Assembly (NCBI GenBank): GCA_019637395.1
Contig: JAHBVR010000020.1
Location: 62,001 to 126,000, forward strand
Direction: 5' to 3'
Length of the DNA: 64,000 nucleotides
From: Vulcanimicrobiota bacterium
GTDB lineage: Bacteria > Vulcanimicrobiota > Xenobia > Xenobiales > JADMJV01
The position numbers were made by a program, and so were the translations under genes. The notes below the pieces were generated by a model. It was not told where the DNA came from and ran no database searches. It worked only from the letters and a program-made list of their open reading frames with translations. This document shows positions 1 through 64,000 of the stretch, in pieces (position 1 is the stretch's first letter; each line of letters opens with the position of its first letter).

Positions 1-148
1 GATGGTGGGAGACGTCCACGAAGTCGGGACGGGTGGCCGCGATTTCTTCGTCGGTCGAGACATCACCGTCGGTATAGGTGATGCCGGGATGGTCGATGGG
101 GCTGTGGATGCGTGGTTTCGGAAGGTTGCTCGCTGCTTGTGTAATCAT
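1..148 (-). CDS. Partial unknown protein (N-terminus only)
   Basis: An open frame starts at an ATG at 146-148 and runs leftward off the window without a stop, giving the first 49 residues. No signal peptide or domain is recognisable. It is rich in Pro, Asp and His and contains the string SPIDHPG. The same PIDHPG motif occurs in the glycine-zipper protein at 13793-14515, so this may be another member of that group. It is divergent from the membrane protein starting at 268. Function is unknown; the frame itself is fairly secure. Confidence 0.5.
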   Translation of the reverse strand, partial: MITQAASNLPKPRIHSPIDHPGITYTDGDVSTDEEIAATRPDFVDVSHH

Positions 149-267
149 GTCTTGCTCAGTTTGCCAAATCTGCCGGGCTCATGAGTTTTCATCATGTTAC
201 AAGCCTCCCAACTTTTTCAGGATCCTTTCATCAGGAACTTTCCCGGCGAAAGCGAACTAACCCGAAT

Positions 268-2985
268 ATGGCAACTCAGCGCTTTTGGGAAGATAGTCCG
301 CTGGCCGCTCTCACCAGAGTCAGGGCGCGCCGACAACTACAAGACTTGCCCGGGTGGCGATTATGGCCTCCCCTGGCGGCAACTCTCTCCTACGCAGCCT
401 GGAACTGGCTGGAACCAACTCACTACACAGCCCTGCTGACCCTGACCTTCCTGGCTCTTTTTATGGGCTTGCCCGCCTATCTGAACGGGCGCGATCTGGC
501 CCATTTACGCTCGCTGCGCCAGGGCCGCTGCCTGGAGGAAATGCTGGCCGTCGGCCTCACTCCCAAATCGGTGGCCGACACGCTGGCCTGGTCCAGTTGG
601 AGCCTGCTGGCCCGGCTGACCTCGCTGTGCTGGCTGGCCGCCGTGCTGCCACCGGCCGCCCACCTCACCACCTCGCTGTGGCTGGCCCTGCCGTTGGGCC
701 TGGGACTGATGGCACTGACCGTCTACCTGAGGCAGGTTCTCTTGCTTCTGGCCGACGATCCGGGCCGGTTGCTGCGCCAGGGCCTGCGCGTTTACGGCCA
801 GGCCTGCCTGTGCCTGGCTCCACCGGTTTGGGTGGCGGCCGTGATCGACTTCCCGGTGGGCGGATTTCTTCTATTGCTGGGCACAGGCCTTTTGCTGATC
901 TGGGTGCGCCGCCGAGCGGTGGACCTGTGGCGCGCAGACCTGGACCCCCATAAGTCGGCTCGAGCCGTCAACTCCTCTTGGGGCGCCTGGCTGATTCCCT
1001 GGGTCAGCAATCCGATTCTCATCCGCGAGTTGCGCAGCTCCCGCGGTCACAGCTTGTTCCTGTGGCTGCTGTTGCCGGTGCTGGTGCTGGGCTCGGTAGG
1101 CCTGGCCCTGCCGCCGATGGTCAGGCTGCTCGGCCCCGGCCTGGGCTTCTTCTCCCTCTGGCTGGGCTGGCGTATGCTCAATCACTCGGTACTGGCTCAA
1201 CGCTCGCGCGAACTGGTGCAGAACGAGCGCCAGGGCGGCAGTTGGGAGTTGCTGGTCCAGGTGGGCCTGGGCGGTCCTCAGTTCGTGCAGGGCTGGGCTC
1301 AGGCCACCGCCTTCCGCCACTTCGGCTGGATGCTGGCCGACTTGCTGGGCCTGCTGGCGCTGGCCTTTGGGGCACCGCAGTGGATGCTGCCGGCCGAAAT
1401 GGCCAGTTGGGCTCCCCTGTGGGCCTTGAGCCTGTGGGGTCTGGGCCTGCTGATGGACTGGGCCGCTTTTATGGCCGGTCTGGCCGGTCAAACCCGTTCG
1501 TTGCTACCCGCCTGGGCGGTGGCCACCGGCCTGGGCGAACTGGCCCTGGTGCTGGCCGGAGCTTCCGGCTGGCTGGCAGAAGGTCCTTTGCACACCTTTC
1601 TCTGGTCTCAGGGCCTGCCGGCGCTGGGCCTGCTGACGGTGCTGGCTCTTTCGTTGGGCCAGGCCTACCGGGCCCTGGGTCCGGCGCTGGATCCGGTACG
1701 CGGCGCCGGCTCCACCGCCGTCGGCCTGGATCTGCTGCCCCGCCGGGTGGCCCAGGCCAGCTGGTGCGTGTGGCTGCTCACCACTCCCTCGTTGGAGGTG
1801 TGGAGATTCCACTCCGGTTGGTTGACGGTGGCCCTGACTCTGGCCGGAGGCGCTCTGGTCTGGGGTTGGTTGATGCAGCCCCTGGCCTGGGCGGTGGGCA
1901 ACAATTTGCATTTGCGCCGGGGCCACTGGTTGAGTCCCCTCTGCTTCGGACAATTGATTGCCTGGCTGAGCGCCATTCCGGTGGCGCTGGCCGTGGAAGC
2001 ACGCAACCTCTACTGGCTTTCGACCGGGTCGACCTGGTTCGAAATTCAGCACACCACCCCGGCTCACGACTTGCCGATGGCTCTGGCGGTCGCTTCGGTG
2101 ACTGCTCTGGCGGTCCAGTTACAGCGCGTGCGCAGGGGCGAGACGATGGAGCCTTCACGCACCGGACTGCGTCTGGCCGCGTTGGGCGCCGCCGGTCTGT
2201 GCCTGGGCGGAGCCACGCTGGCCAGCCTCAACAAAATCTACCCCTCCCAAATGACGCCAGCCGAGCAGCGCTGGTGGAATTCGACTTCGCGCTACCAACC
2301 GATGTCGGTCCAGCAATGGAACGATCAGTATTCCGCTTTCTACGATGAGCTGGGCGAGCACCGTTGGGTGAAAGCCGTCGATCGGGCTATCGAGCTGGAG
2401 CGCGCCCGTCTGGGTCTGCAGTTGAAAGGCTATTCGATTTCCGGCTCACCGATGTCGGAGTTGCTGGAGACTTTAAGCACCGATCCTCCCACCGATGCGG
2501 CGGCTGAGGAGATGGTGCGGCACCTGGAAGCGGCCTTGAAGGACCCGCAGGAACTGGCCGTGCAGGACGCCGAGATGCGGCGCAGCCTGGAATCGTCCCG
2601 CTCCCAGGACTGGTGGGCGCCCGCTCTGCAGGTGGCTCAACTGCGCGAGTACCGGCGCCGCAACGGCCACCTCGAATCACCTCCGCCCGGCTGGGTGAAA
2701 CATCACCCCGCCTTTTATCCCAACATCTACGCCGAAGTCGGCCAGATGCAGGCGGAGATGGCGGTGCTCAATCATCGGCTGCGCATGCGCCTGGGCGATA
2801 AGGAGTGGCCGTCGTTCTTCATCGTCTCGCCCAGCCAGGTGATGCTGGTGACCAGGGATGGCGAGGGTTACACTGACTACTGGCTGGCCCGGGCCGGCCA
2901 GTCGCCGGTGACGATCGAACTGGAGAATGGCCGCCAACGCAAGGTTCCAGCCGTGCATGTGGCCTGCGTTACCTCGGACGAGTAA
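268..2985 (+). CDS. Large ABC-2-like multi-pass membrane protein
   Basis: A 905-residue protein. Roughly residues 30-700 are a series of hydrophobic segments, followed by a soluble C-terminal part of about 230 residues that is rich in charged residues. Two stretches resemble ABC-2 permease loops: an early GRCLEEMLAVGL, and a later NPILIRELR followed by ERQGGSWELLVQVGL. This suggests two permease-like halves in one chain. No ATPase partner is visible in the window; it could lie to the left. The ATG at 268 was chosen because the protein character begins there. An upstream in-frame ATG at 181 would add a non-membrane tail. The transported substrate cannot be told. The family call is moderate, the gene itself very secure. 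Confidence 0.75.
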   Translation: MATQRFWEDSPLAALTRVRARRQLQDLPGWRLWPPLAATLSYAAWNWLEPTHYTALLTLTFLALFMGLPAYLNGRDLAHLRSLRQGRCLEEMLAVGLTPKSVADTLAWSSWSLLARLTSLCWLAAVLPPAAHLTTSLWLALPLGLGLMALTVYLRQVLLLLADDPGRLLRQGLRVYGQACLCLAPPVWVAAVIDFPVGGFLLLLGTGLLLIWVRRRAVDLWRADLDPHKSARAVNSSWGAWLIPWVSNPILIRELRSSRGHSLFLWLLLPVLVLGSVGLALPPMVRLLGPGLGFFSLWLGWRMLNHSVLAQRSRELVQNERQGGSWELLVQVGLGGPQFVQGWAQATAFRHFGWMLADLLGLLALAFGAPQWMLPAEMASWAPLWALSLWGLGLLMDWAAFMAGLAGQTRSLLPAWAVATGLGELALVLAGASGWLAEGPLHTFLWSQGLPALGLLTVLALSLGQAYRALGPALDPVRGAGSTAVGLDLLPRRVAQASWCVWLLTTPSLEVWRFHSGWLTVALTLAGGALVWGWLMQPLAWAVGNNLHLRRGHWLSPLCFGQLIAWLSAIPVALAVEARNLYWLSTGSTWFEIQHTTPAHDLPMALAVASVTALAVQLQRVRRGETMEPSRTGLRLAALGAAGLCLGGATLASLNKIYPSQMTPAEQRWWNSTSRYQPMSVQQWNDQYSAFYDELGEHRWVKAVDRAIELERARLGLQLKGYSISGSPMSELLETLSTDPPTDAAAEEMVRHLEAALKDPQELAVQDAEMRRSLESSRSQDWWAPALQVAQLREYRRRNGHLESPPPGWVKHHPAFYPNIYAEVGQMQAEMAVLNHRLRMRLGDKEWPSFFIVSPSQVMLVTRDGEGYTDYWLARAGQSPVTIELENGRQRKVPAVHVACVTSDE

Positions 2986-3003
2986 GACTTCCTGCAGGAT
3001 AGG

Positions 3004-3032
3004 GCCCCTCGCTTCGGCGGGGGGCTTTTTTT
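3004..3032 (+). terminator. Rho-independent terminator
   Basis: A 9-bp GC-rich stem (GCCCCTCGC with GCGGGGGGC, one G-U pair) closes a TTCG tetraloop and is followed by seven T. It lies 19 bp past the stop of the large membrane protein and is a textbook intrinsic terminator. Confidence 0.9.
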
Positions 3033-3035
3033 GTG

Positions 3036-3338
3036 GTCGGGACGCTTTTCGGGTGCTCCGGTGACAATTGTTAGGTCTGGTCGGGACGACTTCGGGTGCT
3101 CCGGTGAAGGCTGACAATTGTTAGGTCGGGTCGGGACGCTTCGGGTGCTCCGGTGGAGGCTGACAATTGTTAGGTCTGGTCGGGACGCTTCGGGTGCTCC
3201 GGGGGAGGCTGACAATTGTTAGGTCTGGTCGGGACGCTTCGGGTGCTCCGGTGGAGGCTGACAATTGTTAGGTCTGGTCGGGACGCTTTCGGATGCTCCC
3301 GGGGAGGCTAACAATTGTTAAGTCGGGTCGGGACGCTT
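3036..3338. repeat. Six-copy 49-50 bp tandem repeat, intergenic
   Basis: The box ACAATTGTTAGGT (ACAATTGTTAAGT in the last copy) starts at 3064, 3114, 3163, 3212, 3261 and 3311, a spacing of 49-50 bp. The companion box GTCGGGACG occurs seven times, the first at 3036. Each unit holds the perfect 8-bp palindrome ACAATTGT. The period is not a multiple of three and every frame shifts from unit to unit, so it is not coding. It sits between the terminator and the exported protein gene at 3425. Outer copies are more diverged than the central ones. There are no unique spacers, so it is not CRISPR. Confidence 0.92.
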
Positions 3339-3424
3339 GATTGCAACGATTCTAAAACAAGGTTGCTGAAAAAGTACGAGAGCAGGTGCTTTCCGGCAAA
3401 CACGGGGTGTTAGGATCAAGCACG

Positions 3425-3925
3425 ATGAAAATTCTCGGGAGTTCTCTGGCTCTGGTCCTGGTGAGCGTGCCCCAGGGCGCGCCCCCGCCTGCGCCGGCCT
3501 CGGCCCCGGCCCCGCTGGACAAGGTGGAGATCAACGCCGGCGACCGGTTGGCTCAAGCCACTCTGGACGCGGCCGCCACTTTCCGGCCCAAAGCAAACGA
3601 GCGTTATTGTTACCGCTACGTCAAGATGGGCATGAAGACAGCATTAGGCGTCACTCTGACGGGGGGACATGCTTACCAGGCGGCCGCTCAATTGGCCCAC
3701 AGCCCGTGTTTTACCGAGCTGGGCAAACCGGTGCGCACCCTCCATCCCGAGGACCTGCCGCGCGGCACGGTGGTGGTCTGGTCACCGCGTAAGAAGCACA
3801 GCTCCGGCCACATTTTCGTCTCCCTCGGCGACGGCCGCGAGGTCAGCGACCGCATTCGCACCATCAATGTTCGCTACGGCAGCGTGGCCCGCATCTTTGT
3901 CCCCAGTAACGAGTGCGCGCGCTAA
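3425..3925 (+). CDS. Exported CHAP/NlpC-like small protein
   Basis: 166 residues with an N-terminal signal peptide (MKILGSSLALVLVSVPQG), a Pro/Ala-rich linker, then a compact domain. A conserved Cys in ERYCYRYVK and a His in KHSSGHIFVSLGDGREVSD are placed like the Cys/His pair of CHAP or NlpC/P60 cell-wall amidases. The gene at 44733-45299 is a clear paralogue (NCYRGVKYAM, KHKYGHISIALGNGREASD), but that copy has an Arg-rich N-terminus and no signal peptide. ATG 3425 follows an AGGA about ten bases upstream. The likely role is peptidoglycan cleavage outside the inner membrane. The fold is inferred by pattern only. Confidence 0.7.
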   Translation: MKILGSSLALVLVSVPQGAPPPAPASAPAPLDKVEINAGDRLAQATLDAAATFRPKANERYCYRYVKMGMKTALGVTLTGGHAYQAAAQLAHSPCFTELGKPVRTLHPEDLPRGTVVVWSPRKKHSSGHIFVSLGDGREVSDRIRTINVRYGSVARIFVPSNECAR

Positions 3926-3938
3926 AGCCGGCGGCTTT
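3924..3938. terminator. Possible bidirectional terminator hairpin
   Basis: AAAGCC and GGCTTT form a perfect 6-bp stem around GGC, starting at the stop codon of the plus-strand gene and 11 bp from the stop of the convergent minus-strand gene. The flanking A/T tracts are only three bases, so it is a weak call. Confidence 0.35.
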
Positions 3939-3948
3939 CGCTCGCGTT

Positions 3949-4893
3949 TCACGATCCTAGCCTTTCCGGACAATCGCGCTGGGAGAGGGAACCGGCGTTT
4001 CGACCAGAGTGAACAGCCATGATTTCGGCCAGAATGGCCAGGGCAATTTCCTCGGGGGTCTGGGAGCCGATGTCGAGGCCGACCGGACCATGCACCCGCC
4101 CGTCGGCGCGGCCGGCCAGCAGGCGCCGAGTGCGTTCGCGAGGGCCGAGCATTCCAATGTAGCCGGCCGGCGAGGCCAGGGCCAGGTCCAGATAAGCGCG
4201 ATCCCTCTCCAGGTTGTGGCTCATGATCACGACCGATTCGCCGCCGCGCACCCGGAGGTCGTGACGGGCGCGCTCGGCTCCGGCGAACTGATCATTCTCG
4301 AGAAAGGCGGGGCGGTGATCAACCAGGCGCACATCCCAGCCGAGCGTTAGTGCTCCCCGCACCAGCGGAACGGCGTCGGGGCCGGCGCCGCACACCACCA
4401 ACCGGGGCGGAGGTTGGAGCTGCTCGACCCACACCGACCAGTCGGCCGTGCGGTAGTGGCCGCGCTGCCAGGCCACCGGAATTTCCTCATCATACCAGCG
4501 CTGTCCCAGTTGAAACGCCCCTGTGGAGCAGCGATACATAAGGGCGGTCCGGCCGGCACGGCGAGCGGCCAGGCAGGTTTTCCAGAAGTTCAGCAAGCGG
4601 GGGGTAAGAGGTTCCAGCCAGAGGGAGATGATGCCGTTGCAGCCCACCCCCGCTCCCCACAATTCCTCGGCTCCGGAAGCGTTGTCGTAAGTGATCAGTT
4701 GCGGACCGCTCAGGGCCCGTTCAGCCAGGTCGCTCTCCAAACAACCGCCGCTGACCAGACCGTGCAGAGGCCGGCCCTGCGAAATCAACATGCGGGCGCC
4801 GGGGCGCCGGTAGACCGAGCCGGAAGTCTCCACCACCGTGGCCACAAAATCGGCTTCGCCAGCGCGAGCCAGCAGGGCCTTGAGCTCTTTCAT
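3949..4893 (-). CDS. XdhC/CoxI family protein
   Basis: 314 residues with the two-part layout of XdhC proteins, which deliver or sulfurate molybdenum cofactor for xanthine dehydrogenase-type enzymes. The N-terminal part has VETSGSVYRRPGARMLI, GGCLESDLA and GVGCNG. The C-terminal Rossmann part has VVCGAGPDAVPL and GYIGMLGPRERTRRLL, followed by GLDIGSQTPEEIALAILAEI. No molybdopterin hydroxylase subunits lie within the window, so it looks like an orphan accessory gene whose target is elsewhere. An 85-base leader precedes the ATG. Confidence 0.85.
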   Translation of the reverse strand: MKELKALLARAGEADFVATVVETSGSVYRRPGARMLISQGRPLHGLVSGGCLESDLAERALSGPQLITYDNASGAEELWGAGVGCNGIISLWLEPLTPRLLNFWKTCLAARRAGRTALMYRCSTGAFQLGQRWYDEEIPVAWQRGHYRTADWSVWVEQLQPPPRLVVCGAGPDAVPLVRGALTLGWDVRLVDHRPAFLENDQFAGAERARHDLRVRGGESVVIMSHNLERDRAYLDLALASPAGYIGMLGPRERTRRLLAGRADGRVHGPVGLDIGSQTPEEIALAILAEIMAVHSGRNAGSLSQRDCPERLGS

Positions 4894-4978
4894 ACCGCCG
4901 CCGCCCCGCTCAAAAAGCCCGCCGCAGGGTGCCGCCTGGTGTTCGCAGTAAAGAATTTTCCAAGGGTCCGCTCCTCCT

Positions 4979-5008
4979 AAAATACGATTACAGTTGTTTG
5001 ACTATCAA
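4979..5008 (-). promoter_or_regulatory. Candidate promoter for the XdhC-like gene
   Basis: Read on the minus strand, TTGATA and TATTTT are separated by 18 bases in an AT-rich patch that contrasts with its surroundings. A strong AGGAGG lies just downstream, far from the annotated ATG. It heads only a 17-codon TTG-started frame ending in TGA, so a short leader peptide is possible. Based on motifs alone. Confidence 0.35.
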
Positions 5009-5052
5009 AGCGACAAAGTATTGGCGTACTCTATGGTTCAGCCCGAAAGTCG

Positions 5053-6081
5053 TTATTGGAGGCAGTCTTCTTTCCAGATCTGCAGAAGCTCGGCCGGAGG
5101 CACCGCTTCCAACTGCGAGTAATCACAGGCGGCCGGGGGCTTATCGGGGCGCCAGCGCAGGAAGGTGGCGGCGTGGCGGAAGCGGTCTCCTTGCATGTGG
5201 TCATAAGAAACTTCACAGACGAGTTCGGGGCGCAGGCTTTGCCAGCTCAAGTCTTTGCCGGCGCTCCAACGGCTGGGGGCGCCGGGGGTGCGGCCAGATC
5301 CGAAGGAGGCTTCGCCGCTTTCGTCCAGATAGGGCCTGAGCGTTTCGACCAGTTCGAGCTTTTCTTGGGCTTTAAAGGACGAGGTGTGGCCGACGTGCTG
5401 CAACACTCCTCGGGAATCGTAAAGTCCCAACAGCAGCGAGCCCACTCCTTTGTCGTCCTTGGCCCAGCGCAAACCACCCAGCACGCAGTCCGCCGTGCGC
5501 CGGTGTTTGAGCTTGACCATGGCGCGGATATCGGGCTGATAGGCCAGCTCGGGGTCTTTGGCGATGACCCCGTCGAAGCCGGCTCCTTCGAAACGCTGGA
5601 ACCAGTCACGGGCGGTTGGCATGTCTTCGGTGCAGGGAGTGATGATGCAAGGCTTGAGTTTCTCGAGCCTGCGCCGGCGCTCCCGTTGAGGCAGCTGGCT
5701 GAGATCTTCGTCTCCCACGGCCAGCAAATCGAAAGCCACGAAAGAGGCCGGAGTTTCCCTGGCCAGTTTGTGAATGCGCGAAGCGGCCGGGTGAATGCGC
5801 ATGAGCAGGGCATCGAAATCCAGGCCCCGGACGGTTTTTATGACGATCTCGCCGTCGAGCACGACCGGAGCGGGAAGGGTGGCCTTCAGGTGCTCTTCCA
5901 GCTCGGGAAAATAGCGCCCCAACGGCTTGCTGTCGCGGCTCTGGATATAGATTTCCTCACCGTCGTAAAAAACCAGGCTGCGAAAGCCGTCCCATTTGGG
6001 TTCGTAAAGAAAACCTTCGGGCCAGTTCTGACTGAGGGCCGAGAGCATCGGTTTGAGGGGAGGCTGGAGCGGCAATTTCAC
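5053..6081 (-). CDS. ligD: ATP-dependent DNA ligase, NHEJ LigD/LigC type
   Basis: 342 residues, the length of a stand-alone ligase domain. Visible nucleotidyltransferase motifs are the adenylation site EPKWDGFRS, SRDSKPL, LDGEIVI, FVAFDLL, DGVIAKD and VKLKHRRTADCVLGG. The C-terminal third has the OB-fold features of LigD/LigC ligases. It seals double-strand breaks in the cytoplasm during bacterial non-homologous end joining. The start is GTG, overlapping by four bases the stop of the small exported gene 6078-6503. With the polymerase gene at 6500-7504 it forms a split LigD. No Ku gene is in the window. Confidence 0.92.
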   Translation of the reverse strand: MKLPLQPPLKPMLSALSQNWPEGFLYEPKWDGFRSLVFYDGEEIYIQSRDSKPLGRYFPELEEHLKATLPAPVVLDGEIVIKTVRGLDFDALLMRIHPAASRIHKLARETPASFVAFDLLAVGDEDLSQLPQRERRRRLEKLKPCIITPCTEDMPTARDWFQRFEGAGFDGVIAKDPELAYQPDIRAMVKLKHRRTADCVLGGLRWAKDDKGVGSLLLGLYDSRGVLQHVGHTSSFKAQEKLELVETLRPYLDESGEASFGSGRTPGAPSRWSAGKDLSWQSLRPELVCEVSYDHMQGDRFRHAATFLRWRPDKPPAACDYSQLEAVPPAELLQIWKEDCLQ

Positions 6082-6503
6082 GGGCCCACCTCGCTCTTCT
6101 CTTGACCGGCGGCGTTGAAGATGAAGCGGTAATAGCCGTAGGCGGCCGGGTGATTACCGGTCGGGAGGCGAACCCAGACGCCTACTTCCACGCCTCCCTC
6201 CGGCAGGCTTTGCACTTTCGGTTCCTGCCGGGGAGTCAGGCCGGCGAGATCGACAGCCTTGACCCAGGCCAGGGCCAGTTCCACCCGATTGGCCGGATCG
6301 GCCCAACCGAAGTGGGGCAGAATGGCCCCGGCCGCTTCCGCCAGCGAGTATTGTTTGCCCTGATAAAGGACGGCGTACGGCATAGCGCCGCGATCATGGG
6401 CGAACCGGGTGAGCACGCTCACTTCGATTTTTAGACGTTGGCTGACGGTTTGGGCACCCACCGCGGCCGTCAACAGCAGAGTCAAAAGCATGGAGCGTAT
6501 CAT
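6078..6503 (-). CDS. Small exported protein inside the NHEJ operon
   Basis: 141 residues beginning with a clear signal peptide (MIRSMLLTLLLTAAVGAQ), followed by a soluble domain containing LYQGKQYSLAEAAGAILPHF and a C-terminal GYYRFIFNAAGQ. I do not recognise the family. It overlaps the polymerase gene upstream and the ligase gene downstream by four bases each, so the three must be co-translated. An exported product between two cytoplasmic repair enzymes is odd. It may be a hitch-hiker insertion, or the signal-like start may be an inner-membrane anchor. Confidence 0.75.
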   Translation of the reverse strand: MIRSMLLTLLLTAAVGAQTVSQRLKIEVSVLTRFAHDRGAMPYAVLYQGKQYSLAEAAGAILPHFGWADPANRVELALAWVKAVDLAGLTPRQEPKVQSLPEGGVEVGVWVRLPTGNHPAAYGYYRFIFNAAGQEKSEVGP

Positions 6504-7504
6504 GTCTTCCGCTTACGGGAGGGCTGCACACGGGCGGGCTCGCCGTCTCCTTTGGGAAAATGAGGCGGCCAGGGCGCGTCGCCCAGGCCGCCGGCTTCGT
6601 CTCGTTTGGACAGGTCCAGCAATCCGTCCAGCGATCCGACCGCTTCGTCGATACCCTCACCCGGGTCGCCCAGTTTAGAAAACCGTGCAGGCACGGTGTC
6701 GATGGTGAAGGCGGCCGGATCGACTTCCGCCACTTCCTCCCAGAAGAGCGGAGTGGAGACGCGGGCGTCCTTGGTCGGACGCAAGGAATAGGCGGAGGCC
6801 ACCGTGCGGTCCCGAGCGTTCTGATTGAAATCGACAAAGACGCCGCGGCGCTGTTCTTTCCACCAGGCCGAAGTGGCCAGATCAGGCGCGCGGCGCTCCA
6901 CTTCGCGGGCCAGCGCCAGGGCGGCCCGGCGCACCAGGGTGAAGTTCCAGACGGGTTGGATGCGCACGTTGATGTGGATGCCCCGGTTGCCCGAGGTTTT
7001 GGGCCAGCCGGTGAGGCCGTGGTCGCGCAGCACGTCGCGAGCCACCAGGGCCACCTGGCGCACCATGTCCCAGGAGGCTTCGGGAGTGGGGTCGAGGTCG
7101 ACGCGCAGTTCGTCGGGATGGTCGGTGTCTTCGGCGCGCACCGGCCAGGGGTTGAGATCCAAACAACCGAGGTTGGCCACCCAGAGCAGGCAGGCTCCGT
7201 TGTCGCAGACGACTTCGTTGGCCGAGCGGCCGCTGGGAAAATAAATCGTACAGATTTTCACGAACTCCGGGACTTTGTCGGGAGCGCGCTTTTGATAGAA
7301 GGGTTCACCTTCGGCTCCGTCCACGAAGCGCTTGAGGATCATCGGGCGGTTGCGCACGCCGCGCACGGCGCCCGGGGCGACCTTCTGGAAATATCGGACC
7401 ACATCCAACTTGGTTTTGCCCAGGGCTGGATAGAAAATCTTGTCAGGATTGGTGATGGTCACCGTGTGCCCGTCGATTTCTATTTCCAACTGCTTTTTGG
7501 GCAT
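6500..7504 (-). CDS. ligD: NHEJ primase-polymerase (LigD polymerase domain)
   Basis: 334 residues matching the archaeo-eukaryotic primase-like polymerase domain of LigD. It has ITNPDKIFYP at the start, FYQKRAPDKVP, the catalytic DxD in LRVDLDPTP, and KTSGNRGIHINVRI with its catalytic His. It fills gaps and adds nucleotides at broken ends before ligation. In most bacteria this domain is fused to a ligase; here it is a separate first gene of a three-gene minus-strand operon. Its start is 52 bp from the divergent gene at 7557. Confidence 0.92.
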   Translation of the reverse strand: MPKKQLEIEIDGHTVTITNPDKIFYPALGKTKLDVVRYFQKVAPGAVRGVRNRPMILKRFVDGAEGEPFYQKRAPDKVPEFVKICTIYFPSGRSANEVVCDNGACLLWVANLGCLDLNPWPVRAEDTDHPDELRVDLDPTPEASWDMVRQVALVARDVLRDHGLTGWPKTSGNRGIHINVRIQPVWNFTLVRRAALALAREVERRAPDLATSAWWKEQRRGVFVDFNQNARDRTVASAYSLRPTKDARVSTPLFWEEVAEVDPAAFTIDTVPARFSKLGDPGEGIDEAVGSLDGLLDLSKRDEAGGLGDAPWPPHFPKGDGEPARVQPSRKRKT

Positions 7505-7556
7505 AGGGACGTCTACGGGAAGGGACGAGCCTTACCTTCAGGCGAACAGCAGGCCG

Positions 7557-8366
7557 ATGACGGAGCGTGAGTGGCGTTTTTTGCTGGAGGGCTCCAGTGT
7601 GCCGAAAATGGTGTACCGGAGTCGCACCGGCTTTCCCCACCCTCAGCCCATCTGGTGCCTGCGTGATGGGGATGACCTGCTCACCGTGACCTGGAGCCAG
7701 ACTCCGCTGGTGGAAGCCATCAAGCGGGGAGAATCGGTCCAGGTGTGGGTGGATCTGGAAGACGGGCACGTGACCGCCGCCTACGAGGGGGACGCCACCC
7801 TGGAGGACGATCCCACCGAGGTCGAGATCTGGTCGCAATGGATCTGGCGCCACTACCGTGGGGCCACCAAGGCCGCCCTTTCCCCCAGCCGCTGCGATGT
7901 GCTGGTTCGTTTCACCCCCGTGCACTGCTCCGAGGCCAGCGCCGAGCAGGCTTATCAACTGCGCCACGGGTTTGGCGACGATTTGGGCCAGACCTTGCAG
8001 GCCAAGCTGCTCTACAATCTCAACGACCTGCTCCAGAACCTTTATTTAAGCCCTATTCCCTCGCTCGATTCGGTGGCGCTGATCCGCAGCTCCGATTTAG
8101 GCCAGGAATTGCCGGCCATGGACGTATTCCGCGTGCCCGCCGCCAAGTTGCTGGCCAAAGAGGCGCTGGGCGATTTCCTGGAAGCGCTTTTAGAAGGGGC
8201 TCCCGAGTGGATCAACGTGCGCGTCTACCTGGACAACGGCACCCCTCAGTTGCTGGCCTTTTCGGCCCAGAGCCCCTCCCGCAGTACATCTCGTGAGGCC
8301 GATCCGGGCCAGGGCGCGAAGTTTATGATGTCCTGGCGCGGCGACACCAAAATTGCCTTGAGTTAG
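7557..8366 (+). CDS. Unknown protein, possible FMN split-barrel fold
   Basis: 269 residues, no signal peptide. The N-terminal half alternates like a beta-barrel (MVYRSRTGFPHPQPIW, DDLLTVTWSQTPLVEAIK, VQVWVDLEDGHVTAAYEGDATLEDD), reminiscent of pyridoxamine-phosphate-oxidase-like flavin-binding split barrels. The C-terminal half, with QLRHGFGDDLGQTL and DVFRVPAAKLLAKEALGDFLEAL, is unfamiliar. ATG 7557 fits best because the upstream in-frame extension overlaps the divergent ligD gene. The fold suggestion is weak; the gene itself is well supported. Confidence 0.6.
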   Translation: MTEREWRFLLEGSSVPKMVYRSRTGFPHPQPIWCLRDGDDLLTVTWSQTPLVEAIKRGESVQVWVDLEDGHVTAAYEGDATLEDDPTEVEIWSQWIWRHYRGATKAALSPSRCDVLVRFTPVHCSEASAEQAYQLRHGFGDDLGQTLQAKLLYNLNDLLQNLYLSPIPSLDSVALIRSSDLGQELPAMDVFRVPAAKLLAKEALGDFLEALLEGAPEWINVRVYLDNGTPQLLAFSAQSPSRSTSREADPGQGAKFMMSWRGDTKIALS

Positions 8367-8397
8367 GCGGCGTTGGGATGGCCCGGCCGCCCTCAGG

Positions 8398-8784
8398 TCA
8401 GCGCGCCTTCCTGGCTGCCGCGTCGGTTTCTTGGCCGAGTTGAGCGGCCGTCATACTACCAAGCCTGGTGTGCACCACTTTGCCCTTGGAATCCACCCAC
8501 AGGGTAGCGGGAAGCGATTGATCCTTGCCGCGTAGCGGGGTGTACTTCTTGAACTCCGGGGTCTGGTCCTCATCCACGTTGATCATGACGAGATTCACTT
8601 TATTTTTATAAGCAGACTCAAACTGAGTCCAGGCGGGCTCCATCGCCACGCACGAGCCTCACCAAGGAGCTCCGAAGTGCACTACGCTGAGCCGGGCCTT
8701 GGGAGTCGAAGAGCTGTGCGTCTTCATCTCCGGCCTGGCCCAGGCGAAGCTGCTTACCAGCAGCATCAATAGAAGGGTCCGCAT
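8398..8784 (-). CDS. Thioredoxin-like selenoprotein (in-frame UGA, WUGSC)
   Basis: Reading minus from ATG at 8784 gives a signal peptide (MRTLLLMLLVSSFAWA) and then SVVHFGAPW, an in-frame UGA at 8659-8661 (codon 42), GSC, and an open frame to 8398, 128 residues in all. Thioredoxin-fold proteins have W-C-x-x-C here, so the UGA replaces exactly the first redox cysteine and is best read as selenocysteine. The rest keeps thioredoxin traits: VNLVMINVDEDQTPEFKKY, the cis-Pro strand SLPATLWVDSKGKVV and GSMTAAQL. A conventional call would keep only the 83 residues after the UGA, starting at 8649. A hairpin 35 nt past the UGA fits a bacterial SECIS. A pseudogene is possible but less likely given the second case next door. 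Confidence 0.85.
8614..8630 (-). promoter_or_regulatory. Candidate bacterial SECIS hairpin for the WUGSC gene
   Basis: On the minus strand GACTCA and TGAGTC form a perfect 6-bp stem, extendable by one G-U pair, around the loop GTT. There are 35 bases between the UGA and the loop, and the loop starts with G. Both fit the published bacterial SECIS rules (short apical loop with an early G, 16-37 nt from the UGA). Confidence 0.65.
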
Positions 8785-8938
8785 AACCGCTATTTCCTTT
8801 CCGGTCCCGCTTGCGAAGACCAGGCAAGTCTTTCCCCAGCTGAACCAGGGGCGAACCCTGGAAGGACAGCCAGAGCGGAAAGCGCACCTCTCGGTGAGGG
8901 CTCCTGCCCTCTATTTCTTATCAAGGAGAACCACAGCC

Positions 8939-9475
8939 GTGCGTAACCTACGCGTGTTACTGGCCCTGGCGCTGGTTTCCGTGGCGACCTGGGCGGTGCC
9001 TCAATCAGGCCCGGCCATCGGCGACCACCTGCCGGCCCACCATCCCCAGCACATTACCGGCCCCGATGCGGGCACCGATACCTGCCCCGTTTGAAAGTAC
9101 GGTACCAGACCTGCGTGCCAGGTCTTCGTTAACGGACAAGACGACGCCAACACCAGGCCGCTGCTCAGCCTGCTGAGCAAAGCCTCCAAAAGCAACGAGA
9201 AAGCCGAGTTCAAGAGCTTCATTCTATTTGTGCAGGACGACGCGCAACATCTCAAGCAATTGAACGCCGCCGAGAAGGCCGACAACGTCGGACTGGCTCT
9301 GCTCAAAGGTAAAAGCGACGAAGCCATACAGGGCTATAAGATCAACACCGACCCCGGTGTAAAAAACACCGTGATCGTCTATAGCAAACGCAAAGCCACC
9401 GCGGTCTTTGTGAATTGGACACCGAAAGAGACGAATCAGTTGAACGCCGCCATAACGGCCGCAGTCAACAACTAA
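8939..9475 (+). CDS. Exported CPV-U redox selenoprotein (in-frame UGA)
   Basis: A GTG start at 8939, about ten bases after AAGGAG, gives a signal peptide (MRNLRVLLALALVSVATWA). Then follow IGDHLPAHHPQHITGPDAG, TDTCPV, an in-frame UGA at 9092-9094 (codon 52) and KYGTRPACQVFVNG, with the frame open to TAA at 9473-9475, 178 residues. The frame is CxxU, and thioredoxin-like relatives would be expected to carry CPVCKYG here, so the UGA sits on the second redox cysteine. After the UGA, FKSFILFVQDD and KNTVIVYSKRKATAVFVNW look like thioredoxin-fold strands. The gene is divergent from the other UGA gene. A hairpin 18 nt past the UGA fits a SECIS. The exact redox partner is unknown. Confidence 0.85.
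9107..9125 (+). promoter_or_regulatory. Candidate bacterial SECIS hairpin for the CPVU gene
   Basis: AGACCT (9107-9112) and AGGTCT (9120-9125) form a perfect 6-bp stem around the 7-base loop GCGTGCC. Eighteen bases separate the UGA from the loop, and the loop begins with G, both within the bacterial SECIS rules. Confidence 0.7.
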
Positions 9476-9480
9476 CCGGC

Positions 9481-9508
9481 GGGCCGGCCCGCTGGAGCGG
9501 GTCGGCCC
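9481..9508. terminator. Strong hairpin between convergent genes
   Basis: GGGCCGGCCCGC pairs over 12 positions (one G-U) with GCGGGTCGGCCC around the loop TGGA. It starts 5 bp after the stop of the CPVU gene and faces the convergent gene ending at 9541. No T-run follows on the plus strand, so it may act as a 3'-end stabiliser rather than an intrinsic terminator. Confidence 0.5.
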
Positions 9509-9540
9509 CCCGAGGTGCGGTCACTCGGCCTACAATTTGC

Positions 9541-10161
9541 TTATCTCTCGGGCAGATCCGCAATCCACCGGACCGGCGGAAAGCTAAAGCCCGAGGTGAT
9601 TTCCGGGGTCTCGCCCTGCTTGGAAAAGACCAGGGCGGAGCTGGGTGAACCGGCGCTGAGAAAGTAAAATCCCAGGCATTTTCCGCTTCGGTCAAATCCG
9701 AGCATCTCCACGGTTGCCTGTCTGACTTTAACTCTTTTCGCCTGACCTTTTATCTCGTATTTCTGCTCGACAACCTTTTCCCCATCGCGAACATAAAAAA
9801 TCGTATCGGCTTCGGCAAAGCTCTGGGCCTGGATTTCCCTCGGCAAGGCGGTGTGGTCGTGGTAAACCTCGGTCTTCCCTCCGTTCCAGCGAGCCGGAAC
9901 CAACAAGAGAACGTGGCGGCCCCGGCTTTTAGGGAGGGAATATCGCTTATAATTCTTGGCCACCACCGGCTCGAAATAACGCTGTTCAAAGCGGCTCAAT
10001 TCCTTGCGCGGATAATGCTTTTCGCGGTCTCGTTCCACGAAATAACCCAGGATCAGAAATAGCAGCACGATGATGCCCAGGTTACGGGCCAGTTTCAAAT
10101 AGGGCCCGACCTGTTCTTTCCAGCCCGGTTCGAAAGCATGGGGATCGTATGGCTGGTCCAT
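9541..10161 (-). CDS. Single-pass membrane protein, unknown
   Basis: 206 residues starting at ATG 10161. One membrane segment (LARNLGIIVLLFLILGYFVE) lies near residues 23-42, followed by a basic juxtamembrane stretch and an extracytoplasmic domain with RYFEPVVAKNYKRYSLPKSRG, VLLLVPARWNGGKT and LPREIQAQSFAEADTIFYVRDG. No family is recognised. It is convergent with the CPVU selenoprotein and divergent from the acyl-CoA operon. Confidence 0.7.
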   Translation of the reverse strand: MDQPYDPHAFEPGWKEQVGPYLKLARNLGIIVLLFLILGYFVERDREKHYPRKELSRFEQRYFEPVVAKNYKRYSLPKSRGRHVLLLVPARWNGGKTEVYHDHTALPREIQAQSFAEADTIFYVRDGEKVVEQKYEIKGQAKRVKVRQATVEMLGFDRSGKCLGFYFLSAGSPSSALVFSKQGETPEITSGFSFPPVRWIADLPER

Positions 10162-10248
10162 CCGTTGCACTTTTTCAGAATTCCAGCTTGACCTGGCAGG
10201 ACCTGTCAGCGGGAGGAGCGGTTTCCCGGGGGGGTCGAAGGGGCCCGC

Positions 10249-11097
10249 ATGAAATGTGTGGTGTTTGGCGCGGGCACGATGGGGTGCGGCATTGCTGAGG
10301 TGTTGCTGCGCTCGGGAGCGCACGTGCAACTGATCGATCGGTCGTCTGAGCTGGTCGAGGCCGGAGTGGGGCGCTTGCGGGCCTCGTTGCACCGGGGGGT
10401 GAGCAAGGGCAAGTTGACGGCGGAGGAGGCGGCCGCCTGCCTGAGCCGGGTCAAAAGCGATTCGCTGGAAGTTTCCGAGGCGGAGCTGGTGATCGAGGCG
10501 GTGGTCGAGGACCTGGCCGTCAAGAAAGAGCTGCTGGCGCCGCTGTCGGTGCGCTTCCCGGCAGCGCTGCTGGCCAGCAATACCTCCTCCCTTTCCTTGA
10601 CCGAGATAGCGGCGGCCTGCGCGCGCCCGGAGCGCGTCATCGGGCTGCACTTCTTCAACCCACCTCCGATCATGGAACTCCTGGAGGTGGTGACGGCCGA
10701 GCAGACCGGACCGGCCACCCTGGAACGGGCCCTGGAGCTGGCGCGCAGTTGGGGCAAGACGCCCATTGTCGTGAAAGATACGCCGGGATTCGCCAGTTCG
10801 CGTCTGGGCATCATCCTGGGAATGGAAGCCATTCGCATGCTGGAGAGCGGCGTGGCCGGCGCCCGCGATATCGACCGGGCCATGGAGTTGGGCTATCGCC
10901 ATCCCATGGGGCCTTTGAAGTTGACCGATCTGGTGGGATTGGACGTGCGCCTGGCCATCGCCGAGCACCTGACCCGTGAAATCGGTCCGCAGTTCACACC
11001 GCCTCCCCTGCTGCGCCGCCTGGTGCGGGCCGGGCGGCTGGGCAAGAAGACGGGTCAGGGATTTTATCGCTGGGAGGGTAACGATTCTTATGAGTAA
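10249..11097 (+). CDS. 3-hydroxyacyl-CoA dehydrogenase
   Basis: 282 residues, the usual length of the stand-alone enzyme (PaaH/HBD type). The N-terminal Rossmann fold starts MKCVVFGAGTMGCGIAEVL with the NAD-binding GxGxxG. ELVIEAVVEDLAVKKEL, LASNTSSLSLTEIA, RVIGLHFFNPPPIMELLEVV (catalytic His) and VVKDTPGF follow, and the C-terminal half has MELGYRHPMGPLKLTDLVGLDV and GRLGKKTGQGFYRW. It oxidises 3-hydroxyacyl-CoA to 3-oxoacyl-CoA with NAD in beta-oxidation-like pathways. It is first of three overlapping genes with a short-chain dehydrogenase and an acyl-CoA ligase. Confidence 0.93.
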   Translation: MKCVVFGAGTMGCGIAEVLLRSGAHVQLIDRSSELVEAGVGRLRASLHRGVSKGKLTAEEAAACLSRVKSDSLEVSEAELVIEAVVEDLAVKKELLAPLSVRFPAALLASNTSSLSLTEIAAACARPERVIGLHFFNPPPIMELLEVVTAEQTGPATLERALELARSWGKTPIVVKDTPGFASSRLGIILGMEAIRMLESGVAGARDIDRAMELGYRHPMGPLKLTDLVGLDVRLAIAEHLTREIGPQFTPPPLLRRLVRAGRLGKKTGQGFYRWEGNDSYE

Positions 11098-11833
11098 ACG
11101 GCGGGCCCTGGTGACGGGAGCCGGGCGGGGAATCGGGGCGGAAATCGCCCGCGAGCTGGCCCGGGCCGGCTTTTACGTGATCGTGTCGGCGCGCACCGCG
11201 GCCGAAATCGAACCGCTGGCGGCCGAGATTGGCGGCCAGGCCATCGTGGCGGACATGGCCTCGCCGGCCGACATCGAACGGCTGGCCGCCACGGCGGGAG
11301 CGGTGGACGTGCTGGTCAACAACGCCGGCACAGCCATTTCGGCGCCGCTGCACAAGCTCACGATGGAGGATTGGAACGGGCTGATTCAGCTCAATCTGAC
11401 CGGCGTCATGCTGTGCACCCAGGCTTTTCTGCCCCCGATGCTGGAGCAGGGTTGGGGGCGGGTGATCAATGTTTCCTCCGTGGCCGGCCTGTCGGCTCAG
11501 AAATATCTGACCGCCTATGCGGCCACCAAGCACGCCGTGATCGGGATGACGCGGGCGCTGGCCGACGAAGTGGCTGCCAAAGGAGTGACCGTCAATGCGG
11601 TCTGTCCCGGCTTTGTGGACACTCCCATGGTGCAGAAGTCGGTGGAGAAGATCATGGCCGCCACCGGCCGCAGCCGCGAGAGCGCCCTGGAGGCGATGAC
11701 CGTGACCAATCCACAGGGGCGGCTGATCGAATCGGAGGAAGTCGCCTTCGCGGTGGCTTTCCTGGCCCATGAGCGGGCCCGGGGGATCAATGGCACCTGC
11801 CTGGTGATCGACGGTGGCGGTCTGCGCCGGTGA
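11090..11833 (+). CDS. Short-chain dehydrogenase/reductase, 3-oxoacyl/3-hydroxybutyrate type
   Basis: 247 residues from ATG 11090, preceded by GGGAGGG, overlapping the upstream gene by 8 bp. Classical SDR motifs are present: ALVTGAGRGIGAEIA, VDVLVNNAGTA, VINVSSVAGLSA, the catalytic YAATKHAV, VNAVCPGFVDTPM and a C-terminal GTCLVIDGGG. The closest pattern is FabG-like or D-3-hydroxybutyrate dehydrogenase-like enzymes. In this operon it likely acts on a hydroxyacyl intermediate made from the substrate activated by the downstream ligase. Confidence 0.9.
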   Translation: MSKRRALVTGAGRGIGAEIARELARAGFYVIVSARTAAEIEPLAAEIGGQAIVADMASPADIERLAATAGAVDVLVNNAGTAISAPLHKLTMEDWNGLIQLNLTGVMLCTQAFLPPMLEQGWGRVINVSSVAGLSAQKYLTAYAATKHAVIGMTRALADEVAAKGVTVNAVCPGFVDTPMVQKSVEKIMAATGRSRESALEAMTVTNPQGRLIESEEVAFAVAFLAHERARGINGTCLVIDGGGLRR

Positions 11834-13296
11834 TCGCGCCCGAGCAATTCAACCTGGCTTCGTGGTTGCTGGACGAGCGAGTGGCCGAAGGGCGCGGCCA
11901 GCGGGTGGCCCTGATTTGCGGGGAGGAAAGCTACACCTACGCCGAGGTGCAGCGGCGGGCCAATCAGGCCGCGCAGCGCTTTCTCGAAGCCGGGCTGCAG
12001 ATCGAGCAGCGCTTGTTGCTTTCGCTACCCGATGGGATCGACTACGTGGCCGCCCTTTTCGGCGCTTTCAAAGTCGGGGCGGCGGTGGTCATGGTCAATC
12101 CGGCTCTACCGGATGAGGAGATCATGGACTTGCTGGAATTCAGCCGGGCCACCGTGGCCGTGCTGGATCGCTCCAGCATCCCCTACGGTCAGTATTTAAA
12201 GGCACGTCTGGGCCCGGCGGATTTGCAGGGTGGCTCCGGTGAATTCCAAACGCGCTCCACTCATCGGGACGATATCGCCCTGTGGCTCTTTTCCGGCGGC
12301 ACCACCGGGCGCCCTAAAGCGGTCTTGCAGAGCCATCAGTCTTTTTACAACACCACCGTTCTCTATGGGCAAAATTTCCTCAAGATGAGCGAGGCTGACC
12401 GCACCCTGGCGGTGCCCAAGTTGTTCTTCGGCTACGCCACCGGTTCCAATTTATTCTTTCCTTTTTCGGTGGGCGGGACGGCCATTCTTTTTCCCGAGAA
12501 GTCGACGGCTGAAGCTCTCTTTGCGCACATCGAACGGCATCGCCCGACGATCTTGATCAATGTGCCGACCCTGGTCAACCAGATGGTCACGACCGGCGCG
12601 CAGCGGGACTTATCCTCGTTGCGCCTGGCTACTTCCGCCGGGGAAGCGCTGCCCGAAACGCTTTATAGAAAATGGAAAGAGACCTTCGGCGTGGAGCTGC
12701 TCGATGGTCTGGGCACGGCCGAGCAGTGGCATGTCTTCTTATCCAATCAGGTGGGCGAGGTGCGGCCGGGCAGCCTGGGGCGACCCGTTCCGGGTTTTGA
12801 GGTGCGCGTTTGCGATGAGGACGGGCAGGAAGTGCCTCGCGGCGAGATCGGACGGTTGTGGGCGGGGGGCGATGCCCGGGCGCTGTGCTACTGGCAACTG
12901 CCCGAGGCCTCCCAGGCGGCTTTGCGCGGGCGTTTCTTTGCCTCCAGCGACTTGATGCGCCAGGACGAAGATGGCTACTTCTATTATTGCGGCCGGGCCG
13001 ACGAGCTCTTGAAAGTCAGCGGGCGCTGGCTGGCTCCCGCCGAGGTGGAAAGTTGCCTGCTCACCCATCCGGCGGTGCGTGAATGCGCCGTGGTGGGCCA
13101 GGTGGGCAGCGACGGCTTGACCCGCCCGTATGCCTTCGTGATCGGTTCCGGAGCCAGTGAGCAGGAACTCAAGGACCACGTGCTGGCGCGTTTGGAAGCC
13201 TATAAACATCCGCGCGGGGTGACCTTTGTGGAAAGTCTGCCGCGCACTCATCTGGGCAAAGTGGATCGCACCGCCCTGCGCCGCTTACCTGTGTAA
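11830..13296 (+). CDS. Benzoate-CoA-ligase-family acyl-CoA ligase
   Basis: 488 residues starting with GTG at 11830 in a 4-bp overlap with the SDR stop. AMP-forming ligase motifs are ALWLFSGGTTGRPKAV (P-loop-like), LVNQMVTTGA, DGLGTAEQWHVFLSN, and a C-terminal YYCGRADELLKVSGRW and LPRTHLGKVDRTALRR with its catalytic Lys. The SGGTTGRPKAV and GTAEQWH forms recall the benzoate/2-aminobenzoate-CoA ligase branch. With the two dehydrogenases this suggests aerobic catabolism of an aromatic or branched acid through CoA esters. No ring oxygenase is in the window. Confidence 0.85.
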   Translation: MIAPEQFNLASWLLDERVAEGRGQRVALICGEESYTYAEVQRRANQAAQRFLEAGLQIEQRLLLSLPDGIDYVAALFGAFKVGAAVVMVNPALPDEEIMDLLEFSRATVAVLDRSSIPYGQYLKARLGPADLQGGSGEFQTRSTHRDDIALWLFSGGTTGRPKAVLQSHQSFYNTTVLYGQNFLKMSEADRTLAVPKLFFGYATGSNLFFPFSVGGTAILFPEKSTAEALFAHIERHRPTILINVPTLVNQMVTTGAQRDLSSLRLATSAGEALPETLYRKWKETFGVELLDGLGTAEQWHVFLSNQVGEVRPGSLGRPVPGFEVRVCDEDGQEVPRGEIGRLWAGGDARALCYWQLPEASQAALRGRFFASSDLMRQDEDGYFYYCGRADELLKVSGRWLAPAEVESCLLTHPAVRECAVVGQVGSDGLTRPYAFVIGSGASEQELKDHVLARLEAYKHPRGVTFVESLPRTHLGKVDRTALRRLPV

Positions 13297-13788
13297 GTCT
13301 TTGAGCTTCTTGGCCAGGTCGGGGTAGGCGCCTTCGAAGTCCTTTTGCTCCGGGGCGTTGTTTTTCCAGCTCTTGATGACGTAGGTTCCCAGATTAACGC
13401 GGGTTTTCCAGTCCACCAGGGTGACCAGTAAATAGCCGGTTCCGCCGGGGGCACCGCGATTGAGGCTGGAGCTTTGCAGCACGAATCCGACCGCGCCGAC
13501 CTCGTCGTCACTGCCGGCCTTTAAGGAGGGATCGAGGGCCTGCATGGCCGGGTGAGGGCGGGCGTGCTCCATGGGCGTGCGCGGCATGTTGACCAGCAGA
13601 AGCTTGCCGCTCCAGTGAGAGTCACGGCTGGTGTTGGCGCCGCCACCCACTTGCGGGGGATTGGGACCATTCAGACCCTGGGTGGGAGGCAGCATCAGGT
13701 CGTCGCACTTGAGCAGCAAATCCGGACTGAAAGCCGGCCCGCAACCGCATAGCAGGGCGGACAGTAAGAAAGCCAGAGTTCGTTTCAT
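13285..13788 (-). CDS. Lipoprotein, unknown
   Basis: 167 residues with a lipobox (LAFLLSALLCGCG) giving a lipid-modified Cys near residue 14. The mature part has SGKLLLVNMPRTPMEHARPHP, a GAVGFVLQSSSLNRGAPGGTGYLLVTLVDW core and a charged C-terminus. The family is not recognised. It starts 4 bp after the glycine-zipper gene and is co-transcribed with it. Its 3' end overlaps the convergent ligase by 12 bp. Confidence 0.75.
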   Translation of the reverse strand: MKRTLAFLLSALLCGCGPAFSPDLLLKCDDLMLPPTQGLNGPNPPQVGGGANTSRDSHWSGKLLLVNMPRTPMEHARPHPAMQALDPSLKAGSDDEVGAVGFVLQSSSLNRGAPGGTGYLLVTLVDWKTRVNLGTYVIKSWKNNAPEQKDFEGAYPDLAKKLKDLHR

Positions 13789-13792
13789 GGAT

Positions 13793-14515
13793 TCAGTCCT
13801 CCCTGCCAAAGAGGACGGCCAGCAGACCCACGGCCAGGCCGGCGCCGACCGTGAGCAGGCCGGCTTTGAGCGGGCCGGGACGGGAGTGGGCGATTTCCGG
13901 TTCCTGGTAGGTCCCCACCGTCTTGTGCTCCAGGACGGGCCCGAAGTGGTGATAGTAGCCTTTCAGGGAGACGTCGGTCTTTTTCTGGCCGTTCTCGTCC
14001 TGATGGCGGTGAAATTCAGGCACGGGCACGGTATATTCGTTATAGCCGTTCATGCCGGGATGGTCGATAGGGCGCTCCACCCAGCGCTCCGAGAGCTGGT
14101 CGTTTTTGGCGCTGTGGAATCCGATAGCGCCGCCGGCGGCGGCTCCCACCAGGGTGCCCAGGACGGTGCCGATGGGGCCGGCGGCCAGAGTGCCGGCCAC
14201 CGCTCCCGCGGTAGCGCCGCCCAGCAGACCGCAGCCGGCGCCGCGGCCTTTGGGTTGGTAAGTCTTGGCGCAGAGCGTTTCGGTCACGATCTCCATTTTA
14301 GGAGTGCCGTCGGCGTTATAGACGGGCACGTAGCGCTCGATTTTGCGCGGGCCGGCTTCGTTACCTGGATAATGCTTGAGCGATCCCAGCCCATGTTGGG
14401 GAATCAGATGGCGACCTTCGTAGTAATCGCCGGGCACGGAACCGAGGTGCTTTTTCTGGCGGACCGGCTTTTGATAGGTGCGGGTAAGGCTGAGCTGCTG
14501 CGATACCTTTGACAT
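13793..14515 (-). CDS. Glycine-zipper membrane-associated protein
   Basis: 240 residues. A leading segment of about 95 residues carries a YVPVYNADGTPKMEIVTETL strand-like piece. Then comes an Ala/Gly zipper (GAGCGLLGGATAGAVAGTLA, GPIGTVLGTLVGAAAGGAIG) with a GFHSAKNDQ cap, then a Tyr/His-rich region with PIDHPGMNGYNEYTVPVPEF. A final hydrophobic segment (GLLTVGAGLAVGLLAVLF) comes just before the C-terminus. The gene at 61586-62233 shares the zipper-plus-HSxxxDQ layout. It probably inserts in or associates with a membrane; the role is unknown. Confidence 0.75.
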   Translation of the reverse strand: MSKVSQQLSLTRTYQKPVRQKKHLGSVPGDYYEGRHLIPQHGLGSLKHYPGNEAGPRKIERYVPVYNADGTPKMEIVTETLCAKTYQPKGRGAGCGLLGGATAGAVAGTLAAGPIGTVLGTLVGAAAGGAIGFHSAKNDQLSERWVERPIDHPGMNGYNEYTVPVPEFHRHQDENGQKKTDVSLKGYYHHFGPVLEHKTVGTYQEPEIAHSRPGPLKAGLLTVGAGLAVGLLAVLFGRED

Positions 14516-14675
14516 ACTCCCAGCCTAAAGGTTTGGCTTGAGCCAGGTGTTAACAGACAGTAACGAATGGGCGGGCAGCAAACTGTTTACAAATCGTTTA
14601 CTGTTTCGAAATTTAATGTTTCATAAATTTTATCGTAGACATCCGGAGCCGCTTAGGATCGGTCTATCGTTACTC

Positions 14676-14681
14676 AGGAGG
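14676..14681 (+). promoter_or_regulatory. Strong ribosome binding site (AGGAGG)
   Basis: A perfect AGGAGG lies 7 bases before ATG 14689 and fixes the start of the M15-like gene. Upstream, 14580-14640 is an unusually AT-rich stretch that probably contains the promoter. Confidence 0.8.
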
Positions 14682-14688
14682 TATCCCG

Positions 14689-15480
14689 ATGTTTGCTCAG
14701 ATCACCACCGTTCAATGCCAGCAGCACATGGCCCAGCCTGGACTCGGTTTGCCCGGTTTGGGTGGCGACCTGGCCCTGAATCGGCTGGGGATGCCTTCCT
14801 CACCTTTGGCGCTGGGAAATTCGGGATTGCTCGAGCAGAGCATGCAGACGGGCCAGCTTTTGCTGCAGATGATGAGTTTGCTGTTGGGCTTGATGGCCGG
14901 TGGAGCGGGGGGCAATGCTCTGCAAGGTCTGAGCGGTGGCGGTAGTTCCGGCGGGGGTGTCGACGCAACCGGCGGCGGCGCCAGCTCTTCGAGTGGTGGT
15001 GGCGGCGGCTCGGCCTCGACGTCCACGGCGGGGGGCACGGTCGATCCCAGCACGGTCAAGGACAAGTCCAGCACCGGCGGTCTGGAACCCAATGCCAGGC
15101 GCGGCCTGGAAGAAGCTCACAAATACGGCTTGCCGTTGGTGAGCGGCAAACGCTCCGGCAACGGCAAATCCGACCACGATCACGGGGACGCCATCGACGT
15201 GGGCACGCTGCCCATCGGCGCGGCCAGTTCCAATGGCGGCACCCCGCAGATGAAAGCTTTCGCCGAGCATATGCGCCAGGAAGGCAAGGCCGGGCGCCTC
15301 AACGTGAAATACATCATTCGCGACGGCCAGATTGCTTCGTCCAAGAACAACTGGGAATGGCGCCCCTACATCTATCCGGGCAAAACCCAGGCTGAACTGG
15401 ACGCGCTCAAGCGTTCCAATCCCGGCGAATACAATCGCATTCAACATTTCGACCATGTCCACGTGAGTTTCAACGACTGA
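14689..15480 (+). CDS. M15-like zinc peptidase with Gly/Ser linker
   Basis: 263 residues. The first 70 are hydrophobic but not a standard signal peptide. Then comes a long low-complexity Gly/Ser linker (about residues 80-125) and a C-terminal enzyme domain. The motifs SDHDHGDAIDVG and HFDHVHVSFND give the H-x(6)-D and H-x-H zinc ligands seen in D-Ala-D-Ala carboxypeptidase-type M15 peptidases and related extensin-like domains. The likely role is peptidoglycan remodelling or secreted attack on cell walls. It has its own strong ribosome site. The protein joins several linker-bearing, signal-poor hydrolases in this window. Confidence 0.75.
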   Translation: MFAQITTVQCQQHMAQPGLGLPGLGGDLALNRLGMPSSPLALGNSGLLEQSMQTGQLLLQMMSLLLGLMAGGAGGNALQGLSGGGSSGGGVDATGGGASSSSGGGGGSASTSTAGGTVDPSTVKDKSSTGGLEPNARRGLEEAHKYGLPLVSGKRSGNGKSDHDHGDAIDVGTLPIGAASSNGGTPQMKAFAEHMRQEGKAGRLNVKYIIRDGQIASSKNNWEWRPYIYPGKTQAELDALKRSNPGEYNRIQHFDHVHVSFND

Positions 15481-15519
15481 TTTGGTAGGACCCGGGCCGG
15501 GCTGGGCAAAGGGATCGGG

Positions 15520-16110
15520 ATGAAAAAACTCGCTCTCTTGCTTAGCCTGGCCGCGCTTCCGGCCCGGGCCGATTCCCCGCTGACCTCGACCGATTTCTGG
15601 ACCGCCTACAAGGATGTCCCGGAGGTGGTCACCGCTCACGATATCGAGCGTCTGAATACCAGGCTCGGCTACTACTTGCTCTCGAACGCCTCGATCGACA
15701 AGAAAGCGGCCGTCATCAATGCCCTGAGCTGGAACTACAATGGGCGCCAGAATGCCCAACTTTTTACCGAGATTTTAGGCCAGAAATACAAGACCACCGA
15801 TGTGGCGCGGATCAAGCAGCGCCTGACCGGCGAAGAACGATTTTGCCTGGCTTATTTGACAGCGCTCGACGATTACTTCCATGTAGACTCGGCCCTGACC
15901 ATGGCCCGAGAGGCTCGGCGCCAATTGGGCAACAGCTTCACCGTAGCCATCGTAACGGAACTCATCGATGCCCAGAAGAACTTTGGCGGAGCCACTCCGC
16001 TCTGGAATTACGTAGCTCCCGTGCTCAACGACAAGAAGCTCAAGCAAGACTTGCGCCCTCGCGGACGCAAGGTCATCTTCGACTACATGGCTTTATATAA
16101 ACGAGGCTAG
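15520..16110 (+). CDS. Exported helical protein, unknown
   Basis: 196 residues with a signal peptide (MKKLALLLSLAALPARA). The mature chain is mostly helical with LNTRLGYYLLSNASIDKKAAVINALSW and FCLAYLTALDDYFHVDSAL, suggesting HEAT/TPR-like packing, but I recognise no family. It ends one base before a palindromic repeat element, which may serve as its 3' end. Confidence 0.7.
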   Translation: MKKLALLLSLAALPARADSPLTSTDFWTAYKDVPEVVTAHDIERLNTRLGYYLLSNASIDKKAAVINALSWNYNGRQNAQLFTEILGQKYKTTDVARIKQRLTGEERFCLAYLTALDDYFHVDSALTMAREARRQLGNSFTVAIVTELIDAQKNFGGATPLWNYVAPVLNDKKLKQDLRPRGRKVIFDYMALYKRG

Positions 16111-16229
16111 TCCCGCGAAGCGGGATAGGCGCTCACCTGGTTGTGCTGAAAATTGCCCACAGCCCGGGCCTCCGGTCGCGGCGGAGCCGCTCCACTCCGG
16201 CAAATGGTTAGTTCGGCAATTTTCAGCTA
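16111..16229. repeat. Structured palindromic repeat element, copy A
   Basis: It begins with a small hairpin (TCCCGC, loop GAA, GCGGGA), then the box ATAGGCGCTCACCTGGTTG, then a perfect 13-bp inverted repeat GCTGAAAATTGCC (16145-16157) and GGCAATTTTCAGC (16215-16227) enclosing 57 bp. Copy B at 62601-62712 has the same order with compensating stem changes. It lies between convergent genes, and the stop of the minus-strand gene is formed at its right edge. Confidence 0.8.
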
Positions 16230-16658
16230 AGCCGCCCGGCACTCCTCCAGCAGTTCATCGACGCGCTGGGCGTGGCCGTCGATGAGGTCGAGGGTGGCGC
16301 CGGCGAAAGTGGCTCCGCCGGCTTCCAGTTGACCGAGCAAGGTATCGAGAGCTCCGGCCAGTTCGACGTAGACCCGGGCCGATTCGGCGATCACCGGGCT
16401 GTCGCCCAGGGCGCTGAGCTGGTCGGCCACGCGCCAGACACCGTCCAGCATGCGTTCGGTGTAAATCAACAGGTCATCGCCGACCTCCCCGTAGGCGATG
16501 GCCTTTTCCACCCCGGCGCGCAGTTCCACGATTTTGGCCCGCATCGGCTTGGGACCGTTTTTGTGGACCCGCTCGTCGACGGTGATGTCCAACTGGTTAT
16601 TGCCGTTAGCCAGAAAGTGATTGCGTTTGCTCATCTGTTTGAAGAGTTCGAAGTTCAC
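16227..16658 (-). CDS. Small helical partner protein of NlpC-like gene
   Basis: 143 residues, mostly alpha-helical and acidic toward the C-terminus (LAGALDTLLGQLEAGG, LDLIDGHAQRVDELLEECR). The N-terminus has FLANGNNQLDITVDERVHKN. There is no signal peptide and no known family. It overlaps the NlpC/CHAP-like gene upstream by four bases, so the two are coupled. The same arrangement (peptidase then 143-residue cytoplasmic protein) occurs at 44733-45727. A chaperone or immunity role is an inference only. Confidence 0.7.
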   Translation of the reverse strand: MNFELFKQMSKRNHFLANGNNQLDITVDERVHKNGPKPMRAKIVELRAGVEKAIAYGEVGDDLLIYTERMLDGVWRVADQLSALGDSPVIAESARVYVELAGALDTLLGQLEAGGATFAGATLDLIDGHAQRVDELLEECRAA

Positions 16659-17749
16659 CGTGCCTCCGCGGTTTTGGGACGATAGACTTTGACATCGGGA
16701 AGGTGGTTGTAGGGACCGATTTCCGAATACTCGATGGTGGGATTCTTGGCCCGGTCATCGTAGCTGCCCCAGCGGTCGTTACCGGCATTGTAGACCCACT
16801 TGCGGCGATCGGCACCGCCCACCTCGCCCTGGGCGCCTCTGGCTTTCCAGTCGCCACCCGCACCCCAGGAAGAATCGAGGGTATAGACATGCACTTCGGT
16901 GTTTTTAGAGGTACCTTTCCAGAAATCCTGATCGGGCTGATGGAGACGGGCCACTTTGTCCTTATTCATGGTGGTGTGATCATAAACGCTGACCCAGTGT
17001 CCGGCTTCCCCCGGATCGGGGTCGGTCAGGCGGATGAGGTCGCCGGCGCGAGCCCGCATCGGCTTGCCGGGCTCCTGGGGAACGCGGTTGAACTGTTGGG
17101 GTGAGAGGCTTTGCTGGAGGGAGTCGCCGTTGCGGTTGACTCCCGCCAGGCCGAGGTCGCGGCCGGCCGCTTTGGTGGCGGCCTGGGCCACGTAGCCGGC
17201 GCAGTCGCTGCCCAGTCCGAAATCCCACTGGAGTTTACGCACCCGGGCGGAGTCGCTGGTATGGTCTCCGCTGGCGGGGGGAAGCTGGCCGGCGTCGATG
17301 AGCGCCTGGGTGACCAGTTGCATCTGCTCCGGAGTAGCCCGGCCCATGCCGGCGGCCGAGGCGGCCGTGCGCAGGGCGGGGTTCTGCTTGAGGCCCGGAA
17401 GAGCAGCGGAAACCTTGGCCATGGTGTCGACCCGGCTCTTGGGAGCACCTTTGCCCTCCGGGTCACTGAGGCCGCCTTCCATCTGGAACTGGGGAAAGAC
17501 TTTGACCACGCGATTCGGTGAGCCGGGGATGGTGTACGAGCTGCGCATCTGCTCACGGAAGTCGTCCAGGCGGGCCTGGGTGACTTTTTTGTCGTAAGCG
17601 GCCGGGGTGGGGGCTACAGCAGGTGTATTTCCGACCAGGCCGCCGAGGGCCTCGTCAGCGGCCCGGCGCAACCTCTCGAAGGGAGAAAAGCTCCCTTGAG
17701 TAGCGCGCTGGACGGCGATGGGTCGCTGCTCGGTGTTGATGCCTGCCAT
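16655..17749 (-). CDS. NlpC/CHAP-like amidase, no signal peptide
   Basis: 364 residues with no signal peptide. After a low-complexity N-terminus (about 60 residues), the domain contains a Cys in FGLGSDCAGYVAQAATKAAG, a GDLIRLTDPDPGE strand and a His in AGHWVSVYDHTTMN. This is the order and spacing of the Cys/His pair in NlpC/P60 and CHAP amidases. A Trp/Tyr-rich C-terminus follows. It probably hydrolyses peptidoglycan peptides or amides, perhaps delivered outside by a non-Sec route. It is coupled to the 143-residue gene downstream. Confidence 0.65.
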   Translation of the reverse strand: MAGINTEQRPIAVQRATQGSFSPFERLRRAADEALGGLVGNTPAVAPTPAAYDKKVTQARLDDFREQMRSSYTIPGSPNRVVKVFPQFQMEGGLSDPEGKGAPKSRVDTMAKVSAALPGLKQNPALRTAASAAGMGRATPEQMQLVTQALIDAGQLPPASGDHTSDSARVRKLQWDFGLGSDCAGYVAQAATKAAGRDLGLAGVNRNGDSLQQSLSPQQFNRVPQEPGKPMRARAGDLIRLTDPDPGEAGHWVSVYDHTTMNKDKVARLHQPDQDFWKGTSKNTEVHVYTLDSSWGAGGDWKARGAQGEVGGADRRKWVYNAGNDRWGSYDDRAKNPTIEYSEIGPYNHLPDVKVYRPKTAEAR

Positions 17750-17938
17750 GACCTAAGGGTAGCCGGTCCTCCGCGGATGGGCAGCCAAGCATCTATAAAA
17801 AAACGACGGTAGATATTGCCGTGAGATGAACTACTGTTAATTTCCCGCCGTGGGGGCGGGGGGCGAGGTTCGGGTCGGGTGCTGAACGCCGCCTGGAGAG
17901 GCTGTCGAGTTGGTAGAGTGCAGAAAAACGACGATGCT

Positions 17939-19933
17939 TCAAGACTTGGCGAAGTGGTCGCGAGCGCGGCCCAGGGCCATGAGCGGGAAGTAATGGCGGT
18001 ACATGTGGTAGCGCAGCATGAAGCCACGGCTGAGTTCGCGGCCTTGCTTGAGAGTCTCGCCGGCCTTGAGGTTGGTGCGGGCGCCGCCGCCATAGCCGGG
18101 GAAGCCGGTGCCGGTGTAGTGTAGCTCCTCCCAGGATCCCTCTTGGGTCTGGGTGGAGGCCAGGTAGCGGATGCCGCGCGCAATGGCATCGGGATAGCCG
18201 CCGGTGGCCAGCAGGGCCATGAGGGCCCAGCCGGTCTGGCTGGGAGTGGAGGGGCCGACACCGCGCAGGCTTTCATCCATGTAGGAGGCGCAGGTTTCGC
18301 CCCAGCCGCCGTCGTCGTTTTGCTTGGAAACGAGCCATTCGGCAGCCTTGACGACGTAGAGGGAATTCATGTTCTCGCCCACTTTTTCCAGAGCGGGGAG
18401 CACGGCGGCGGTGCCGTAGATATGATTGACGCCCCAACGGCCGAACCAACTTCCGTCCGCTTCTTGTTCCCGGCGCAGGTAGTCGACGGCGCGGGCGATC
18501 TGGGGATCGGACATGTCATGACCCAGGCAACCCAGAGCTTCTACAACGTGGGCGGTGACGTCCACGCTGGGAGGGTCGATAGCTTCGCCGAAATCGGCGA
18601 AAGGAATCAGCTTGATGAGTTTCTCGGTGTTGTCTTTGTCGAAAGCGGCCCAGGCCCCGTTGGAAGAAACCATGGCGCGCACCCAGCCCTCGGCTCGGCG
18701 CAGGGCTTCCTGAATGGGAACCTTGAGGTGCTCGGGAGCGCTGGGCAGCGCGCGGGCCAACACGATCAGGCCGACGGCCGTGTCGTCGATGTCCGGATAC
18801 CAATCGTTCTCATATTCAAAAGCCCAACCGCCGCCCTGCACGTTGGGAACCTTAAAGCACCAGTCGCCGCGGGCGGTGATTTGCTCCTTAAGAATGTATT
18901 CCAAGGACTTGAGGAAAGCGGGCGAGGAGCAATCCCAGCCGCAGTCGAGCAGGGCCAGTTGCGTGAGCAGCGTGTCCCAGACCGGGGAGGTGCAGGCCTG
19001 CAGGAAGGTTCCGCGCTCGTTGTTCTCGGCCCAGGGCTCGTCAAAGCAACGGATGCCGGCTTTGAGCACGGGGTGATCGAGTGCGTAGCCTTCGAAGCGC
19101 AGGGCCATCAGAGAGTAAATCCAGGGGGGCTGAATACCGGCCCAGCAACCATCGGCCTCCTGGCGCGAGAGAATCCACTCCAGGCAGCTTTTGATGGCAT
19201 TCTCGCGGAAGGGCTTGAAAGGCACGTGCTTTTGATAGAAGCGTAGCGCTTTGTCAGCCACCCAGAAGAACTTGGCCCAGCCGAAGCCTTTGGGCTTGGG
19301 AAGGTCGGTGTGCCTGCCCTGTCGGCCTTTGGGAAAGAGTTCCTCAAGAGTGCAACCGGGAGGCAGCGGGCGCACCGGGCGGCGGGCCGAGATGATGGTC
19401 AGGGGCACGATGGTGGCTCGGGCCCAACTGGCGAAATTGTACAGGCTGAACGGGAAGTTGAGCGGGAAGTAGACGATTTCCGGAGGCAGGGTGGGAGTGC
19501 CGTCCCAGGGCCATTCACCCAGCATGGCCAGCCAGATCTTGGTGAACACACGGCAGGATTCAACTCCTCCATGCGCCAGGATCCATTCGCGGGCTTTGAC
19601 GATGTGCGGCTCGTGGGCGCCCGCCCCGGAAGCGCGCAGCGCGGCATAGCATTCGACGGTGGCGTTCAGGTCACCGGATTCGGCTTCGTAATAGACGCTC
19701 CAGGCGCCGTCAGGGCGCTGCATGCGGCGGATGGCCTTGAGAACGCCTTCCCTCTTGGGGTCATCCTTGACTCCCAGGATATGCATTCCCAGAATCCACT
19801 CGGCTTCCATGGTACAGTTGGTCTCGAGGAATCCCACCCAGTGGCCGGTGGGATATTGATTCCGACAGCTCCAGTCGGTTGCCCGGTTGATGGTTTGTTC
19901 AAGTTCGACTGTCAAATCAGGGCAAGCTTGCAT
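17939..19933 (-). CDS. shc: Squalene-hopene cyclase
   Basis: 664 residues, the usual length. The catalytic acid motif is YPDIDDTAVGL near residue 382, the DxDD signature that protonates squalene. QW-type repeats are spread along the chain (QEADGSWFGRWG, KQNDDGGWGETC, TQEGSWEE, GHWVGFLETNCTMEAEWI). It makes hopene on the inner membrane for hopanoid lipids. No other hopanoid genes are adjacent. The 189 bp upstream toward the NlpC-like gene hold no gene I can see. Confidence 0.95.
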   Translation of the reverse strand: MQACPDLTVELEQTINRATDWSCRNQYPTGHWVGFLETNCTMEAEWILGMHILGVKDDPKREGVLKAIRRMQRPDGAWSVYYEAESGDLNATVECYAALRASGAGAHEPHIVKAREWILAHGGVESCRVFTKIWLAMLGEWPWDGTPTLPPEIVYFPLNFPFSLYNFASWARATIVPLTIISARRPVRPLPPGCTLEELFPKGRQGRHTDLPKPKGFGWAKFFWVADKALRFYQKHVPFKPFRENAIKSCLEWILSRQEADGCWAGIQPPWIYSLMALRFEGYALDHPVLKAGIRCFDEPWAENNERGTFLQACTSPVWDTLLTQLALLDCGWDCSSPAFLKSLEYILKEQITARGDWCFKVPNVQGGGWAFEYENDWYPDIDDTAVGLIVLARALPSAPEHLKVPIQEALRRAEGWVRAMVSSNGAWAAFDKDNTEKLIKLIPFADFGEAIDPPSVDVTAHVVEALGCLGHDMSDPQIARAVDYLRREQEADGSWFGRWGVNHIYGTAAVLPALEKVGENMNSLYVVKAAEWLVSKQNDDGGWGETCASYMDESLRGVGPSTPSQTGWALMALLATGGYPDAIARGIRYLASTQTQEGSWEELHYTGTGFPGYGGGARTNLKAGETLKQGRELSRGFMLRYHMYRHYFPLMALGRARDHFAKS

Positions 19934-19999
19934 GCAGGTGTCCGTCCAAGGAGGATATTCGTAGCTGCTTGCCCTCTGCAGGCGGGAGTTAAACCGTAT

Positions 20000-22255
20000 C
20001 TAATCAGTCGGCTTTTCGGCGGTGAGCCAGTCGGGCAGTTCGTCGGGCCCGGCCGCGACCGGGTCGGTCAGCCAGTCGGGAGTTTCCTCCGCGGCGGCCT
20101 GGCTATCCAGGTCCAAAGGCGGCAGCTCACCCAGGCCGGTCAGGGGCCTGGCCGCTTCTTCGGAAGAATGGCTAAGGCCCAGGTTGGCGGCGCGGGCGGC
20201 CACCTTGGCGGCACCGGCCGCACCCGGAGGTAAACCGGCCTTGCTGTAATTGGGACGCACGTAGCCATCCCAAGGTTCGTCGTCGGGGGAACCCAACCAG
20301 CCGGAGGGCTTTGGTTTGGAGGCGGCTGGAGCGGCTGGCGCGGCCGGACGAGCGGGGGGCCGGGCTGGTGGGGGTTCGTCCGGATCCCCACCCAGATAGC
20401 CGGACCTATTGACGGGAGGCGAAGTGCGGATGGGAGCAGCGCCGATGGGGGTTTCGAGCATTTTGGCCAGCTCGTCGGAAACGTATTGCTGGGCCGAGCG
20501 CAGCAGTTCCAGTTCCAGTTGGAATTTATCCGCCTGGAGCACGATCTTCTCTTCCAACTGAGTAACCTGAGCCCGCAAGCGTTGCTTTTCCTCGTCGTCG
20601 GCCGGTGGGGCCTGCAGGGCCTGTTCCAGTTGCTGCTCGAGTTCGGCGAGCCGGGCCTGGAGCTGTTCTTTTTCCTCATCGTCGGCCACGGGCGGGGCTT
20701 GCAGGGCCTGATCCAGTTGCTGCTCGAGTTCGGCGAGCCGGGCCTGGAGCTGTTCTTTTTCCCCGTCCTCGGCCGGTGGGGCCTGCAGGGCCTGCTCCAG
20801 TTGCTGCTCGAGTTCGGCGAGCCGGGCCTGGAGCTGTTCTTTTTCCTCATCGTCGGCCACGGGCGGGGCCTGTAGGGCCTGCTCCAGTTGCTGCTCGAGT
20901 TCGGCGAGCCGGGCCTGGAGCTGTTCTTTTTCCCCGTCCTCGGCCACGGGCGGGGCTTGCAGGGCCTGATCCAGTTGCTCCGCGAACTGTTCGGCCTGGA
21001 GAGCCAGTTGGCGGGCCAATTCTTGTTCGTGTTTTTCGGCCTGCTGGGCTAGTTGTTCGAGCAATTGTTGCTGATGGGCGGCCGACTGGCTGGCCAGTTG
21101 ATCAGGAGAGGCGGCTTCCTTGAGCAGCTCATCCAACCGGGTCTGCAACTGCTCCAATTGCACGCCGCGCTGTTGGTAATCGCGGCTGAGGCGATCAAAT
21201 TCCCCGGTTTTGAGTTCCAGATCGAACTGGACGCGGCCGGTCACTTCGTTTTTCAAATCCAGGTCAGCGCGCAGCACTTCGTTCTGGTGAGTGAGTTCCA
21301 CCACAGCCTCAGTCTGTTGGTTGACCTGCTGGGAAAGAGCGGCATTCTGCGCCTGCAGCCGGGTCATTTCACCCCGAAGTTGGCCTTCGCTCTGCTCACG
21401 TAGACTCAATTCCTGGTTGAGATACTCGTTCTGGCGCTGCAGATCTTCCAGCTCGACTTCGTTGCCGGGGGGGAGTTCTTGCAGGCGCAGAATCTCGGCC
21501 CGCAGCTCCGCTTCTTGTTGGTCGCGGTAGGAGAGTTCATTGGAAAGCGCCCCATTCTGGCGGTGCAGCTCCTCCCATTCCTCCTGAAGGGAGGCCAGGC
21601 GTTGATCGCGTTCGCCCAGCGCCTTGGAAAGAGCTTCGTTCTGGCGGTGCAGCTCGTCGAGTTCCTCTTCGTTCACCACTTCGGCTTTGAGCCTGGCGAT
21701 CTGAGCCGAAAGCGCCTGATTCTGTTGGCGGAGTTTGGCGATGGTCTGTTCTTTGACCAGCAGCTCGACATCAGAGCTTACGGGGCCGTCCGTCCTGGAC
21801 TCGAGCTGTTTTTGCAGCCGGGCGATCTGCTCGTTCTTTTGGGCGACCAGAAGCTGGGCTTTCTTGTAATTTTGCTGGAGGGCCAGCAGTTGGGCCCGGC
21901 CCGGCTCGGGCCGCACCGTGGGTTCCGCTGAAGAGGAGGGCGCGGCCGTGGTTTCATGGCTATGGGGCGCATCCAGGCTTTCCTGGCTCTCGTTGAGCAG
22001 GCGCTGGACGCGCTCCTCTTCCTGGTCGTAGCGGGCCAACAGGTCGCGCTCTACCTGAGCCCAACGCTCGTTGTCCAGACCGTCCGTGATTTGGAGTCGT
22101 TGGCGTACCTGTGCGAGCTTGTGGCGAATTTGGTCCTGTCGTTTTCGGCAAGCGCCGATCAACAGGCTACGCCGATCCGGTTGGCTCAAACTCGTTTTTC
22201 TCCCAGATAGGAAACTCCGCCCGCATTGGAAGACTGTTAGCGATCTCCGCTCCAC
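20000..22255 (-). CDS. Long coiled-coil protein with 29-residue repeats
   Basis: About 751 residues. Roughly residues 100-600 are heptad-rich coiled coil (Gln/Glu/Leu), with a run of near-identical 28-29 residue units built on LAELEQQLEQALQAPP. The C-terminal 150 residues are Pro/Ala-rich and disordered. The GTG at 22255 directly abuts AAAGGAG, which is too close to act as its ribosome site. A TTG at 22189 (SQPDRRSLL) is an alternative start. Part of its 5' region is duplicated at 26230-26510. It resembles cytoskeletal or scaffold proteins; no function is assigned. Confidence 0.75.
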   Translation of the reverse strand: MERRSLTVFQCGRSFLSGRKTSLSQPDRRSLLIGACRKRQDQIRHKLAQVRQRLQITDGLDNERWAQVERDLLARYDQEEERVQRLLNESQESLDAPHSHETTAAPSSSAEPTVRPEPGRAQLLALQQNYKKAQLLVAQKNEQIARLQKQLESRTDGPVSSDVELLVKEQTIAKLRQQNQALSAQIARLKAEVVNEEELDELHRQNEALSKALGERDQRLASLQEEWEELHRQNGALSNELSYRDQQEAELRAEILRLQELPPGNEVELEDLQRQNEYLNQELSLREQSEGQLRGEMTRLQAQNAALSQQVNQQTEAVVELTHQNEVLRADLDLKNEVTGRVQFDLELKTGEFDRLSRDYQQRGVQLEQLQTRLDELLKEAASPDQLASQSAAHQQQLLEQLAQQAEKHEQELARQLALQAEQFAEQLDQALQAPPVAEDGEKEQLQARLAELEQQLEQALQAPPVADDEEKEQLQARLAELEQQLEQALQAPPAEDGEKEQLQARLAELEQQLDQALQAPPVADDEEKEQLQARLAELEQQLEQALQAPPADDEEKQRLRAQVTQLEEKIVLQADKFQLELELLRSAQQYVSDELAKMLETPIGAAPIRTSPPVNRSGYLGGDPDEPPPARPPARPAAPAAPAASKPKPSGWLGSPDDEPWDGYVRPNYSKAGLPPGAAGAAKVAARAANLGLSHSSEEAARPLTGLGELPPLDLDSQAAAEETPDWLTDPVAAGPDELPDWLTAEKPTD
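20595..20985. repeat. In-frame 84-87 bp tandem repeats in coiled-coil gene
   Basis: About five units coding QLQARLAELEQQLEQAL followed by short linkers APPVADDEEKE or APPAEDGEKE. Linkers of two lengths and types recur in non-adjacent units, which suggests unequal crossing-over and recent copy-number change. Confidence 0.85.
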
Positions 22256-22317
22256 CTCCTTTGAAGAGCGAGCTCCAGGCGACTGAAGTATATCAGTCGG
22301 AGGCGTAAAGCCTCCAC

Positions 22318-23781
22318 CTATACCTCTACCACTTCCTTGCGGCGGCGCGTCCAGTAAGCGGCTTCGACCACGGTCTTCGAGCGCGGCGCCAGTTCCAAGG
22401 TCCAGCGCAGAAAGCCGTTTTCATCGGGACGGACAGGGGGTTGCATGGACTGGATATCGACGCTGATTTCCACCTGCTTGATCTCCGAAACCGGCACCCG
22501 TTCTATCACTTCCAAGCTCTGAGTTTGGGAGGAGAGATTGGAGAGGGTGACGGTGGTCCGGGTGCGTTGGCGCATCCAGCCCCCCAGCAAGTCGTCCTTT
22601 TCGCAGGGGTCGTCCTGCTCATGGCGCCGGGCGCGCAGACTGCTCTGCGGTCCCCAACTCAATTGGAAGCCTTCTCCCGGCGCCACCAGGCCGATGCGGC
22701 AGCGGCCCACCCAACCGGCTTCGCGCAGCAAATCGACGGGTCCGGCCAGTAGCGGCCAGGCGGCACCGTTGCTGAGAAGAGTGCGTTGCACCACCTGGGG
22801 ACAAAGTTCCGCCACCAGCAGATTTTCCAGGCGGGTCGGGCAACTGAAGTCAAACAGGGGAACGCGCACCGCCAGCCCGTCGCTGGCCACGCTGCAGCGC
22901 CCCGCCACGGGCGCGCTGAAAACCTGGCCGCCATCGTCAATGCCGGGAATTTCCAGCTGAGCGCTGAGGGACAGCTCCTCCACCTGGACGTCGCGCTGCT
23001 GCACGACAATCTCCTGGCGGCGCTTGCGAGTATGAAGGTATTCCTGAGGCACGGGGGGCGGCACCACGCCTAAACTTTGGCGCTCGGTGGACAGCACCAG
23101 TTCCACTTCGTTCCAGTCTTCGCCGGTGTTCTGCCAGATGCAGCCCTGAGCCGAGAAATGGACGCGGTCGCCGAGAAACTCGGCCTGGTGATAGGGCCTC
23201 CAGGCGGCCAGGGGGACGCAGTATTCCAGGCTGAGTTCCACTTCGCCACCCGGACCGTCCACATCGATGATCAGCTCGGCCCGGCTCACCAGCGGGTTGA
23301 TTTCCGGGAAGGCCAGCGGGCGAACCAGAGCCGGTCGCCCCAGTTCGAGCCAGCGTTGTTCCAGATCGGCCTTCCACTCCATGATTTCTTGGAGCTGCTC
23401 TTCCCACTGCTGCGGCTCGGCCTGGCCCCAGGCGGCCTGTTCGGCGATCACCACCAGCAGCTCGACGTAGAGAGCGTCAGCCGCTCTCATTTCGTCCTCG
23501 ATCAGCTCGGCCGGACTGGTATCCGGCTCTCCTCGCCGAAGCTCCCGCAGCGGAGGAGGACTGGCCGGCGGGTCGGCTCGGTAGCGCAGCACCTGGGCGC
23601 TGATCAACTGCGCCGGGCCCCGCAACTGAATCGCCAGAGACTTGTCCACGATGACGGGGCTCACTTCCGCCAGGCACAGGCGGCCGGAACCCGGCTCCAG
23701 ATGGACGCTTCCGCGGCGCCGGATAAAGGCCCGGTCCTCGGCCACCGTGACCCGCTCTATGGGTGCATTTAACTCTTGCAT
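22318..23781 (-). CDS. DUF4139 (MuiA-like) domain protein
   Basis: 487 residues from ATG 23781. It follows the layout of DUF4140/DUF4139 proteins (mucoidy inhibitor MuiA-like): an N-terminal strand region with VTVAEDRAFIRRRGSVHL, a helical segment (EIMEWKADLEQRWLELG), then a beta-rich half with LEYCVPLAAWRPYHQAEF, WQNTGEDWNEVELVLST and a C-terminal NLSSQTQSLEVIERVPVSE and LRWTLELAPRSKTVVEAAYW. There is no clear signal peptide. It starts 2 bp after the related gene 23784-26036, so the pair is a tandem duplication in one operon. Biochemical role unknown. Confidence 0.8.
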   Translation of the reverse strand: MQELNAPIERVTVAEDRAFIRRRGSVHLEPGSGRLCLAEVSPVIVDKSLAIQLRGPAQLISAQVLRYRADPPASPPPLRELRRGEPDTSPAELIEDEMRAADALYVELLVVIAEQAAWGQAEPQQWEEQLQEIMEWKADLEQRWLELGRPALVRPLAFPEINPLVSRAELIIDVDGPGGEVELSLEYCVPLAAWRPYHQAEFLGDRVHFSAQGCIWQNTGEDWNEVELVLSTERQSLGVVPPPVPQEYLHTRKRRQEIVVQQRDVQVEELSLSAQLEIPGIDDGGQVFSAPVAGRCSVASDGLAVRVPLFDFSCPTRLENLLVAELCPQVVQRTLLSNGAAWPLLAGPVDLLREAGWVGRCRIGLVAPGEGFQLSWGPQSSLRARRHEQDDPCEKDDLLGGWMRQRTRTTVTLSNLSSQTQSLEVIERVPVSEIKQVEISVDIQSMQPPVRPDENGFLRWTLELAPRSKTVVEAAYWTRRRKEVVEV

Positions 23782-23783
23782 AT

Positions 23784-26036
23784 TCACTTCTCCCGCCGGT
23801 TTCCGCCCACCAGCTCGAGCCGGTTGGACATCTCGATAAAGTAGCTGAAGCGGCATTCCGCTCGCTGTCCCGGCGGCAGGGAGAGCCAGCAGAAATAGCC
23901 GGCGCCCCCTTCCAGACTGTCCCACTGCGACTCGGGACGCACTTTGCAATCGCTGCCTTCACTGGCTTGAGGCAGGGGCTCGCGCACCTGCAAGCGCACC
24001 TGCCGGGTCAGGTAGTTGCGGGCCTCGATGTGGATTTCGTGACGTAGTTGCAGAGTGCCGCCCATCAAGCCGGCGGCCTGTTCCTGGAAGGTCGGGCGGC
24101 GTGCCACGCGCACCCCGGTTTCCACCCCCATGTCCAGCAGGAAAGCTTCGCCGGCCGCCACCGGAGCCAGTTCAACACAGGCCAGATAGTCGGAGCCGAC
24201 AAACAAATCCACCGGTCCGGCCGGGAGAGCCAGGTCCGCCGGACATTCCAGCTCGACGCGGCGAAAGACGTCGTGGGTCACTTTGGGCACCACCAGCCAG
24301 TGCAGCACGGCCGGCAGTTGGCGGCGCAAGATGGGCACCGAATGGTAGCTACAGTCGCCGCGGATGGTGACGCGGGCCTGGCCGGGATAGAGCCAGTCCT
24401 GGGATTGGACGGGCCCCGGAGGGTGGTATCCGAGCGGGGGCGCTTTGCGCAGGAGCTGGTCGCCCTGCCGCTGAGCATCGGCCAGAATCTGCCGCGCCTG
24501 GGGCACGCTGTCCCGGTCTTTCCAACGGCGTAGACTGGCTTCGACGGGGGACTGGGGCAAAAGTTTGCCGCGCTCGTTTTCGCCGGCGCCGGGCAGATAG
24601 AGCAGGTCGAAAGCCAGCTGCTCCTGCGAGAGCTCCCGGGAGTAACGCCGCCCGGCCAGCGGAGAGCGTTCGGGAATCAGCGGGCCCACTCGGTATTCGA
24701 CTATCGACTCGGGTTTGCGCGGGCTGGAGGCCCCGCTCGAGCGGTCTTCCATGAGATCGCAGATATCGTTGCTGACCCGACACTGAAAAACGGGTTCGAG
24801 ACGAGTGGAGGGACGTTCGCGAACGGCCGGGCGTTGGCTGGCCAGCAATTGATGGAAGCGCTCCACCACCACTTCCGATTTGCGAACGACCAGCAGTTCC
24901 AGGTTCTGGCCGCGGCCAGCCACGAATCCGCAGGCTGCCTCGCGTTCCGCTGGCGGAATGGATGGCAGCTGACTGACCTGGAGGGTCAATTCGCGAACGT
25001 GGTCGGGGCTCAACTCTTTGAAGAGCAGGGCGGAGACTTCGGGGGGGAGGCTCATGAGCGCCACCGCCACAATCTGCAAATCACTGAGGTAGGGCGGGCG
25101 GGGCCCGAAGTCCTCCCGGTGGATGGCTCGGGGGGTTTGGGGAACCCCGTCATAATCGGAAAACAGAGCCTCGCTTTGAGGCGGCAAGGGCCGCCAGCCC
25201 GGCGTGTTCTGAACCTGGCGCCGGCCCAATCGGCGACTGGCCAGTTGTGGCACTTCAGTCCAGCGTTCGGGCTCGGCGGTGGAGACGGAGAGTTTGGCGT
25301 TGGTCCAGTCTTCTCCGCTACTCTGGCAGACCAGAGCGCGCAGCTCCAGGTCGGCCAGGCTGCAATCGCGATCGAAGCGCAGCGAATAGCCGGGAACCCA
25401 GCAGGCGCCCTCCACCTGGTAACTGAGCAGCAAGCGCAAGTGAGAGGCCTGGGCATCGGGTTTGCTGTGCAGACTGATCAGCACCGACTTGCTGAGTTCC
25501 AAAGAAACCGGAACCTGGCTGGCGGGCGCCTGGTAGAGCCGGCTTTGGAGCTCTTCCAGGCGCTGCTCCAGTTGACGGCGGCGCGGCAGCCAGGCACCCA
25601 GGGTTTTCTGGCGCAGCTCGACTACCGCCCGGCGGGCCCGTAGCGGGAATCCTTGGGGGGCCTGGGTGGCGCGCAGCACCAGCGTGCCCGGTTCCAGTTT
25701 CTGCATTTTGGCGATATCGCCATTGAGTCGCTCGAGCTGTTTTTGCAGGGCCAGGAGTTCGTGGTGGATTTGCGCCAGCTCGGGCGGATTCGTGGGCTCG
25801 GCTTTGTGGCGAGATTCGAGTTCGACGCGCAATTCGCGCGCCACCAGTCCGCCCCCGCCCTGGGGGAACTCCAGGCGGGCGCTGAGGGTGTTGTCGAGCA
25901 TGGCCAGAGGCAAGTTGTCGAGTCGCAACTGGCGGGGCCAACCTTGCGCAGGTTGGGGAATCTCCGCCAGCCGGGTGACTTGGGCTCCGCGGCGGTAGAC
26001 CGTGACGGTTTCGACCTGAGAGGTGACCATGTGCAT
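23784..26036 (-). CDS. DUF4139 protein with inserted FliG-like module
   Basis: 750 residues. The N-terminus QVETVTVYRRGAQVTRLAEI is typical of DUF4140. A coiled coil (HHELLALQKQLERLNGDIAKM) comes next, then the DUF4139 barrel (LLLSYQVEGACWVPGYSLRF, GEDWTNAKLSVSTAEPERW) and a C-terminal part with WLVVPKVTHDVFRRVELECP. Near residues 315-375 an unusual helical insert, AVALMSLPPEVSALLFKELS with VRELTLQVSQLPSIPPAERE, resembles the N-terminal armadillo-like unit of FliG. It is paired with the smaller paralogue downstream. There is no obvious signal peptide. The function of the family is not established. Confidence 0.75.
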   Translation of the reverse strand: MHMVTSQVETVTVYRRGAQVTRLAEIPQPAQGWPRQLRLDNLPLAMLDNTLSARLEFPQGGGGLVARELRVELESRHKAEPTNPPELAQIHHELLALQKQLERLNGDIAKMQKLEPGTLVLRATQAPQGFPLRARRAVVELRQKTLGAWLPRRRQLEQRLEELQSRLYQAPASQVPVSLELSKSVLISLHSKPDAQASHLRLLLSYQVEGACWVPGYSLRFDRDCSLADLELRALVCQSSGEDWTNAKLSVSTAEPERWTEVPQLASRRLGRRQVQNTPGWRPLPPQSEALFSDYDGVPQTPRAIHREDFGPRPPYLSDLQIVAVALMSLPPEVSALLFKELSPDHVRELTLQVSQLPSIPPAEREAACGFVAGRGQNLELLVVRKSEVVVERFHQLLASQRPAVRERPSTRLEPVFQCRVSNDICDLMEDRSSGASSPRKPESIVEYRVGPLIPERSPLAGRRYSRELSQEQLAFDLLYLPGAGENERGKLLPQSPVEASLRRWKDRDSVPQARQILADAQRQGDQLLRKAPPLGYHPPGPVQSQDWLYPGQARVTIRGDCSYHSVPILRRQLPAVLHWLVVPKVTHDVFRRVELECPADLALPAGPVDLFVGSDYLACVELAPVAAGEAFLLDMGVETGVRVARRPTFQEQAAGLMGGTLQLRHEIHIEARNYLTRQVRLQVREPLPQASEGSDCKVRPESQWDSLEGGAGYFCWLSLPPGQRAECRFSYFIEMSNRLELVGGNRREK

Positions 26037-26219
26037 TTGTTAAGTTTGCTTAATAAGTTGCCAGATGACAAAAGACGGGTTGTTAAATTCTTTGGTCAAA
26101 ATTGTTGCGGCGGATGGCTCCGGCCGCATTCAAGGGAGCACTGCAAAGGCTTCTCCGAAGTCTTCAAGCCTTCGATGGCGGCGGAATGAAGAAGAGCAGC
26201 CTTCCGCTGAAGCTGAGGA

Positions 26220-26510
26220 CGTTGTTGTCGATGGTTGTGGGCGACCAGAAGCTGGGCCTTTTTGTAATTTTGTTGAAGGGCCAGCAGTTGGGCCCGGCTC
26301 GGGACGCACCGCGGGCTCCGCCGAAGATGAGGGCGTGCCTGGTCATGTCCAGACCGTCCGTGATTTGGAGTCGTTGGCGTACCTGTGCGAGCTTGTGGCG
26401 AATCTGATCCTGTCGTTTTCGGCAAGCGCCGATCAACAGGCTACGCCGATCCGGTTGGCTCAAACTCGTTTTTCTCCCAGATAGGAAACTCCGCCCGCAT
26501 TGGGCGACTG
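26220..26510 (-). pseudogene. Duplicated 5' fragment of the coiled-coil gene
   Basis: 26346-26505 is nearly identical to 22073-22232, the 5' part of the coiled-coil gene. 26233-26335 matches 21838-21940, with the interval between deleted. The same strand is used. The result is a truncated, frame-broken copy. Left of it, 26130-26205 resembles 27520-27590 (the start of kinase A and its leader), including GCGGAATGAAGAAGAGCAGC. The fragments are recent because many stretches are unchanged. Confidence 0.85.
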
Positions 26511-26512
26511 TG

Positions 26513-26740
26513 AGCGAGCTCCAGGAGAGAGAAAAAGAGAGGGCCAGGTAAAAACCGCTGGCCGAATGGAACGAGAGATTTCGCTTACAGATGGCCGACT
26601 TGCGAAACTCTATACTCACCGCCGAAGTCAGCCAGGCGGGAAAACTGGATATCGCCAGCACGGTCGACCCCGAGGAGGCTTACCGCAATGTGGTGGCCCA
26701 CGCCGAAGCGAAACGGGCCTGGCGGCACCGTTTCCGATGA
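26513..26740 (+). pseudogene. Gene remnant with internal stop
   Basis: One frame gives SELQEREKERAR, a TAA at 26549-26551, then KPLAEWNERFRLQMADLRNS and on to EEAYRNVVAHAEAKRAWRHR before TGA at 26738-26740. It reads like the C-terminus of a degraded helical protein. No start and no family can be given. Confidence 0.45.
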
Positions 26741-26775
26741 CGGCCGGGGTTTGATCCGCTGGCGGGGCTAAGAAG

Positions 26776-26907
26776 GGTCGGCTGGGCCTGATTGGAATGA
26801 AGGAACGGTGCGAACTGCTGGGTGGTCACCTGGCGATCGAGAGTATGCTTGGTAGCGGTAGTACTGTTCTGTTTGAGATTCCTATCGGAGGCGCAGGCCG
26901 CAGTTAG
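26776..26907 (+). pseudogene. C-terminal remnant of a sensor histidine kinase
   Basis: The frame reads GRLGLIGMKERCELLGGHL, AIESMLGSGSTVLFEIP and ends in TAG at 26905. This is the G2-box end of a NarL-type HATPase domain and matches the ends of kinases C and D (GLGLAGMKERCALLHGNL). It is the stub of a further member of the kinase array, now without its N-terminus. Confidence 0.8.
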
Positions 26908-27072
26908 AGAGCTGGCCATGCGGTCGAAGCGATGCCTTTGCCCGAACCCTGAGGGGGAAGGGCTGTAACTCGGCGGAGAGCGCAACCGAACCTGAAGGCC
27001 AGAAAGGTTGGCCTTAGAGGTTGATGGCGGCGGAGTCACGGCCGGCTGACCTGATCCGAGAACAAGGACAGG

Positions 27073-27485
27073 ATGTGGAAAATGTTTGCAATTCTCAAAA
27101 TCCGGCCGTCGGCTTTACTGCTCCCGCTGCTATTTCTAGCTCCCACCTGCCAGGTATTTGCGTTCGGCAAATGGACGGACTGGGAGCAGTTTACCTCGCG
27201 CAATGGCGTCGACATCTACGTTCGCGTCTTTCGACCTCAGAAGGGATGGTCGTTACGGGCCCAGTGGAGAGCGGTCAACAACAATTCGCAGGCGATGTGG
27301 GTAGGATTCGGCAAGAAAGAGTATCACCTTGATAATGGCGTACCGAATACGGAACCTCTGAAGGCAGCGACGTCCGCTCCAATGGAACCTACACCTTCGT
27401 GGAGGATATCGTACTCCTTGATGGCTACGGAATGGAAATCACTTCGGTGAATCTGACAAGGCTCGACGTTCGTCCCAGCCGATAG
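27073..27485 (+). pseudogene. Frameshifted small exported protein
   Basis: ATG 27073 starts a signal peptide (SALLLPLLFLAPTCQVFA), then KWTDWEQFTSRNGVDIYVRV and WRAVNNNSQAMWVGFGKKEY. Around 27340 the frame must shift to continue as TEYGTSEGSDVRSNGTYTFV, EDIVLLDGYGMEI and SVNLTRLDVRPSR with a stop at 27483-27485. The unshifted frame loses protein character and ends at 27450. It is either a real frameshift mutation or a sequencing error. Family unknown. Confidence 0.6.
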
Positions 27486-27565
27486 CGCCCCGGTACCATC
27501 CACATCGATGGGAGGCGCTGCAAGGACTTCTCCGAAGTCTTTAAGCCTTCGATGGGGGGGGCGGA

Positions 27566-29032
27566 ATGAAGAAGAGCAGCATTGTCACAGCCTCGGAGTT
27601 TTTCGAGCGGGTTTGGGAAAACGGCGACCTGGACGCCATCTTCACCATGTTTGACGGTCGGGCCGATGGCTTAACGCAAAGCTCCCTCGACCCCGAAGGT
27701 TATCTGCGCTTTTATCAAGGGGTTACCGCCTTCCTCAAGGACTTCCAGGTCGAGATTACCGACTGGATGTCCCAAGGAGATAAGCTCTTTCTTCGTTGGC
27801 AGGCCAGAGCCCGACATCGCACCAAGGACAAGGTGATCCACTGGCCAGGCACCTCATTCGGCACCTATCGTGACGGCAAGATTTTGGAAGCTCACAACTA
27901 CTTTGATTTTATGAACCTGTTCCAGCAGTTGGAGATCGTTCCGGAACAAGCGGTCTCGCGCGGTCTGGCCGGGGAAGAATTTCTGGCCTTGCCGACAGCC
28001 GGTCCGCAGCCTTCCAGAACTCTTTGGCAAGTTTCCGAGTCAGAGCCGGTCCTCCCCACCCGCGACGAGCTGGCCGAGGTGTTTGGGCATTGCTTATCTG
28101 GCCTGGTGAGTTGCGATGGGGAAGGATGTGTCTGCGATGGGAACAACCGCTTTGCCGAGCTGCTCGGTATGGAGCGCGCCGAGTTGCGAGGCCGGTCGTT
28201 CCGAGACTGGCTGCCTCCTGATGAGTGGGTGCTGGACCAGTCTGCCCTTCACGAGCTGATGGAAGGAATCCGCGCGTGTGACCAGCGTGATGTAACCCTC
28301 CTCAGCAGGCACGGACCTCTGCCGGTTAAAATGCGAACTTTCGTTTTGCGGCCGAAAGCCGCCCCGATAGTTATCCTGCGCGCCGTGGAACCTTCATCCG
28401 CGCCAGACCTGAGCCGCCTGCATGAGCTGGAGCGCCGTCTACTGCATAGCGAACTGCATGACGGTTTGGCCCAGGACCTGGCCACACTGTGGGTGACCCT
28501 GCAAGCCAGCTCCGAAACAGAGGCGATTTCTCCCGCCTTGTTCCAGCGTTGCGCACGACTAATCCAGGCGATGAGCCGGGAAGTGTCATCGACCATGCAT
28601 CTGTTGCGTAACGGATGGCTGATGGAAGAGGGAACGTTGGATGAATCCGTGGCTTCGTTACAGGCACGCTACCTGGCCTCAGACAGCCTCGACATCCGCT
28701 GGGAAATCACGGGAAACCTCGCTTCGGTTCAGGGACTACCCGCTCACTTTGCCTATCGCGTCCTACAAGAGGGGTTGAGAAATGTACAAAAACATGCCCA
28801 AACCCGTTATGCCCGGGTAACCGTTCGAGTGGATGACCCACGGGTCTATTTGATAATCGAAGATCGCGGACGGGGATTCGCGCAGACCTCTGGCGGCTCC
28901 GGCCTGGCCGGCATCGAGCATCGCTGCCGGCTCAGCGGAGGGGAGTTTCGCATCACCAGCGTCCCAGGGCAAGGGACTCGCCTGGAATGTCAGCTCCCTT
29001 GCGAGTGGACGCTGGCCACGGCAGGCGAGTGA
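27566..29032 (+). CDS. Sensor kinase A: SnoaL-like + PAS + NarL-type kinase
   Basis: 488 residues, cytoplasmic, no membrane segment. Residues 1-135 form a SnoaL/NTF2-like domain (ASEFFERVWENGDLDAIFTM, VIHWPGTSFGTYRDGKILEA, DFMNLFQQLEIVPEQ). Residues 160-285 resemble PAS. The phospho-acceptor box is SELHDGLAQDLATLW (His near 297). The ATPase has YRVLQEGLRNVQKHAQ, IEDRGRGFA and SGLAGIEHRCRLSGGEFRI. SnoaL domains bind small hydrophobic ligands in other proteins, so ligand sensing is an inference. First of four paralogues; the partner is probably the convergent regulator at 32581. Confidence 0.88.
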   Translation: MKKSSIVTASEFFERVWENGDLDAIFTMFDGRADGLTQSSLDPEGYLRFYQGVTAFLKDFQVEITDWMSQGDKLFLRWQARARHRTKDKVIHWPGTSFGTYRDGKILEAHNYFDFMNLFQQLEIVPEQAVSRGLAGEEFLALPTAGPQPSRTLWQVSESEPVLPTRDELAEVFGHCLSGLVSCDGEGCVCDGNNRFAELLGMERAELRGRSFRDWLPPDEWVLDQSALHELMEGIRACDQRDVTLLSRHGPLPVKMRTFVLRPKAAPIVILRAVEPSSAPDLSRLHELERRLLHSELHDGLAQDLATLWVTLQASSETEAISPALFQRCARLIQAMSREVSSTMHLLRNGWLMEEGTLDESVASLQARYLASDSLDIRWEITGNLASVQGLPAHFAYRVLQEGLRNVQKHAQTRYARVTVRVDDPRVYLIIEDRGRGFAQTSGGSGLAGIEHRCRLSGGEFRITSVPGQGTRLECQLPCEWTLATAGE

Positions 29033-30378
29033 CCCTGGAACTCGGGAATTACCTCGACGATCTCCGCGTGGTGCTTCTGGATTGCGTCGACCAGGGCGAA
29101 ATGTTGTTTCTGCGCTGGAATGTATGTGGCACCTCCCGCTCGGGACGTGAAGTCGTCTGGCCGGGATCCGGCCTGGTCCGATTTGAGGGTGACCGGATTG
29201 CCGGCTCCGAGACTTTCTTTGACTACCTGAGCCTGCTCAAGCAACTGGACCTGATTCCCGCCCGGATCTGGCAGACTCTTTCAGGCCAAGGAGTGGTCCG
29301 CGGTGAATCGCTCAGCCCGGAGCAGCGCTGGATGGTGCGCCAGGGCCCGGAGCTCAGCCGGCGGCGAATCGTGCTGATGCCGGGAGCGATCTTGCGCCAC
29401 GGGAGTATCCACAGAGCCGTGGAGGCCTGCCAGCACCTGGTTCCCCTGGGGGTACTCGTGCCCGGGGGGTCGACGATTCAGGACGACCGGCAATCGGAAT
29501 TCCTTTTGGAGGGAAGCGAGTTTGGAATCCTGATTGTCGACGGCCGGGAGCGCATCCTGGAAGCCAACCGCACCTTTCTAACCCTGGTGGGAGAATCGAT
29601 TGAGGCGGTGGCCGGCAGTTTCTGCGGAGACTGGCTGAGCGCACCGCAGCAGCCGGCGCAGAACGATCTGGTCTCTCCGGTACAAGTGCGTTTGAATGGC
29701 CTGTCCCTGGAGATGTGGACCAGCCGGCTGGAGCGACCCGACGAGGAGGAATTATACCTGCGGGCCTTTCGCGAGCCAGCCCGAGAATGGCTGAATCGAG
29801 TCGTTCAGCAGCATGAACGCCAGCGCGAAATCCTCGCCTATGATCTGCATGACGGTCTGGCCCAAGACCTGGCCAGTCTGTGGGTCTCCCTCCAGGCCCG
29901 GGAGCTGCTCGCCAGGCGGGAGGGAAGCCCCGGTCACGACCGGCAATTGCAACAGGTGCAACGAATGCTCCTGGAAGTCCGCTCCCTGCTGCGGGAGCTG
30001 CAAAACCCCTTCCAGAGTGCAGCCGACTTGACCGAGGCGCTGCAAGAATGGGCCACCCACCACGGGTTGGAAATCCGCCTGGAACCGGTCCCCTTAGAGC
30101 CGCTGGCCGGACTACTCTGCTATCGGATGCTCACGGAAGCTCTGAGTCTCTTTTCAGCCGGCGTGGTGAACCTTCGGCTGGCTCGTGGAGAAGGGATGAT
30201 TTCGATGGCTATCCAAGGAAAAGTTCACGCTTCTCCTTCGGCAGATCTATTGGACAGATTGAAGGTCCGTTGCAAATCGCTGCGCGGGGAATTTGCAGCA
30301 AACCTTCACTCCGAGGGAATTTCGAGCCTTCGCTTGAGTCTGGCCGATCCAGAATGCTGGGGAATGGGGGAAACCTGA
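29029..30378 (+). CDS. Sensor kinase B: His box kept, ATPase degenerate
   Basis: About 449 residues if started at GTG 29029, which overlaps the stop of kinase A by four bases; ATG 28987 is possible. The SnoaL-like domain lacks its first 60 or so residues and starts near NYLDDLRVVLLDCVDQGEM, continuing with VVWPGSGLVRFEGDRI and YLSLLKQLDLIP. A PAS-like region and the acceptor box AYDLHDGLAQDLASLW (His near 274) are intact. The C-terminal ATPase region keeps only YRMLTEALSLFS and has no DxGxG or GxGLxG. It probably cannot bind ATP by itself and may receive phosphate from a partner. Confidence 0.82.
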   Translation: MTLELGNYLDDLRVVLLDCVDQGEMLFLRWNVCGTSRSGREVVWPGSGLVRFEGDRIAGSETFFDYLSLLKQLDLIPARIWQTLSGQGVVRGESLSPEQRWMVRQGPELSRRRIVLMPGAILRHGSIHRAVEACQHLVPLGVLVPGGSTIQDDRQSEFLLEGSEFGILIVDGRERILEANRTFLTLVGESIEAVAGSFCGDWLSAPQQPAQNDLVSPVQVRLNGLSLEMWTSRLERPDEEELYLRAFREPAREWLNRVVQQHERQREILAYDLHDGLAQDLASLWVSLQARELLARREGSPGHDRQLQQVQRMLLEVRSLLRELQNPFQSAADLTEALQEWATHHGLEIRLEPVPLEPLAGLLCYRMLTEALSLFSAGVVNLRLARGEGMISMAIQGKVHASPSADLLDRLKVRCKSLRGEFAANLHSEGISSLRLSLADPECWGMGET

Positions 30379-31124
30379 AAGAGGAACCATCTAACTATCA
30401 GGTACAGCGCAGCTTTTTCGACCGGGTCTGGCACCAGGAGGAAGAAAGGGCCATCTACGATCTTTTCGATGGAGAGGCCGGCGGAATCGACCCGGTCCAG
30501 GGAGTCAATCCTGACACCTACCGGCCCTGGTACCGGGGAATGCTGCGCCATCTGGGCGGCGTGCGCATCGAGATCGTCCATTTCCTGGAACAGGACGACC
30601 GCCTGGCACTGAAATTCGTGCTGCGCGGAACCGCCCGCAAATCCGGCCGGCCCGTCATCTGGAAAGGCTCCACTTTCGGTCGTTATGGCGGGGGGAAAAT
30701 CGTTGGGGGTAGTAACTACCTGGACCACTTGAGCCTCTTCTCCCAGCTCGATCTGCTGCCAGAGCAAGCCATGCACGACGCTCTGGCGGACGAGAGTTTG
30801 TTCTGGCAACTCGAGCTGGACCCGCAATTGAAGAGCCTTTCGGGAGTGCCGGCTTTGTTCGTCTATCGCATCGTGCAGGAAGCTCTGCGCAACGTGGCGC
30901 GCCATGGAGGGACGAGACAGGCGGAAGTTCACCTGCTTCTGGAGGGCGATTGCCTTCGCGGAATCATCCAGGATCAGGGCATTGGCTTTGAGGTGACGAA
31001 ACCTTCCGCAGGCTTAGGATTAGCCGGAATGAAGGAGCGTTGCGCCTTACTCCACGGAAATCTGTCGATTTCCAGCCAGCCAGGCCGGGGCACGCGAATC
31101 GATTTTCGCTTACCCAGACCATGA
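30354..31124 (+). CDS. SnoaL-ATPase protein C lacking the histidine domain
   Basis: 256 residues from ATG 30354, overlapping kinase B by 25 bp. Residues 10-135 are a full SnoaL-like domain (RSFFDRVWHQEEERAIYDLF, PVIWKGSTFGRYGGGKIVGG, LFSQLDLLPEQ). After a linker of about 25 residues comes the ATPase domain with YRIVQEALRNVARHGGTRQ, IIQDQGIGFEV and GLGLAGMKERCALLHGNLSI. The PAS and the HisKA_3 helices with the acceptor His are absent. It could phosphorylate kinase B in trans or bind ATP only. Its stop overlaps the start of kinase D by four bases. Confidence 0.85.
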   Translation: MLGNGGNLKEEPSNYQVQRSFFDRVWHQEEERAIYDLFDGEAGGIDPVQGVNPDTYRPWYRGMLRHLGGVRIEIVHFLEQDDRLALKFVLRGTARKSGRPVIWKGSTFGRYGGGKIVGGSNYLDHLSLFSQLDLLPEQAMHDALADESLFWQLELDPQLKSLSGVPALFVYRIVQEALRNVARHGGTRQAEVHLLLEGDCLRGIIQDQGIGFEVTKPSAGLGLAGMKERCALLHGNLSISSQPGRGTRIDFRLPRP

Positions 31125-32584
31125 GCCAGACCAGCATCATTCACGAATGGTTCCGTCGCTTATACGAAGAGAATGATCTCGATGTGATCGAAGAGCTCAT
31201 GCACCCTGAGAACCTGTCGCTCGGATTGGTCGACAATCCGGTCGGACTGGAATCGTTCAAGGCGGTCTACAGCGCCTTCTTCCGCATCTGGTCCGACCTG
31301 CAGGTCACGGTGCTGGAGACTTTCGAAGAGGACGACCGGGTGGCGGGTCGCTGGGTCCTCCACGGAACCCACCGGGCCACCGGTAATCGCCTGGTCTGGC
31401 CGGGTTCCTTATTCGCCCGGATCAAAGACGGCAAATTCCTGGAGTGCACCAACTATCTCGACTACCTCGACCTGTTCGTGCAGACCGGCCATTTCCCGGC
31501 CGACACGCTGGAGCGCTGCCTGGGTGACCGCCAGGTTGGACTGTATCTCGATACCATGGCGGTGGGCACCTTAGAGGACCTCCAGCGGGTGTGGGAGCGC
31601 GACGAATCTCACTTTGACTCCCTGTTCGGTTCGAGCGCCGCCGGCATGGTTCTGGTCGACGCCGAGAACCGCATCCAGCGCGCCAACGCGGCCTTCTGCC
31701 GGCAAATCGGTCTCAACCTCGAAGAACTTCGCGAGCTACCCTTCAGCCACCTCATTCACCCCGCCGACGCGGCGGCGGATGCCAGCGAGTTTGCCCGTTT
31801 GCGCGAGGGAACTCAGCGAGCCTACGAACTCGAACTGCGCGTGCTCCGCCGCGAAGCGGTCGTGTGGGTGCAGTTGTCTTGCGCCGGTCCCCATCAAACC
31901 AGCCTGGGTCCTCGATTTCTACGGGGCATTCATGACATCACCACGCGTCGGCTGGAGCAGATGGTGCGCTTTCAAGAACAAGAACGGCAAATGCTGGCCA
32001 CCGACCTCCACGACGCGCTGGCTCAAAACCTCGCCCTCCTCATGGTGCAATTGCAAACCGCCACCGTGTTGCACGGCCGCGAGGAAGACCGGGTCAAAGC
32101 CACTCTCTTGGAAGCGCATGCCACCGGCCAGCGCATACATCGCGAGCTGGCCGGCATGATGAGGAATTTGCGTAGCCCGGTGGCTGAGGGCATGGACCTG
32201 GTCACCGCTTTGCGCGAACTGAGCGAGGACACAACTGACGACAACTGTCGTGTCTCCCTGACCCTTCCCGAGGAGCGCAGTGTGCCCCCCCGCCTGGCCA
32301 GTCTATTCACCTACCGAATCGTGCAGGAAGCTTTGAACAATGCTCGCCGTCACGGTTGCGCCAAGGCCATCCAGGTGGTGTTGGTTTTGAGCGACGGACG
32401 ACTGAAAGGGCGGATCAGTGACGACGGTTGCGGTTTTGATATCAAGGAAGCCAACCGGAGCGGTCACGGGCTGTCGGGCATGCAGCAAAGGTGTGATCTG
32501 TTGGGCGGTAGCCTGAACCTGGAAAGCGCTCCGGGCAAAGGCACAACCGTAAAATTCGAATTGCCCATGCTGGAGCTGGCCTAG
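31121..32584 (+). CDS. Sensor kinase D: SnoaL-like + PAS + complete kinase
   Basis: 487 residues from ATG 31121, coupled to gene C by ATGA. The SnoaL-like domain (IIHEWFRRLYEENDLDVIEE, RLVWPGSLFARIKDGKFLEC, LDLFVQTGHFP) is complete. The PAS domain runs from about residue 160 to 290 (FGSSAAGMVLVDAENRIQRA, FLRGIHDITTRR). The acceptor box is TDLHDALAQNLALLM (His near 297). The ATPase is intact with YRIVQEALNNARRHG, ISDDGCGFD and GHGLSGMQQRCDLLGGSLNL. It is the only one with every domain full length besides kinase A. It ends in a CTAG that also supplies the stop of the convergent regulator. Confidence 0.9.
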   Translation: MSQTSIIHEWFRRLYEENDLDVIEELMHPENLSLGLVDNPVGLESFKAVYSAFFRIWSDLQVTVLETFEEDDRVAGRWVLHGTHRATGNRLVWPGSLFARIKDGKFLECTNYLDYLDLFVQTGHFPADTLERCLGDRQVGLYLDTMAVGTLEDLQRVWERDESHFDSLFGSSAAGMVLVDAENRIQRANAAFCRQIGLNLEELRELPFSHLIHPADAAADASEFARLREGTQRAYELELRVLRREAVVWVQLSCAGPHQTSLGPRFLRGIHDITTRRLEQMVRFQEQERQMLATDLHDALAQNLALLMVQLQTATVLHGREEDRVKATLLEAHATGQRIHRELAGMMRNLRSPVAEGMDLVTALRELSEDTTDDNCRVSLTLPEERSVPPRLASLFTYRIVQEALNNARRHGCAKAIQVVLVLSDGRLKGRISDDGCGFDIKEANRSGHGLSGMQQRCDLLGGSLNLESAPGKGTTVKFELPMLELA

Positions 32585-33234
32585 CCCGGCCGCTTGAGCA
32601 GACCACGCCGAAAAGCTTCGAGCAGCAAATTGGTGCGGTCGTTGACTCCAAGCTTGTTGAAAAGTGCGCGAATCTGACTTTTGATGGTGCTGATGGAAAC
32701 ATGGAGCCTTTCCGCTATTTCCGGATTTCCCAGGCCGCCGGCCAGACACTCCAGCACCTCTTGTTCGCGAGGGCTTAAAAGTACGGGGCAATCATGAGCC
32801 GCTTGCGGCTCCACCGTGCGCAACTGTTCCAGCAGACCCGCAGCCACTTTGGAATAGACGTAGACGCTGCCGTCTTTCACCGTCTGGATAGCGGTCAGCA
32901 ACTCTTCCTGCGAAGCGGTTTTGACGATATAACCGTTTGCTCCGGCCTCCATGGCCTTGAGCAGCATGCGCTTGTCTTCATGGACCGTCAGCGTGAGCAC
33001 GGGAAGCGCGGGCCAGCGGCACCGCAGCTCGCGAGTAGCCCACAGCCCATCCTTGCTTCCCAGATTGATGTCCATCAACACCACGTCGACGTCGTGCGCG
33101 CCGACAAGAAAAGCCAGAGCCTCCTCCGCCGTGGACGCCTCCCCTACCACCGTCACACCCTGATCCAACGCCAGCAACTGGCGCAAACCCTGACGGAACA
33201 TTTGGTGATCATCCACCAGCAAAACCCGGGTCAC
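32581..33234 (-). CDS. NarL/FixJ-family response regulator
   Basis: 217 residues. The receiver domain has VLLVDDHQMFRQGLRQLLAL, the phospho-acceptor Asp near residue 55 in VDVVLMDINLGSKDG, the Thr in LPVLTLTVHEDKRML and the Lys in GYIVKTASQEEL. The C-terminal LuxR-type HTH is LSPREQEVLECLAGGLGNPE and ISTIKSQIRALFNKLGVNDR. It probably receives phosphate from the adjacent SnoaL-type kinases and controls transcription. It overlaps kinase D by four bases tail-to-tail, an unusual place for a cognate regulator. Confidence 0.93.
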   Translation of the reverse strand: MTRVLLVDDHQMFRQGLRQLLALDQGVTVVGEASTAEEALAFLVGAHDVDVVLMDINLGSKDGLWATRELRCRWPALPVLTLTVHEDKRMLLKAMEAGANGYIVKTASQEELLTAIQTVKDGSVYVYSKVAAGLLEQLRTVEPQAAHDCPVLLSPREQEVLECLAGGLGNPEIAERLHVSISTIKSQIRALFNKLGVNDRTNLLLEAFRRGLLKRPG

Positions 33235-33316
33235 TGCGGCCGGGCTTCATTCTAAGGACAAAAGCTCCTGCCCCGAGGTTGCCAGGGGGCGTGGCCGATC
33301 CAACGAAGCGAATGGC

Positions 33317-33862
33317 ATGGCTTACTTTCAAGGGCAGCCCCGTCTCGAAGTCTTTCAACCGCTGGGCTATCCCATGCGGATGGGTGAGCCCGAGCAATTG
33401 GATGTACCCGATTACGAACTGGTGCAAGTTTTGCTCAGCTCCGGCGACTTCGGCCTGGCCCGCGCTCACCTGGAGAGCATGCATCCTCAGAACATGGGAA
33501 TGCTGGCTTTCGCCTGCGAGTGGTCGCTGCAGATGGTCCGTACCTGTTGGGAACTGGCTGGCGAGGCAGCGGAAAGAGAGTCTACCGTCGGCGCGTTGGA
33601 GCGTTATCAGGCCGAGGTGCGGCTGCTGCTCGAAGAACACGGGCCGGAGCTCGACGGGCTATGGACGATGCCCTGGCGCTCTATGCGGTGGAGCAGCTCT
33701 CAGCCGAGTCGGTGGTGCGCTTCCGGTCGGCACCCTCCGATTTTCTCTGCAATTTCACCCTTCATTCGACCCGTCTCTCGGAAAGTTTGGTCGCAGCCCT
33801 CAGCCAGGGCGACGCGGACGAGAGCAAGTCGCTGCTGGACAGCTACTTCACCGACTGCGTGA
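33317..33862 (+). CDS. N-terminal half of a probably frameshifted unknown protein
   Basis: ATG 33317 starts MAYFQGQPRLEVFQPLGYP, then a helical unit (YELVQVLLSSGDFGLARAHL, MLAFACEWSLQMVRTCWELA) down to LLLEEHGPELDGL at about 33660. Beyond that the frame becomes Arg/Ser/Pro-rich without protein character and ends at 33862. The next frame takes over exactly there at ATG 33661. The helical unit resembles one in the second part (LVAALSQGDADESKSLLDSY), which supports one original protein with two repeats. Overlapping genes remain possible. Confidence 0.55.
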   Translation: MAYFQGQPRLEVFQPLGYPMRMGEPEQLDVPDYELVQVLLSSGDFGLARAHLESMHPQNMGMLAFACEWSLQMVRTCWELAGEAAERESTVGALERYQAEVRLLLEEHGPELDGLWTMPWRSMRWSSSQPSRWCASGRHPPIFSAISPFIRPVSRKVWSQPSARATRTRASRCWTATSPTA

Positions 33863-34365
33863 GCCGGCATGACGCCATCGTCACCTTCTGCTCGAGTTAT
33901 CCCGCCTTTATCGCCTCGCGCTACGGCGAGGATCTGGCGCTTCGCGTAAGCAACCAGAGTCTGAAGGACTGTCCCGGCTGGTTGAATCTGTGGACGCTGA
34001 CCGAGAACATGAGCCAGACGGAACTGGCCGCCTTCCTGGCCGAGCACTTTCGCTACCACTTCTCCGGACCCGGGCGGCGCGGAGCCTGCACAGTCATCGA
34101 AGATGATGAGAAAATCCGCCTCCTATTCAAACCCTGCGGCGGAGGAGGTGCCCTGCGGCGCCGCCTGGGGCAGCACCTTCCTCGCCTGCAGCAAGCCTCA
34201 GCCCTCACCTGGGGCAGACAGGGCGAAGTGCCCATCTACTGCTCCCACTGCGCACTGAATGAACAACACTCCCTCGAGCTTTACGGCTATCGCCGCTTCC
34301 TGACCCGCTTTCACCCCGACCCGGACCACCCGTGCGAGTGGACCCTCTATAAGCACCCTGGATAG
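33661..34365 (+). CDS. Unknown protein with C-terminal Cys-rich CxxC module
   Basis: 234 residues from ATG 33661, a -1 shift relative to the upstream frame. A helical half (ALALYAVEQLSAESVVRFR, LVAALSQGDADESKSLLDSY) is followed by a C-terminal module with ACTVIEDDEKIRLLFKPCGG, VPIYCSHCALNEQHSLELYG and HPDPDHPCEWTLYKHPG. The Cys and His residues could bind metal. I do not recognise the family by name. It is probably the second half of the gene that starts at 33317, and it follows the kinase-regulator cluster. Confidence 0.6.
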   Translation: MDDALALYAVEQLSAESVVRFRSAPSDFLCNFTLHSTRLSESLVAALSQGDADESKSLLDSYFTDCVSRHDAIVTFCSSYPAFIASRYGEDLALRVSNQSLKDCPGWLNLWTLTENMSQTELAAFLAEHFRYHFSGPGRRGACTVIEDDEKIRLLFKPCGGGGALRRRLGQHLPRLQQASALTWGRQGEVPIYCSHCALNEQHSLELYGYRRFLTRFHPDPDHPCEWTLYKHPG

Positions 34366-34373
34366 ACGGCCTG

Positions 34374-34835
34374 CTATCCGGAAAAGATACTCCAGGCCAC
34401 CAAACCCGCTGTCGCGAGCAAGCCGAGAAAACTTGCTTCCGGAACTGGGGCCGAGGTTTTTTGCTCTAATCTACCTCCTGTGAGACAACCACAGATTGCA
34501 TAAAGGGCGAGAGTTGAATGTAGCACAGCCGACCAAGGATAGAGAGCTGAGCCAAGCCCCCAAACTATATTGGGGTGTAACGCCCACTGGGAGTAGGCTA
34601 CTCCAGCCCCAGAAGAGGCGAACAAGACGGCGAGCAGATAGTGCACCCGCTGGAATCCACACCGGAGGTTTAGCTGAAAAGCCAGGCCGGTCGCGAGCAT
34701 CGTTAGCCGTTGCAATTGACACCAAGCGCAGGGGGGGTTGCCCAAAATCCTTTCGCTAAAAGAGCCGGCCCAAAGCCCCACGGCAATTAGCAGGCAAAAA
34801 CCGACTTCGAAATGGCTATGACGACAAGCAGACAT
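34374..34835 (-). CDS. dsbB: DsbB-like thiol oxidase membrane protein
   Basis: 153 residues with about four membrane segments. The first periplasmic loop has the redox pair in NPPCAWCQLQRLTMLATG, the DsbB/VKOR-like hallmark with the following Gln-Arg. The second loop (ALHPNIVWGLGSALYPW) has no Cys pair, unlike classic DsbB. A CGC lies further on in LALYAICGCLTGG. It would pass electrons from a DsbA-like protein to quinone. It lies in one operon with the DsbA-like gene upstream and a very small membrane gene between. Confidence 0.8.
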   Translation of the reverse strand: MSACRHSHFEVGFCLLIAVGLWAGSFSERILGNPPCAWCQLQRLTMLATGLAFQLNLRCGFQRVHYLLAVLFASSGAGVAYSQWALHPNIVWGLGSALYPWSAVLHSTLALYAICGCLTGGRLEQKTSAPVPEASFLGLLATAGLVAWSIFSG

Positions 34836-34844
34836 TCCTCCTCC

Positions 34845-35008
34845 TCAGCGTCCCAGCCGCATCCAGGTAGCGCAAAGCAAAAGGCCAACCAGAAATAGCA
34901 CCGCTGCACCAGCTCTGGCTTTTCGTTGACCTATAGTCAAGGCGGCCAGAAGCAGTGCGGCGCAGGTCGCTTTCAGCACGCTCTCAGCAGCAGGGAGTTT
35001 CAGACTCA
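34845..35008 (-). CDS. Small two-helix membrane protein between dsbA and dsbB
   Basis: A GTG at 35006-35008 inside the end of the DsbA-like gene starts a 54-codon frame with two hydrophobic segments (LKATCAALLLAALTIG and AGAAVLFLVGLLLCATW), ending 9 bp before the DsbB-like start. Too short for most gene callers. The fit between its neighbours and its hydrophobic pattern support it, but there is no homologue evidence. Confidence 0.4.
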
Positions 35009-35784
35009 CTCGGCTGAGGCCGTAGATCGGGGCTAACTGGTTCTCCCTCCCGTCGCTCCAGCAGAATCTGAACCACGTCTTGGTAGTGGATATAGCGGTA
35101 AGCTGAAACCAGGATTCCGTTGATGTAGACGGTGGGAGCTCCGGTAATTCCCAAGCGGGTGGCCTCCTCTTTGTCCTGCCTGACCCGGGCGAGTAAAATC
35201 GGGTCCTTGAGATCCTTTTTGAAAGTCTCCTCATCCAACTTGAGGTGTTTTGCAGCTTGAAGATAAAGTTTGAAGTCCAGTTCCTCCTGGTGTTGGAATA
35301 GATAGTCTTTCATGGCCAAGAACGCACCTTGTCGCTCCGCCGCCAGGGCAGCAACCGCAGAGTCTACCGCGTGAGGATGGTAGGAAACGGGAAATGCCTT
35401 GAACACGATTCTGACCTTATCCGGCCAACGTGCGCACAACTTCGTAAGCTGTTCAGATGTCTTTACGCAATTACGACATTCATAGTCGAGGAAGTATGTC
35501 ACGGTTATTGGTGCCGAACGCATGCCGGTAGAAGGACAACCTTCCAGGTTCAGCGGGGTTCTGTGGGCTAATTGATAATCCACGTCTCGTCTTTCGGAGC
35601 GCTTCTGGGCAGCCGCCATGGAGCGGTCGAGGGCGTTCTGGATTTGACTGGCGTGTCGATCATTTTCGAGATAGGCCTGGAAAAAAGGGGGGAAAAAGAG
35701 AATGGAAAGCACCGCCGTGGTCACCGTCGAAGTAAAAACGCACGCCAGCAGGCTTTCTCGAGCACTCACTTTGCCAGGATTCAT
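34984..35784 (-). CDS. DsbA-like thioredoxin-fold protein
   Basis: 266 residues. One N-terminal membrane anchor (LLACVFTSTVTTAVLSILFF) is followed by a helical linker and a thioredoxin_4-type domain. It has PITVTYFLDYECRNCVKTSE with the CxxC pair CRNC, RIVFKAFPVSYHPHAVDSAV, and the cis-Pro loop ITGAPTVYINGILVSAYRY. It is anchored on the outer face of the inner membrane and likely oxidises or isomerises disulfides. The C-terminus ends in a CC pair. It is coupled to the DsbB-like gene. Confidence 0.88.
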   Translation of the reverse strand: MNPGKVSARESLLACVFTSTVTTAVLSILFFPPFFQAYLENDRHASQIQNALDRSMAAAQKRSERRDVDYQLAHRTPLNLEGCPSTGMRSAPITVTYFLDYECRNCVKTSEQLTKLCARWPDKVRIVFKAFPVSYHPHAVDSAVAALAAERQGAFLAMKDYLFQHQEELDFKLYLQAAKHLKLDEETFKKDLKDPILLARVRQDKEEATRLGITGAPTVYINGILVSAYRYIHYQDVVQILLERREGEPVSPDLRPQPSESETPCC

Positions 35785-35820
35785 TCCCTTAAATCCCCTT
35801 TCACAAAACCGTCAGGTCGG

Positions 35821-36063
35821 TCAAAGGCAGGCAAACTCAACGTAAGTTTCAGTCGGGCGCTTACCTTCGTCGCAATTGCACGAATAGATCTCTGCGCGGC
35901 GGCCCTGCTCCTCGCAAATTCCAGCTACGATACGCTGCGCAATTGGACAGGTTTGAGAGCATCTGCGACCGGTTGAATCGCGGTAGGTATAGGTCCTCGC
36001 CAGAGCTCCGGCTGACGCCAGCAAAATGACGGTCAGGGTGACCCGAAAATTCTTCATTACCAT
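35821..36063 (-). CDS. Small Cys-rich exported protein
   Basis: 80 residues (or 78 from the next ATG) after GGAAGGAT. The signal peptide (RVTLTVILLASAGALA) is followed by a short mature chain with six Cys: GRRCSQTCPIAQRIVAGICE, YSCNCDEGKRP and EFACL. The pattern suggests a disulfide-stabilised secreted peptide. It sits directly upstream of the DsbA/DsbB-like operon and is a plausible client. Family unknown. Confidence 0.65.
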   Translation of the reverse strand: MVMKNFRVTLTVILLASAGALARTYTYRDSTGRRCSQTCPIAQRIVAGICEEQGRRAEIYSCNCDEGKRPTETYVEFACL

Positions 36064-36496
36064 TGGATCCTTCCAAATAGAATGGCCTGACACGTTTCCG
36101 CCAGACCCACCTGGAGTATAGCTCCGCCAGGGCCTGGGCGAATCGAACTTGAGGACGATAACTCTGACCTTCAGGACAACTGTTCGACACTTTGACCAAA
36201 CTGTGGGAAGCGCCTCGCATGGGTTACACTTTTGGATGGAAGGCAGGGATATTCGCCAGGCATTCTGGTGCGATTGGCTCGGTCAGACCGAGACACCGGT
36301 ATCAGGGAGCGATGCAGGCGGCTTTAGCGGAGGGCAACCTTGCGGTCTGAAAATTGACCTCCTGGACAATAACAGATGAACCTTCGAGCCAGCAGTTTCC
36401 GACCCGCAGGGTGATACCGTCAGTCCCGGATTAGTGCTAACCTGCCACCCAGCACTGTCGTTACAGGGCAATTGACGAACGGTAGGGTGGGAAAGA
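36064..36496. other. Gene-free stretch, nothing recognised
   Basis: About 430 bp between the divergent Cys-rich exported gene and the lipoprotein gene, with no frame of protein character on either strand. It probably holds the promoters of both genes, but no convincing motif pair could be chosen. Base composition is less GC-rich than the flanking clusters. Confidence 0.5.
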
Positions 36497-38371
36497 GTGA
36501 AGTATTCCCTGAGTAGCAAAGGTAAGTCAGGAATAGCGAGGTTGCTAATTTTGAGCCAGTTCGTTTGGCCGATTGCAGGCTGTGGCTCTAACAGCACATC
36601 CGATCTTCCTCCCTCTCAAGCAGTTGGTCAGCAGCAATCGAATTCAACTGCTCCATCACGAACTCTGATCCTGGAGCGGAGCAGCGGGAGTCCCGGAGAG
36701 TTCTTGCGGTTTCATTCCACTGCCCTGGACACAAACGCGGCGGCCACCATCATTTTCACGGATGCCCAAGGCTACCGAGTGGCGGTGGAATTGCCGCCTG
36801 TAAAGGGAAACCTGATTCAGCTTCCTCTGCCGCCGTATTTCCAGACCGACGCACAGGGTGTTCTCCGCTTTTCGGCAGGGACGGTTTCCATTACGGTTCA
36901 GCAAAGTATCGGTGAGCAAGTCATTTCTTTGGGTCCCGTGAACTTTACTATCGGTGACCTTCCTGAGCCTTCAGGAACTCCTGGCGCTGCCACCGTCGAG
37001 CAGTTGAACCGCCTGCTCACCCAGTCGGCTCTGCTGGAGAGCGATTTGACCGCCTTCGATGCGGACACGCGTTGGACGGCGGGGACCTCAAGGCTTCGGT
37101 CCGAGTTGGCTTTAGTAAAAGCCGGATTGGAGACTTTCCTGTCGGAAATTCGCCGCCTATCAGCAGGCGAGGTCGACGAACTGCGGTTGGGGATGGTCGG
37201 CGGTCAGGAGACCGTGCTGACAAGGGATAACCTCGTTCTGTTGGACGTGCTGCTACCGCTTTATCTTCCCAGCAATGCGGAGAGCACGGAACTAACCCTG
37301 GCACGCGAGCGAGTTTTGTTGGCACTGCTACAGAGCCAACTCAGCGCGTCGAGTCCTAAAGCCAGAGAAGTCCGCCCTCTAGTACAAGCCCTTCCTGTTC
37401 TTTATGCGTTCTTCTTTGTCTATGTAACCCATCGTGTCTTTCAGGCTTACACTTTGGATACTCCAGGGGCCCAAGCAGATAAACAAACCCTTAACCGTCT
37501 CAAAGAAGGTTTAGGCACCCTGTGGGATTACCTGTTTGCCGCAGTGGATGTTTCCGTTGTTGGGCAGGCCATTGCCGCCGATGACCTGGCGCAAATCCAG
37601 GCGACCGACGTCAACTTCCCCCACCTGTTGGACCCCTCTCAAACAGCGGCTGGCCAGGCTCTGGGACAGGTGCAAGCCCATCTTGACAATATGGGGATTA
37701 ACACAGAAGAGGCGGATATCCTGAAAGAGTTTCTGGCCGACCCTCCCTTTCCCGCACCCGTTGCCAGGGCGGACAGCTACCAGACCCGCCTCAATCAACC
37801 TTTGCAGGTGACGGCGACATCAGGTCTGCTGGCCAACGACACATTGCACCGTGCCACGCTTGCCGCGTCTTCGACCAGTACGCAACGCGGCGGAACGGTC
37901 AACGTGGCGGCCGACGGCTCCTTTAGCTACACGCCACCCCCATTCTTTTTCGGGACGGACGAGTTTAGCTACAGCATCAGCAATACCGCCGCCTCGCGAT
38001 CGGCCTCGGCCACCATTGAGGTTCAACCGACCCTATCGGGTATCTGGTCGGAAGGAGGAACGGTCATTGCGCCGGGGACCTGCGCTGGAATCAGTGATAC
38101 CGCCGTGATGGTTCTGGAAGAAACCAATGGGGTCGTGAGCGGGAGCCTGACTTATCAGACAGGGGGCTTCACCGATCCGGTAAGCGGAAGTTACAACGCA
38201 CAAACCCGCCAGGTAATTTTGGTCACGCAAACCTTCAACTCCGTTTTAGTGGGGACTGTCTCCGCCGATTTACGCAACATCTCGGGCACGTTCGAAAACG
38301 GCCTGCATTGCTACGATAGCGAGGGTCAGGATCTGGGTGCAACCGCGGGAGTTTGGGGAGCCTCTCGTTAA
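36497..38371 (+). CDS. Large lipoprotein with cadherin/Big_9-like domain
   Basis: 624 residues, GTG start. Signal peptide II with lipobox SQFVWPIAGCGSN gives a lipid-anchored Cys near residue 28. A Ser/Gln-rich spacer and a beta-rich part (RTLILERSSGSPGEFLRFHS) lead to a helical middle with LNRLLTQSALLESDLTAFDA and LYAFFFVYVTHRVFQAY. Near residues 420-510 is a VCBS/Big_9-type module (ADSYQTRLNQPLQVTATSG, LLANDT, VAADGSFSYTPPPFFFGTDE). The C-terminus is a lipocalin-like strand region. It is likely surface-exposed. Less GC-rich than the flanks. Followed by a start overlapping its stop by one base. Confidence 0.75.
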   Translation: MKYSLSSKGKSGIARLLILSQFVWPIAGCGSNSTSDLPPSQAVGQQQSNSTAPSRTLILERSSGSPGEFLRFHSTALDTNAAATIIFTDAQGYRVAVELPPVKGNLIQLPLPPYFQTDAQGVLRFSAGTVSITVQQSIGEQVISLGPVNFTIGDLPEPSGTPGAATVEQLNRLLTQSALLESDLTAFDADTRWTAGTSRLRSELALVKAGLETFLSEIRRLSAGEVDELRLGMVGGQETVLTRDNLVLLDVLLPLYLPSNAESTELTLARERVLLALLQSQLSASSPKAREVRPLVQALPVLYAFFFVYVTHRVFQAYTLDTPGAQADKQTLNRLKEGLGTLWDYLFAAVDVSVVGQAIAADDLAQIQATDVNFPHLLDPSQTAAGQALGQVQAHLDNMGINTEEADILKEFLADPPFPAPVARADSYQTRLNQPLQVTATSGLLANDTLHRATLAASSTSTQRGGTVNVAADGSFSYTPPPFFFGTDEFSYSISNTAASRSASATIEVQPTLSGIWSEGGTVIAPGTCAGISDTAVMVLEETNGVVSGSLTYQTGGFTDPVSGSYNAQTRQVILVTQTFNSVLVGTVSADLRNISGTFENGLHCYDSEGQDLGATAGVWGASR

Positions 38372-38754
38372 TGTCCACCTGGTGGGCGCAAAACCTTCGA
38401 GATTTCATCAGGATTCTTTTGATGACTATCGGCCTGATGGCTCTGCGAGCCGCGCTTTTCGGACCTACCCGAGAACCACTGAGGATCGTGAGTAGGAACA
38501 ATTTGCCGCCGGGGCCTCTGACCTTCCTTGATGTCCGACCAGAAGACGAATATCGTTTTCGCCACCTGGAAGGCGCCTATTCCGTCGGCAGTCCTACTTG
38601 CCGAATGGAGCTTTTCCTGGACGCCCAACGGCACCGGACCCTGGTGATCTACGAGGCACCGGGACGGTTTGGACGAGCCAGGAAGTTGGCGCTTCAGATG
38701 CATGAAAAGCGTGGTGACACTATTTTCGTAATGGCCGACCCGGAGCTGTTATGA
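38371..38754 (+). CDS. Rhodanese-like protein with N-terminal membrane segment
   Basis: 127 residues. One membrane segment near residues 10-30 (FIRILLMTIGLMALRAALFG), then a rhodanese-like fold: PLTFLDVRPEDEYRFRHLEG followed by AYSVGS, and RTLVIYEAPGRFGRARKLAL. The active-site Cys loop of true rhodaneses is replaced by EAPGRFGRA, so sulfurtransferase activity is doubtful. It overlaps the MauE-like gene by four bases. It probably belongs to the thiol/sulfur redox group of this region. Confidence 0.6.
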   Translation: MSTWWAQNLRDFIRILLMTIGLMALRAALFGPTREPLRIVSRNNLPPGPLTFLDVRPEDEYRFRHLEGAYSVGSPTCRMELFLDAQRHRTLVIYEAPGRFGRARKLALQMHEKRGDTIFVMADPELL

Positions 38755-39191
38755 ACGGGTTCTACCGCGTCTTGGGTGTAACTCTCCTGCTAGCCTCATT
38801 GAGCAAGCTATCCGCTCCCGAGGAATTCTTAGCTTCCTTGCGCAGCTACGCCTTGATTCCGAGAAACTGGCTGGGAGCGGTGGCCGACTTGGTGACCGTT
38901 CTCGAATTGGTAGTGGGGTTGGAACTCTTGCGACGGCCTGGAGCAGCCGCCCGCCTCTGGACGTTCATCCTCTTTAGCGCCTTCTCGCTGGCGTTGGGAT
39001 GGGCCAGTTGGAAGGGGTTACCCCTGAGTTGCGGCTGCTTTGGTCCACTCTTGGGGAAATTGCATTCACTGCCTCTGGGAAAGACAATTCATCTTGGAGG
39101 CAACCTTACCGTCCTTCTGCTACTCCTGGGCAGCCTGGTTCTAGAAGCGAGACCCCCGAAGAGAGGACATTGCTGTTGTCACTCGTCTTGA
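38751..39191 (+). CDS. MauE/DoxX-like four-helix membrane protein
   Basis: 146 residues with four hydrophobic helices (VLGVTLLLASLSKLSAPEEF, VADLVTVLELVVGLELL, LWTFILFSAFSLALGWASW, NLTVLLLLLGSLVLEA). The loop PLSCGCFGPLLGK is the Cys-containing hallmark of MauE-type proteins, thought to support disulfide formation in methylamine dehydrogenase maturation and in other systems. A C-terminal GHCCCHSS adds three more Cys. Coupled to the rhodanese-like gene. A redox role at the membrane is inferred from the family and neighbours. Confidence 0.75.
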   Translation: MNGFYRVLGVTLLLASLSKLSAPEEFLASLRSYALIPRNWLGAVADLVTVLELVVGLELLRRPGAAARLWTFILFSAFSLALGWASWKGLPLSCGCFGPLLGKLHSLPLGKTIHLGGNLTVLLLLLGSLVLEARPPKRGHCCCHSS

Positions 39192-39194
39192 CAG

Positions 39195-39356
39195 CGGCCG
39201 CGTCGCTTTGCCACCAGCGTCCTGGTGGAGCCCGGGGAAAGGGGTTCGCCTGCCTTTGGCCTGGTCCACGCTGCTGTTGTCCAGCGCCACGGCCAGATCG
39301 CGAGTGGTGTAACCGTTGCCTTTGAGCAACTCGACCAGACCCGTTAAGGCCTGCGT
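39195..39356 (-). other. Possible gene remnant downstream of glycerophosphodiesterase
   Basis: A minus-strand frame gives ALTGLVELLKGNGYTTRDLA and VALDNSSVDQAKGRR, which looks like real protein for about 35 residues and then fades. No start and no family can be assigned. It may be the C-terminal stub of a lost gene. Confidence 0.3.
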
Positions 39357-40061
39357 TTAACCGACGCGATCCATTATGATGCCATCCACCCCCAGGCTTT
39401 CCAGGTAGGCGACGGTGCCCCGATTTTCCAGGCCTGCGAACCACGGCCATACTTGCCTGCCGCGGGAGTGGGCCTGCCGGACGATCCATGGGTTGAGCAG
39501 TAGCGCCTCGGCCATAGGAGCGACGATGGCGATGTCGTCAGGCAGAGGGCGCAGCACCAGTTCCCAAGGATAGAGCAACTGGCAGAGGGGAATTTCCGGA
39601 GCGAGCTGGTGGACTTTTTGCAGAGCGCGAGAGGAAAAACTCGAAATGACGGAGTGGTCTTGCATTCCGTGGGCATAGATGGACTCGACGATCTGGGCTT
39701 CGATATGGCGTCCCTTGATTTCCGGAAAGACCCGAATATTGTGTTCTCTGGCCAGCTTCAGAAAATCATCAAAGGTCGGAAGACTCGGGTCATAGAGCGT
39801 GTTCTCGACACGGCCCGGGCGGCCGGTAGTGCGCCTGAGAAAACTATCGTGCATGAGCACGAGCCGGCCGTCCCGGGTGCGGCGAATATCGACCTCGAGG
39901 TAGTCGGCGCCCAGGCGGATGCCGTGGCGGCAGGCCTCCAGGGTATTTTCCGGGGCGTAGGCGGCGCCACCCCGGTGGGCGATACGTAGTGTCGGTTTCT
40001 CCCGGGATTTTTTTGTTAGATGGTAGGCTAGCTGGGAGGCTGCCCAGGCCTGGCAGACCAG
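39357..40061 (-). CDS. Glycerophosphodiester phosphodiesterase, start unresolved
   Basis: The conserved N-terminus RIAHRGGAAYAPENTLEACR and GADYLEVDIRRTRDGRLVLM holds the catalytic HRG and ExD motifs and the HDSFLRRTT His. VFPEIKGR and a C-terminal GRQVWPWFAGLENRG (HxW-type end of the barrel) follow. It hydrolyses glycerophosphodiesters to glycerol-3-phosphate. An ATG start at 39860 would lose the catalytic N-terminus. The frame is open upstream to 40061 but offers no ATG, GTG or TTG. CTG at 40061 is the only near-standard codon, so the start is a guess. It follows the acyl-CoA synthetase closely. Confidence 0.75.
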   Translation of the reverse strand: MVCQAWAASQLAYHLTKKSREKPTLRIAHRGGAAYAPENTLEACRHGIRLGADYLEVDIRRTRDGRLVLMHDSFLRRTTGRPGRVENTLYDPSLPTFDDFLKLAREHNIRVFPEIKGRHIEAQIVESIYAHGMQDHSVISSFSSRALQKVHQLAPEIPLCQLLYPWELVLRPLPDDIAIVAPMAEALLLNPWIVRQAHSRGRQVWPWFAGLENRGTVAYLESLGVDGIIMDRVG

Positions 40062-40071
40062 ACCAAACCGG

Positions 40072-41871
40072 CTAATCTTTGCCGCCGGTGTAGAAACTGT
40101 CGAGCAGGTCTTTATACTTGGCCTCGACAGCCTTGCGTTTGAGCTTGAGACTGGGAGTGAGGTCTCCCGCTTCCAAGGTCAGGTCGGCCGGTAGGATGGC
40201 GAACTTCTTCAACGTCTCGTAGCTGGGCAGGGTCTTGTTGAGCGTCTCGATCACCCCCTGCATCATCTCTCTGACCTTTTCGTTCCTGGTCAATTCTTCG
40301 TAAGAGATGTTGGTCAGGCCGTTCTGGGTGGCCCAACTTTTGAGGGCCGCCGGATCGAGGGCCACCAGACAGCTACAGAAATTCCGGTTATTCCCGTGGA
40401 CCAGCACCTGGCTGATCTGGGGACAGGCCATCTTGAGCTGGGCTTCCAGGGCCTGGGGAGCGACGTATTTACCGCCCGAGGTTTTGATGAGATCTTTCTT
40501 GCGATCGGTAATACGCAGGAACCCGTCTTCCAGAGTGCCGATGTCGCCGGTCTTGAGATAGCCTTCGGAATCGAAGGTTTCAGCCGTCATCTCGGGCTGG
40601 TTGTGGTAAGCGCGCATAACCCCCCGGCCTTTGATGAGAATTTCGCTGTCGCCTTCGGCCAGCTTTACTTCGGTACCGGGCAGAGCGGAGCCAACCGTGC
40701 CGATACGGTTATGGCCGGGGAAATTGACGAAGGTGGCCGCGCTGGTTTCCGTCAGTCCGTAGCCTTCGTAAATGATCACTCCGGCGGCGTGGAAGAACTC
40801 GTTGAGACTGGCCGAGAGCGGCGCGCTACCCGAGACGAAGAAGCGCAGCCGGCCACCAAAGAGTCCGTGCAGTTTGGAGAAAACCAATCGGCTGGCCAGA
40901 TAGTGCTTCATGGAGAGGAGCAGGCCGGGCCGTTTGCCTTCTTGCTGCAGGCGCGAGACTTGCCGGCCCACCTTCATGGCCCAGTTAAAGACTTTCTGGC
41001 GCCAGCCGCCTTTCTCTTTGGCGCCGCTGACCATTTTGGCGTAGATTTTCTCGAAGATGCGCGGCACCGCGGCCACAAAGGTCGGCCTGATAACGGCCAG
41101 GTTATCGACCAGTTTGTCGGGACGGCCGTCCACGGCGGTGGCGAAGCCGATGCGTAGTTGAGCCATCTGCAGGACCTTGCCGAAGGAGTGGGCCAGCGGT
41201 AGCCAGAGATATTGCAGATCATCATAGCGCAACAGATTAAGAGCGGCGATACCTTCCGACTCATAGATCCAACAGTCGTGCAGCAGCTCCACCCCTTTGG
41301 GATGGCCGGTGGTGCCGGAGGTGTAGATCAAGGTGGCCAGCTTATCCTTAGTGACATCTTTGGTCACATCCTCGAAGGAGCGCGACAAGAATTGACCCCT
41401 CCCCTTCTGGCTGAGCTGCTCCAGGGTGATGACCCATTCATCTTGGGAAGGCGTGCCCTGGAAAACGATGACCTTCTCCACTTTGGGGATGTCACCGCGA
41501 ACCTGCTGCAGCTTGGCCACCTGCTCATCGCTCTCGGCAAACACAAAACGCGTGCCCGAGTCGCTCAGGATGAAGGCGCACTCGGGAGCGGTGTTGGATG
41601 GATAGATGGTGGTGGTGGCCCCCGAGGCGCAGAGAATGCCCAGGTCGGCCAGAATCCAATCGATGCAGGTGCCGGATAGAATGGCGCAGCGCTCTTCGGG
41701 CTGCAGGCCCAGCGCCAGCAAGCCGCCGGAAATATCCTGGACGCGGTCGCGGGTTTGTTGCCAGGTCAGGCTCTCCCAGCGATTTTCCACGGGGTAACGA
41801 AAAGCTTCGCTGTTGGGCGTTTGAAGGACGCGGCTGTGAAAGAGGGCGGCTACGTTCTGACAGTCATGCAT
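40072..41871 (-). CDS. Long-chain acyl-CoA synthetase (FadD15-like)
   Basis: 599 residues, the length of long-chain AMP-forming ligases. Motifs: TLIYTSGTTGHPKGVELLHD (P-loop), QYLWLPLAHSFGKVLQM, FFVSGSAPLSASLNEFFHAA, IYEGYGLTETSAATFVN, YLKTGDIGTLEDGFLRITDR, KKDLIKTSGGKYVAPQALE, and a C-terminal region with LTPSLKLKRKAVEAKYKDLL. It activates fatty acids at the inner membrane for degradation or lipid synthesis. Next to the glycerophosphodiesterase it suggests phospholipid fatty acid recycling. Confidence 0.93.
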   Translation of the reverse strand: MHDCQNVAALFHSRVLQTPNSEAFRYPVENRWESLTWQQTRDRVQDISGGLLALGLQPEERCAILSGTCIDWILADLGILCASGATTTIYPSNTAPECAFILSDSGTRFVFAESDEQVAKLQQVRGDIPKVEKVIVFQGTPSQDEWVITLEQLSQKGRGQFLSRSFEDVTKDVTKDKLATLIYTSGTTGHPKGVELLHDCWIYESEGIAALNLLRYDDLQYLWLPLAHSFGKVLQMAQLRIGFATAVDGRPDKLVDNLAVIRPTFVAAVPRIFEKIYAKMVSGAKEKGGWRQKVFNWAMKVGRQVSRLQQEGKRPGLLLSMKHYLASRLVFSKLHGLFGGRLRFFVSGSAPLSASLNEFFHAAGVIIYEGYGLTETSAATFVNFPGHNRIGTVGSALPGTEVKLAEGDSEILIKGRGVMRAYHNQPEMTAETFDSEGYLKTGDIGTLEDGFLRITDRKKDLIKTSGGKYVAPQALEAQLKMACPQISQVLVHGNNRNFCSCLVALDPAALKSWATQNGLTNISYEELTRNEKVREMMQGVIETLNKTLPSYETLKKFAILPADLTLEAGDLTPSLKLKRKAVEAKYKDLLDSFYTGGKD

Positions 41872-42010
41872 GCAGGCCCATGTGCCACAGGCCGGCGGGA
41901 ATTCCTGGTATGTAGGTACTTTTGCGGGAGTATGGTGCTTTCTGTCTGGTGAGGGGCCGGCGGTTTAAGGTTGGGTCATAGAAAATTTGAATCGAAAGCG
42001 GGATGGTAAA

Positions 42011-42391
42011 ATGTTGAAAAAGATGATTATCGGTATGGTTTTGTTGACGGGTATGGCGTTTGCTGACCAGACTTTGGAGCTCCGTCAGAACGAAATTTTG
42101 GAAGGCACCTTCCAGGGCACCCACATGGGCCAGATTCTGATGCGCACGCCCGATGGCCGGGATCTGGAGATTCCTTCGATGGCCGTGTTCTGGTACTCCG
42201 AGCGCCCGGTCGTCCAGTCGCAGCTTCAGATCGGCGACAATCTGCGCCTGTGCCTGCCCAACCGCCTGGTTGTGCGCGTAGTCAACCCGGGTGAGCCCCA
42301 GACGCTGGGCAACTACGAGGGCATCCACAAGGTGCCGGGCAGCATCGTCGGCAGTTGGGATGCACGCGACATCGAAGCGGCGAACCGCTAA
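42011..42391 (+). CDS. Small exported protein, unknown
   Basis: 126 residues with a signal peptide (MLKKMIIGMVLLTGMAFA) and a beta-rich mature domain: LELRQNEILEGTFQGTHMGQ, ILMRTPDGRDLEIPSMAVFW and QIGDNLRLCLPNRLVVRVVN. It resembles small SH3-like barrels, but that is a guess. Its TAA overlaps the stop of the convergent S41 protease. Confidence 0.65.
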   Translation: MLKKMIIGMVLLTGMAFADQTLELRQNEILEGTFQGTHMGQILMRTPDGRDLEIPSMAVFWYSERPVVQSQLQIGDNLRLCLPNRLVVRVVNPGEPQTLGNYEGIHKVPGSIVGSWDARDIEAANR

Positions 42392-43527
42392 AAGCTTCGG
42401 CTTCCCGTCATAAGACTGGTCAGGAGACCCTGGGCCTTGCTAAGAGGATCCAGGGTTTCTTTGATGTCCGGGTCGATGCCCAGACCCTGAATCTGGTGGC
42501 CGGCCGGAGTTTGATAGAGGGCGGAAGTGAACTTGAGGCCGCCACCGTCCGGCAGGGGCAGGTAACGCTGGACGCAGCCTTTGCCGAAGCTGGTGGAGCC
42601 GACCAGCTTGGCGCGGCCGTGGTCGTGCAAGGCCGAGGCCATGATTTCGGCGGCGCTGGCCGACTCCCCATTGATCAGCACCACCACTTTGCTGGTGGAG
42701 TTGCCGGATTTGTCCGTCAGGTAGGGCTGCATTTCGTGGCGGCGCTGCAGGCGCACCACCTGGGAACCGGCGGGCAGAAAATTGGCGCAGACCTGCACGG
42801 CCGAGCTGACCAGCCCTCCCCCGTTGTTGCGCAGGTCGATAAGCAGGTTCTGAGTCTTCAACTGACCCAACGCCTGCTGCACTTCGGCCGGGGTGGAGGC
42901 GGCGAAGTTGCGGATCTTGAGATAGCCCACGCCATTTTCGAGAGCCTGGAAGGTGACGGTTCTTTTGTCAGGCACGCGGCGCTCGACCTGAAACTGGCCC
43001 TGGCTGGTCTGCACGCTCAGGCTGCTGCCGGCCGGGCCTTCCAGTTCGCTGCGGGCGGACTCGATGGAAAGTTCGGCGGTGTTGTGGCCGTTCAGGCTGA
43101 GGATGACGTCGCCGGCGCGCAACTGGGCGGGGCCATTCGGATCCACCTCGAGCACGTGCACGGGCTGGCCCGGTCCGTCTTTGACGATGCTGAACCCCGG
43201 GTTGGGCTGAGCGTCGCCGTCGAATTTTTTCATGACACTGGCGAAGGCCTGGGGTTCCAGATAGGTGAGATAAGGATCCTTGAGCAGTTCGGCGGCCGCC
43301 TGAGCGGACCACTGCAGAAGAGGAGCTTCCGGATGCTGCTCCCAGGCCTCTGCCAGGCTGGAGGCCGGGAAATGCTTGTTGATTTCCTGGAGGGCGGCCC
43401 GGTCCAGTTGCTGCACCGTGGTCGGAGTGAAGGCGGATTTCTGCAGGGCGCCGGCTACGTCATGCCAACGGCTCTCTTGAGCGGCGGCGGGGAGGGTGAG
43501 AAGAAAGAGTAAAATCAGCTTTTTCAC
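42388..43527 (-). CDS. S41 carboxyl-terminal processing protease
   Basis: 379 residues with a signal peptide (MKKLILLFLLTLPAAA). A helical N-terminal region precedes a PDZ domain (HVLEVDPNGPAQLRAGDVIL). The S41 core has VGYLKIRNFAASTPAEVQQA, LLIDLRNNGGGLVSSAV, the nucleophile Ser in VLINGESASAAEIMASALHD near residue 290, and the general-base Lys in GSTSFGKGCVQRYLPLPDGG. It cleaves proteins with unfolded C-termini in the periplasm. Monocistronic by position. Confidence 0.9.
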   Translation of the reverse strand: MKKLILLFLLTLPAAAQESRWHDVAGALQKSAFTPTTVQQLDRAALQEINKHFPASSLAEAWEQHPEAPLLQWSAQAAAELLKDPYLTYLEPQAFASVMKKFDGDAQPNPGFSIVKDGPGQPVHVLEVDPNGPAQLRAGDVILSLNGHNTAELSIESARSELEGPAGSSLSVQTSQGQFQVERRVPDKRTVTFQALENGVGYLKIRNFAASTPAEVQQALGQLKTQNLLIDLRNNGGGLVSSAVQVCANFLPAGSQVVRLQRRHEMQPYLTDKSGNSTSKVVVLINGESASAAEIMASALHDHGRAKLVGSTSFGKGCVQRYLPLPDGGGLKFTSALYQTPAGHQIQGLGIDPDIKETLDPLSKAQGLLTSLMTGSRSF

Positions 43528-43585
43528 GTGGCTTGATATTTTCTGTGGCTTCAGTACTGGTCCTCCCGGTACGGGAATACTCAGT

Positions 43586-44575
43586 TTAGTCAGGATAAGA
43601 GTCCATCATCTGATTGGTTTTGTTGTGATCCCCTAAATTCTGGCGTTGGTAGCGATCCCCGAAGGCGCTTTTCAGGCCGGAATCGCTGGCATTATTGGTG
43701 CCGTGGAAGTAGACGATCGAGCGGGCAGCCCGGCCATTTTCGGTTTTGGCCCAGTTGGCCACCGGGCCTTGCGATCCATAGAGGCAATCTTGTAACTCCA
43801 GACGATCGGCCTGCAGGCCGGCGCCGGTTTTGTCGCGACTGAGGGCGTAGGTGAGGGCGTCGCCGCCGCCCGAGTGGGCCGAGACAACGCGGTAAGTGGG
43901 GTTGCTGACCCCGGCCGCCTGCAGAGCCTGGTTGGTGGTCTCGCTCTGACTTTTGACGTTGCTCCAGTCGGTGGCATATTTTCCGCCCTGGGCGTTGGCG
44001 CATTCGGGCAGCACGATGACGGTCTGCGGGCCGCCTCGTTTCTGAATCTCGGCGAGGCGGTTGGTCAGGCCGGCTCCATGGTTCTTGTCATCGGCCACAG
44101 TGGCGTTGTAGCCATGATAGTGAGTATGGACGCGCGTCTCGTGGCTCGGGTCAAAGCCGGGTGGGAGCAGGGTGAGCACGGGTTGGCCGCCGTTGCCTTC
44201 ATTGCGATGGGCAATAATCTGGCTGCCGTTCTTGAGCAGCTCGGCATAGGCGGTGCGGCTGCGTTGAATGGTGGCCGCCAGGGCCTGATCTTTAGGATTC
44301 TTGGAGCGCTTGAGGCCGTCGAGTTGCTCCGCTGTGATGCTGGCCACGTCGTAGCTGCCCGGGGGCAGTTCGTGCCTGGGCGGCGGCGCGGCCGGTTGGG
44401 CCGCCTGGACCGGTTGGGGTAGGGGTTGTGGCTGCACCGGGGGAGCGGCCGGCTTTTGCGGGCCCAGGGCGCCGATGGCTTTCTCGGCCACGAACTGGCC
44501 GATTTTCAGCTGGGGCAAAATCGCCCATTGCAGGCCTTCCGAGACCATGGGAGCGAGCGAACGTAGCGTATCCAT
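43586..44575 (-). CDS. Alpha/beta-hydrolase-like protein, no signal peptide
   Basis: 329 residues. A Pro/Ala/Gln-rich linker sits near residues 40-75. The main domain has VLTLLPPGFDPSHETRVHTH followed by YHGYN, TVIVLPECANAQGG, the nucleophile-elbow pattern VVSAHSGGGDALTYALS and a late His in SIVYFHGTNNAS. The G-H-S-G-G-like turn (AHSGGGD) argues for a serine hydrolase fold, but the catalytic triad is not proven. The lack of a signal peptide with a linker-first layout is shared with the M15-like and NlpC-like genes of this window. Confidence 0.65.
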   Translation of the reverse strand: MDTLRSLAPMVSEGLQWAILPQLKIGQFVAEKAIGALGPQKPAAPPVQPQPLPQPVQAAQPAAPPPRHELPPGSYDVASITAEQLDGLKRSKNPKDQALAATIQRSRTAYAELLKNGSQIIAHRNEGNGGQPVLTLLPPGFDPSHETRVHTHYHGYNATVADDKNHGAGLTNRLAEIQKRGGPQTVIVLPECANAQGGKYATDWSNVKSQSETTNQALQAAGVSNPTYRVVSAHSGGGDALTYALSRDKTGAGLQADRLELQDCLYGSQGPVANWAKTENGRAARSIVYFHGTNNASDSGLKSAFGDRYQRQNLGDHNKTNQMMDSYPD

Positions 44576-44732
44576 ACGCTTAAAGCTAGCGGAGGAGGCT
44601 TAAACCGGCCTTACTCCGGCTCTGGATTTGTTGCGGAGATGTGACCTTCTCGACCCATTCTTGTAACGAATGGTCAGAATTTGTAACACCGCGGGGGGTG
44701 TCAGAAGCGGCTCGGGCTGGCTGAATAGGGTT

Positions 44733-45299
44733 ATGAACGCCATCGCCCACCGTCCCACCCACACTCCGGTCCGTCACACGGGTCGCACCCAACGTCGCCG
44801 CCGCCAGGGACAGGTCGGCCGGCGCCGCCGGCAAGACGGGGTTCGCCTTTCGCGCAACGCGCGCAGCCAGCGCACCCAGCGGGCGCAGCGCGCGGCCGGA
44901 GTCAGCCGGGCAGCCCACAGTGGCCCGGTTTCGGGAACGCAGCTGGCTCGCGATGCCCAGCGCATCGCCCGCAGCGGCATCGCCGGCCGGGGTCGCAACT
45001 GCTATCGCGGCGTGAAATACGCAATGGCTCGCCAGGGCGTGAATCTGACCGGCGTGCCCGCTTACACGGCCGCCGGCCAGTTGGCGCGCAACAGCAATTT
45101 CCGCGAAGCGCGCGTATCGCGCGACCAGTTGCGCAACCTGCCCGCCGGCGCCACGGTGGTCTGGGCGCCGCACGGCAAACACAAGTATGGCCATATTTCC
45201 ATCGCCCTGGGCAACGGCCGCGAAGCCAGCGACGTGCTGCGCAATCAGATCACCAACTACGGCAGTTCTTTCCGGGTGTTTTTGCCCAACCGCGCATGA
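44733..45299 (+). CDS. CHAP/NlpC-like peptidase with Arg-rich N-terminus
   Basis: 188 residues from ATG 44733 (an ATG at 44670 is possible). The first 80 residues are extremely basic (RTQRRRRQGQVGRRRRQDG). The C-terminal domain is a paralogue of the exported protein at 3425: NCYRGVKYAMARQGVNLTG with the catalytic Cys, ATVVWAPHGKHKYGHISIAL with the His, and GNGREASD. There is no signal peptide. It overlaps the acidic 143-residue gene downstream by four bases. The basic tail could bind nucleic acid, cell-wall polymers or the acidic partner. Confidence 0.7.
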   Translation: MNAIAHRPTHTPVRHTGRTQRRRRQGQVGRRRRQDGVRLSRNARSQRTQRAQRAAGVSRAAHSGPVSGTQLARDAQRIARSGIAGRGRNCYRGVKYAMARQGVNLTGVPAYTAAGQLARNSNFREARVSRDQLRNLPAGATVVWAPHGKHKYGHISIALGNGREASDVLRNQITNYGSSFRVFLPNRA

Positions 45300-45727
45300 C
45301 CTTTGAAGAAGAGGCCCACGAGTGGCCCGCCTATGATGGGCTGGGCGACGAGAATTTTGATGAGTTGCCGGTCCAGGAAGGCGACGTCCCGCGTCTCGAG
45401 GACCTCGACGTGCTCCAGGACTGGCTGGAGAAACATCCGAGTGGGCTCGACTACTTTGACCAGTTCGTGCAGCAGGCCCTGTTCTGGTTGCGCGAAGAAC
45501 TGGAAACCGAGGCCCTGCTGCTGGACTTGAGCAACGTGCGCGCCACCATTCAGCAAAACTACGGTCCCAAGTTGAAGCCGTTCCTGGCCCGGCCCTTGAA
45601 GCGCCTGCGCCACGCCATCGAGGCGGAAGAGGAAGAGATGACGCTGCATCTCTTGATCAAGTTGAGCGACGTCTTCCGGGCGCGCCCGGCGCCGCTGGAG
45701 AAGCCCTACTGGGCGCCTAAGATTTGA
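45296..45727 (+). CDS. Acidic partner protein of the basic peptidase
   Basis: 143 residues, strongly acidic at the N-terminus (MTFEEEAHEWPAYDGLGDEN) and helical in the rest (DYFDQFVQQALFWLREELET, LSNVRATIQQNYGPKLKPFL). No signal peptide and no recognised family. It starts inside the stop of the basic peptidase gene (ATGA). Opposite charge and tight coupling suggest direct binding, as in effector-immunity or enzyme-chaperone pairs; this is inference. Its end overlaps the convergent methyltransferase by 11 bp. Confidence 0.65.
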   Translation: MTFEEEAHEWPAYDGLGDENFDELPVQEGDVPRLEDLDVLQDWLEKHPSGLDYFDQFVQQALFWLREELETEALLLDLSNVRATIQQNYGPKLKPFLARPLKRLRHAIEAEEEEMTLHLLIKLSDVFRARPAPLEKPYWAPKI

Positions 45728-46415
45728 TGCCCGTCGCGGGCTTTGCCTGGAGACGCCATTTTTGCTCCAGGCGGTGCAGCCAGCACCAGACCAGCCCGCT
45801 TGCCAGCAGACAGGCCCCATACCAAAGCGGTGAGCTGCCCAGGTGAATATTCCGCCAGCCGTGCAGGAAGAGAGCCAGGCACAACCAGCCGGCCAGAGTG
45901 GTGCGCTCCAGACAGAAAGCCAGCTTCCAGCGCAGAGGCAGCAGTTGTGGCCCCAACCTGTGCTTGGGCAAGCCGAGGAAGCGCGGAACCCGGGCGCAGT
46001 AGTCTCGATAGGCAGCGCCCCAACGCTCGCCCAGACCGTGCTCTTCGTAAGCGATGATAGGTAAATGGATGGCCGCCCAGAGCAGGCAGTAAGGCAGCCG
46101 GCAAACTCCCAGGCCGGCAATTTGACAACCCCCCAGGCCCATCATTAGATTCCCGAGGTAACGGGGATTCCGCGAGTAGACGTAAGGGCCGTCTTCGCAA
46201 ATCAAGCGTTCTCCCACGTTGGCGTCGAGCCGATTGGGAACCCAGCCGGCGACCCCCCAGCAGCGCACCGCCAACCCGGCCAGCAGCAACAGCCAACCGG
46301 GTCCGGCCGCATAGTCCGGATCGGGGCTGCAGAACCACAGCATGGTCAGTAAGAAAGGAATCCCCAGATAGCCGCGCAGGGGAAAGATCACGCGACCCAG
46401 TCGAACCAGAAGCAT
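45717..46415 (-). CDS. Isoprenylcysteine-methyltransferase-like membrane protein
   Basis: 232 residues with several membrane segments. The ICMT/PEMT signature is clear: LICEDGPYVYSRNPRYLGNL binds the methyl donor, and EEHGLGERWGAAYRDYCARV and PRFLG follow. In bacteria such enzymes methylate lipids or small molecules and are often of unknown substrate. The C-terminal third has two more membrane segments beyond the core. Confidence 0.8.
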   Translation of the reverse strand: MLLVRLGRVIFPLRGYLGIPFLLTMLWFCSPDPDYAAGPGWLLLLAGLAVRCWGVAGWVPNRLDANVGERLICEDGPYVYSRNPRYLGNLMMGLGGCQIAGLGVCRLPYCLLWAAIHLPIIAYEEHGLGERWGAAYRDYCARVPRFLGLPKHRLGPQLLPLRWKLAFCLERTTLAGWLCLALFLHGWRNIHLGSSPLWYGACLLASGLVWCWLHRLEQKWRLQAKPATGIKS

Positions 46416-46537
46416 CCGGCCATCCTAGCATAGATCATCTTGTTCTTTCGAAATTTCGCAACCGTATTCATCAAACCTGGTGAGCTGGTCACAACTAAGC
46501 AATCTTCCGGCAAACCTCTTGAGGGTAAAGTCGGGGC

Positions 46538-47305
46538 ATGAGAATCGGCGTTAAAAATCAACAGCCCTGGTCGGCCCTGCAGAAGGCGGCCACCGATCTG
46601 GGCCAAACCCGGGATGGGCTGGTGCACCTCGACGGCGTGCGCTGGGATATCGAGAACAATCCGGATGGCAGCACCATCGAGAAGGGTGTTTTCCGGGACG
46701 CCTACATCCATCCGGAAAAGGTTACCGACGTTTTCCTGTGCATCAAGCCCTTCACCGAGAAGCCAGGGAATTTGCCCGGTCACGCCTTGCTCAAGTTCGC
46801 TTTCGCTTCCGACGCTCCGGTGCGCGATAGCCAGGGCAATGAAGATTCGGGGCTGGCCGTTTCGGTCGAAGTTCACTTTAAACAGGGCCAGGATTACGAT
46901 CCGGTCGGCGGTCAGGAACCGCAGCCGATTCTCTATCAGTTGGGCACCTGGAGCGACGCGATCGAAAAGGCCACCGTGCACGACCGCAACCCGCTCAAGA
47001 TCTATAAGCTGAAGCTCGATCAGGAACAGAAAGTGGCGCTCCTGAAAGAGCGCCTGCAGGCCTCGGTGCAGGACCATAGTCAGGACATGTATCATCCGGT
47101 CACCAATTCGTGCCTGTCCACACTGATCGATGGGGTCAATCGGGTGGTTCCCAGCCATCAACAAATCGCCCGCGTCGATGCCAATGGCGATCCCGAGCCC
47201 CAGGCCACCATCCCGCTCTGGTCTCCCCAGGCCTTCCGGCGCTACAACCTGCTGGAAAAACCCATTCCCGAGGTCATTCCGGCCAAGCCCAGACCCCAGG
47301 CCTAG
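46538..47305 (+). CDS. DUF4105-like (Lnb-type) protein, unknown
   Basis: 255 residues, no signal peptide. A beta-rich N-terminus contains KPGNLPGHALLKFAFASD and VSVEVHFKQGQDYDP. The C-terminal half has YHPVTNSCLSTLIDGVNRVV, where an N-x-C context and a preceding HALLKF recall the Cys/His layout of Lnb N-terminal (DUF4105) domains. This is a tentative match. The C-terminus is Pro-rich. It joins the set of signal-less Cys-hydrolase-like proteins in the window. Confidence 0.55.
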   Translation: MRIGVKNQQPWSALQKAATDLGQTRDGLVHLDGVRWDIENNPDGSTIEKGVFRDAYIHPEKVTDVFLCIKPFTEKPGNLPGHALLKFAFASDAPVRDSQGNEDSGLAVSVEVHFKQGQDYDPVGGQEPQPILYQLGTWSDAIEKATVHDRNPLKIYKLKLDQEQKVALLKERLQASVQDHSQDMYHPVTNSCLSTLIDGVNRVVPSHQQIARVDANGDPEPQATIPLWSPQAFRRYNLLEKPIPEVIPAKPRPQA

Positions 47306-47709
47306 GAAACCAGCCCCTCCGCGCGCATGCGTTCGTGCTGGTCCTCATGGGAGATGTAGGCGACAATGCGAGGACCTTTGAGGTGGAGGATGTAGGTAAT
47401 ATTGAACTCGATCTCGCCTGCTCCAGTGGCCTGGAAGCGGCTTCCCCAGCGAACGGTGACGAGGCGGTGGTGGGGACCGACCGCGGCCTCCTCCAAAATT
47501 TGAACGGGCCGCATCGACTGCATCCCATTTTGCTCATTGAAGCCCTTGACCTGACCAAGCCAGCTCTGAAACTTGTCGTCGTTGAGCGCCCCGTAAGCTC
47601 CAGTGGGACCCGCCGCCACGAAGCCCTCGGCGTAGAAGCCGGCCAGTTCCTGCGGGCTGCCGGAAAGCGAGACGGCCGCGTAGCGGCTGAAGTAAACGAG
47701 CCAGTCCAC
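47302..47709 (-). CDS. SnoaL/NTF2-like small protein
   Basis: About 135 residues from GTG 47709; a longer version starting near 47775 would carry an Arg-rich tail unlike the family. SnoaL/NTF2 features: a helical start (WLVYFSRYAAVSLSGSPQEL), FYAEGFVAAGPTGAYGAL, then strands LVTVRWGSRFQATGAGEIEF and ILHLKGPRIVAYISHEDQHE. These domains act as small-molecule binding or isomerase folds. It is convergent with the gene ending at 47305 (4-bp overlap) and divergent from the acyltransferase. Confidence 0.65.
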   Translation of the reverse strand: MDWLVYFSRYAAVSLSGSPQELAGFYAEGFVAAGPTGAYGALNDDKFQSWLGQVKGFNEQNGMQSMRPVQILEEAAVGPHHRLVTVRWGSRFQATGAGEIEFNITYILHLKGPRIVAYISHEDQHERMRAEGLVS

Positions 47710-47801
47710 AAGGGTTGCCTTGGCGGGTCGCCTGCGAAATCCTACCGCTGCCCGCCAAGAGCTGGAGGTATACACTCTCTGAGGCGGAACGGGCGCTTGA
47801 G

Positions 47802-48428
47802 ATGAGATGGCAGGATGAATTGTTCGCCCGCTTCCTGGGCAGATTGGCGCGCACCTTAAGTTTTTCGCGGATCGAGTTTCGCGGGGAGATTCCTTCGGAG
47901 CGCCGCCGGATCTATTACTTCAATCACACCTCTCATGCTGACAGCGTGCTTCTGTGGGCGGCATTACCCAAGGTGCAGCGGCGTAAAATGCGCTTTGTGG
48001 CCGCCAAGGATTATTGGGATACCAGCGCCCTGCGGCGCTATGTGGCCGAGCGTTGTTTTCGAGCCATCTTCCTGGAACGCCAGCCCAAGACCAAAGAAGA
48101 ACGCCAGCAGCAGGTCACCCAGTTGGTTTCCCAAGTAGGTCCCAGCGAGTCAATTCTGCTCTCTCCCGAAGGGACCCGGGGAGACGGCCACCAGCTGGCG
48201 CCCTTTAAAAGCGGCATTTACTACCTGTGCCAGGCGCAGCCCGACTTCGAACTGGTTCCCGTCTATCTGGAGAATCTCCACCGCCTGCTTCCCAAGGGTG
48301 CCTTCGTGCCCCGTCCGGTCCCTTGCCGGGTGGTATTCGGCGAGCCCTTCTCGTTACAGGAGGGTGAATCGCGGGTGGATTTCCTGGAGCGAGCTCGCCA
48401 GCGGCTTTTGGAGTTGGATCGGAGCTAA
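47802..48428 (+). CDS. plsC: PlsC-like 1-acylglycerol-3-phosphate acyltransferase
   Basis: 208 residues from ATG 47802. The catalytic NHTSHADSVLLWAAL gives the H(x)4D motif, FRAIFLERQPKTKEER and ILLSPEGTRGDG the substrate-binding EGTR motif, and LVPVYLENLHRLLPKG the last block. It transfers an acyl chain to lysophosphatidate or a similar acceptor at the inner membrane. Upstream in-frame codons exist but lack family similarity. Confidence 0.88.
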   Translation: MRWQDELFARFLGRLARTLSFSRIEFRGEIPSERRRIYYFNHTSHADSVLLWAALPKVQRRKMRFVAAKDYWDTSALRRYVAERCFRAIFLERQPKTKEERQQQVTQLVSQVGPSESILLSPEGTRGDGHQLAPFKSGIYYLCQAQPDFELVPVYLENLHRLLPKGAFVPRPVPCRVVFGEPFSLQEGESRVDFLERARQRLLELDRS

Positions 48429-48435
48429 CGGCAGG

Positions 48436-49299
48436 TCAGAGCTGAACTCCGGTGATATCCAAGATCGTCTCCGCGTCGATGCCAGATTTCGCCATCTTTT
48501 GAGCCACTTCCAGTCGAGCTCTGGCCTCCCCTACGGCTTCCCCTTTGGCCTCACCCTTCTCCATTGCTTCGTGAAGGCGGGTGTTTTCGTCCCATTCGGC
48601 CCGCAGGCGAGCTTCGATAAGAAGGCGGACTTCGTCATCCGAATAAGCGTTATGCATTGCGTCCAGAGCCATGATCATCTCCTCTTCGCGTTGAATCGGC
48701 GCCGGTAAGGGCACCACACCGCTTTCATAGAGTTCTGCAAAACGCAGCACATGCAACCACTTCTCCAATGGAGTCAGCAGGGGCTGGTCGCGCCTGAATT
48801 TACTGAGCTCCAGATAGTGAATCTCCAGGATATCACTGAGTTCAAGGTTGTGTCGAGGATCGCAGAAACGAAACCGGGTGTGCAAGCCGGCCAGATCCGG
48901 AAACAAGGGGAATTCCAAAATCGAGATCGCGACCGTGCGTCGCAAGTCTCCATACTTGCGGCCCCGTTCAAGCTGTTCACTGTAAAGTTTGGATAGATAA
49001 AACAAGGAGCGCTGGATGTAGCTGGTCTGCTCCTTAAGCTGAACCTCGATGTTATATTGGCGATTGTGGCCGTCTCGAGCCCGAACGTCCAGGATGGCTC
49101 CCTTCTCGTCATGATAGGCCTTGCCGACGTCGTTTGCGAGTAAGCTGAGCTGGACAATTTTGTCCTCGCCTTCCAGTTCCAATATCGCGTTCAGCAGCGA
49201 GCGAAGCAGCCTCTCGTTTTTGGGTGAACCAAAGACGATTTTGAAAATGATGTCGTTGAGCAAAGTGCGACGCAACATCGGTTCAGGTTTTTTCGGCAT
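48436..49299 (-). CDS. Rpn/PD-(D/E)XK family nuclease-transposase
   Basis: 287 residues with the Rpn pattern: an N-terminal NDIIFKIVFGSPKNERLLRS and LLNAILELEG, GAILDVRARDGHNRQYNIEV with the PD-(D/E)xK D...ExQ core, FYLSKLYSEQLERGRKYGDL, and a C-terminal EKGEAKGEAVGEARARLEVA coil. Rpn proteins are RecA-independent recombination-promoting nucleases, often encoded singly in mobile or phase-variable places. No terminal repeats are visible around it. Confidence 0.88.
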   Translation of the reverse strand: MPKKPEPMLRRTLLNDIIFKIVFGSPKNERLLRSLLNAILELEGEDKIVQLSLLANDVGKAYHDEKGAILDVRARDGHNRQYNIEVQLKEQTSYIQRSLFYLSKLYSEQLERGRKYGDLRRTVAISILEFPLFPDLAGLHTRFRFCDPRHNLELSDILEIHYLELSKFRRDQPLLTPLEKWLHVLRFAELYESGVVPLPAPIQREEEMIMALDAMHNAYSDDEVRLLIEARLRAEWDENTRLHEAMEKGEAKGEAVGEARARLEVAQKMAKSGIDAETILDITGVQL

Positions 49300-49483
49300 C
49301 GTGGTAGTCTCCTTGCGCTATTTTGATGTTGCGCAGTCTAAGTGTTGGGAACGCTCGAAAGGTGAGAGAAGCATGGCCGTTCCTACTTCTTTCGTGAACT
49401 TTCCGACGTGAGAAGTTTGTGGCCGCTCAGGCGAAACAGGCGGTGGTTTTTCGGCTTTGGCCCCCGGTCGACGGGTTCTAAAT

Positions 49484-49945
49484 CTAGAGAAGAATCCGGT
49501 AGCGGCATTTTTGGCGCGAGCCGCGGGCATACATTTCGTGGGTTTCGGGGAGGTCGACGATTTCCTGGAGCACCGCTCCGGCGCGTTCGCAGGTGCGCCG
49601 GGAGGCGAAATTGTCCGGATCGCAGGTAATCCAAAGTTCCGCGAAACCATGTCTCCTGGCCAGGGGAAAAAGGAGGCGCAGACTGCGCGCGGCCAGGCCC
49701 TGGCCCCGGTGGTCCGGGTGCACCGCATAGCCAATCTGGCCGCCGAATCGAATCAGATGCTGGTGGTCTCCCAAACGTAGCTCGATGCCGCCGACTCCCG
49801 AACGCCGGCCCTCGAGGAACATACCGAAATGGTAGGTGGCCACGTAGTTTTTGACCGGATCGGGGGGGCTGGTGCTGAGAATGCGCAGGCGCAAATCTCC
49901 ATCGCGCAAGCGTCCGTGCGGTAAAAAGGTTTCCAGTATCGGCAT
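49484..49945 (-). CDS. GNAT-family N-acetyltransferase
   Basis: 153 residues. GNAT motifs: GGIELRLGDHQHLIRFGGQI on strand 4, the acetyl-CoA site IGYAVHPDHRGQGLAARSLR with R/Q-x-x-G-x-A, and ITCDPDNFASRRTCERAGAV, as in RimJ/RimL-type enzymes. The acceptor is unknown. The C-terminus is Arg-rich. Confidence 0.85.
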   Translation of the reverse strand: MPILETFLPHGRLRDGDLRLRILSTSPPDPVKNYVATYHFGMFLEGRRSGVGGIELRLGDHQHLIRFGGQIGYAVHPDHRGQGLAARSLRLLFPLARRHGFAELWITCDPDNFASRRTCERAGAVLQEIVDLPETHEMYARGSRQKCRYRILL

Positions 49946-50058
49946 TTCTGATCCCTTGCTTTCGGGGCCTCGGCGAAAAATCTTGTGCCGTTCTTGATGC
50001 GCCGGGGGCAGGCGCAGATTTGGACTTCGGGAACTATTCCGGTTAGGAAAGTCAGTCA

Positions 50059-50094
50059 GGGCACCGTGAATGACTCACTCTCTTCACGGTGCCC
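50059..50094. terminator. Perfect 12-bp hairpin after the efflux adaptor gene
   Basis: GGGCACCGTGAA (50059-50070) and TTCACGGTGCCC (50083-50094) are perfect inverted repeats around a 12-base loop, 3 bp past the stop of the adaptor gene (minus strand). There is no T-tract on the minus side, so Rho-independent action is uncertain, but the position suggests an operon end. Confidence 0.6.
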
Positions 50095-50097
50095 TCT

Positions 50098-51459
50098 TCA
50101 TTCTTCGCCCGCTTCGAGCAGCAGGCCGCCCTGAGAGACGACTTTTTCACCTTCTTTGAGGCCCTCGATGATTTGTACTTCAGCGCCGGACTCAATGCCG
50201 GCTCGGACGGTACGGCGCACGTAATGGCCCGGGCTTGCTTCCACCAGCACGAATTTTTGGTTGCCCAGGCTGAGCAGAGCCTGTTTGGGCACGGTCAGGC
50301 CCGGGCCTCCGGGCAAGGCGATATTGACTTCCACAAAGGTATCGGGACGCAGGCCACCTTCCGGATTGTGAATCAAGCTGCGCACAGCGATGGCGCGAGT
50401 CTGGGGATCAACCTGGCGGCCGATGTAGTCGAGCCGGCCACGGTAAGTTTTGCCGTTGCTGATCACTTGCAAGGGCATACCCGGGCGAAGGGCGGCCACA
50501 TCCGCTTCGAAAGCATTGGCGTCGACATAAACCCGCGAGAGTTCCTGAACCTGGCCGATTTCAGCACCGGACTGGAGCCGTTGGCCGCGGGTGACGGAAA
50601 GGCGGGTGACCACTCCGGCGATGGGAGCGCGCACGAAGAAGGTGGAGGCCTGGGCCGCCCCGGCGGGTTTGCTGCCGGCCAGCGATAGCGAGGTCAAATC
50701 CGCGGGTAGATCCGTGCCGACCAGTTGAGACTGAGAAAGAACGGCGCGATTGCGCTGGTAGTTAGATTCACTGAGTTCGACGCTTTCTTGGGCCAGCCGC
50801 ACGGCCTGGCGGAACTGGCCGATATTGCGCTGAAACAGCGGCAACTGGCCGCGGGCGATGGAGAGTTCTTGCTCAGCGGCCTGGCGGACGGCCTCGGCTT
50901 TGGCAAGACGGGTGCGCGCTTCTTCCAGTTCGGCGCGCGAGGTGATACCGTCTTCCACCAATTCTTGTTTGCGGCGCACGTCGGAACGCGCAAACTGCAG
51001 TTCGGCCTCGGCCTGGCGCAGGTCAGCGCGCAGTGAAGCAACTTTGGCCCGGGCCTGGCCCAGCGAGGTCTGAGCTTCAGTTTCGCGGGTGAGGGCTTCC
51101 GAGAGGCGGCCGCGGGCTTCCACCACGTCGTCCTGCTCTTTCTCGAGACGCTCCAAAATCTGCAGACTGGTCAGGCCGTAAACACTGTTCATTTCCACCA
51201 GCGGCTGATCGGGCGCAACCGAGCTGCCTACTTTGACCAGCGCGCTGACGGCCACGCCGTCCAGAGGAGCGGTCAAAATCACCGAGCCGGCCTCGGTGGC
51301 CCGCACCTGGCCGGTCAGGCGCAGACTACCGCTTACCTGCCGGCGAGTCACCGGGGCCAGCACCACCGGCGCGGACTCGGGTGCGGGGCTGGAGCTCTCG
51401 GCCGGGGGAACAGAGGAACAGCCGGCCAGCAGGATTGGAAGCCACCACCAGCTCTTCAT
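50098..51459 (-). CDS. RND efflux periplasmic adaptor lipoprotein
   Basis: 453 residues. The lipobox WLPILLAGCSS gives a lipid-anchored Cys near residue 14. HlyD/CzcB-type order: a barrel-sandwich half (VILTAPLDGVAVSALVKVGS and SVAPDQPLVEM), a long helical hairpin (DVVEARGRLSEALTRETEAQ to LARAKVASL-type heptads), the second lipoyl half (FVRAPIAGVVTRLSVTRGQR), a beta-barrel (LPGMPLQVIS-like) and a C-terminal ALLSLGNQKFVLVEASPG. It bridges the inner-membrane pump and the outer-membrane channel. It overlaps the TolC-like gene by four bases. The pump is encoded on the other strand at 54756. Confidence 0.9.
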   Translation of the reverse strand: MKSWWWLPILLAGCSSVPPAESSSPAPESAPVVLAPVTRRQVSGSLRLTGQVRATEAGSVILTAPLDGVAVSALVKVGSSVAPDQPLVEMNSVYGLTSLQILERLEKEQDDVVEARGRLSEALTRETEAQTSLGQARAKVASLRADLRQAEAELQFARSDVRRKQELVEDGITSRAELEEARTRLAKAEAVRQAAEQELSIARGQLPLFQRNIGQFRQAVRLAQESVELSESNYQRNRAVLSQSQLVGTDLPADLTSLSLAGSKPAGAAQASTFFVRAPIAGVVTRLSVTRGQRLQSGAEIGQVQELSRVYVDANAFEADVAALRPGMPLQVISNGKTYRGRLDYIGRQVDPQTRAIAVRSLIHNPEGGLRPDTFVEVNIALPGGPGLTVPKQALLSLGNQKFVLVEASPGHYVRRTVRAGIESGAEVQIIEGLKEGEKVVSQGGLLLEAGEE

Positions 51460-52655
51460 GGTTGCTGCCCCAGCGCGGCCTGGAGGGCGTCGAGAGCGAG
51501 TTGCACTTCTAATTGCTTATCGATGAACTGGCGGCGCAGGTCGGAAACCAGCCGCTGGGCCACCAACAATTGAGTGTAGGGCAGGGCTCCTTTGCGGTAG
51601 CCTTTCTCCGTGACGCGAGCCATTTCTTCGGCCGGATCGAGCACTTTTTCCCGGTAGCTGATCTGGTTTTCGAGGGCGCTCTGGTAGGCGCTACGGGCCA
51701 CTTCCAATTCGCTCTCCAGTTGTTTGCGCAGATGTTCCAGTTTGGCCTCAGCCTCCGCCTCGGCGGCCTGCCGGGCGGCGTATTCGTAGCCCAGCTCGCC
51801 CCAGTCCAGAGGTATGGCCAGGGTAACCTGGAGCACATAGTTGGGCACCACCAGGTCGTGGACCAGGTTGAGATTGGCCGAAGGATTGCCCTGCTGGGCC
51901 GCCAGCAGCGTTTCCTGACGGGCTTGCTGCAACTCGGCGGCAGCCGCGGCCAGGCGGGGATGTTCTTGCAAGGACTGAATCAAAGGGGCGGGAGCCGGAG
52001 TCAGGTCCCCTTCGGCCTGCAGATCCTGGGGGCTCTGGCCCAGCAGGGGACCCAGGCGGGCCTTACTCTGGCGGAGTTCGGAGGTGGCCGTGACCAGTTC
52101 TTGCTGGGCTCGATTGCGCTCCACTTCGGCGCTCATCAGGTCGAGGCGCGGGACCTGACCGACCTTGTGACGGGTGCGCGCGATGCGCAGCACTTCTTCC
52201 GCCAGTTCCAAGTTGCGCTGGTTGACTTCCAGACGCTGCTGAGCGGCCAGCAGCCGGTAGAACTCATCCTTAACCGACTGTTCCAACTGCAAACGCTGGC
52301 TGCGCACCGCCTGCCGGGCCGCCTGATGGCGGAATTCGGCGCTACGCTTTTTGCTGGCCAGGCTGCCGAAAGGACCGCTGGACTGATTCCAAAAAACATA
52401 GTAGTCGTCGCGAAAAAGATTGCTGTAGTTGCTGTTGGTCAGGCCCGGACCATTGCCGCCCAGTCCCGCCACTCCCAGTTGGGCGGTGGGGAGCGAACCG
52501 GCGCCTTGCGCCTGAGCGGCGGCCTGCTGCTCGCGGGCCCGGGCGGCCGCCAGTTCGCCGTTATGGGCCTCGGCCTGCCGCAGGGCGTCGCCCAGGGTCA
52601 GGGCCTGGCAGCAACTGAGGGGTAGCCAGCAGAAAAGGGTTAGCCAGGTTTTCAC
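51456..52655 (-). CDS. TolC/CzcC-like outer-membrane efflux protein
   Basis: 399 residues with a signal peptide (MKTWLTLFCWLPLSCCQA). Two helical repeats characteristic of outer-membrane efflux proteins are visible: ALTLGDALRQAEAHNGELAA, VSAEVERNRA-type stretches with VGQVPRLDLMSAEVERNRAQ, and later ERQARQAAEAEAEAK-like heptads with VTEKGYRKGALPYTQLLVAQ. It forms the outer channel of the tripartite pump. First gene of the minus-strand pair. Confidence 0.88.
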   Translation of the reverse strand: MKTWLTLFCWLPLSCCQALTLGDALRQAEAHNGELAAARAREQQAAAQAQGAGSLPTAQLGVAGLGGNGPGLTNSNYSNLFRDDYYVFWNQSSGPFGSLASKKRSAEFRHQAARQAVRSQRLQLEQSVKDEFYRLLAAQQRLEVNQRNLELAEEVLRIARTRHKVGQVPRLDLMSAEVERNRAQQELVTATSELRQSKARLGPLLGQSPQDLQAEGDLTPAPAPLIQSLQEHPRLAAAAAELQQARQETLLAAQQGNPSANLNLVHDLVVPNYVLQVTLAIPLDWGELGYEYAARQAAEAEAEAKLEHLRKQLESELEVARSAYQSALENQISYREKVLDPAEEMARVTEKGYRKGALPYTQLLVAQRLVSDLRRQFIDKQLEVQLALDALQAALGQQP

Positions 52656-52766
52656 GGGCCCAGATTAGGACCCTGAGGCCACCCAAGCAAGAGAAAACGG
52701 CATTCTTGATGCTTTCTTGTGGGAAGCTCCGGTAGTATTTTTCGCGGGGACGGGAAGGACGGGACT

Positions 52767-54089
52767 ATGAATTCATTACCTTGGAGCATTTCGCCCGACA
52801 ATCGCGCCTGGCGCTATGCCGTGGCCGTGCTGGGAGTGGGGCTGATGGGGCTGTGCCTGGCCCAGGGCGGCGACGTCGTCTCCGAGGACAATGAAATGCT
52901 TCTCTATTTGGCCGGCCTGGTTTTCTCCGCCCTCTACCTGGGCCGGGGACCGACCCGGGCGGCCACCATCACCACCCTGTTTATTCTCAATGTGGGCCAC
53001 ATTCATCCGGGCTTCCGCATCGGCTTCCACAAATTCCAGTATGTCATCTCTTTCGCCATCTTTCTGGTGCTCAGCGACCAGATCGCACGCCTGGCCGACA
53101 ACGTGCGCCGCGAAGCCTGGCAATCTCAGGAACTTTATTTCTTCACCCAGGAATGCGCCAAGCTGACCAGTCCCCAACGGGTTCTGGAGCTGCTCTGCCA
53201 ACACGCGCGGCGTTCCTGTGGGCTGGAGTTGTCTGCCAGTCTGGCCATTTTGAAGGGGACACCGCTACAGACCCCGCGTGGGATCTACGGTTGGGTCACG
53301 CCGGCCATCCGCGGCAATTTGCTGCTGGACAGTCTTCAGGCCCAAACAGCGCTGGCGCTCGAGCGCATTGTCCAGAGCGAGCGCTCGCGCCAGGCCTCGA
53401 TTTTGGAGGCCACGCAGAAGCTGCAGAGCACGTTGATCAACTCCATTTCGCACGACTTACAGACTCCTTTGAGCAGTATCCGGGGCTCGGTGGACACGCT
53501 GAAAACCTGCGCCCTCCCCGATCAAGACCGCCAGGTGTTGCTGGATCTGGCCTCAGGCCAGATCGGACGCTTGCAAAAGCTGGTGCAGAATATCCTCAAC
53601 CTTTCCAAAATCGAGGCCGGGGGTCTGACGCTGTGCCTGCGCTGGATTTCGGTGGAAGAGATGGTGGCCGGCGTGGTGGAGGGCTTCCCGCAAGCCGCTC
53701 AGGCGCGCATTCGCTGGCAGGTGGCCGAGGAAATTCCCGAGGTTCAGGCGGACTTTTCGCTGCTCAGCCAGTTGCTTTCCAACTTGCTCGACAATGCCCT
53801 GAAGTTCAGTCAAGGGCCGGTCGGAGTGGAGGTCACGGCCAGAAACGGCAAGGTATTTTTGAGCGTGAGCGACCAGGGCTGCGGCGTGGAGCCGGCCGAT
53901 CGCGAGAAGATTTTTGAACGTTTTTATCGGGGCCAGACGCCGCGGCACGTGCCGGGCACGGGACTGGGGCTGAACATTTGCCGGGGAATTGCCGAGCTTC
54001 ATCATGCCAGTCTGCGGGTGGAGGCGCTCGAGCCGGGCAGCCGATTCGTGTTGGAGATCCCCCGCAAGCAAGAGGTAGTTGATGTCTAA
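52767..54089 (+). CDS. KdpD-like membrane sensor histidine kinase
   Basis: 440 residues from ATG 52767, after AAGGAC. Three or four membrane segments in the first 115 residues (AVAVLGVGLMGLCLA, LAGLVFSALYLGRG, FAIFLVLSDQIARLAD) resemble the DUF4118 part of KdpD. A GAF-like linker follows. The H-box is INSISHDLQTPLSSIRGSVD. The ATPase has LSNLLDNALKFS, VSDQGCGVEPADREKIFERF and GTGLGLNICRGIAEL. It overlaps the regulator gene by 8 bp. It probably senses metal or membrane stress and controls the RND pump encoded next. Confidence 0.9.
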   Translation: MNSLPWSISPDNRAWRYAVAVLGVGLMGLCLAQGGDVVSEDNEMLLYLAGLVFSALYLGRGPTRAATITTLFILNVGHIHPGFRIGFHKFQYVISFAIFLVLSDQIARLADNVRREAWQSQELYFFTQECAKLTSPQRVLELLCQHARRSCGLELSASLAILKGTPLQTPRGIYGWVTPAIRGNLLLDSLQAQTALALERIVQSERSRQASILEATQKLQSTLINSISHDLQTPLSSIRGSVDTLKTCALPDQDRQVLLDLASGQIGRLQKLVQNILNLSKIEAGGLTLCLRWISVEEMVAGVVEGFPQAAQARIRWQVAEEIPEVQADFSLLSQLLSNLLDNALKFSQGPVGVEVTARNGKVFLSVSDQGCGVEPADREKIFERFYRGQTPRHVPGTGLGLNICRGIAELHHASLRVEALEPGSRFVLEIPRKQEVVDV

Positions 54090-54762
54090 AGAGACGATTC
54101 TGATCGTAGATGATGAGGAGGCGATCCGGACTTTTCTGCGCATTTCCTTGAAAGGCTCGGGTTATCAGACCCTGGAGGCCGAGAGTGGCGAGGAAGCCAT
54201 CGAGATGGTGCGTGGCAGTCAGCCGGATGCGCTGGTGCTGGACATGGTTCTTCCCGACCTGAGCGGGCTGGAGGTGACCCGCGCGTTGCGCCGTTGGACC
54301 TGGGTACCGATTGTGTTCTTGTCGGTTCGTGACGATGAGAAGATCAAAGTGGAAGCCTTGGATGCCGGGGCCGACGACTACCTGTGTAAGCCCTTTGGCC
54401 TGGACGAACTGCTGGCCCGGCTGCGCGCCGCGCTACGGCGCAAACGGGTGATTCCCACGGAGGGAACCATCACCTTTGGGTTGTTGGAGCTGAATCAGGA
54501 CACCCGCCAGGTCAGTCTGGCCGGGCAGCGAGTCAATTTGACTCCCAACGAGTTGGCTATTCTGCAAGTGCTGCTGCGCAATCCGGAAAAGCTTTTGAGC
54601 CATCGCCAGATCCTGGTGGACGTGTGGGGCCCGGTTTATGCCGATGAACATCATATGTTGCGGGTAAACATGTCCAATTTGCGCAAGAAACTGGAGGCGG
54701 CCGAGCCCGGCTGCCGCTACCTGGTGAATGAACCCGGCATTGGTTACCGCCTGACGTGTTAG
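54082..54762 (+). CDS. OmpR/KdpE-family response regulator
   Basis: 226 residues. Receiver: ILIVDDEEAIRTFLRISLKG, acceptor Asp in ALVLDMVLPDLSGLEV near residue 54, and GADDYLCKPFGLDELLARLR with the conserved Lys. The winged-helix output has LTPNELAILQVLLRNPEKLL, SHRQILVDVWG and LRVNMSNLRKKLE. Its stop is overlapped by the GTG of the pump gene, so kinase, regulator and pump are translationally linked. Confidence 0.93.
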   Translation: MSKETILIVDDEEAIRTFLRISLKGSGYQTLEAESGEEAIEMVRGSQPDALVLDMVLPDLSGLEVTRALRRWTWVPIVFLSVRDDEKIKVEALDAGADDYLCKPFGLDELLARLRAALRRKRVIPTEGTITFGLLELNQDTRQVSLAGQRVNLTPNELAILQVLLRNPEKLLSHRQILVDVWGPVYADEHHMLRVNMSNLRKKLEAAEPGCRYLVNEPGIGYRLTC

Positions 54763-57700
54763 TCATTCTGCGCGAGCGCTGGTTGGTGGTGCTGGCCTGT
54801 TTCTTGTTGTTTTTGCTGGGACTGGTGTCCTTGCGACACTTGAACATCGAGGCCTATCCCGACCCGGCTCCACCCATGATTGAGCTGATTACCCAGAAGC
54901 CCGGCTGGTCGGCCGAGGAGATGGAGCAACAAATCACGGTTCCACTCGAGGCCAGCCTCAATGGAATGCCTTCTCTCGACCATATTCGCTCCAGCTCGTT
55001 ATTCGGGCTCTCCGATATCAAATGCTACTTCCACTACGGCGCCAGCTACCAGGAGGTGCGTCAGGAAGTCCTCAACCGCATTCACATGACCGAACTGCCG
55101 ACCGGAGTCGAGAGCGAGCTCTCACCGCTCTCGACCATCGGCGAGTTGTTTCGCTATCAATTGGTCAGTGATCATCATTCCTTGCTGGAATTGAAGGAAA
55201 GCAACGATTGGATCCTGCGCAGACAGTTCAAACAGGTGCCCGGCGTGATCGATGTGATCAGCTTCGGCGGCGACACCAAGGAGTTTCACGTGGACCTGGA
55301 TCCCATGAAGCTGATGCAGTTTCAACTGTCGGTGGATGATGTCATGGATGCCCTGCGCGATGGCAACTCCAACGTGGGCGCCAACTATCTGGACATCGGG
55401 GCCCAGAGTTACAACGTGCGCGGGGTGGGGTTATTTGGCGGCCTGGCCGACATCGAGAACACCGTAGTGCGCGAGCAAGCCGGGGTGCCGGTTTTCGTGA
55501 GTCAGTTGGGCAACGTGCAGTTGGGGCGTAAGATTCCGATGGGCCGAGTGGGCAAGGACCACCAGGAAGACATCGTCAACGGGGTGGTTTTGATGCGTCC
55601 GGGCGGCCAATCGCTGCCCACGCTGCAGGCCATTCACCGCAAAGTGGCCGAGATCAACAGCGGCAATCTGCTGCCTAAAGGGATGCGTCTCGAGCCTTAC
55701 GCCGATCGCAGCAAGTTGATCGAGCGGACCACGGCCACCGTGCAGCATACGCTGGTCAGCGGATTGGTCCTGATCTTTCTGATTTTATTGGCGTTTTTGG
55801 GAGATTTGCGCGCCTCGCTGGTGGTGGCCTTAACCATTCCGCTGAGTTTGTGCGTGGTTTTTGGGGTGATGGTGCTGACCGGCCAGTCGGCCAATCTGAT
55901 CTCCATGGGAGCCATTGATTTCGGGATCATTGTGGACGCCACGGTGATCATGGTGGAGAACATTCATCGCCATTTGTCGTTCAGATCCGGAGACAAAGCT
56001 GCGATTGTGGCCGAGGCCGCCTCGGAAGTGACCTATCCTATCGTCTTTTCCACCGCCATCATTTTCGTCTCGTTTCTGCCGTTGTTCACCATGCAGGGAG
56101 TGGAGGGCAAGATTTTCGGTCCTATGGCCAGCACCTATGCCCTGGCCTTGGGCGGAGCCTTGTTGCTGGGATTGACTTTGGGGCCGGTCGGCTCCTTCTT
56201 GCTGCTAAAGGTGCCCGAGCACGGCGATCACGACACGTTCATCGTGCGCTGGACCCGGGGGCCCTACAAACGCGCTTTGACCTGGGTGGTGGATCACCCG
56301 CGTTGGCTCGTGGGTATTGCTTCGGTACTGCTCCTGTTATCGGGTCTGATCCTGCCCTTTCTGGGGGGCGAGTTCATGCCCAAGCTGGAGGAAGGCAATC
56401 TCTGGGTGCGCGCTACCATGCCTCCTTCCATCAGCTTCCAGGAGGCCAGCCGGGTGGCCAATCAAGCGCGTGAGATTTTCTTGACCTTTCCCGAGGTGCG
56501 TACGGTGGTCAGCCAGTTGGGTCGTCCCGATGACGGCACCGATCCGATCAGTTTCTCCAACTGCGAATTCTATGTGCCCCTGAAGCCGGGTCTGAAACAC
56601 AAGGCGCACCTGGTGGAGCGCCTGGAACGCCGTTTGCATACCTCTTTTCCAGGTGTGGACTTCAACTTTTCCCAGGCCATTGAAGACAATGTCAAAGAGG
56701 CGATGTCGGGCGTCAAGGGCGAGAATTCCCTCAAATTGGTGGGCGCCGACCTGGCGATGCTGGAAAAGCTGGCCGGGCAGATCGAGGCGGCCCTTCGGGA
56801 CGTTCCGGGTGTTCGCGATCTGGGCACCATTCATCTGTTGGGTCAGCCCAGTCTGAGCATCGTCACCGACCGGCTGGCGGCGGCTCGCTATGGGGTATCC
56901 ATCGAAGACGTCAATTCGGCGGTCAGTGCTTCGATTGGCGGCAGCGCGGCCACCCAGGTGCTCGAGGGGGACCGGCGCTTTGATGTGGTGGTTCGCTTCC
57001 AACGGCCTTACCGGGCGGGTCCCCAAGAGATTGCACGTATTCCCATTCGCTCGCGCAGCGGCGCCATGATCCCGCTGTCCCAGCTGGCGCGTATCGAAAC
57101 GGGCAGTGGCGCCGGGGTTATCTACCGCGAGGACAATCAGCGCTATATTCCGCTGAAGTTCAGCGTCCGCGATCGCGATTTGACTTCGACCATCGCCGAA
57201 GTGAAGGCGCGCATCGAGAGCCGGGTGCGCTTTCCCGAGGGTTATGCGTTTTCCCTCAGCGGAGAGTACGAGCAGCTGCAGCAGGCCATGGCCCGCCTGG
57301 CGGTGGTGGTTCCGATTACGCTGGCCCTGATTTTGTTGCTATTGACGCGCACTTTCGGCTCTTTTCGGGATGCTCTCCTGGTGCTGGCCACGGTGCCTTT
57401 TGCCGCTATCGGCGGCGTGTTGGGGTTGCTTTCAGGGCGAATTACCTTATCCATTTCGGCGGCGGTGGGCTTCATCTCGCTCTTTGGGGTAACGGTGCTG
57501 CAGGGCGTGCTCTTTCTCTCCCGCGTGCGCCAGCTACACGCTTCCGGATTGGAGAATCGGGCGGCCATATTGCGCGCCGGGGAGCTGCTCTTGCGCCCGG
57601 TGCTGATGGTGGCGGCCGGAGCCGGTATCGGTTTGCTACCGGCGGCCCTGTCCTCGGGCATCGGCTCGGAGACGCAGAGACCGCTGGCCACGGTGGTGGT

Positions 57701-57938
57701 GGGCGGGATGATCAGTTGCTTTTTTGTGATTTTGCTGGTGCTGCCGGCGTTACTTCGCCTGGCGGCGCAGGCGCCACTCCAGGCCGGCCCAGAGCAAGCC
57801 CAGGGCCAGGGTCAGGACTCCCACGGCGTTGGAAGAGGGGGCACCGAAAGCACAACCGCCCAGACAAAGCTTGAGCAGTCCCAGGCCCCGGTTGATATCC
57901 TTGGGCCAGCGTCCGAAACCGGCCAGCAATTGGAGTAG
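54756..57938 (+). CDS. RND efflux pump, heavy-metal (HME) type
   Basis: 1060 residues from GTG 54756. The N-terminal membrane helix has LVVLACFLLFLLGLVSLRHL, followed by NIEAYPDPAPPMIELITQKP. The HME signature in TM4 is DFGIIVDATVIMVEN, keeping the two Asp and the Glu of CzcA-type divalent-metal pumps (Ala instead of Gly after the second Asp). The two large periplasmic loops are present, with YQLVSDHHSLLELKESNDWI. The last 60 or so residues after VLPALLRLAA are Gln/Gly-rich, non-membrane, and lie antisense to the gene at 57750-58046, suggesting loss of the original stop. Substrate predicted to be metal ions, unproven. Confidence 0.92.
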   Translation: MLVILRERWLVVLACFLLFLLGLVSLRHLNIEAYPDPAPPMIELITQKPGWSAEEMEQQITVPLEASLNGMPSLDHIRSSSLFGLSDIKCYFHYGASYQEVRQEVLNRIHMTELPTGVESELSPLSTIGELFRYQLVSDHHSLLELKESNDWILRRQFKQVPGVIDVISFGGDTKEFHVDLDPMKLMQFQLSVDDVMDALRDGNSNVGANYLDIGAQSYNVRGVGLFGGLADIENTVVREQAGVPVFVSQLGNVQLGRKIPMGRVGKDHQEDIVNGVVLMRPGGQSLPTLQAIHRKVAEINSGNLLPKGMRLEPYADRSKLIERTTATVQHTLVSGLVLIFLILLAFLGDLRASLVVALTIPLSLCVVFGVMVLTGQSANLISMGAIDFGIIVDATVIMVENIHRHLSFRSGDKAAIVAEAASEVTYPIVFSTAIIFVSFLPLFTMQGVEGKIFGPMASTYALALGGALLLGLTLGPVGSFLLLKVPEHGDHDTFIVRWTRGPYKRALTWVVDHPRWLVGIASVLLLLSGLILPFLGGEFMPKLEEGNLWVRATMPPSISFQEASRVANQAREIFLTFPEVRTVVSQLGRPDDGTDPISFSNCEFYVPLKPGLKHKAHLVERLERRLHTSFPGVDFNFSQAIEDNVKEAMSGVKGENSLKLVGADLAMLEKLAGQIEAALRDVPGVRDLGTIHLLGQPSLSIVTDRLAAARYGVSIEDVNSAVSASIGGSAATQVLEGDRRFDVVVRFQRPYRAGPQEIARIPIRSRSGAMIPLSQLARIETGSGAGVIYREDNQRYIPLKFSVRDRDLTSTIAEVKARIESRVRFPEGYAFSLSGEYEQLQQAMARLAVVVPITLALILLLLTRTFGSFRDALLVLATVPFAAIGGVLGLLSGRITLSISAAVGFISLFGVTVLQGVLFLSRVRQLHASGLENRAAILRAGELLLRPVLMVAAGAGIGLLPAALSSGIGSETQRPLATVVVGGMISCFFVILLVLPALLRLAAQAPLQAGPEQAQGQGQDSHGVGRGGTESTTAQTKLEQSQAPVDILGPASETGQQLE

Positions 57939-58046
57939 GCCGTAAAGGATCAGGAAGAAAAATGACACGTAGATCGAACCGAAGAATGCCATGGCCAGTC
58001 CACCCTGAATGAGGATGCCCAAAATTTCCTGGTCGGCTTGAGTCAC
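57750..58046 (-). CDS. Small membrane protein overlapping the pump antisense
   Basis: 98 residues from GTG 58046, with GAGGGGC upstream. Two strong membrane segments (LAMAFFGSIYVSFFFLILYG and GVLTLALGLLWAGLEW) and a loop GRWPKDINRGLGLLKLCLGG. Unknown family. It overlaps the last 189 bp of the pump gene on the opposite strand. Its protein character is at least as good as the pump tail, so it is likely real. Confidence 0.6.
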   Translation of the reverse strand: MTQADQEILGILIQGGLAMAFFGSIYVSFFFLILYGLLQLLAGFGRWPKDINRGLGLLKLCLGGCAFGAPSSNAVGVLTLALGLLWAGLEWRLRRQAK

Positions 58047-58274
58047 GGTCTACGCCCCTCGAGAGGTTTTATCTGACACAAAACGGTTACATTCCGTTAA
58101 CTCCCGAGCGCTCCGTTTTGGAATCGCTCAGGCTTCGACTGGTATTCTTTGTCTATCGGTGATACCTCTCCGGTAGCACCGATTTCAATTGAACGTTGAA
58201 GGTCGCTCCCTCTGAATAAGTAAAGTCGCCTCGCTGGTCTTCGACCGCGGGGTATTTTTTTGGGCGCCGGGTCT

Positions 58275-58850
58275 TCAGGGACTGACCCAGGGAGCGACTT
58301 CCAGGTGGCCCAGATATTCGGCCAGAAATTTGCCGTCTTCCTCGGGAGTGACCGGGGCATCGGCCATAACGGTGATGAGCTTGTTGGGTAGTTTGGGGTT
58401 CTGAGCCAGCACCAGGAAATCGATTTTGCTGCGGCCGTCCGGGAAGTGCACCTGGCGCTGCAGCACCTGAATAGGACCCAGGTGGGTGGCCATTTCGGGA
58501 AGGCTTTCTTGATCGACCACGGCCTGGCTTTTGCGATCCTGCTTGGCGCGGAAGTCTTTGAGAGCGGTCTGCATATCCTTGGGCTTCTCTTTGGGAGCAG
58601 GGTTTTCGAAAAGCATGAGCAGGCGCTGCCCACCTTTTTCCCGGTAGGTCACGCCGCGCATGCCCATGGTGAAGGCCTCGCCGGTGCCAAATCCCGTGGG
58701 AGGAACGGCACCGGGAGCGATTTCGCCGGCCAGGGCGGCTTTCTTGGCGGGATCGTCGACGATGCTGTGTTTAAAAAAATGATAGACCGTATAGGCGGTG
58801 ACGTAGAGAAAGAAGGCCAGGAAAGCAAAGCCGAGGATGAGTTTGCGCAT
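58275..58850 (-). CDS. Single-pass membrane protein, unknown
   Basis: 191 residues from ATG 58850. One N-terminal membrane segment (LILGFAFLAFFLYVTAYTVY) precedes an extracytoplasmic domain with GEAFTMGMRGVTYREKGGQR, LLMLFENPAPKEKP, and QVHFPDGRSKIDFLVLAQNP. Family unknown. The 228 bp to the next minus-strand gene hold nothing recognisable. Confidence 0.65.
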   Translation of the reverse strand: MRKLILGFAFLAFFLYVTAYTVYHFFKHSIVDDPAKKAALAGEIAPGAVPPTGFGTGEAFTMGMRGVTYREKGGQRLLMLFENPAPKEKPKDMQTALKDFRAKQDRKSQAVVDQESLPEMATHLGPIQVLQRQVHFPDGRSKIDFLVLAQNPKLPNKLITVMADAPVTPEEDGKFLAEYLGHLEVAPWVSP

Positions 58851-58955
58851 AGGTCTTGGTTTAGCTCCGAGGTGGCTGAGTTCCTGGGGGCGGGCCCACA
58901 TTGTACTCCTACATTGTCTCTGTCCAAATAGAGCGGCTGGGACTACAATTGGAGG

Positions 58956-60101
58956 ATGAAAGACACACTGAGCCTCACCTGGGAACATCGCTTCGCTTCG
59001 CGCGCCGACCATATGAAGAGTTCAGCCATCCGCGAGCTGCTGAAACTGGCGGAACAGCCCGACTTCATCTCGTTCGCCGGCGGCTTTCCCGCCCCCGAAT
59101 TCTTCCCGGCCCGGGAAATCGCCGCCATCGTTGACGGCATCTGTGATTCCGATTCCCTGCAATATGGACCCACCGAGGGCTATCGGCCCTTGCGCCAGCT
59201 TTGGGCGGACCGGCTGAACCGCAAGGTGGAGGAAGTCGTCATCACCACCGGGTCCCAGCAGGCATTGGACCTGCTCGGCAAAGTCTTGGTGGAACCGCAG
59301 TCCACCGTGCTGGTGGAGAACCCGACTTATCTGGCCGCACTGCAGGCCTGGCGGGTCTACGGGGCCAAATTCGCCGGCACCGCCCTGGATGAGAACGGTC
59401 TGCAGGTGGACAAGTTGCCCACCCAGGGACAATTTCTTTACACGATTCCCACCTTCCAGAATCCCAGCGGAGCCACCCTGAGCCTGGAGCGCCGGCATGC
59501 TCTGATAGAATGGTCGCAACGGCAGCAGATCCCGGTGATTGAAGACGACCCCTACGGAGCGCTGCGCTTTGACGGCGAGCCGCTGCCGCGGCTGGTCGAG
59601 TTGGATCCTCAGGTGATCCACCTTTCCACCTATTCCAAGACGCTGGCTCCTTCGCTGCGGGTGGGTGTGCTGGTGGGACCGGCTCCCTTGCTCTGCAAAC
59701 TGGTACAGGCCAAGCAGGCCACCGATTTGCACACCTCCACGCTGAATCAGCGCATCGCTTATGAACTGGATATCAATGGTTATATAGAAAAGCATGTGCT
59801 GGACCTGCGGCGCGTCTATAAGGAGCGCCGCGACGCCATGGTGGCGGCGGTGCGCAAGTATTTTCCGCCCCACGCCAGGATGATCGTGCCCCAGGGAGGG
59901 ATGTTCTTGTGGGTCACCCTGGACCCGGACTTTGACTCGGTGGCCTGCCTGGAGCGCTGCGTGGCCCATAAAGTGGCTTATGTGCCCGGCAGCAACTTCC
60001 ACCCCTACGGAGCGGATGCGCACACGGTGCGGCTGAACTTTTCCAACACCAAACCGGATCTGATCGAAGAGGGCATCCGCAGGATAGCCGAAGAGCTGTA
60101 G
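58956..60101 (+). CDS. PLP-dependent aminotransferase, 2-aminoadipate type
   Basis: 381 residues, fold-type I. Motifs: FISFAGGFPAPEFFPAREIA, LQYGPTEGYRPLR, VEEVVITTGSQQALDLLGKV, YTIPTFQNPSGATLSLERR, IEDDPYGALRF and the PLP-binding Lys in IHLSTYSKTLAPSLRVG. This is the LysN/2-aminoadipate aminotransferase-like group with broad substrate range. It is directly followed, without spacing, by the MocR-type regulator gene, which shares the same fold in its C-terminal part. Confidence 0.92.
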   Translation: MKDTLSLTWEHRFASRADHMKSSAIRELLKLAEQPDFISFAGGFPAPEFFPAREIAAIVDGICDSDSLQYGPTEGYRPLRQLWADRLNRKVEEVVITTGSQQALDLLGKVLVEPQSTVLVENPTYLAALQAWRVYGAKFAGTALDENGLQVDKLPTQGQFLYTIPTFQNPSGATLSLERRHALIEWSQRQQIPVIEDDPYGALRFDGEPLPRLVELDPQVIHLSTYSKTLAPSLRVGVLVGPAPLLCKLVQAKQATDLHTSTLNQRIAYELDINGYIEKHVLDLRRVYKERRDAMVAAVRKYFPPHARMIVPQGGMFLWVTLDPDFDSVACLERCVAHKVAYVPGSNFHPYGADAHTVRLNFSNTKPDLIEEGIRRIAEEL

Positions 60102-61553
60102 ATGCTGCTTGTTCTCGATCGCTCCGACTCCCAGCCGCTCTACCGGCAGTTGTCGTTGCAGCTCAAAGGGTTGATCGAGAACGGCACTCTGGCTCCCGGC
60201 AGCCGGTTACCCACGGTGCGCCAGCTGGCCGAGGATCACGGGTTGACCCGCCTGACGGTGCAAAGCGCCTTCGCCGAACTGCAAGATCAGGGATGGATTC
60301 AGTCCACGGTGGGACGGGGGACGTTCGTTTCAGACAAGACCCCCAGCCCGCCGCCCTCGCGCCTGCAGATCGCCGGCTCTTTGGCCGAACTGCTGGAAGC
60401 GGGCGATCGTCCGGCTCGCTACCAGTTGGCGCAGGCGGCGCCCTGCGAGGAGTTCTTTCCCAAGCGCGATTGGAAGGCCTGTCTGCAGGCGGCCATGCAC
60501 CAGGAAGGCAGCCTGAACTACGGAACCATCCAGGGGGACGAGGGCTTGCGCTCGCAGATCAGCCGGGTGCTCTTGGAGCGAGGATTGCAGGTTCCCCCCG
60601 AGCAGATCTTGGTCACCCATGGAGCGCAGCAGGGCATGGACCTGGTGATACGCGCCCTGAGCCGGCCTTCGCAACCGGTTCTTTTAGAAACCCCCTGCTA
60701 TCCGGGAGCGCTCGAATTGCTGCACACCCTGTCGCGCCCCTGCCTGGAAGTGCCGGTGGAGAACGGCGGTCCCTCTTTAAGGCTCTTAGAAGAACAGTGC
60801 CGGCGCCACCGGCCCTCTTTGCTCTACACGGTGCCCACTTTTCAGAACCCCACCGGCCTGCTGACCAGTCCGGCCCACCGGGCCGGCTTGCTGCAGCTGG
60901 CCCAGCGTTATGACTTTTGGATTTTGGAAGACGATGTCTGGGGCTTTTTGAACTACACGCCCAGTTTGCCGCCGCCACTCAAGGCTCAGGACCGCCACCA
61001 TCGGGTGATTTATGTCTCGAGTTTTTCCAAGACTTTGATGCCGGCCTTGCGGGTCGGCCTGGTGGTGGCCAGCGAAGAAGTGCTGCAGGCGCTGAGCCAA
61101 AAGAAGCATGCTTCCGATCTGGTGTGTTCGTTGTTGTTGCAGCGGGCGCTGGCGGAGTATTTAAAAAGGGGCCTGTTCCAGCCGCATTTGCAAAAGGTGG
61201 TGCCGCTTTACCGGCAGCGTCGCGACGCTCTCTATGGAGCGTTGCAGAAGCATTTGGGACAATGCCGTTTCAGCCAGCCGCCGGGTGGTCTGTCGCACTG
61301 GCTGCAGTTGCCGGCCGGCGTGGAGGAGCAGGAGTTGTACCAGGAGGCCTGCTCGCAGGGACTGGTGTGCGCGCGCGGCGAGGCATTTTATCCCAGCCCG
61401 CGCGGCGGGCATTTGCGGCTGAGCTTTGGAGGGCACTCCCCGGCCGAGCTGGAGGCGGCGGCGGCCTTGCTGGGGCAGTTGCTGGCCGGCCTGGAGCGGC
61501 GCGGGGCCTTGCTGCGCCAGCGCACGCGGTTACGCGCCAATCCGCTAGTGTAG
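60102..61553 (+). CDS. MocR/PdxR-type regulator (GntR HTH + aminotransferase)
   Basis: 483 residues. The N-terminal GntR winged helix has YRQLSLQLKGLIENGTLAPG, SRLPTVRQLAEDHGLTRLTV and GWIQSTVGRGTFV. The C-terminal aminotransferase-like domain has ILVTHGAQQGMDLVIRALS, LYTVPTFQNPTGLLTSPAHR, ILEDDVWGFLNY and the Lys in IYVSSFSKTLMPALRVGLVV. Such regulators sense PLP or amino acids. Its ATG follows the aminotransferase stop immediately, so it may regulate that gene or its own operon. Confidence 0.92.
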   Translation: MLLVLDRSDSQPLYRQLSLQLKGLIENGTLAPGSRLPTVRQLAEDHGLTRLTVQSAFAELQDQGWIQSTVGRGTFVSDKTPSPPPSRLQIAGSLAELLEAGDRPARYQLAQAAPCEEFFPKRDWKACLQAAMHQEGSLNYGTIQGDEGLRSQISRVLLERGLQVPPEQILVTHGAQQGMDLVIRALSRPSQPVLLETPCYPGALELLHTLSRPCLEVPVENGGPSLRLLEEQCRRHRPSLLYTVPTFQNPTGLLTSPAHRAGLLQLAQRYDFWILEDDVWGFLNYTPSLPPPLKAQDRHHRVIYVSSFSKTLMPALRVGLVVASEEVLQALSQKKHASDLVCSLLLQRALAEYLKRGLFQPHLQKVVPLYRQRRDALYGALQKHLGQCRFSQPPGGLSHWLQLPAGVEEQELYQEACSQGLVCARGEAFYPSPRGGHLRLSFGGHSPAELEAAAALLGQLLAGLERRGALLRQRTRLRANPLV

Positions 61554-61585
61554 GATCCGGGGCGGTTTCCGTGGAATATCGGGGG

Positions 61586-62233
61586 ATGTCGACCATTCCG
61601 CCGAAACCGCAACCTATCATCACCCAGCCGGGCGCCAAGTCGGTGAACGTGAAATTTACCGGTCCGGTGCTCAAGAACGAGGTCATCGGGCGCATTCCGG
61701 GCGATGCTTATTCCCCCATGATCATCGATCTGGGCCTGGGCGGCAAAGACGATGTGGTGCGCCCGCAGCCACAGATGAAAGACGGCCAGCCGGTGATGGC
61801 CGAGCAGACCAAAGAGCTGAATCTCAAGCCTTATTCCCCGGTGTTGCGGGCTTTGAGCCGGGGAGCGATCGGGGCGGCCATCGGCGGCATCGTGGGTGCG
61901 GTGGTCGGCTATTTTGCCGGCGATATGGCCACGTTCGCCATCGGCGGAGCCGGTCTGGGGGCGGCCGCCGGCGGAGCCTGGGGCGCTCACTCGGTCAGGG
62001 ACGATCAGGTGACCACCGATTGGCAGTTGACCCCGGTGACCCGGCACCGTCTCGACGGCTATGTCCATACGCCGGTAGCTCAGACGACCACCACCACCGA
62101 CAGCAAGGGCAATACCACTACCACCACCACCGGTTATTGGCACTATTACACGCCCAACGTCGAGCTCGACAAGGTGGGCGACCATCAATTCTGGGATCCG
62201 GTGGTACGCCACAGCAGCGACGAGAAGAAATAG
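61586..62233 (+). CDS. Glycine-zipper protein, second paralogue
   Basis: 215 residues from ATG 61586. A Pro/Ile-rich N-terminus leads to the zipper GAIGAAIGGIVGAVVGYFAG and IGGAGLGAAAGGAWGAH. A cap SVRDDQ and a Thr-rich stretch (TTTTTDSKGNTTTTTTG) follow, ending YWHYYTPNVELDKVGDHQFW and DPVVRHSSD. The layout equals that of 13793-14515 (zipper, HSxxxDQ cap, YYHHFGPVLE-like end). No signal peptide. Membrane insertion or membrane-damaging activity is possible but unproven. Confidence 0.7.
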   Translation: MSTIPPKPQPIITQPGAKSVNVKFTGPVLKNEVIGRIPGDAYSPMIIDLGLGGKDDVVRPQPQMKDGQPVMAEQTKELNLKPYSPVLRALSRGAIGAAIGGIVGAVVGYFAGDMATFAIGGAGLGAAAGGAWGAHSVRDDQVTTDWQLTPVTRHRLDGYVHTPVAQTTTTTDSKGNTTTTTTGYWHYYTPNVELDKVGDHQFWDPVVRHSSDEKK

Positions 62234-62273
62234 CTGCAACCGGATTGTAGCGCCCTGGTCCTAAAACCGGGGC

Positions 62274-62594
62274 ATGACGAGCGAGACCTGGTTTCTGTTG
62301 GCCGACGAAAAGCGCGCCTCCCTGGTGGTGCCCTCCACTTACGGGCCTTATTATGAAATTGAAGACTGGCGCCGCCAGGCCGATGCGCAGGATTTTGCCG
62401 CCCAGGTAGCCGGACGTTTAAGCACGCTTCAGGCCCATTTCGATCAACTGGTGGTGGCCGCCCCACCGGCCATGCTGGAACATCTGCAGCGGGCTTATCC
62501 GGAGGAACTGCGCTGCAAGATCGGCGCCGAGCACGCGCGTTACCTGACCCATTTAAGCGCCCGCGAGTTACGCCAGGAACTGTCCTGTCTTTAG
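62274..62594 (+). CDS. Host-attachment-like (baeRF-type) small protein
   Basis: 106 residues. It has the pattern of the family annotated as required for attachment to host cells: TWFLLADEKRASLVVPS, FAAQVAGRLSTLQAHFDQLV, VAAPPAMLEHLQRAYPEEL and YLTHLSARELRQEL. Related release-factor-like folds act on ribosomes, so the historical name may mislead. It ends just before palindromic element copy B. Confidence 0.7.
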   Translation: MTSETWFLLADEKRASLVVPSTYGPYYEIEDWRRQADAQDFAAQVAGRLSTLQAHFDQLVVAAPPAMLEHLQRAYPEELRCKIGAEHARYLTHLSARELRQELSCL

Positions 62595-62600
62595 AGGCCA

Positions 62601-62712
62601 ATCCGCGCAGCGGATAGCCGCTCACCGGGATGTGCTCTAAATTGCCCCACTAACAGAACGCGGGAGAGGAGCCAGCTTGCTGGCGACCGACCGCATGATT
62701 GGGGCAATTTAG
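62601..62712. repeat. Structured palindromic repeat element, copy B
   Basis: Hairpin ATCCGC, loop GCA, GCGGAT, then ATAGCCGCTCACCGGGATG, then a perfect 12-bp inverted repeat CTAAATTGCCCC (62637-62648) and GGGGCAATTTAG (62701-62712) enclosing 52 bp. Same order and box as copy A at 16111. Its spacer and right arm form the last 20 codons of the LysR gene. Confidence 0.8.
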
Positions 62713-63576
62713 GGCCAGGTCGGCGAAGGCCTGGTGCAGCGGATTGAGGGGTTCCTCGCGGTAGGCCAGGGCCATTTCGATGTAGGGCTCATCCTGTAGA
62801 TGGCGGTAGACGACGCCGCGAGCGTGCACCGTCTGCAGGGATTCGGGGACCATGGCCACGCCCAGGCCGGCGCCGACCAGACCGACGATCGCGTGCATCT
62901 GGCCGACTTCCTGGACGATGCGCGGGGTAAAGCCGGCCTGCAGGCACCAGCCGATGATGCGGTCGTAGATGCCGGGGCCGTCGCGGCGCGGGAAGATAAT
63001 GAAGCGGTCCTGGCGGAATTCGCGCAGGTGCAAGGGTTCCTGCCGGCTCAGGGGGTGGCTCTCGGGTAAGGCCAGGATCATGGCTTCGCGGTCGATGGCC
63101 TGAACGCGGAGATTGGTGGCGCTGGCCGGCAGGCGCACGAAACCGAAGTCCAGGCGCCGCTCCTGGAGGGCCAGCAACTGCTCGGCGCTACCCGACTCCT
63201 GGAGCTCCAGCACGACATGAGGATAGGCCTGGCGATAGTCGCGCAAGACCTGGGGAAAGATGCCGAAAGGCGCCGACGAGGCGAACCCCAGGCGCAACCG
63301 GCCGCGCACTCCCTGACTGGCCTGTTGGGCGGCGCTGCTGGCGCGCGCCACCGCCTCCATGACTTTCTGGGCTTCCTCGAGAAAGACCTGACCGGCTTCG
63401 GTCAATTCGACTTTGCGCTTGCTGCGCACAAAGAGCTGCACGCCCAGCTTTTCCTCGAGCTGGCGGATCTGCATGCTCAGCGGCGGCTGAGCCATATGCA
63501 AGTGCTCGGCGGCTCTGCCGAAGTGCAGTTGCTCGGCCACGGCCAGGAAGTAGCGAAAATGCCTTAGTTCAATCAT
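62650..63576 (-). CDS. LysR-family transcriptional regulator
   Basis: 308 residues. The N-terminal HTH has MIELRHFRYFLAVAEQLHFG, RAAEHLHMAQPPLSMQIRQL and EEKLGVQLFVRSKRKVELTE. The effector domain has LRLGFASSAPFGIFPQVLRD, LDFGFVRLPA and AIVGLVGAGLGVAMVPESLQ, the CbbR/BenM-like branch. The last 20 residues, after the family-typical end near LALNCP, come from palindromic element copy B. It is divergent from an MFS transporter that it probably controls, with its own promoter overlapping the operator. Confidence 0.92.
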   Translation of the reverse strand: MIELRHFRYFLAVAEQLHFGRAAEHLHMAQPPLSMQIRQLEEKLGVQLFVRSKRKVELTEAGQVFLEEAQKVMEAVARASSAAQQASQGVRGRLRLGFASSAPFGIFPQVLRDYRQAYPHVVLELQESGSAEQLLALQERRLDFGFVRLPASATNLRVQAIDREAMILALPESHPLSRQEPLHLREFRQDRFIIFPRRDGPGIYDRIIGWCLQAGFTPRIVQEVGQMHAIVGLVGAGLGVAMVPESLQTVHARGVVYRHLQDEPYIEMALAYREEPLNPLHQAFADLALNCPNHAVGRQQAGSSPAFC

Positions 63577-63587
63577 ATGTAGAACGT

Positions 63588-63616
63588 ATTATAGCAAGAC
63601 AAATAATATATTGGAA
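63588..63616 (-). promoter_or_regulatory. LysR gene promoter
   Basis: Minus-strand -10 TATAAT (63588-63593) with TTCCAA (63611-63616) 17 bp upstream. The predicted start of transcription is only a few bases from the ATG at 63576, implying a nearly leaderless message. Confidence 0.55.
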
Positions 63617-63624
63617 ATATCAAT
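63610..63624. promoter_or_regulatory. LysR-type operator between divergent genes
   Basis: ATTGGAAATATCAAT is an inverted repeat (ATTG-N7-CAAT) with the T-N11-A core of LysR boxes. It overlaps the -35 of the LysR gene (autorepression layout) and a possible plus-strand TTGGAA...TATGCT promoter (spacing 18) for the MFS gene. Confidence 0.6.
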
Positions 63625-63649
63625 CTGAAAGGCGTATGCTGACGGCGTT

Positions 63650-64000
63650 ATGAATCGCCCTCAAATCGCGGTCGCCGCCGGCGGCTTCGCGGCCTTCGTC
63701 AATATTTACGCGCTGCAGGCGCTGCTTCCCAGCCTCTGTGAAGTCTTCTCCGCCCCCCGCCATCAGGTCAGCCTGACGGTCACGGCCACCACCCTGGCGG
63801 TGGCGCTGGCCTCCCCCTGGGCCGGCCGCCTGGCCGCCGCCTGGGAGCGGCGCACGCTGGTGGCCGGCTCGCTGCTGGGCCTGGTGCTGACCACGCTGCT
63901 GGCGGCCACAGCCAAAAGTTTACCCGAGTTGATCCTGTGGCGTTTTGCCGAGGGTCTGTTTTTGCCGGCCCTGGTGGCTTCGCTGATGGCCTTTGTGGCC
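63650..64000 (+). CDS. MFS transporter, N-terminal part
   Basis: ATG 63650 starts a frame that is open to the window end, 117 residues so far. The first membrane helices (IAVAAGGFAAFVNIYALQAL, VTATTLAVALASPWAG) and the MFS loop RLAAAWERRTLVAGSLLGL identify a drug-efflux-type major facilitator. The charged loop after helix 2 is shorter than the classic motif. Divergent from the LysR gene and probably its target. Substrate unknown. Confidence 0.85.
   Translation, partial: MNRPQIAVAAGGFAAFVNIYALQALLPSLCEVFSAPRHQVSLTVTATTLAVALASPWAGRLAAAWERRTLVAGSLLGLVLTTLLAATAKSLPELILWRFAEGLFLPALVASLMAFVA

Follow-up and report, generated by a model that had tools for sequence, protein, structure and literature searches.

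Two neighbouring genes that are each interrupted by an in-frame UGA at a redox motif raise a double question: are both of them selenoprotein genes, and does their adjacency make them parts of one system? Such a divergent pair, here called P1 and P2, lies in a 64,000-nucleotide stretch of DNA (the window) from a Vulcanimicrobiota bacterium (assembly GCA_019637395.1, contig JAHBVR010000020.1, positions 62,001 to 126,000). An earlier sequence-only reading had taken the two genes for exported thioredoxin-fold selenoproteins that together form one extracytoplasmic redox system.

Frames of the divergent pair

The two frames, their strands and coordinates, and the gap between their starts are as that reading had given them (Table 1). 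Each gene holds a single in-frame TGA, placed at a cysteine position of a redox motif (WUGSC in P1, CPVU in P2), and is otherwise open to its end. Readthrough translation gives MRTLLLMLLVSSFAWARPEM...VVHFGAPWUGSCVAMEPAWTQFES... for P1 and VRNLRVLLALALVSVATWA...HITGPDAGTDTCPVUKYGTRPACQVFVNG... for P2. From the pattern of their N-termini, we infer that both proteins are likely exported; a hydrophobic N-terminus much like that of P2 is present in the homologues read.

Table 1. Features of the P1 and P2 genes and of the region between them, in window coordinates.
Feature	Position	Strand	Description
P1	8784-8398	-	128 aa; ATG start at 8784; thioredoxin-type, active site W-U-G-S-C
P2	8939-9475	+	178 aa; GTG start at 8939; CPVU motif, family without name
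P1 UGA-Sec codon	8661-8659	-	residue 42; Cys in homologues such as L049 and L062
P2 UGA-Sec codon	9092-9094	+	residue 52, within CPVUKYG; Cys in most Armatimonadota homologues
Intergenic region, divergent	8785-8938		154 bp; ribosome-binding-like AAAGGAAA before P1, AAGGAG before P2
P1 probable signal peptide	8737-8784	-	MRTLLLMLLVSSFAWA; n-, h- and c-region pattern by eye, no dedicated predictor
P2 probable signal peptide	8939-8995	+	VRNLRVLLALALVSVATWA; from sequence pattern
Predicted P1 SECIS hairpin	8614-8630	-	GGACTC(AGTTT)GAGTCT; loop ~34 nt after UGA
Predicted P2 SECIS hairpin	9107-9125	+	AGACCTG(CGTGC)CAGGTCT; loop 19 nt after UGA

Stop usage and conservation of the UGA codons

Among the 32 confident genes of the window, 13 end in TAG, 12 in TGA and 7 in TAA; all four stops that had earlier been named as ordinary TGA are indeed TGA, and P1 itself terminates with this codon. 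Because TGA is a normal stop here, any recoding must be context-dependent. Genome-wide reassignment of TGA to an amino acid, which the sequence-only reading had already discounted and for which nothing specific speaks, conflicts both with this stop usage and with the Sec-specific factors encoded in the genome, and its probability is vanishingly small. Elsewhere in the window, positions 5053-7504 of the minus strand carry an NHEJ-like cluster of a LigD-type primase-polymerase gene, with its primase domain identified by Pfam, and a predicted ATP-dependent DNA ligase frame, assigned from reading only.

Under translation table 11 the in-frame stop truncates both P1 and P2, as it would if the TGAs were ordinary nonsense mutations in decaying genes or sequencing errors. 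The comparison with relatives speaks against this explanation. A strong match to P2 is present in seven Eremiobacterota genomes, drawn from the same genus, family and order; in every one the gene carries a single TGA, and this TGA falls on the U of CPVU. In P1, the TGA stands at the same codon in each of the four genomes with an orthologue (this genome, G002, G003 and G004). The same codon is thus TGA across several independent assemblies with no other stop, and the disruption of the frames by further stops in relatives, which the sequence-only reading had associated with decay, is not seen. Moreover, selection on the part downstream of each TGA is purifying: in comparison with G003, dN/dS there is 0.05 for P2, and P1 gives 0.1-0.25 in comparison with G003 and G002. 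The comparison of P2 with G002 gives 0.64 over the whole length, because of an unaligned one-codon insertion, and 0.17 over the first 30 codons. With this selection, a SECIS-like hairpin and the full Sec machinery set against it, decay or sequencing error has next to no probability, and the earlier dismissal of chance mutation stands.

Further Sec-thioredoxins, whose motifs are of the WUGxC type, are encoded in G000, G001, G002, G005, G006, G015 and G017. One of them is a second Sec-thioredoxin of this genome (L050, G000:C9:83137-83505), which has a lipoprotein-like N-terminus, a WUGAC motif and a SECIS of the same type; G002 has a close homologue of it, and G001 a WUPAC form.

Decoding of UGA as selenocysteine

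The genome encodes tRNA-Sec (62 bits; gathering score 47), SelB (402 bits against a cut-off of 242) and SelD (359 bits), the latter in its Cys form. On contig C34, selA adjoins selB, and selD lies next to both (selA-selB-selD). SelB also exceeds its cut-off in all seven Eremiobacterota genomes with a Sec form of P2. In G098, an armatimonadotal genome, the SelD gene has a Sec codon of its own (CAGU), and 68 bp downstream of it, on the same strand, follows a P2 homologue of the Cys form (L028:3841-5555); among the P2 loci fetched, this is the only one with SelD beside P2.

P1 and P2 are both almost certainly selenoproteins, as the sequence-only reading had proposed: each has an in-frame UGA where homologues have Cys, a predicted 3' stem-loop, and the Sec machinery in the same genome. 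Taken together with the established mechanism of bacterial Sec insertion (PMC9312934), these parts point to SelB-directed decoding of each UGA. In each mRNA, a SECIS-type hairpin whose loop contains GU would come immediately after the UGA, and SelB with Sec-tRNA-Sec (products of SelA and SelD) would read this UGA as selenocysteine, with termination at other UGAs. The locus documents Sec decoding in Candidatus Eremiobacterota; in the literature searched, no paper combining the terms selenoprotein and Eremiobacterota was found.

Hairpins downstream of the UGA codons

By chance, a hairpin of equal strength follows about 10% of the TGAs in the window, so that a hairpin after a TGA is, by itself, weak evidence for Sec. 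The weight of the hairpin evidence lies instead in conservation, in covariation within the P1 family, and in absence from Cys homologues. In the P1 family, all 11 aligned Sec-thioredoxins have a hairpin of the form NNNCTC(AGTTY)GAGNNN, in which 98.5% of cells pair and three of the six pairs of the helix have changed on both sides. Its covariation is 0.485; shuffles give 0.191, with none of 500 reaching the observed value, and sliding gives 0.00-0.16. The hairpin loop forces the peptide QFE, and no hairpin of this type was seen at the matching position in the Cys thioredoxins fetched.

The P2 hairpin takes the form NGACCTG(CGTGC)CAGGTCN or AGACCTGC(GGT)GCAGGTCT, with its loop 19-20 nt after the TGA. 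It is kept in all seven Eremiobacterota Sec genes and recurs in Sec-form Armatimonadota (L106 and L123); covariation is thin, with one pair changed on both sides. A strong stem stands at this site in 7 of 12 Sec forms, compared with 0 of 24 Cys forms (Fisher p ~1e-4, with related sequences counted as independent), and the peptide encoded by many of the stem-less Cys forms is almost identical. Within the interval tested, a simple hairpin is missing from the armatimonadotal Sec copies L120-L122, L126 and L129. A SECIS pattern scan recovered Sec-thioredoxins only, and its reversed control was empty. A coding-score scan of the window, an insensitive one given that it ranked P1 23rd, returned no other convincing Sec gene.

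P1 as a probably exported thioredoxin relative

The description of both genes as thioredoxin-fold genes holds fully for P1, which matches Pfam Thioredoxin (PF00085) with 43.3 bits against a cut-off of 23.5 and has the WCxxC-type site as WUGSC. It scores 45.1 bits against the 96.8-bit cut-off of the NCBIfam thioredoxin equivalog TIGR01068. P1 is best described as a divergent and probably exported relative of thioredoxin, a known kind of selenoprotein. As a thioredoxin-type oxidoreductase (UGSC), it would probably reduce disulfides in the cell envelope. A plausible electron donor is the single DsbD-like protein of the genome, which has a transmembrane domain and a C-x-x-C region near the C-terminus and would probably recharge P1.

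P2 and its family

For P2, the same description survives in the predicted fold, and a thioredoxin profile match is lacking. Neither P2 nor any of seven homologues is significantly matched by a model of Pfam or NCBIfam release 20.0, CxxU families included, and a P2 profile finds no match among solved structures (PDB). Searched as a single sequence, P2 matched designed repeat proteins only in the PDB, and these matches were judged spurious, the profile search being empty. Homology to the P1 family was likewise rejected (hhalign probability 1.8%). Nor is P2 recognisable among the 119 families of a 2026 inventory of selenoproteins (PMC13188914), as tested through the Pfam and NCBIfam model libraries. 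P2 thus appears to represent a selenoprotein family uncatalogued in Pfam, in NCBIfam and, as far as the model libraries tell, in that inventory.

The family extends well beyond this lineage. Of 291 Armatimonadota genomes sampled, 102 have a P2 homologue, in most cases with CPVC or CPPC as its motif. Twelve armatimonadotal matches contain one TGA, which was confirmed to lie at the CxxU codon in ten genomes. A maximum-likelihood tree of the family implies six Sec/Cys changes by parsimony, at least three of which are forced by well-supported branches. Sec forms of P2 would normally be annotated as truncated fragments. Because the SECIS hairpin arises in the codons of the same conserved residues (RPAVQV), the family, with its many Cys homologues and scattered Sec copies, lends itself to asking why and how catalytic cysteines are replaced by Sec. 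At the loci examined, no conserved neighbours hinting at a function were found.

A more distant P2-like branch in Armatimonadota (L127, L129, L125 and L126) mixes Sec and Cys, with the motifs CYRC/CYRU, CYVU or CYIU. Unnamed proteins similar to this branch presumably occur in Planctomycetes as well. A further homologue, L096 (G137:C68:878-1417), has an in-frame TAA according to the genome search and is possibly a broken copy.

Predicted fold and chemistry of P2

AlphaFold (AF2) models of P2 and of a Cys homologue (pLDDT 77 and 85, pTM 0.75 and 0.81) have a thioredoxin-like fold, and P2 is assigned to this fold by prediction only. The top Foldseek matches of these models are ResA, DsbE-like proteins and peroxiredoxins, with TM-scores for the ResA/DsbE matches of about 0.6-0.65 of the query and 0.7-0.8 of the target. 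In thioredoxins, the CxxC motif follows the core strand. In the P2 models, the place after the core strand that usually holds CxxC reads VNGxD and is Cys-free, and CPVU/CPVC precedes the strand (residues 59-65 in P2, 61-66 in the Cys homologue). P2 shows no evident cis-Pro; a conserved K-N-T/I stands before the next strand instead.

The displaced motif and the K-N-T/I in place of a cis-Pro are what one would expect if P2 were no oxidoreductase and its CxxC/CxxU bound a metal or were structural. Nevertheless, repeated replacement of Cys by Sec is a usual mark of catalytic redox Cys, for which Cys/Sec pairs serve as a criterion (PMC9312934), and every Sec copy of P2 read has Sec at one, and only one, of the two motif positions. 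A non-redox role is, on these grounds, unlikely. If P2 is an oxidoreductase, its CxxU/CxxC, on a short helix before the core strand, would form a reversible selenenylsulfide or disulfide, and the protein would cycle between a reduced thiol/selenol state and a C49-U52 selenenylsulfide. Its most likely role would be that of an envelope thiol or peroxide reductase. A fuller proposal, slightly less likely than not, is that P2 founds a new family of exported oxidoreductases, spread over two phyla. In this family, the CxxU/CxxC would sit at the other end of the core strand of a thioredoxin-like fold, and repeated changes between Cys and Sec at the catalytic residue would have gone along with gain or loss of the SECIS hairpin in the same codons.

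Origin and meaning of the adjacency

The claim that the divergent pair forms one extracytoplasmic redox system does not fare as well as the claims about each gene. In its explicit form, P1 (UxxC) and P2 (CxxU) would make up a co-regulated, exported, selenium-dependent thiol relay running from P1 to P2 and expressed from a shared divergent promoter. The head-to-head arrangement with its short gap, the likely export signals and the Sec at a redox motif in both proteins, and the presence of both genes in four genomes are all consistent with such a relay. However, the sequence-only reading had itself tied the idea to conservation of the pair, and the pair is unlinked in relatives: in the three other genomes with both genes (G002, G003 and G004, of the same genus), the two are found on separate contigs, in several cases far from a contig end, and none of their neighbours there recurs in the window. 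G001, G005 and G006, in turn, have P2 but no P1 orthologue (the P1 search covered Eremiobacterota genomes), so that co-occurrence of the two genes does not hold either. Shared promoter elements, expected in 8785-8938, did not emerge: no sigma-70-like site was found in this region, and intergenic conservation around P2 ends about 16 bp upstream of its start, with no conserved unit in relatives. The candidate shared promoter was rejected.

The position of P1 in relatives suggests how the pair arose. P1 follows the gene of a large VIT/vWA-TPR protein, by 15 bp in G002 and by 56 bp in G003. In this genome, the orthologue of that gene is 76-78% identical and lies on contig C3 in an intact locus without P1 (L143, G000:C3:12000-26000). 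Both flanks of the locus match G003, and 266 bp replaces about 2.2 kb; compared with G003, the missing stretch held P1 and an S9-peptidase-like gene. Because this locus is intact without P1, the most likely course is that P1 was relocated beside P2 in this lineage, a direction that rests on two relatives; duplication followed by loss of the old P1 copy would look the same as a move.

A relay is, in view of the unlinked loci, the probable move of P1, the genomes with P2 alone and the lack of a conserved shared promoter, quite improbable; electron transfer from P1 to P2 is biochemically possible, and nothing genomic singles it out. The locus very probably holds two independently conserved selenoprotein genes, adjacent here because P1 moved beside P2 and decoded through SelB and SECIS hairpins, with P1 a probable envelope oxidoreductase and P2 a putative envelope thiol or peroxide reductase of an uncatalogued family. 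Sec coding, the conservation of each gene and the non-conservation of the pair were computed; the substrates, like the electron donor and export, are proposed from what the genes encode. More generally, adjacent selenoprotein genes need not make a system.

Comparison with known selenoproteins and thioredoxin-like proteins

Sec-containing thioredoxin (PF00085, UxxC) is an experimentally verified entry in Table 1 of the 2026 inventory (PMC13188914). P1 resembles it in its thioredoxin domain, W-U-G-x-C site, conserved Pro92 and SECIS-type hairpin. It differs from cytosolic thioredoxin in its likely signal peptide and in a score far under the NCBIfam equivalog cut-off.

CxxU selenoproteins in the same inventory include SelW-like, AhpD-like, Prx-SUH, UshA-like and Trx7/PDZ proteins, among others (PMC13188914). 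P2 shares with them the CxxU motif and a presumed selenenylsulfide chemistry, and is set apart from them by the lack of a Pfam or NCBIfam match, which extends to its seven homologues. Likewise, P2 is similar to TlpA/ResA/DsbE oxidoreductases and to peroxiredoxins in its predicted fold and likely signal peptide. In contrast to these proteins, to which it has no sequence match, it would have a CxxU/CxxC that precedes the core strand instead of following it.

Follow-up and report, generated by a model that had tools for sequence, protein, structure and literature searches.

A candidate family of exported CxxU selenoproteins with a predicted redoxin fold in Eremiobacterota and Armatimonadota

Introduction

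Exported thiol-disulfide oxidoreductases of the ResA/TlpA type (3gl3; ResA 1st9/2h1b) carry a CxxC-type pair, which in ResA (C74/C77) starts the helix after the central strand. Redox pairs in which selenocysteine (Sec) is one of the two residues are catalogued in a recent survey of 119 prokaryotic selenoprotein (sub)families, with motifs and descriptions in its Table 1 (PMC13188914, 2026). It regards most CxxU and UxxC families as redox proteins, and the interchange of Sec and Cys is known in the peroxiredoxins (Prx). The SelW-like, AhpD-like and Prx-SUH entries are listed as CxxU, with Sec second of the pair; the Trx7/PDZ domain selenoprotein (NF041199) is also listed as CxxU and has a thioredoxin-like domain. 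The same work gives rules for the bSECIS hairpin: a loop of 3-9 nt, a G in the first two loop positions, a spacing of 16-37 nt and an energy of -7.5 kcal/mol or lower. Our literature search found no relevant paper on selenoproteins in Eremiobacterota or Armatimonadota.

Here we describe a gene in a 64,000-nucleotide stretch of DNA, referred to as the window, that had been proposed from its letters to encode an exported CPVU redox selenoprotein of a family that could not be named.

Results

An open frame continues through an in-frame UGA

The gene at 8939-9475 (+) encodes a 178-residue precursor that starts with GTG, ends with a TAA at 9475 and has an in-frame UGA at codon 52 (9092-9094), read here as Sec. 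The original prediction had the frame, the UGA and the stop codon exactly right. It had also placed a Shine-Dalgarno sequence before the GTG, and a likely one, AAGGAGA, is found at 8923-8929 (+), about 9 nt upstream. The same motif precedes the ATG of the closest orthologue (L017, 87% identical), and the start at 8939 is supported because this ATG lies at the equivalent codon behind AAAGGAGA. Under translation table 11 only an 81-residue ORF (9230-9475) is called at the locus, the same fragment that had been expected if the UGA were not recoded.

The product consists of a predicted signal peptide (MRNLRVLLALALVSVATWA-VP; 8939-8998, +), the conserved block 'GPDAGTDTCPVUKYGxRPAxQVF' and a C-terminal domain. 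A hydrophobic N-terminal stretch is present in all 25 members checked, in line with the signal peptide originally suggested and consistent with an exported protein; it is the lowest-confidence part of the structural model. The putative redox motif C49-P-V-U52 occupies 9083-9094 (+).

No conserved neighbour was found around 32 loci of the family, and most of the ORF clusters that are shared run antisense to the family gene or stem from closely related genomes; gene neighbourhood was therefore ruled out as a guide to function or substrate. Divergent from the window gene, at 8784-8398 (-), lies an exported thioredoxin-like gene with its own in-frame UGA in 'APWUGSC'. Three relatives (G136, G138 and G137) have orthologues of this gene with the UGA, and a paralogue with UGA lies at C9:83137 in the window's genome. 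It was rejected as a fixed partner because the orthologues in the three relatives are not beside the CPVU gene.

The window sequence alone is not decisive for recoding. The GC content is 61%, and, with the published bSECIS rules as coded in this analysis, 131 (8%) of the window's 1,638 TGA triplets are followed by a qualifying hairpin. At 36 TGAs the frame is open for 51 or more codons before the triplet and for 126 or more after it, and six of these TGAs also have a SECIS-like hairpin. Long open frames together with a bSECIS-like hairpin are seen at the TGAs at 24368(+), 51034(+), 55916(+), 58651(-) and 18275(-), and are probably due to chance. An Rfam search over the window gave no match.

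Sec and Cys exchange at one codon in two phyla

A first scan of genome contigs gave three Eremiobacterota relatives with TGA at codon 52 and four Armatimonadota relatives with CPVC. A search of 149 genomes of the window's phylum, which was repeated with a profile, found members in eight. Seven of these belong to the window's order and carry TGA; the eighth, a Cys form, lies elsewhere in the class. The six same-order orthologues with UGA at the same codon are L017, L018, L019, L029, L030 and L031, and 12 Armatimonadota members share this UGA. Of 291 Armatimonadota genomes searched with the profile, 103 have the family, and TGA forms occur in 12 of these 103; the Sec-form motifs across the members of this phylum are CPVU, CPTU, CYIU, CYVU and CYRU.

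We aligned 60 members, 19 with Sec (UGA) and 41 with Cys at codon 52. Homologues with CPVC exist, as had been anticipated. Relatives lacking Cys or Sec at the site would have counted against the original prediction; both motif positions carry one or the other in 60 of 60 rows, and C49, Cys/Sec52 and P58 are the only invariant positions of the alignment. The best maximum-likelihood tree has six Sec/Cys changes, at least two of which are forced by well-supported branches, and three genomes (G305, G359 and G360) hold Sec and Cys forms together. In comparisons of the window gene with its three closest relatives, Ka/Ks is 0.05-0.14 for the part before the UGA and 0.06-0.18 for the part that follows it, and the downstream part is therefore translated as protein in this frame. 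The recoding is thus supported far beyond chance, because the UGA is conserved, Cys replaces it at the same codon and, as described below, the synonymous sites that follow are frozen.

Several members deserve separate mention. The CYIU member L076 (2101-2424) has a C-terminus that departs from the family, probably through an assembly frameshift, and L081 and L082 are tandem Cys-form copies, adjacent in one genome. Similar 'LCYVC' proteins presumably also occur in planctomycetes.

A hairpin behind the UGA is kept in Sec forms

A bSECIS-type hairpin of 7 bp with the loop CGUGC (9114-9118) is located at 9107-9125 (+). Its start 12 nt after the UGA agrees with the original prediction; to the six pairs given there RNAfold adds one G-C pair, which shifts the start of the loop from 18 to 19 nt behind the UGA. 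The core of 7 bp has an energy of -9.3 kcal/mol, and loop length, position of the G, spacing and energy all agree with the published rules.

All seven orthologues, and two Armatimonadota members (L069 and L077), have this hairpin at the same position and in the same register. In these nine hairpin-bearing sequences the codons of P58 (CCT), A59 (GCG) and Q61 (CAG) are identical in every case, and mean synonymous-codon identity is 0.85 over the five codons of the hairpin against 0.48 over 53 other codons. In the Cys orthologues examined the hairpin is not conserved and is absent. The conservation across relatives that had been foreseen is thus seen in the Sec orthologues; covariation is limited to one compensatory G-C to C-G change in L031, the 3' half of which is a synonymous Val change. 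This single double change is not significant, as an equally good result was obtained in 58 of 500 shuffles. Covariation is thin because the stem is almost frozen and most pairs never vary. The fold energies are 0.9-2.4 SD below those of shuffles, which is a small difference.

Other Armatimonadota Sec members have other structures. L066, L067 and L068 (genomes G212, G214 and G213, respectively) carry different, longer stems behind the UGA, that of L068 being CCTCAGGTCCAGAT/ATCTGGACCCTGAGG, and the CYxU members carry other hairpins, mostly strong.

The genome encodes the machinery for Sec insertion

A tRNA-Sec with anticodon UCA, SelA, SelB (402 bits) and SelD are all present in the window's genome, SelA having been identified by reading the ORF beside SelB. 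The genes selD, selA and selB form one cluster at G000:C34:235257-239461 (-). Each of the 19 genomes that hold a Sec form has SelB, and the six SelB-less genomes among the 51 tested are all Cys-only. This association is weak on its own (Fisher p 0.07), because SelB is also present in 26 of the 32 Cys-only genomes.

The motif is predicted to lie off the canonical redoxin site

AlphaFold2 gave confident models for the window protein (pLDDT 90.7) and a distant CYRU member (pLDDT 91.4). The region behind the motif (9110-9472, +) is predicted to adopt a redoxin/thioredoxin-like fold, with a strand at residues 59-64, a helix at 69-85, strands at 92-97, 118-121, 143-149 and 152-158, and a final helix at 162-176. 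The solved structures that match best are of the ResA/DsbE/TlpA type (Z 17-19, rmsd about 2.1), followed by the Bcp/PrxQ, AhpE and Tpx peroxiredoxins. In agreement with this, hhalign against eight redoxins of the same genome gave a probability of 95.

In both models the motif sits on a short one-turn helix preceding the first core strand. The hhalign alignment pairs the CPVC block with the redoxin 'LSDxxxGK' turn ('LSDLKGK'), so that the canonical Cys position falls near N71. No member of the 60-row alignment has a Cys at this canonical CxxC or peroxidatic site; the CxxU lies about 20 residues earlier. We infer from the models a ResA/TlpA/peroxiredoxin-like fold whose motif would be displaced from the customary active site.

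The family lies outside the named Pfam and NCBIfam families

Searches of Pfam, NCBIfam and PDB sequences with the window protein, and Pfam and NCBIfam scans of 25 members, gave no meaningful match, in agreement with the earlier view that the family could not be named. The window protein is not matched at the gathering score of PF00578 or PF08534, and AhpC-TSA is hit in one of the 25 members with an E value of 0.02. The Pfam and NCBIfam models of the catalogued selenoprotein (sub)families likewise had no meaningful match among the 25 members; for catalogued families with only a CDD or PANTHER id, or with no accession, the comparison was of the motifs and descriptions given in Table 1, which do not fit. 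We therefore call this a selenoprotein family outside the catalogue of PMC13188914. From sequence and model the protein appears to be a CxxC/CxxU thiol oxidoreductase-like protein on a redoxin fold, yet outside the redoxin families by their defining features.

Discussion

An exported selenoprotein with a redox mechanism is the best joint explanation of these data and a probable one. Its two parts differ in strength: that the gene encodes a selenoprotein is close to certain, and the redox mechanism is somewhat favoured. The first reading of the locus is supported by the Sec/Cys conservation, a hairpin conserved in the Sec but not in the Cys orthologues and a full set of Sec machinery, and the protein is most likely an exported selenol oxidoreductase. 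In the mechanism we propose, SelB with Sec-tRNA(Sec) would read the UGA as selenocysteine, directed by the hairpin 12 nt downstream, and the exported protein would then fold as a ResA/TlpA/peroxiredoxin-like domain with C49-P-V-U52 on the short helix that precedes the first core strand, instead of at the usual site. Outside the cytoplasm, the U52 selenolate would attack an oxidised substrate (a disulfide, sulfenic acid or peroxide) and C49 would resolve the adduct as a selenenyl sulfide, which a thiol partner protein would reduce again, recycling the protein.

The main rival retains the selenoprotein and dispenses with catalysis: the exported CxxU/CxxC pair would bind metal or metalloid species, such as those of Cu, Hg, As or Se, as in proteins of the SCO type. 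SCO-like proteins are known metal chaperones that use a redoxin fold, and a motif off the canonical redoxin site, in a family whose sole invariant feature besides P58 is the Cys pair, could be read in this way. We nevertheless consider it unlikely, as none of the His or Met residues that could serve as a third ligand is invariant in the 60 members, H38 being conserved in 73% only, and no conserved metal-transport neighbours were seen; the prevailing redox assignment of CxxU and UxxC families (PMC13188914) also argues against it.

Far less probable is that the UGA specifies cysteine, or some other residue, through a UCA-anticodon tRNA not charged with Sec or through near-cognate read-through. 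Cys-charged UCA tRNAs exist in some bacteria, and the protein tolerates Cys at position 52, because relatives have Cys there. Against such a reading stand the complete selD-selA-selB cluster, a tRNA called as tRNA-Sec, and a hairpin whose synonymous sites are constrained in Sec forms and which Cys forms lack. That the UGA is a true stop, leaving a short exported peptide and an unrelated ORF or a recent pseudogene, can be given hardly any weight: ordinary gene callers do give only the 81-residue ORF and comparably open frames following a TGA are no rarity in a window so rich in GC (the 36 cases above), but the UGA is kept across two phyla, Cys takes its place in 41 homologues, purifying selection acts on both sides and the predicted fold begins before the UGA and continues through it.

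The selenoprotein reading adds a family to the catalogue from two poorly studied phyla, whose Sec forms ordinary annotation would truncate or miss. As the family is present in roughly one in three of the Armatimonadota genomes examined, there are many uncharacterised, putative exported redox proteins of this kind, and the natural occurrence of Sec and Cys forms, in G305, G359 and G360 as paralogues, offers a ready test of the contribution of selenium. A bolder proposal, which we regard as evenly balanced, is that this is a large exported family in which the redoxin reactive pair has moved to the turn before the first core strand, the classical site has been emptied and Sec and Cys are interchangeable, so that it would represent a second active-site location on the thioredoxin fold. 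If the displacement of the motif holds, there is an alternative redox site on the redoxin fold.

Among described systems, the protein resembles SelW-like, AhpD-like and Prx-SUH selenoproteins in having Sec as the second residue of a CxxU; those of their families with Pfam or NCBIfam models match none of the 25 scanned members. It shares with the Trx7/PDZ domain selenoprotein a CxxU motif and a thioredoxin-like domain, whereas NF041199 is a 390-position model with a PDZ domain, and this model has no match at the locus, none over cut-off in the genome and none in the 25 members. With the Bcp/PrxQ, AhpE and Tpx peroxiredoxins it has the predicted fold class in common (Z 15-18); it differs from them and their Sec forms in being without a Cys at the peroxidatic position, in having CxxU instead of TxxU or UxxC, and, for the window protein, in having no Pfam AhpC-TSA/Redoxin match. 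It is like the ResA/TlpA type in its predicted export, its one CxxC-type pair and its predicted fold (Z 17-19, rmsd 2.0-2.1 over 135-140 residues), and unlike that type in its sequence (about 10% identity) and in having no Cys at the ResA site. The ResA pair begins the helix after the central strand, whereas the CPVU pair is placed on the turn before that strand.
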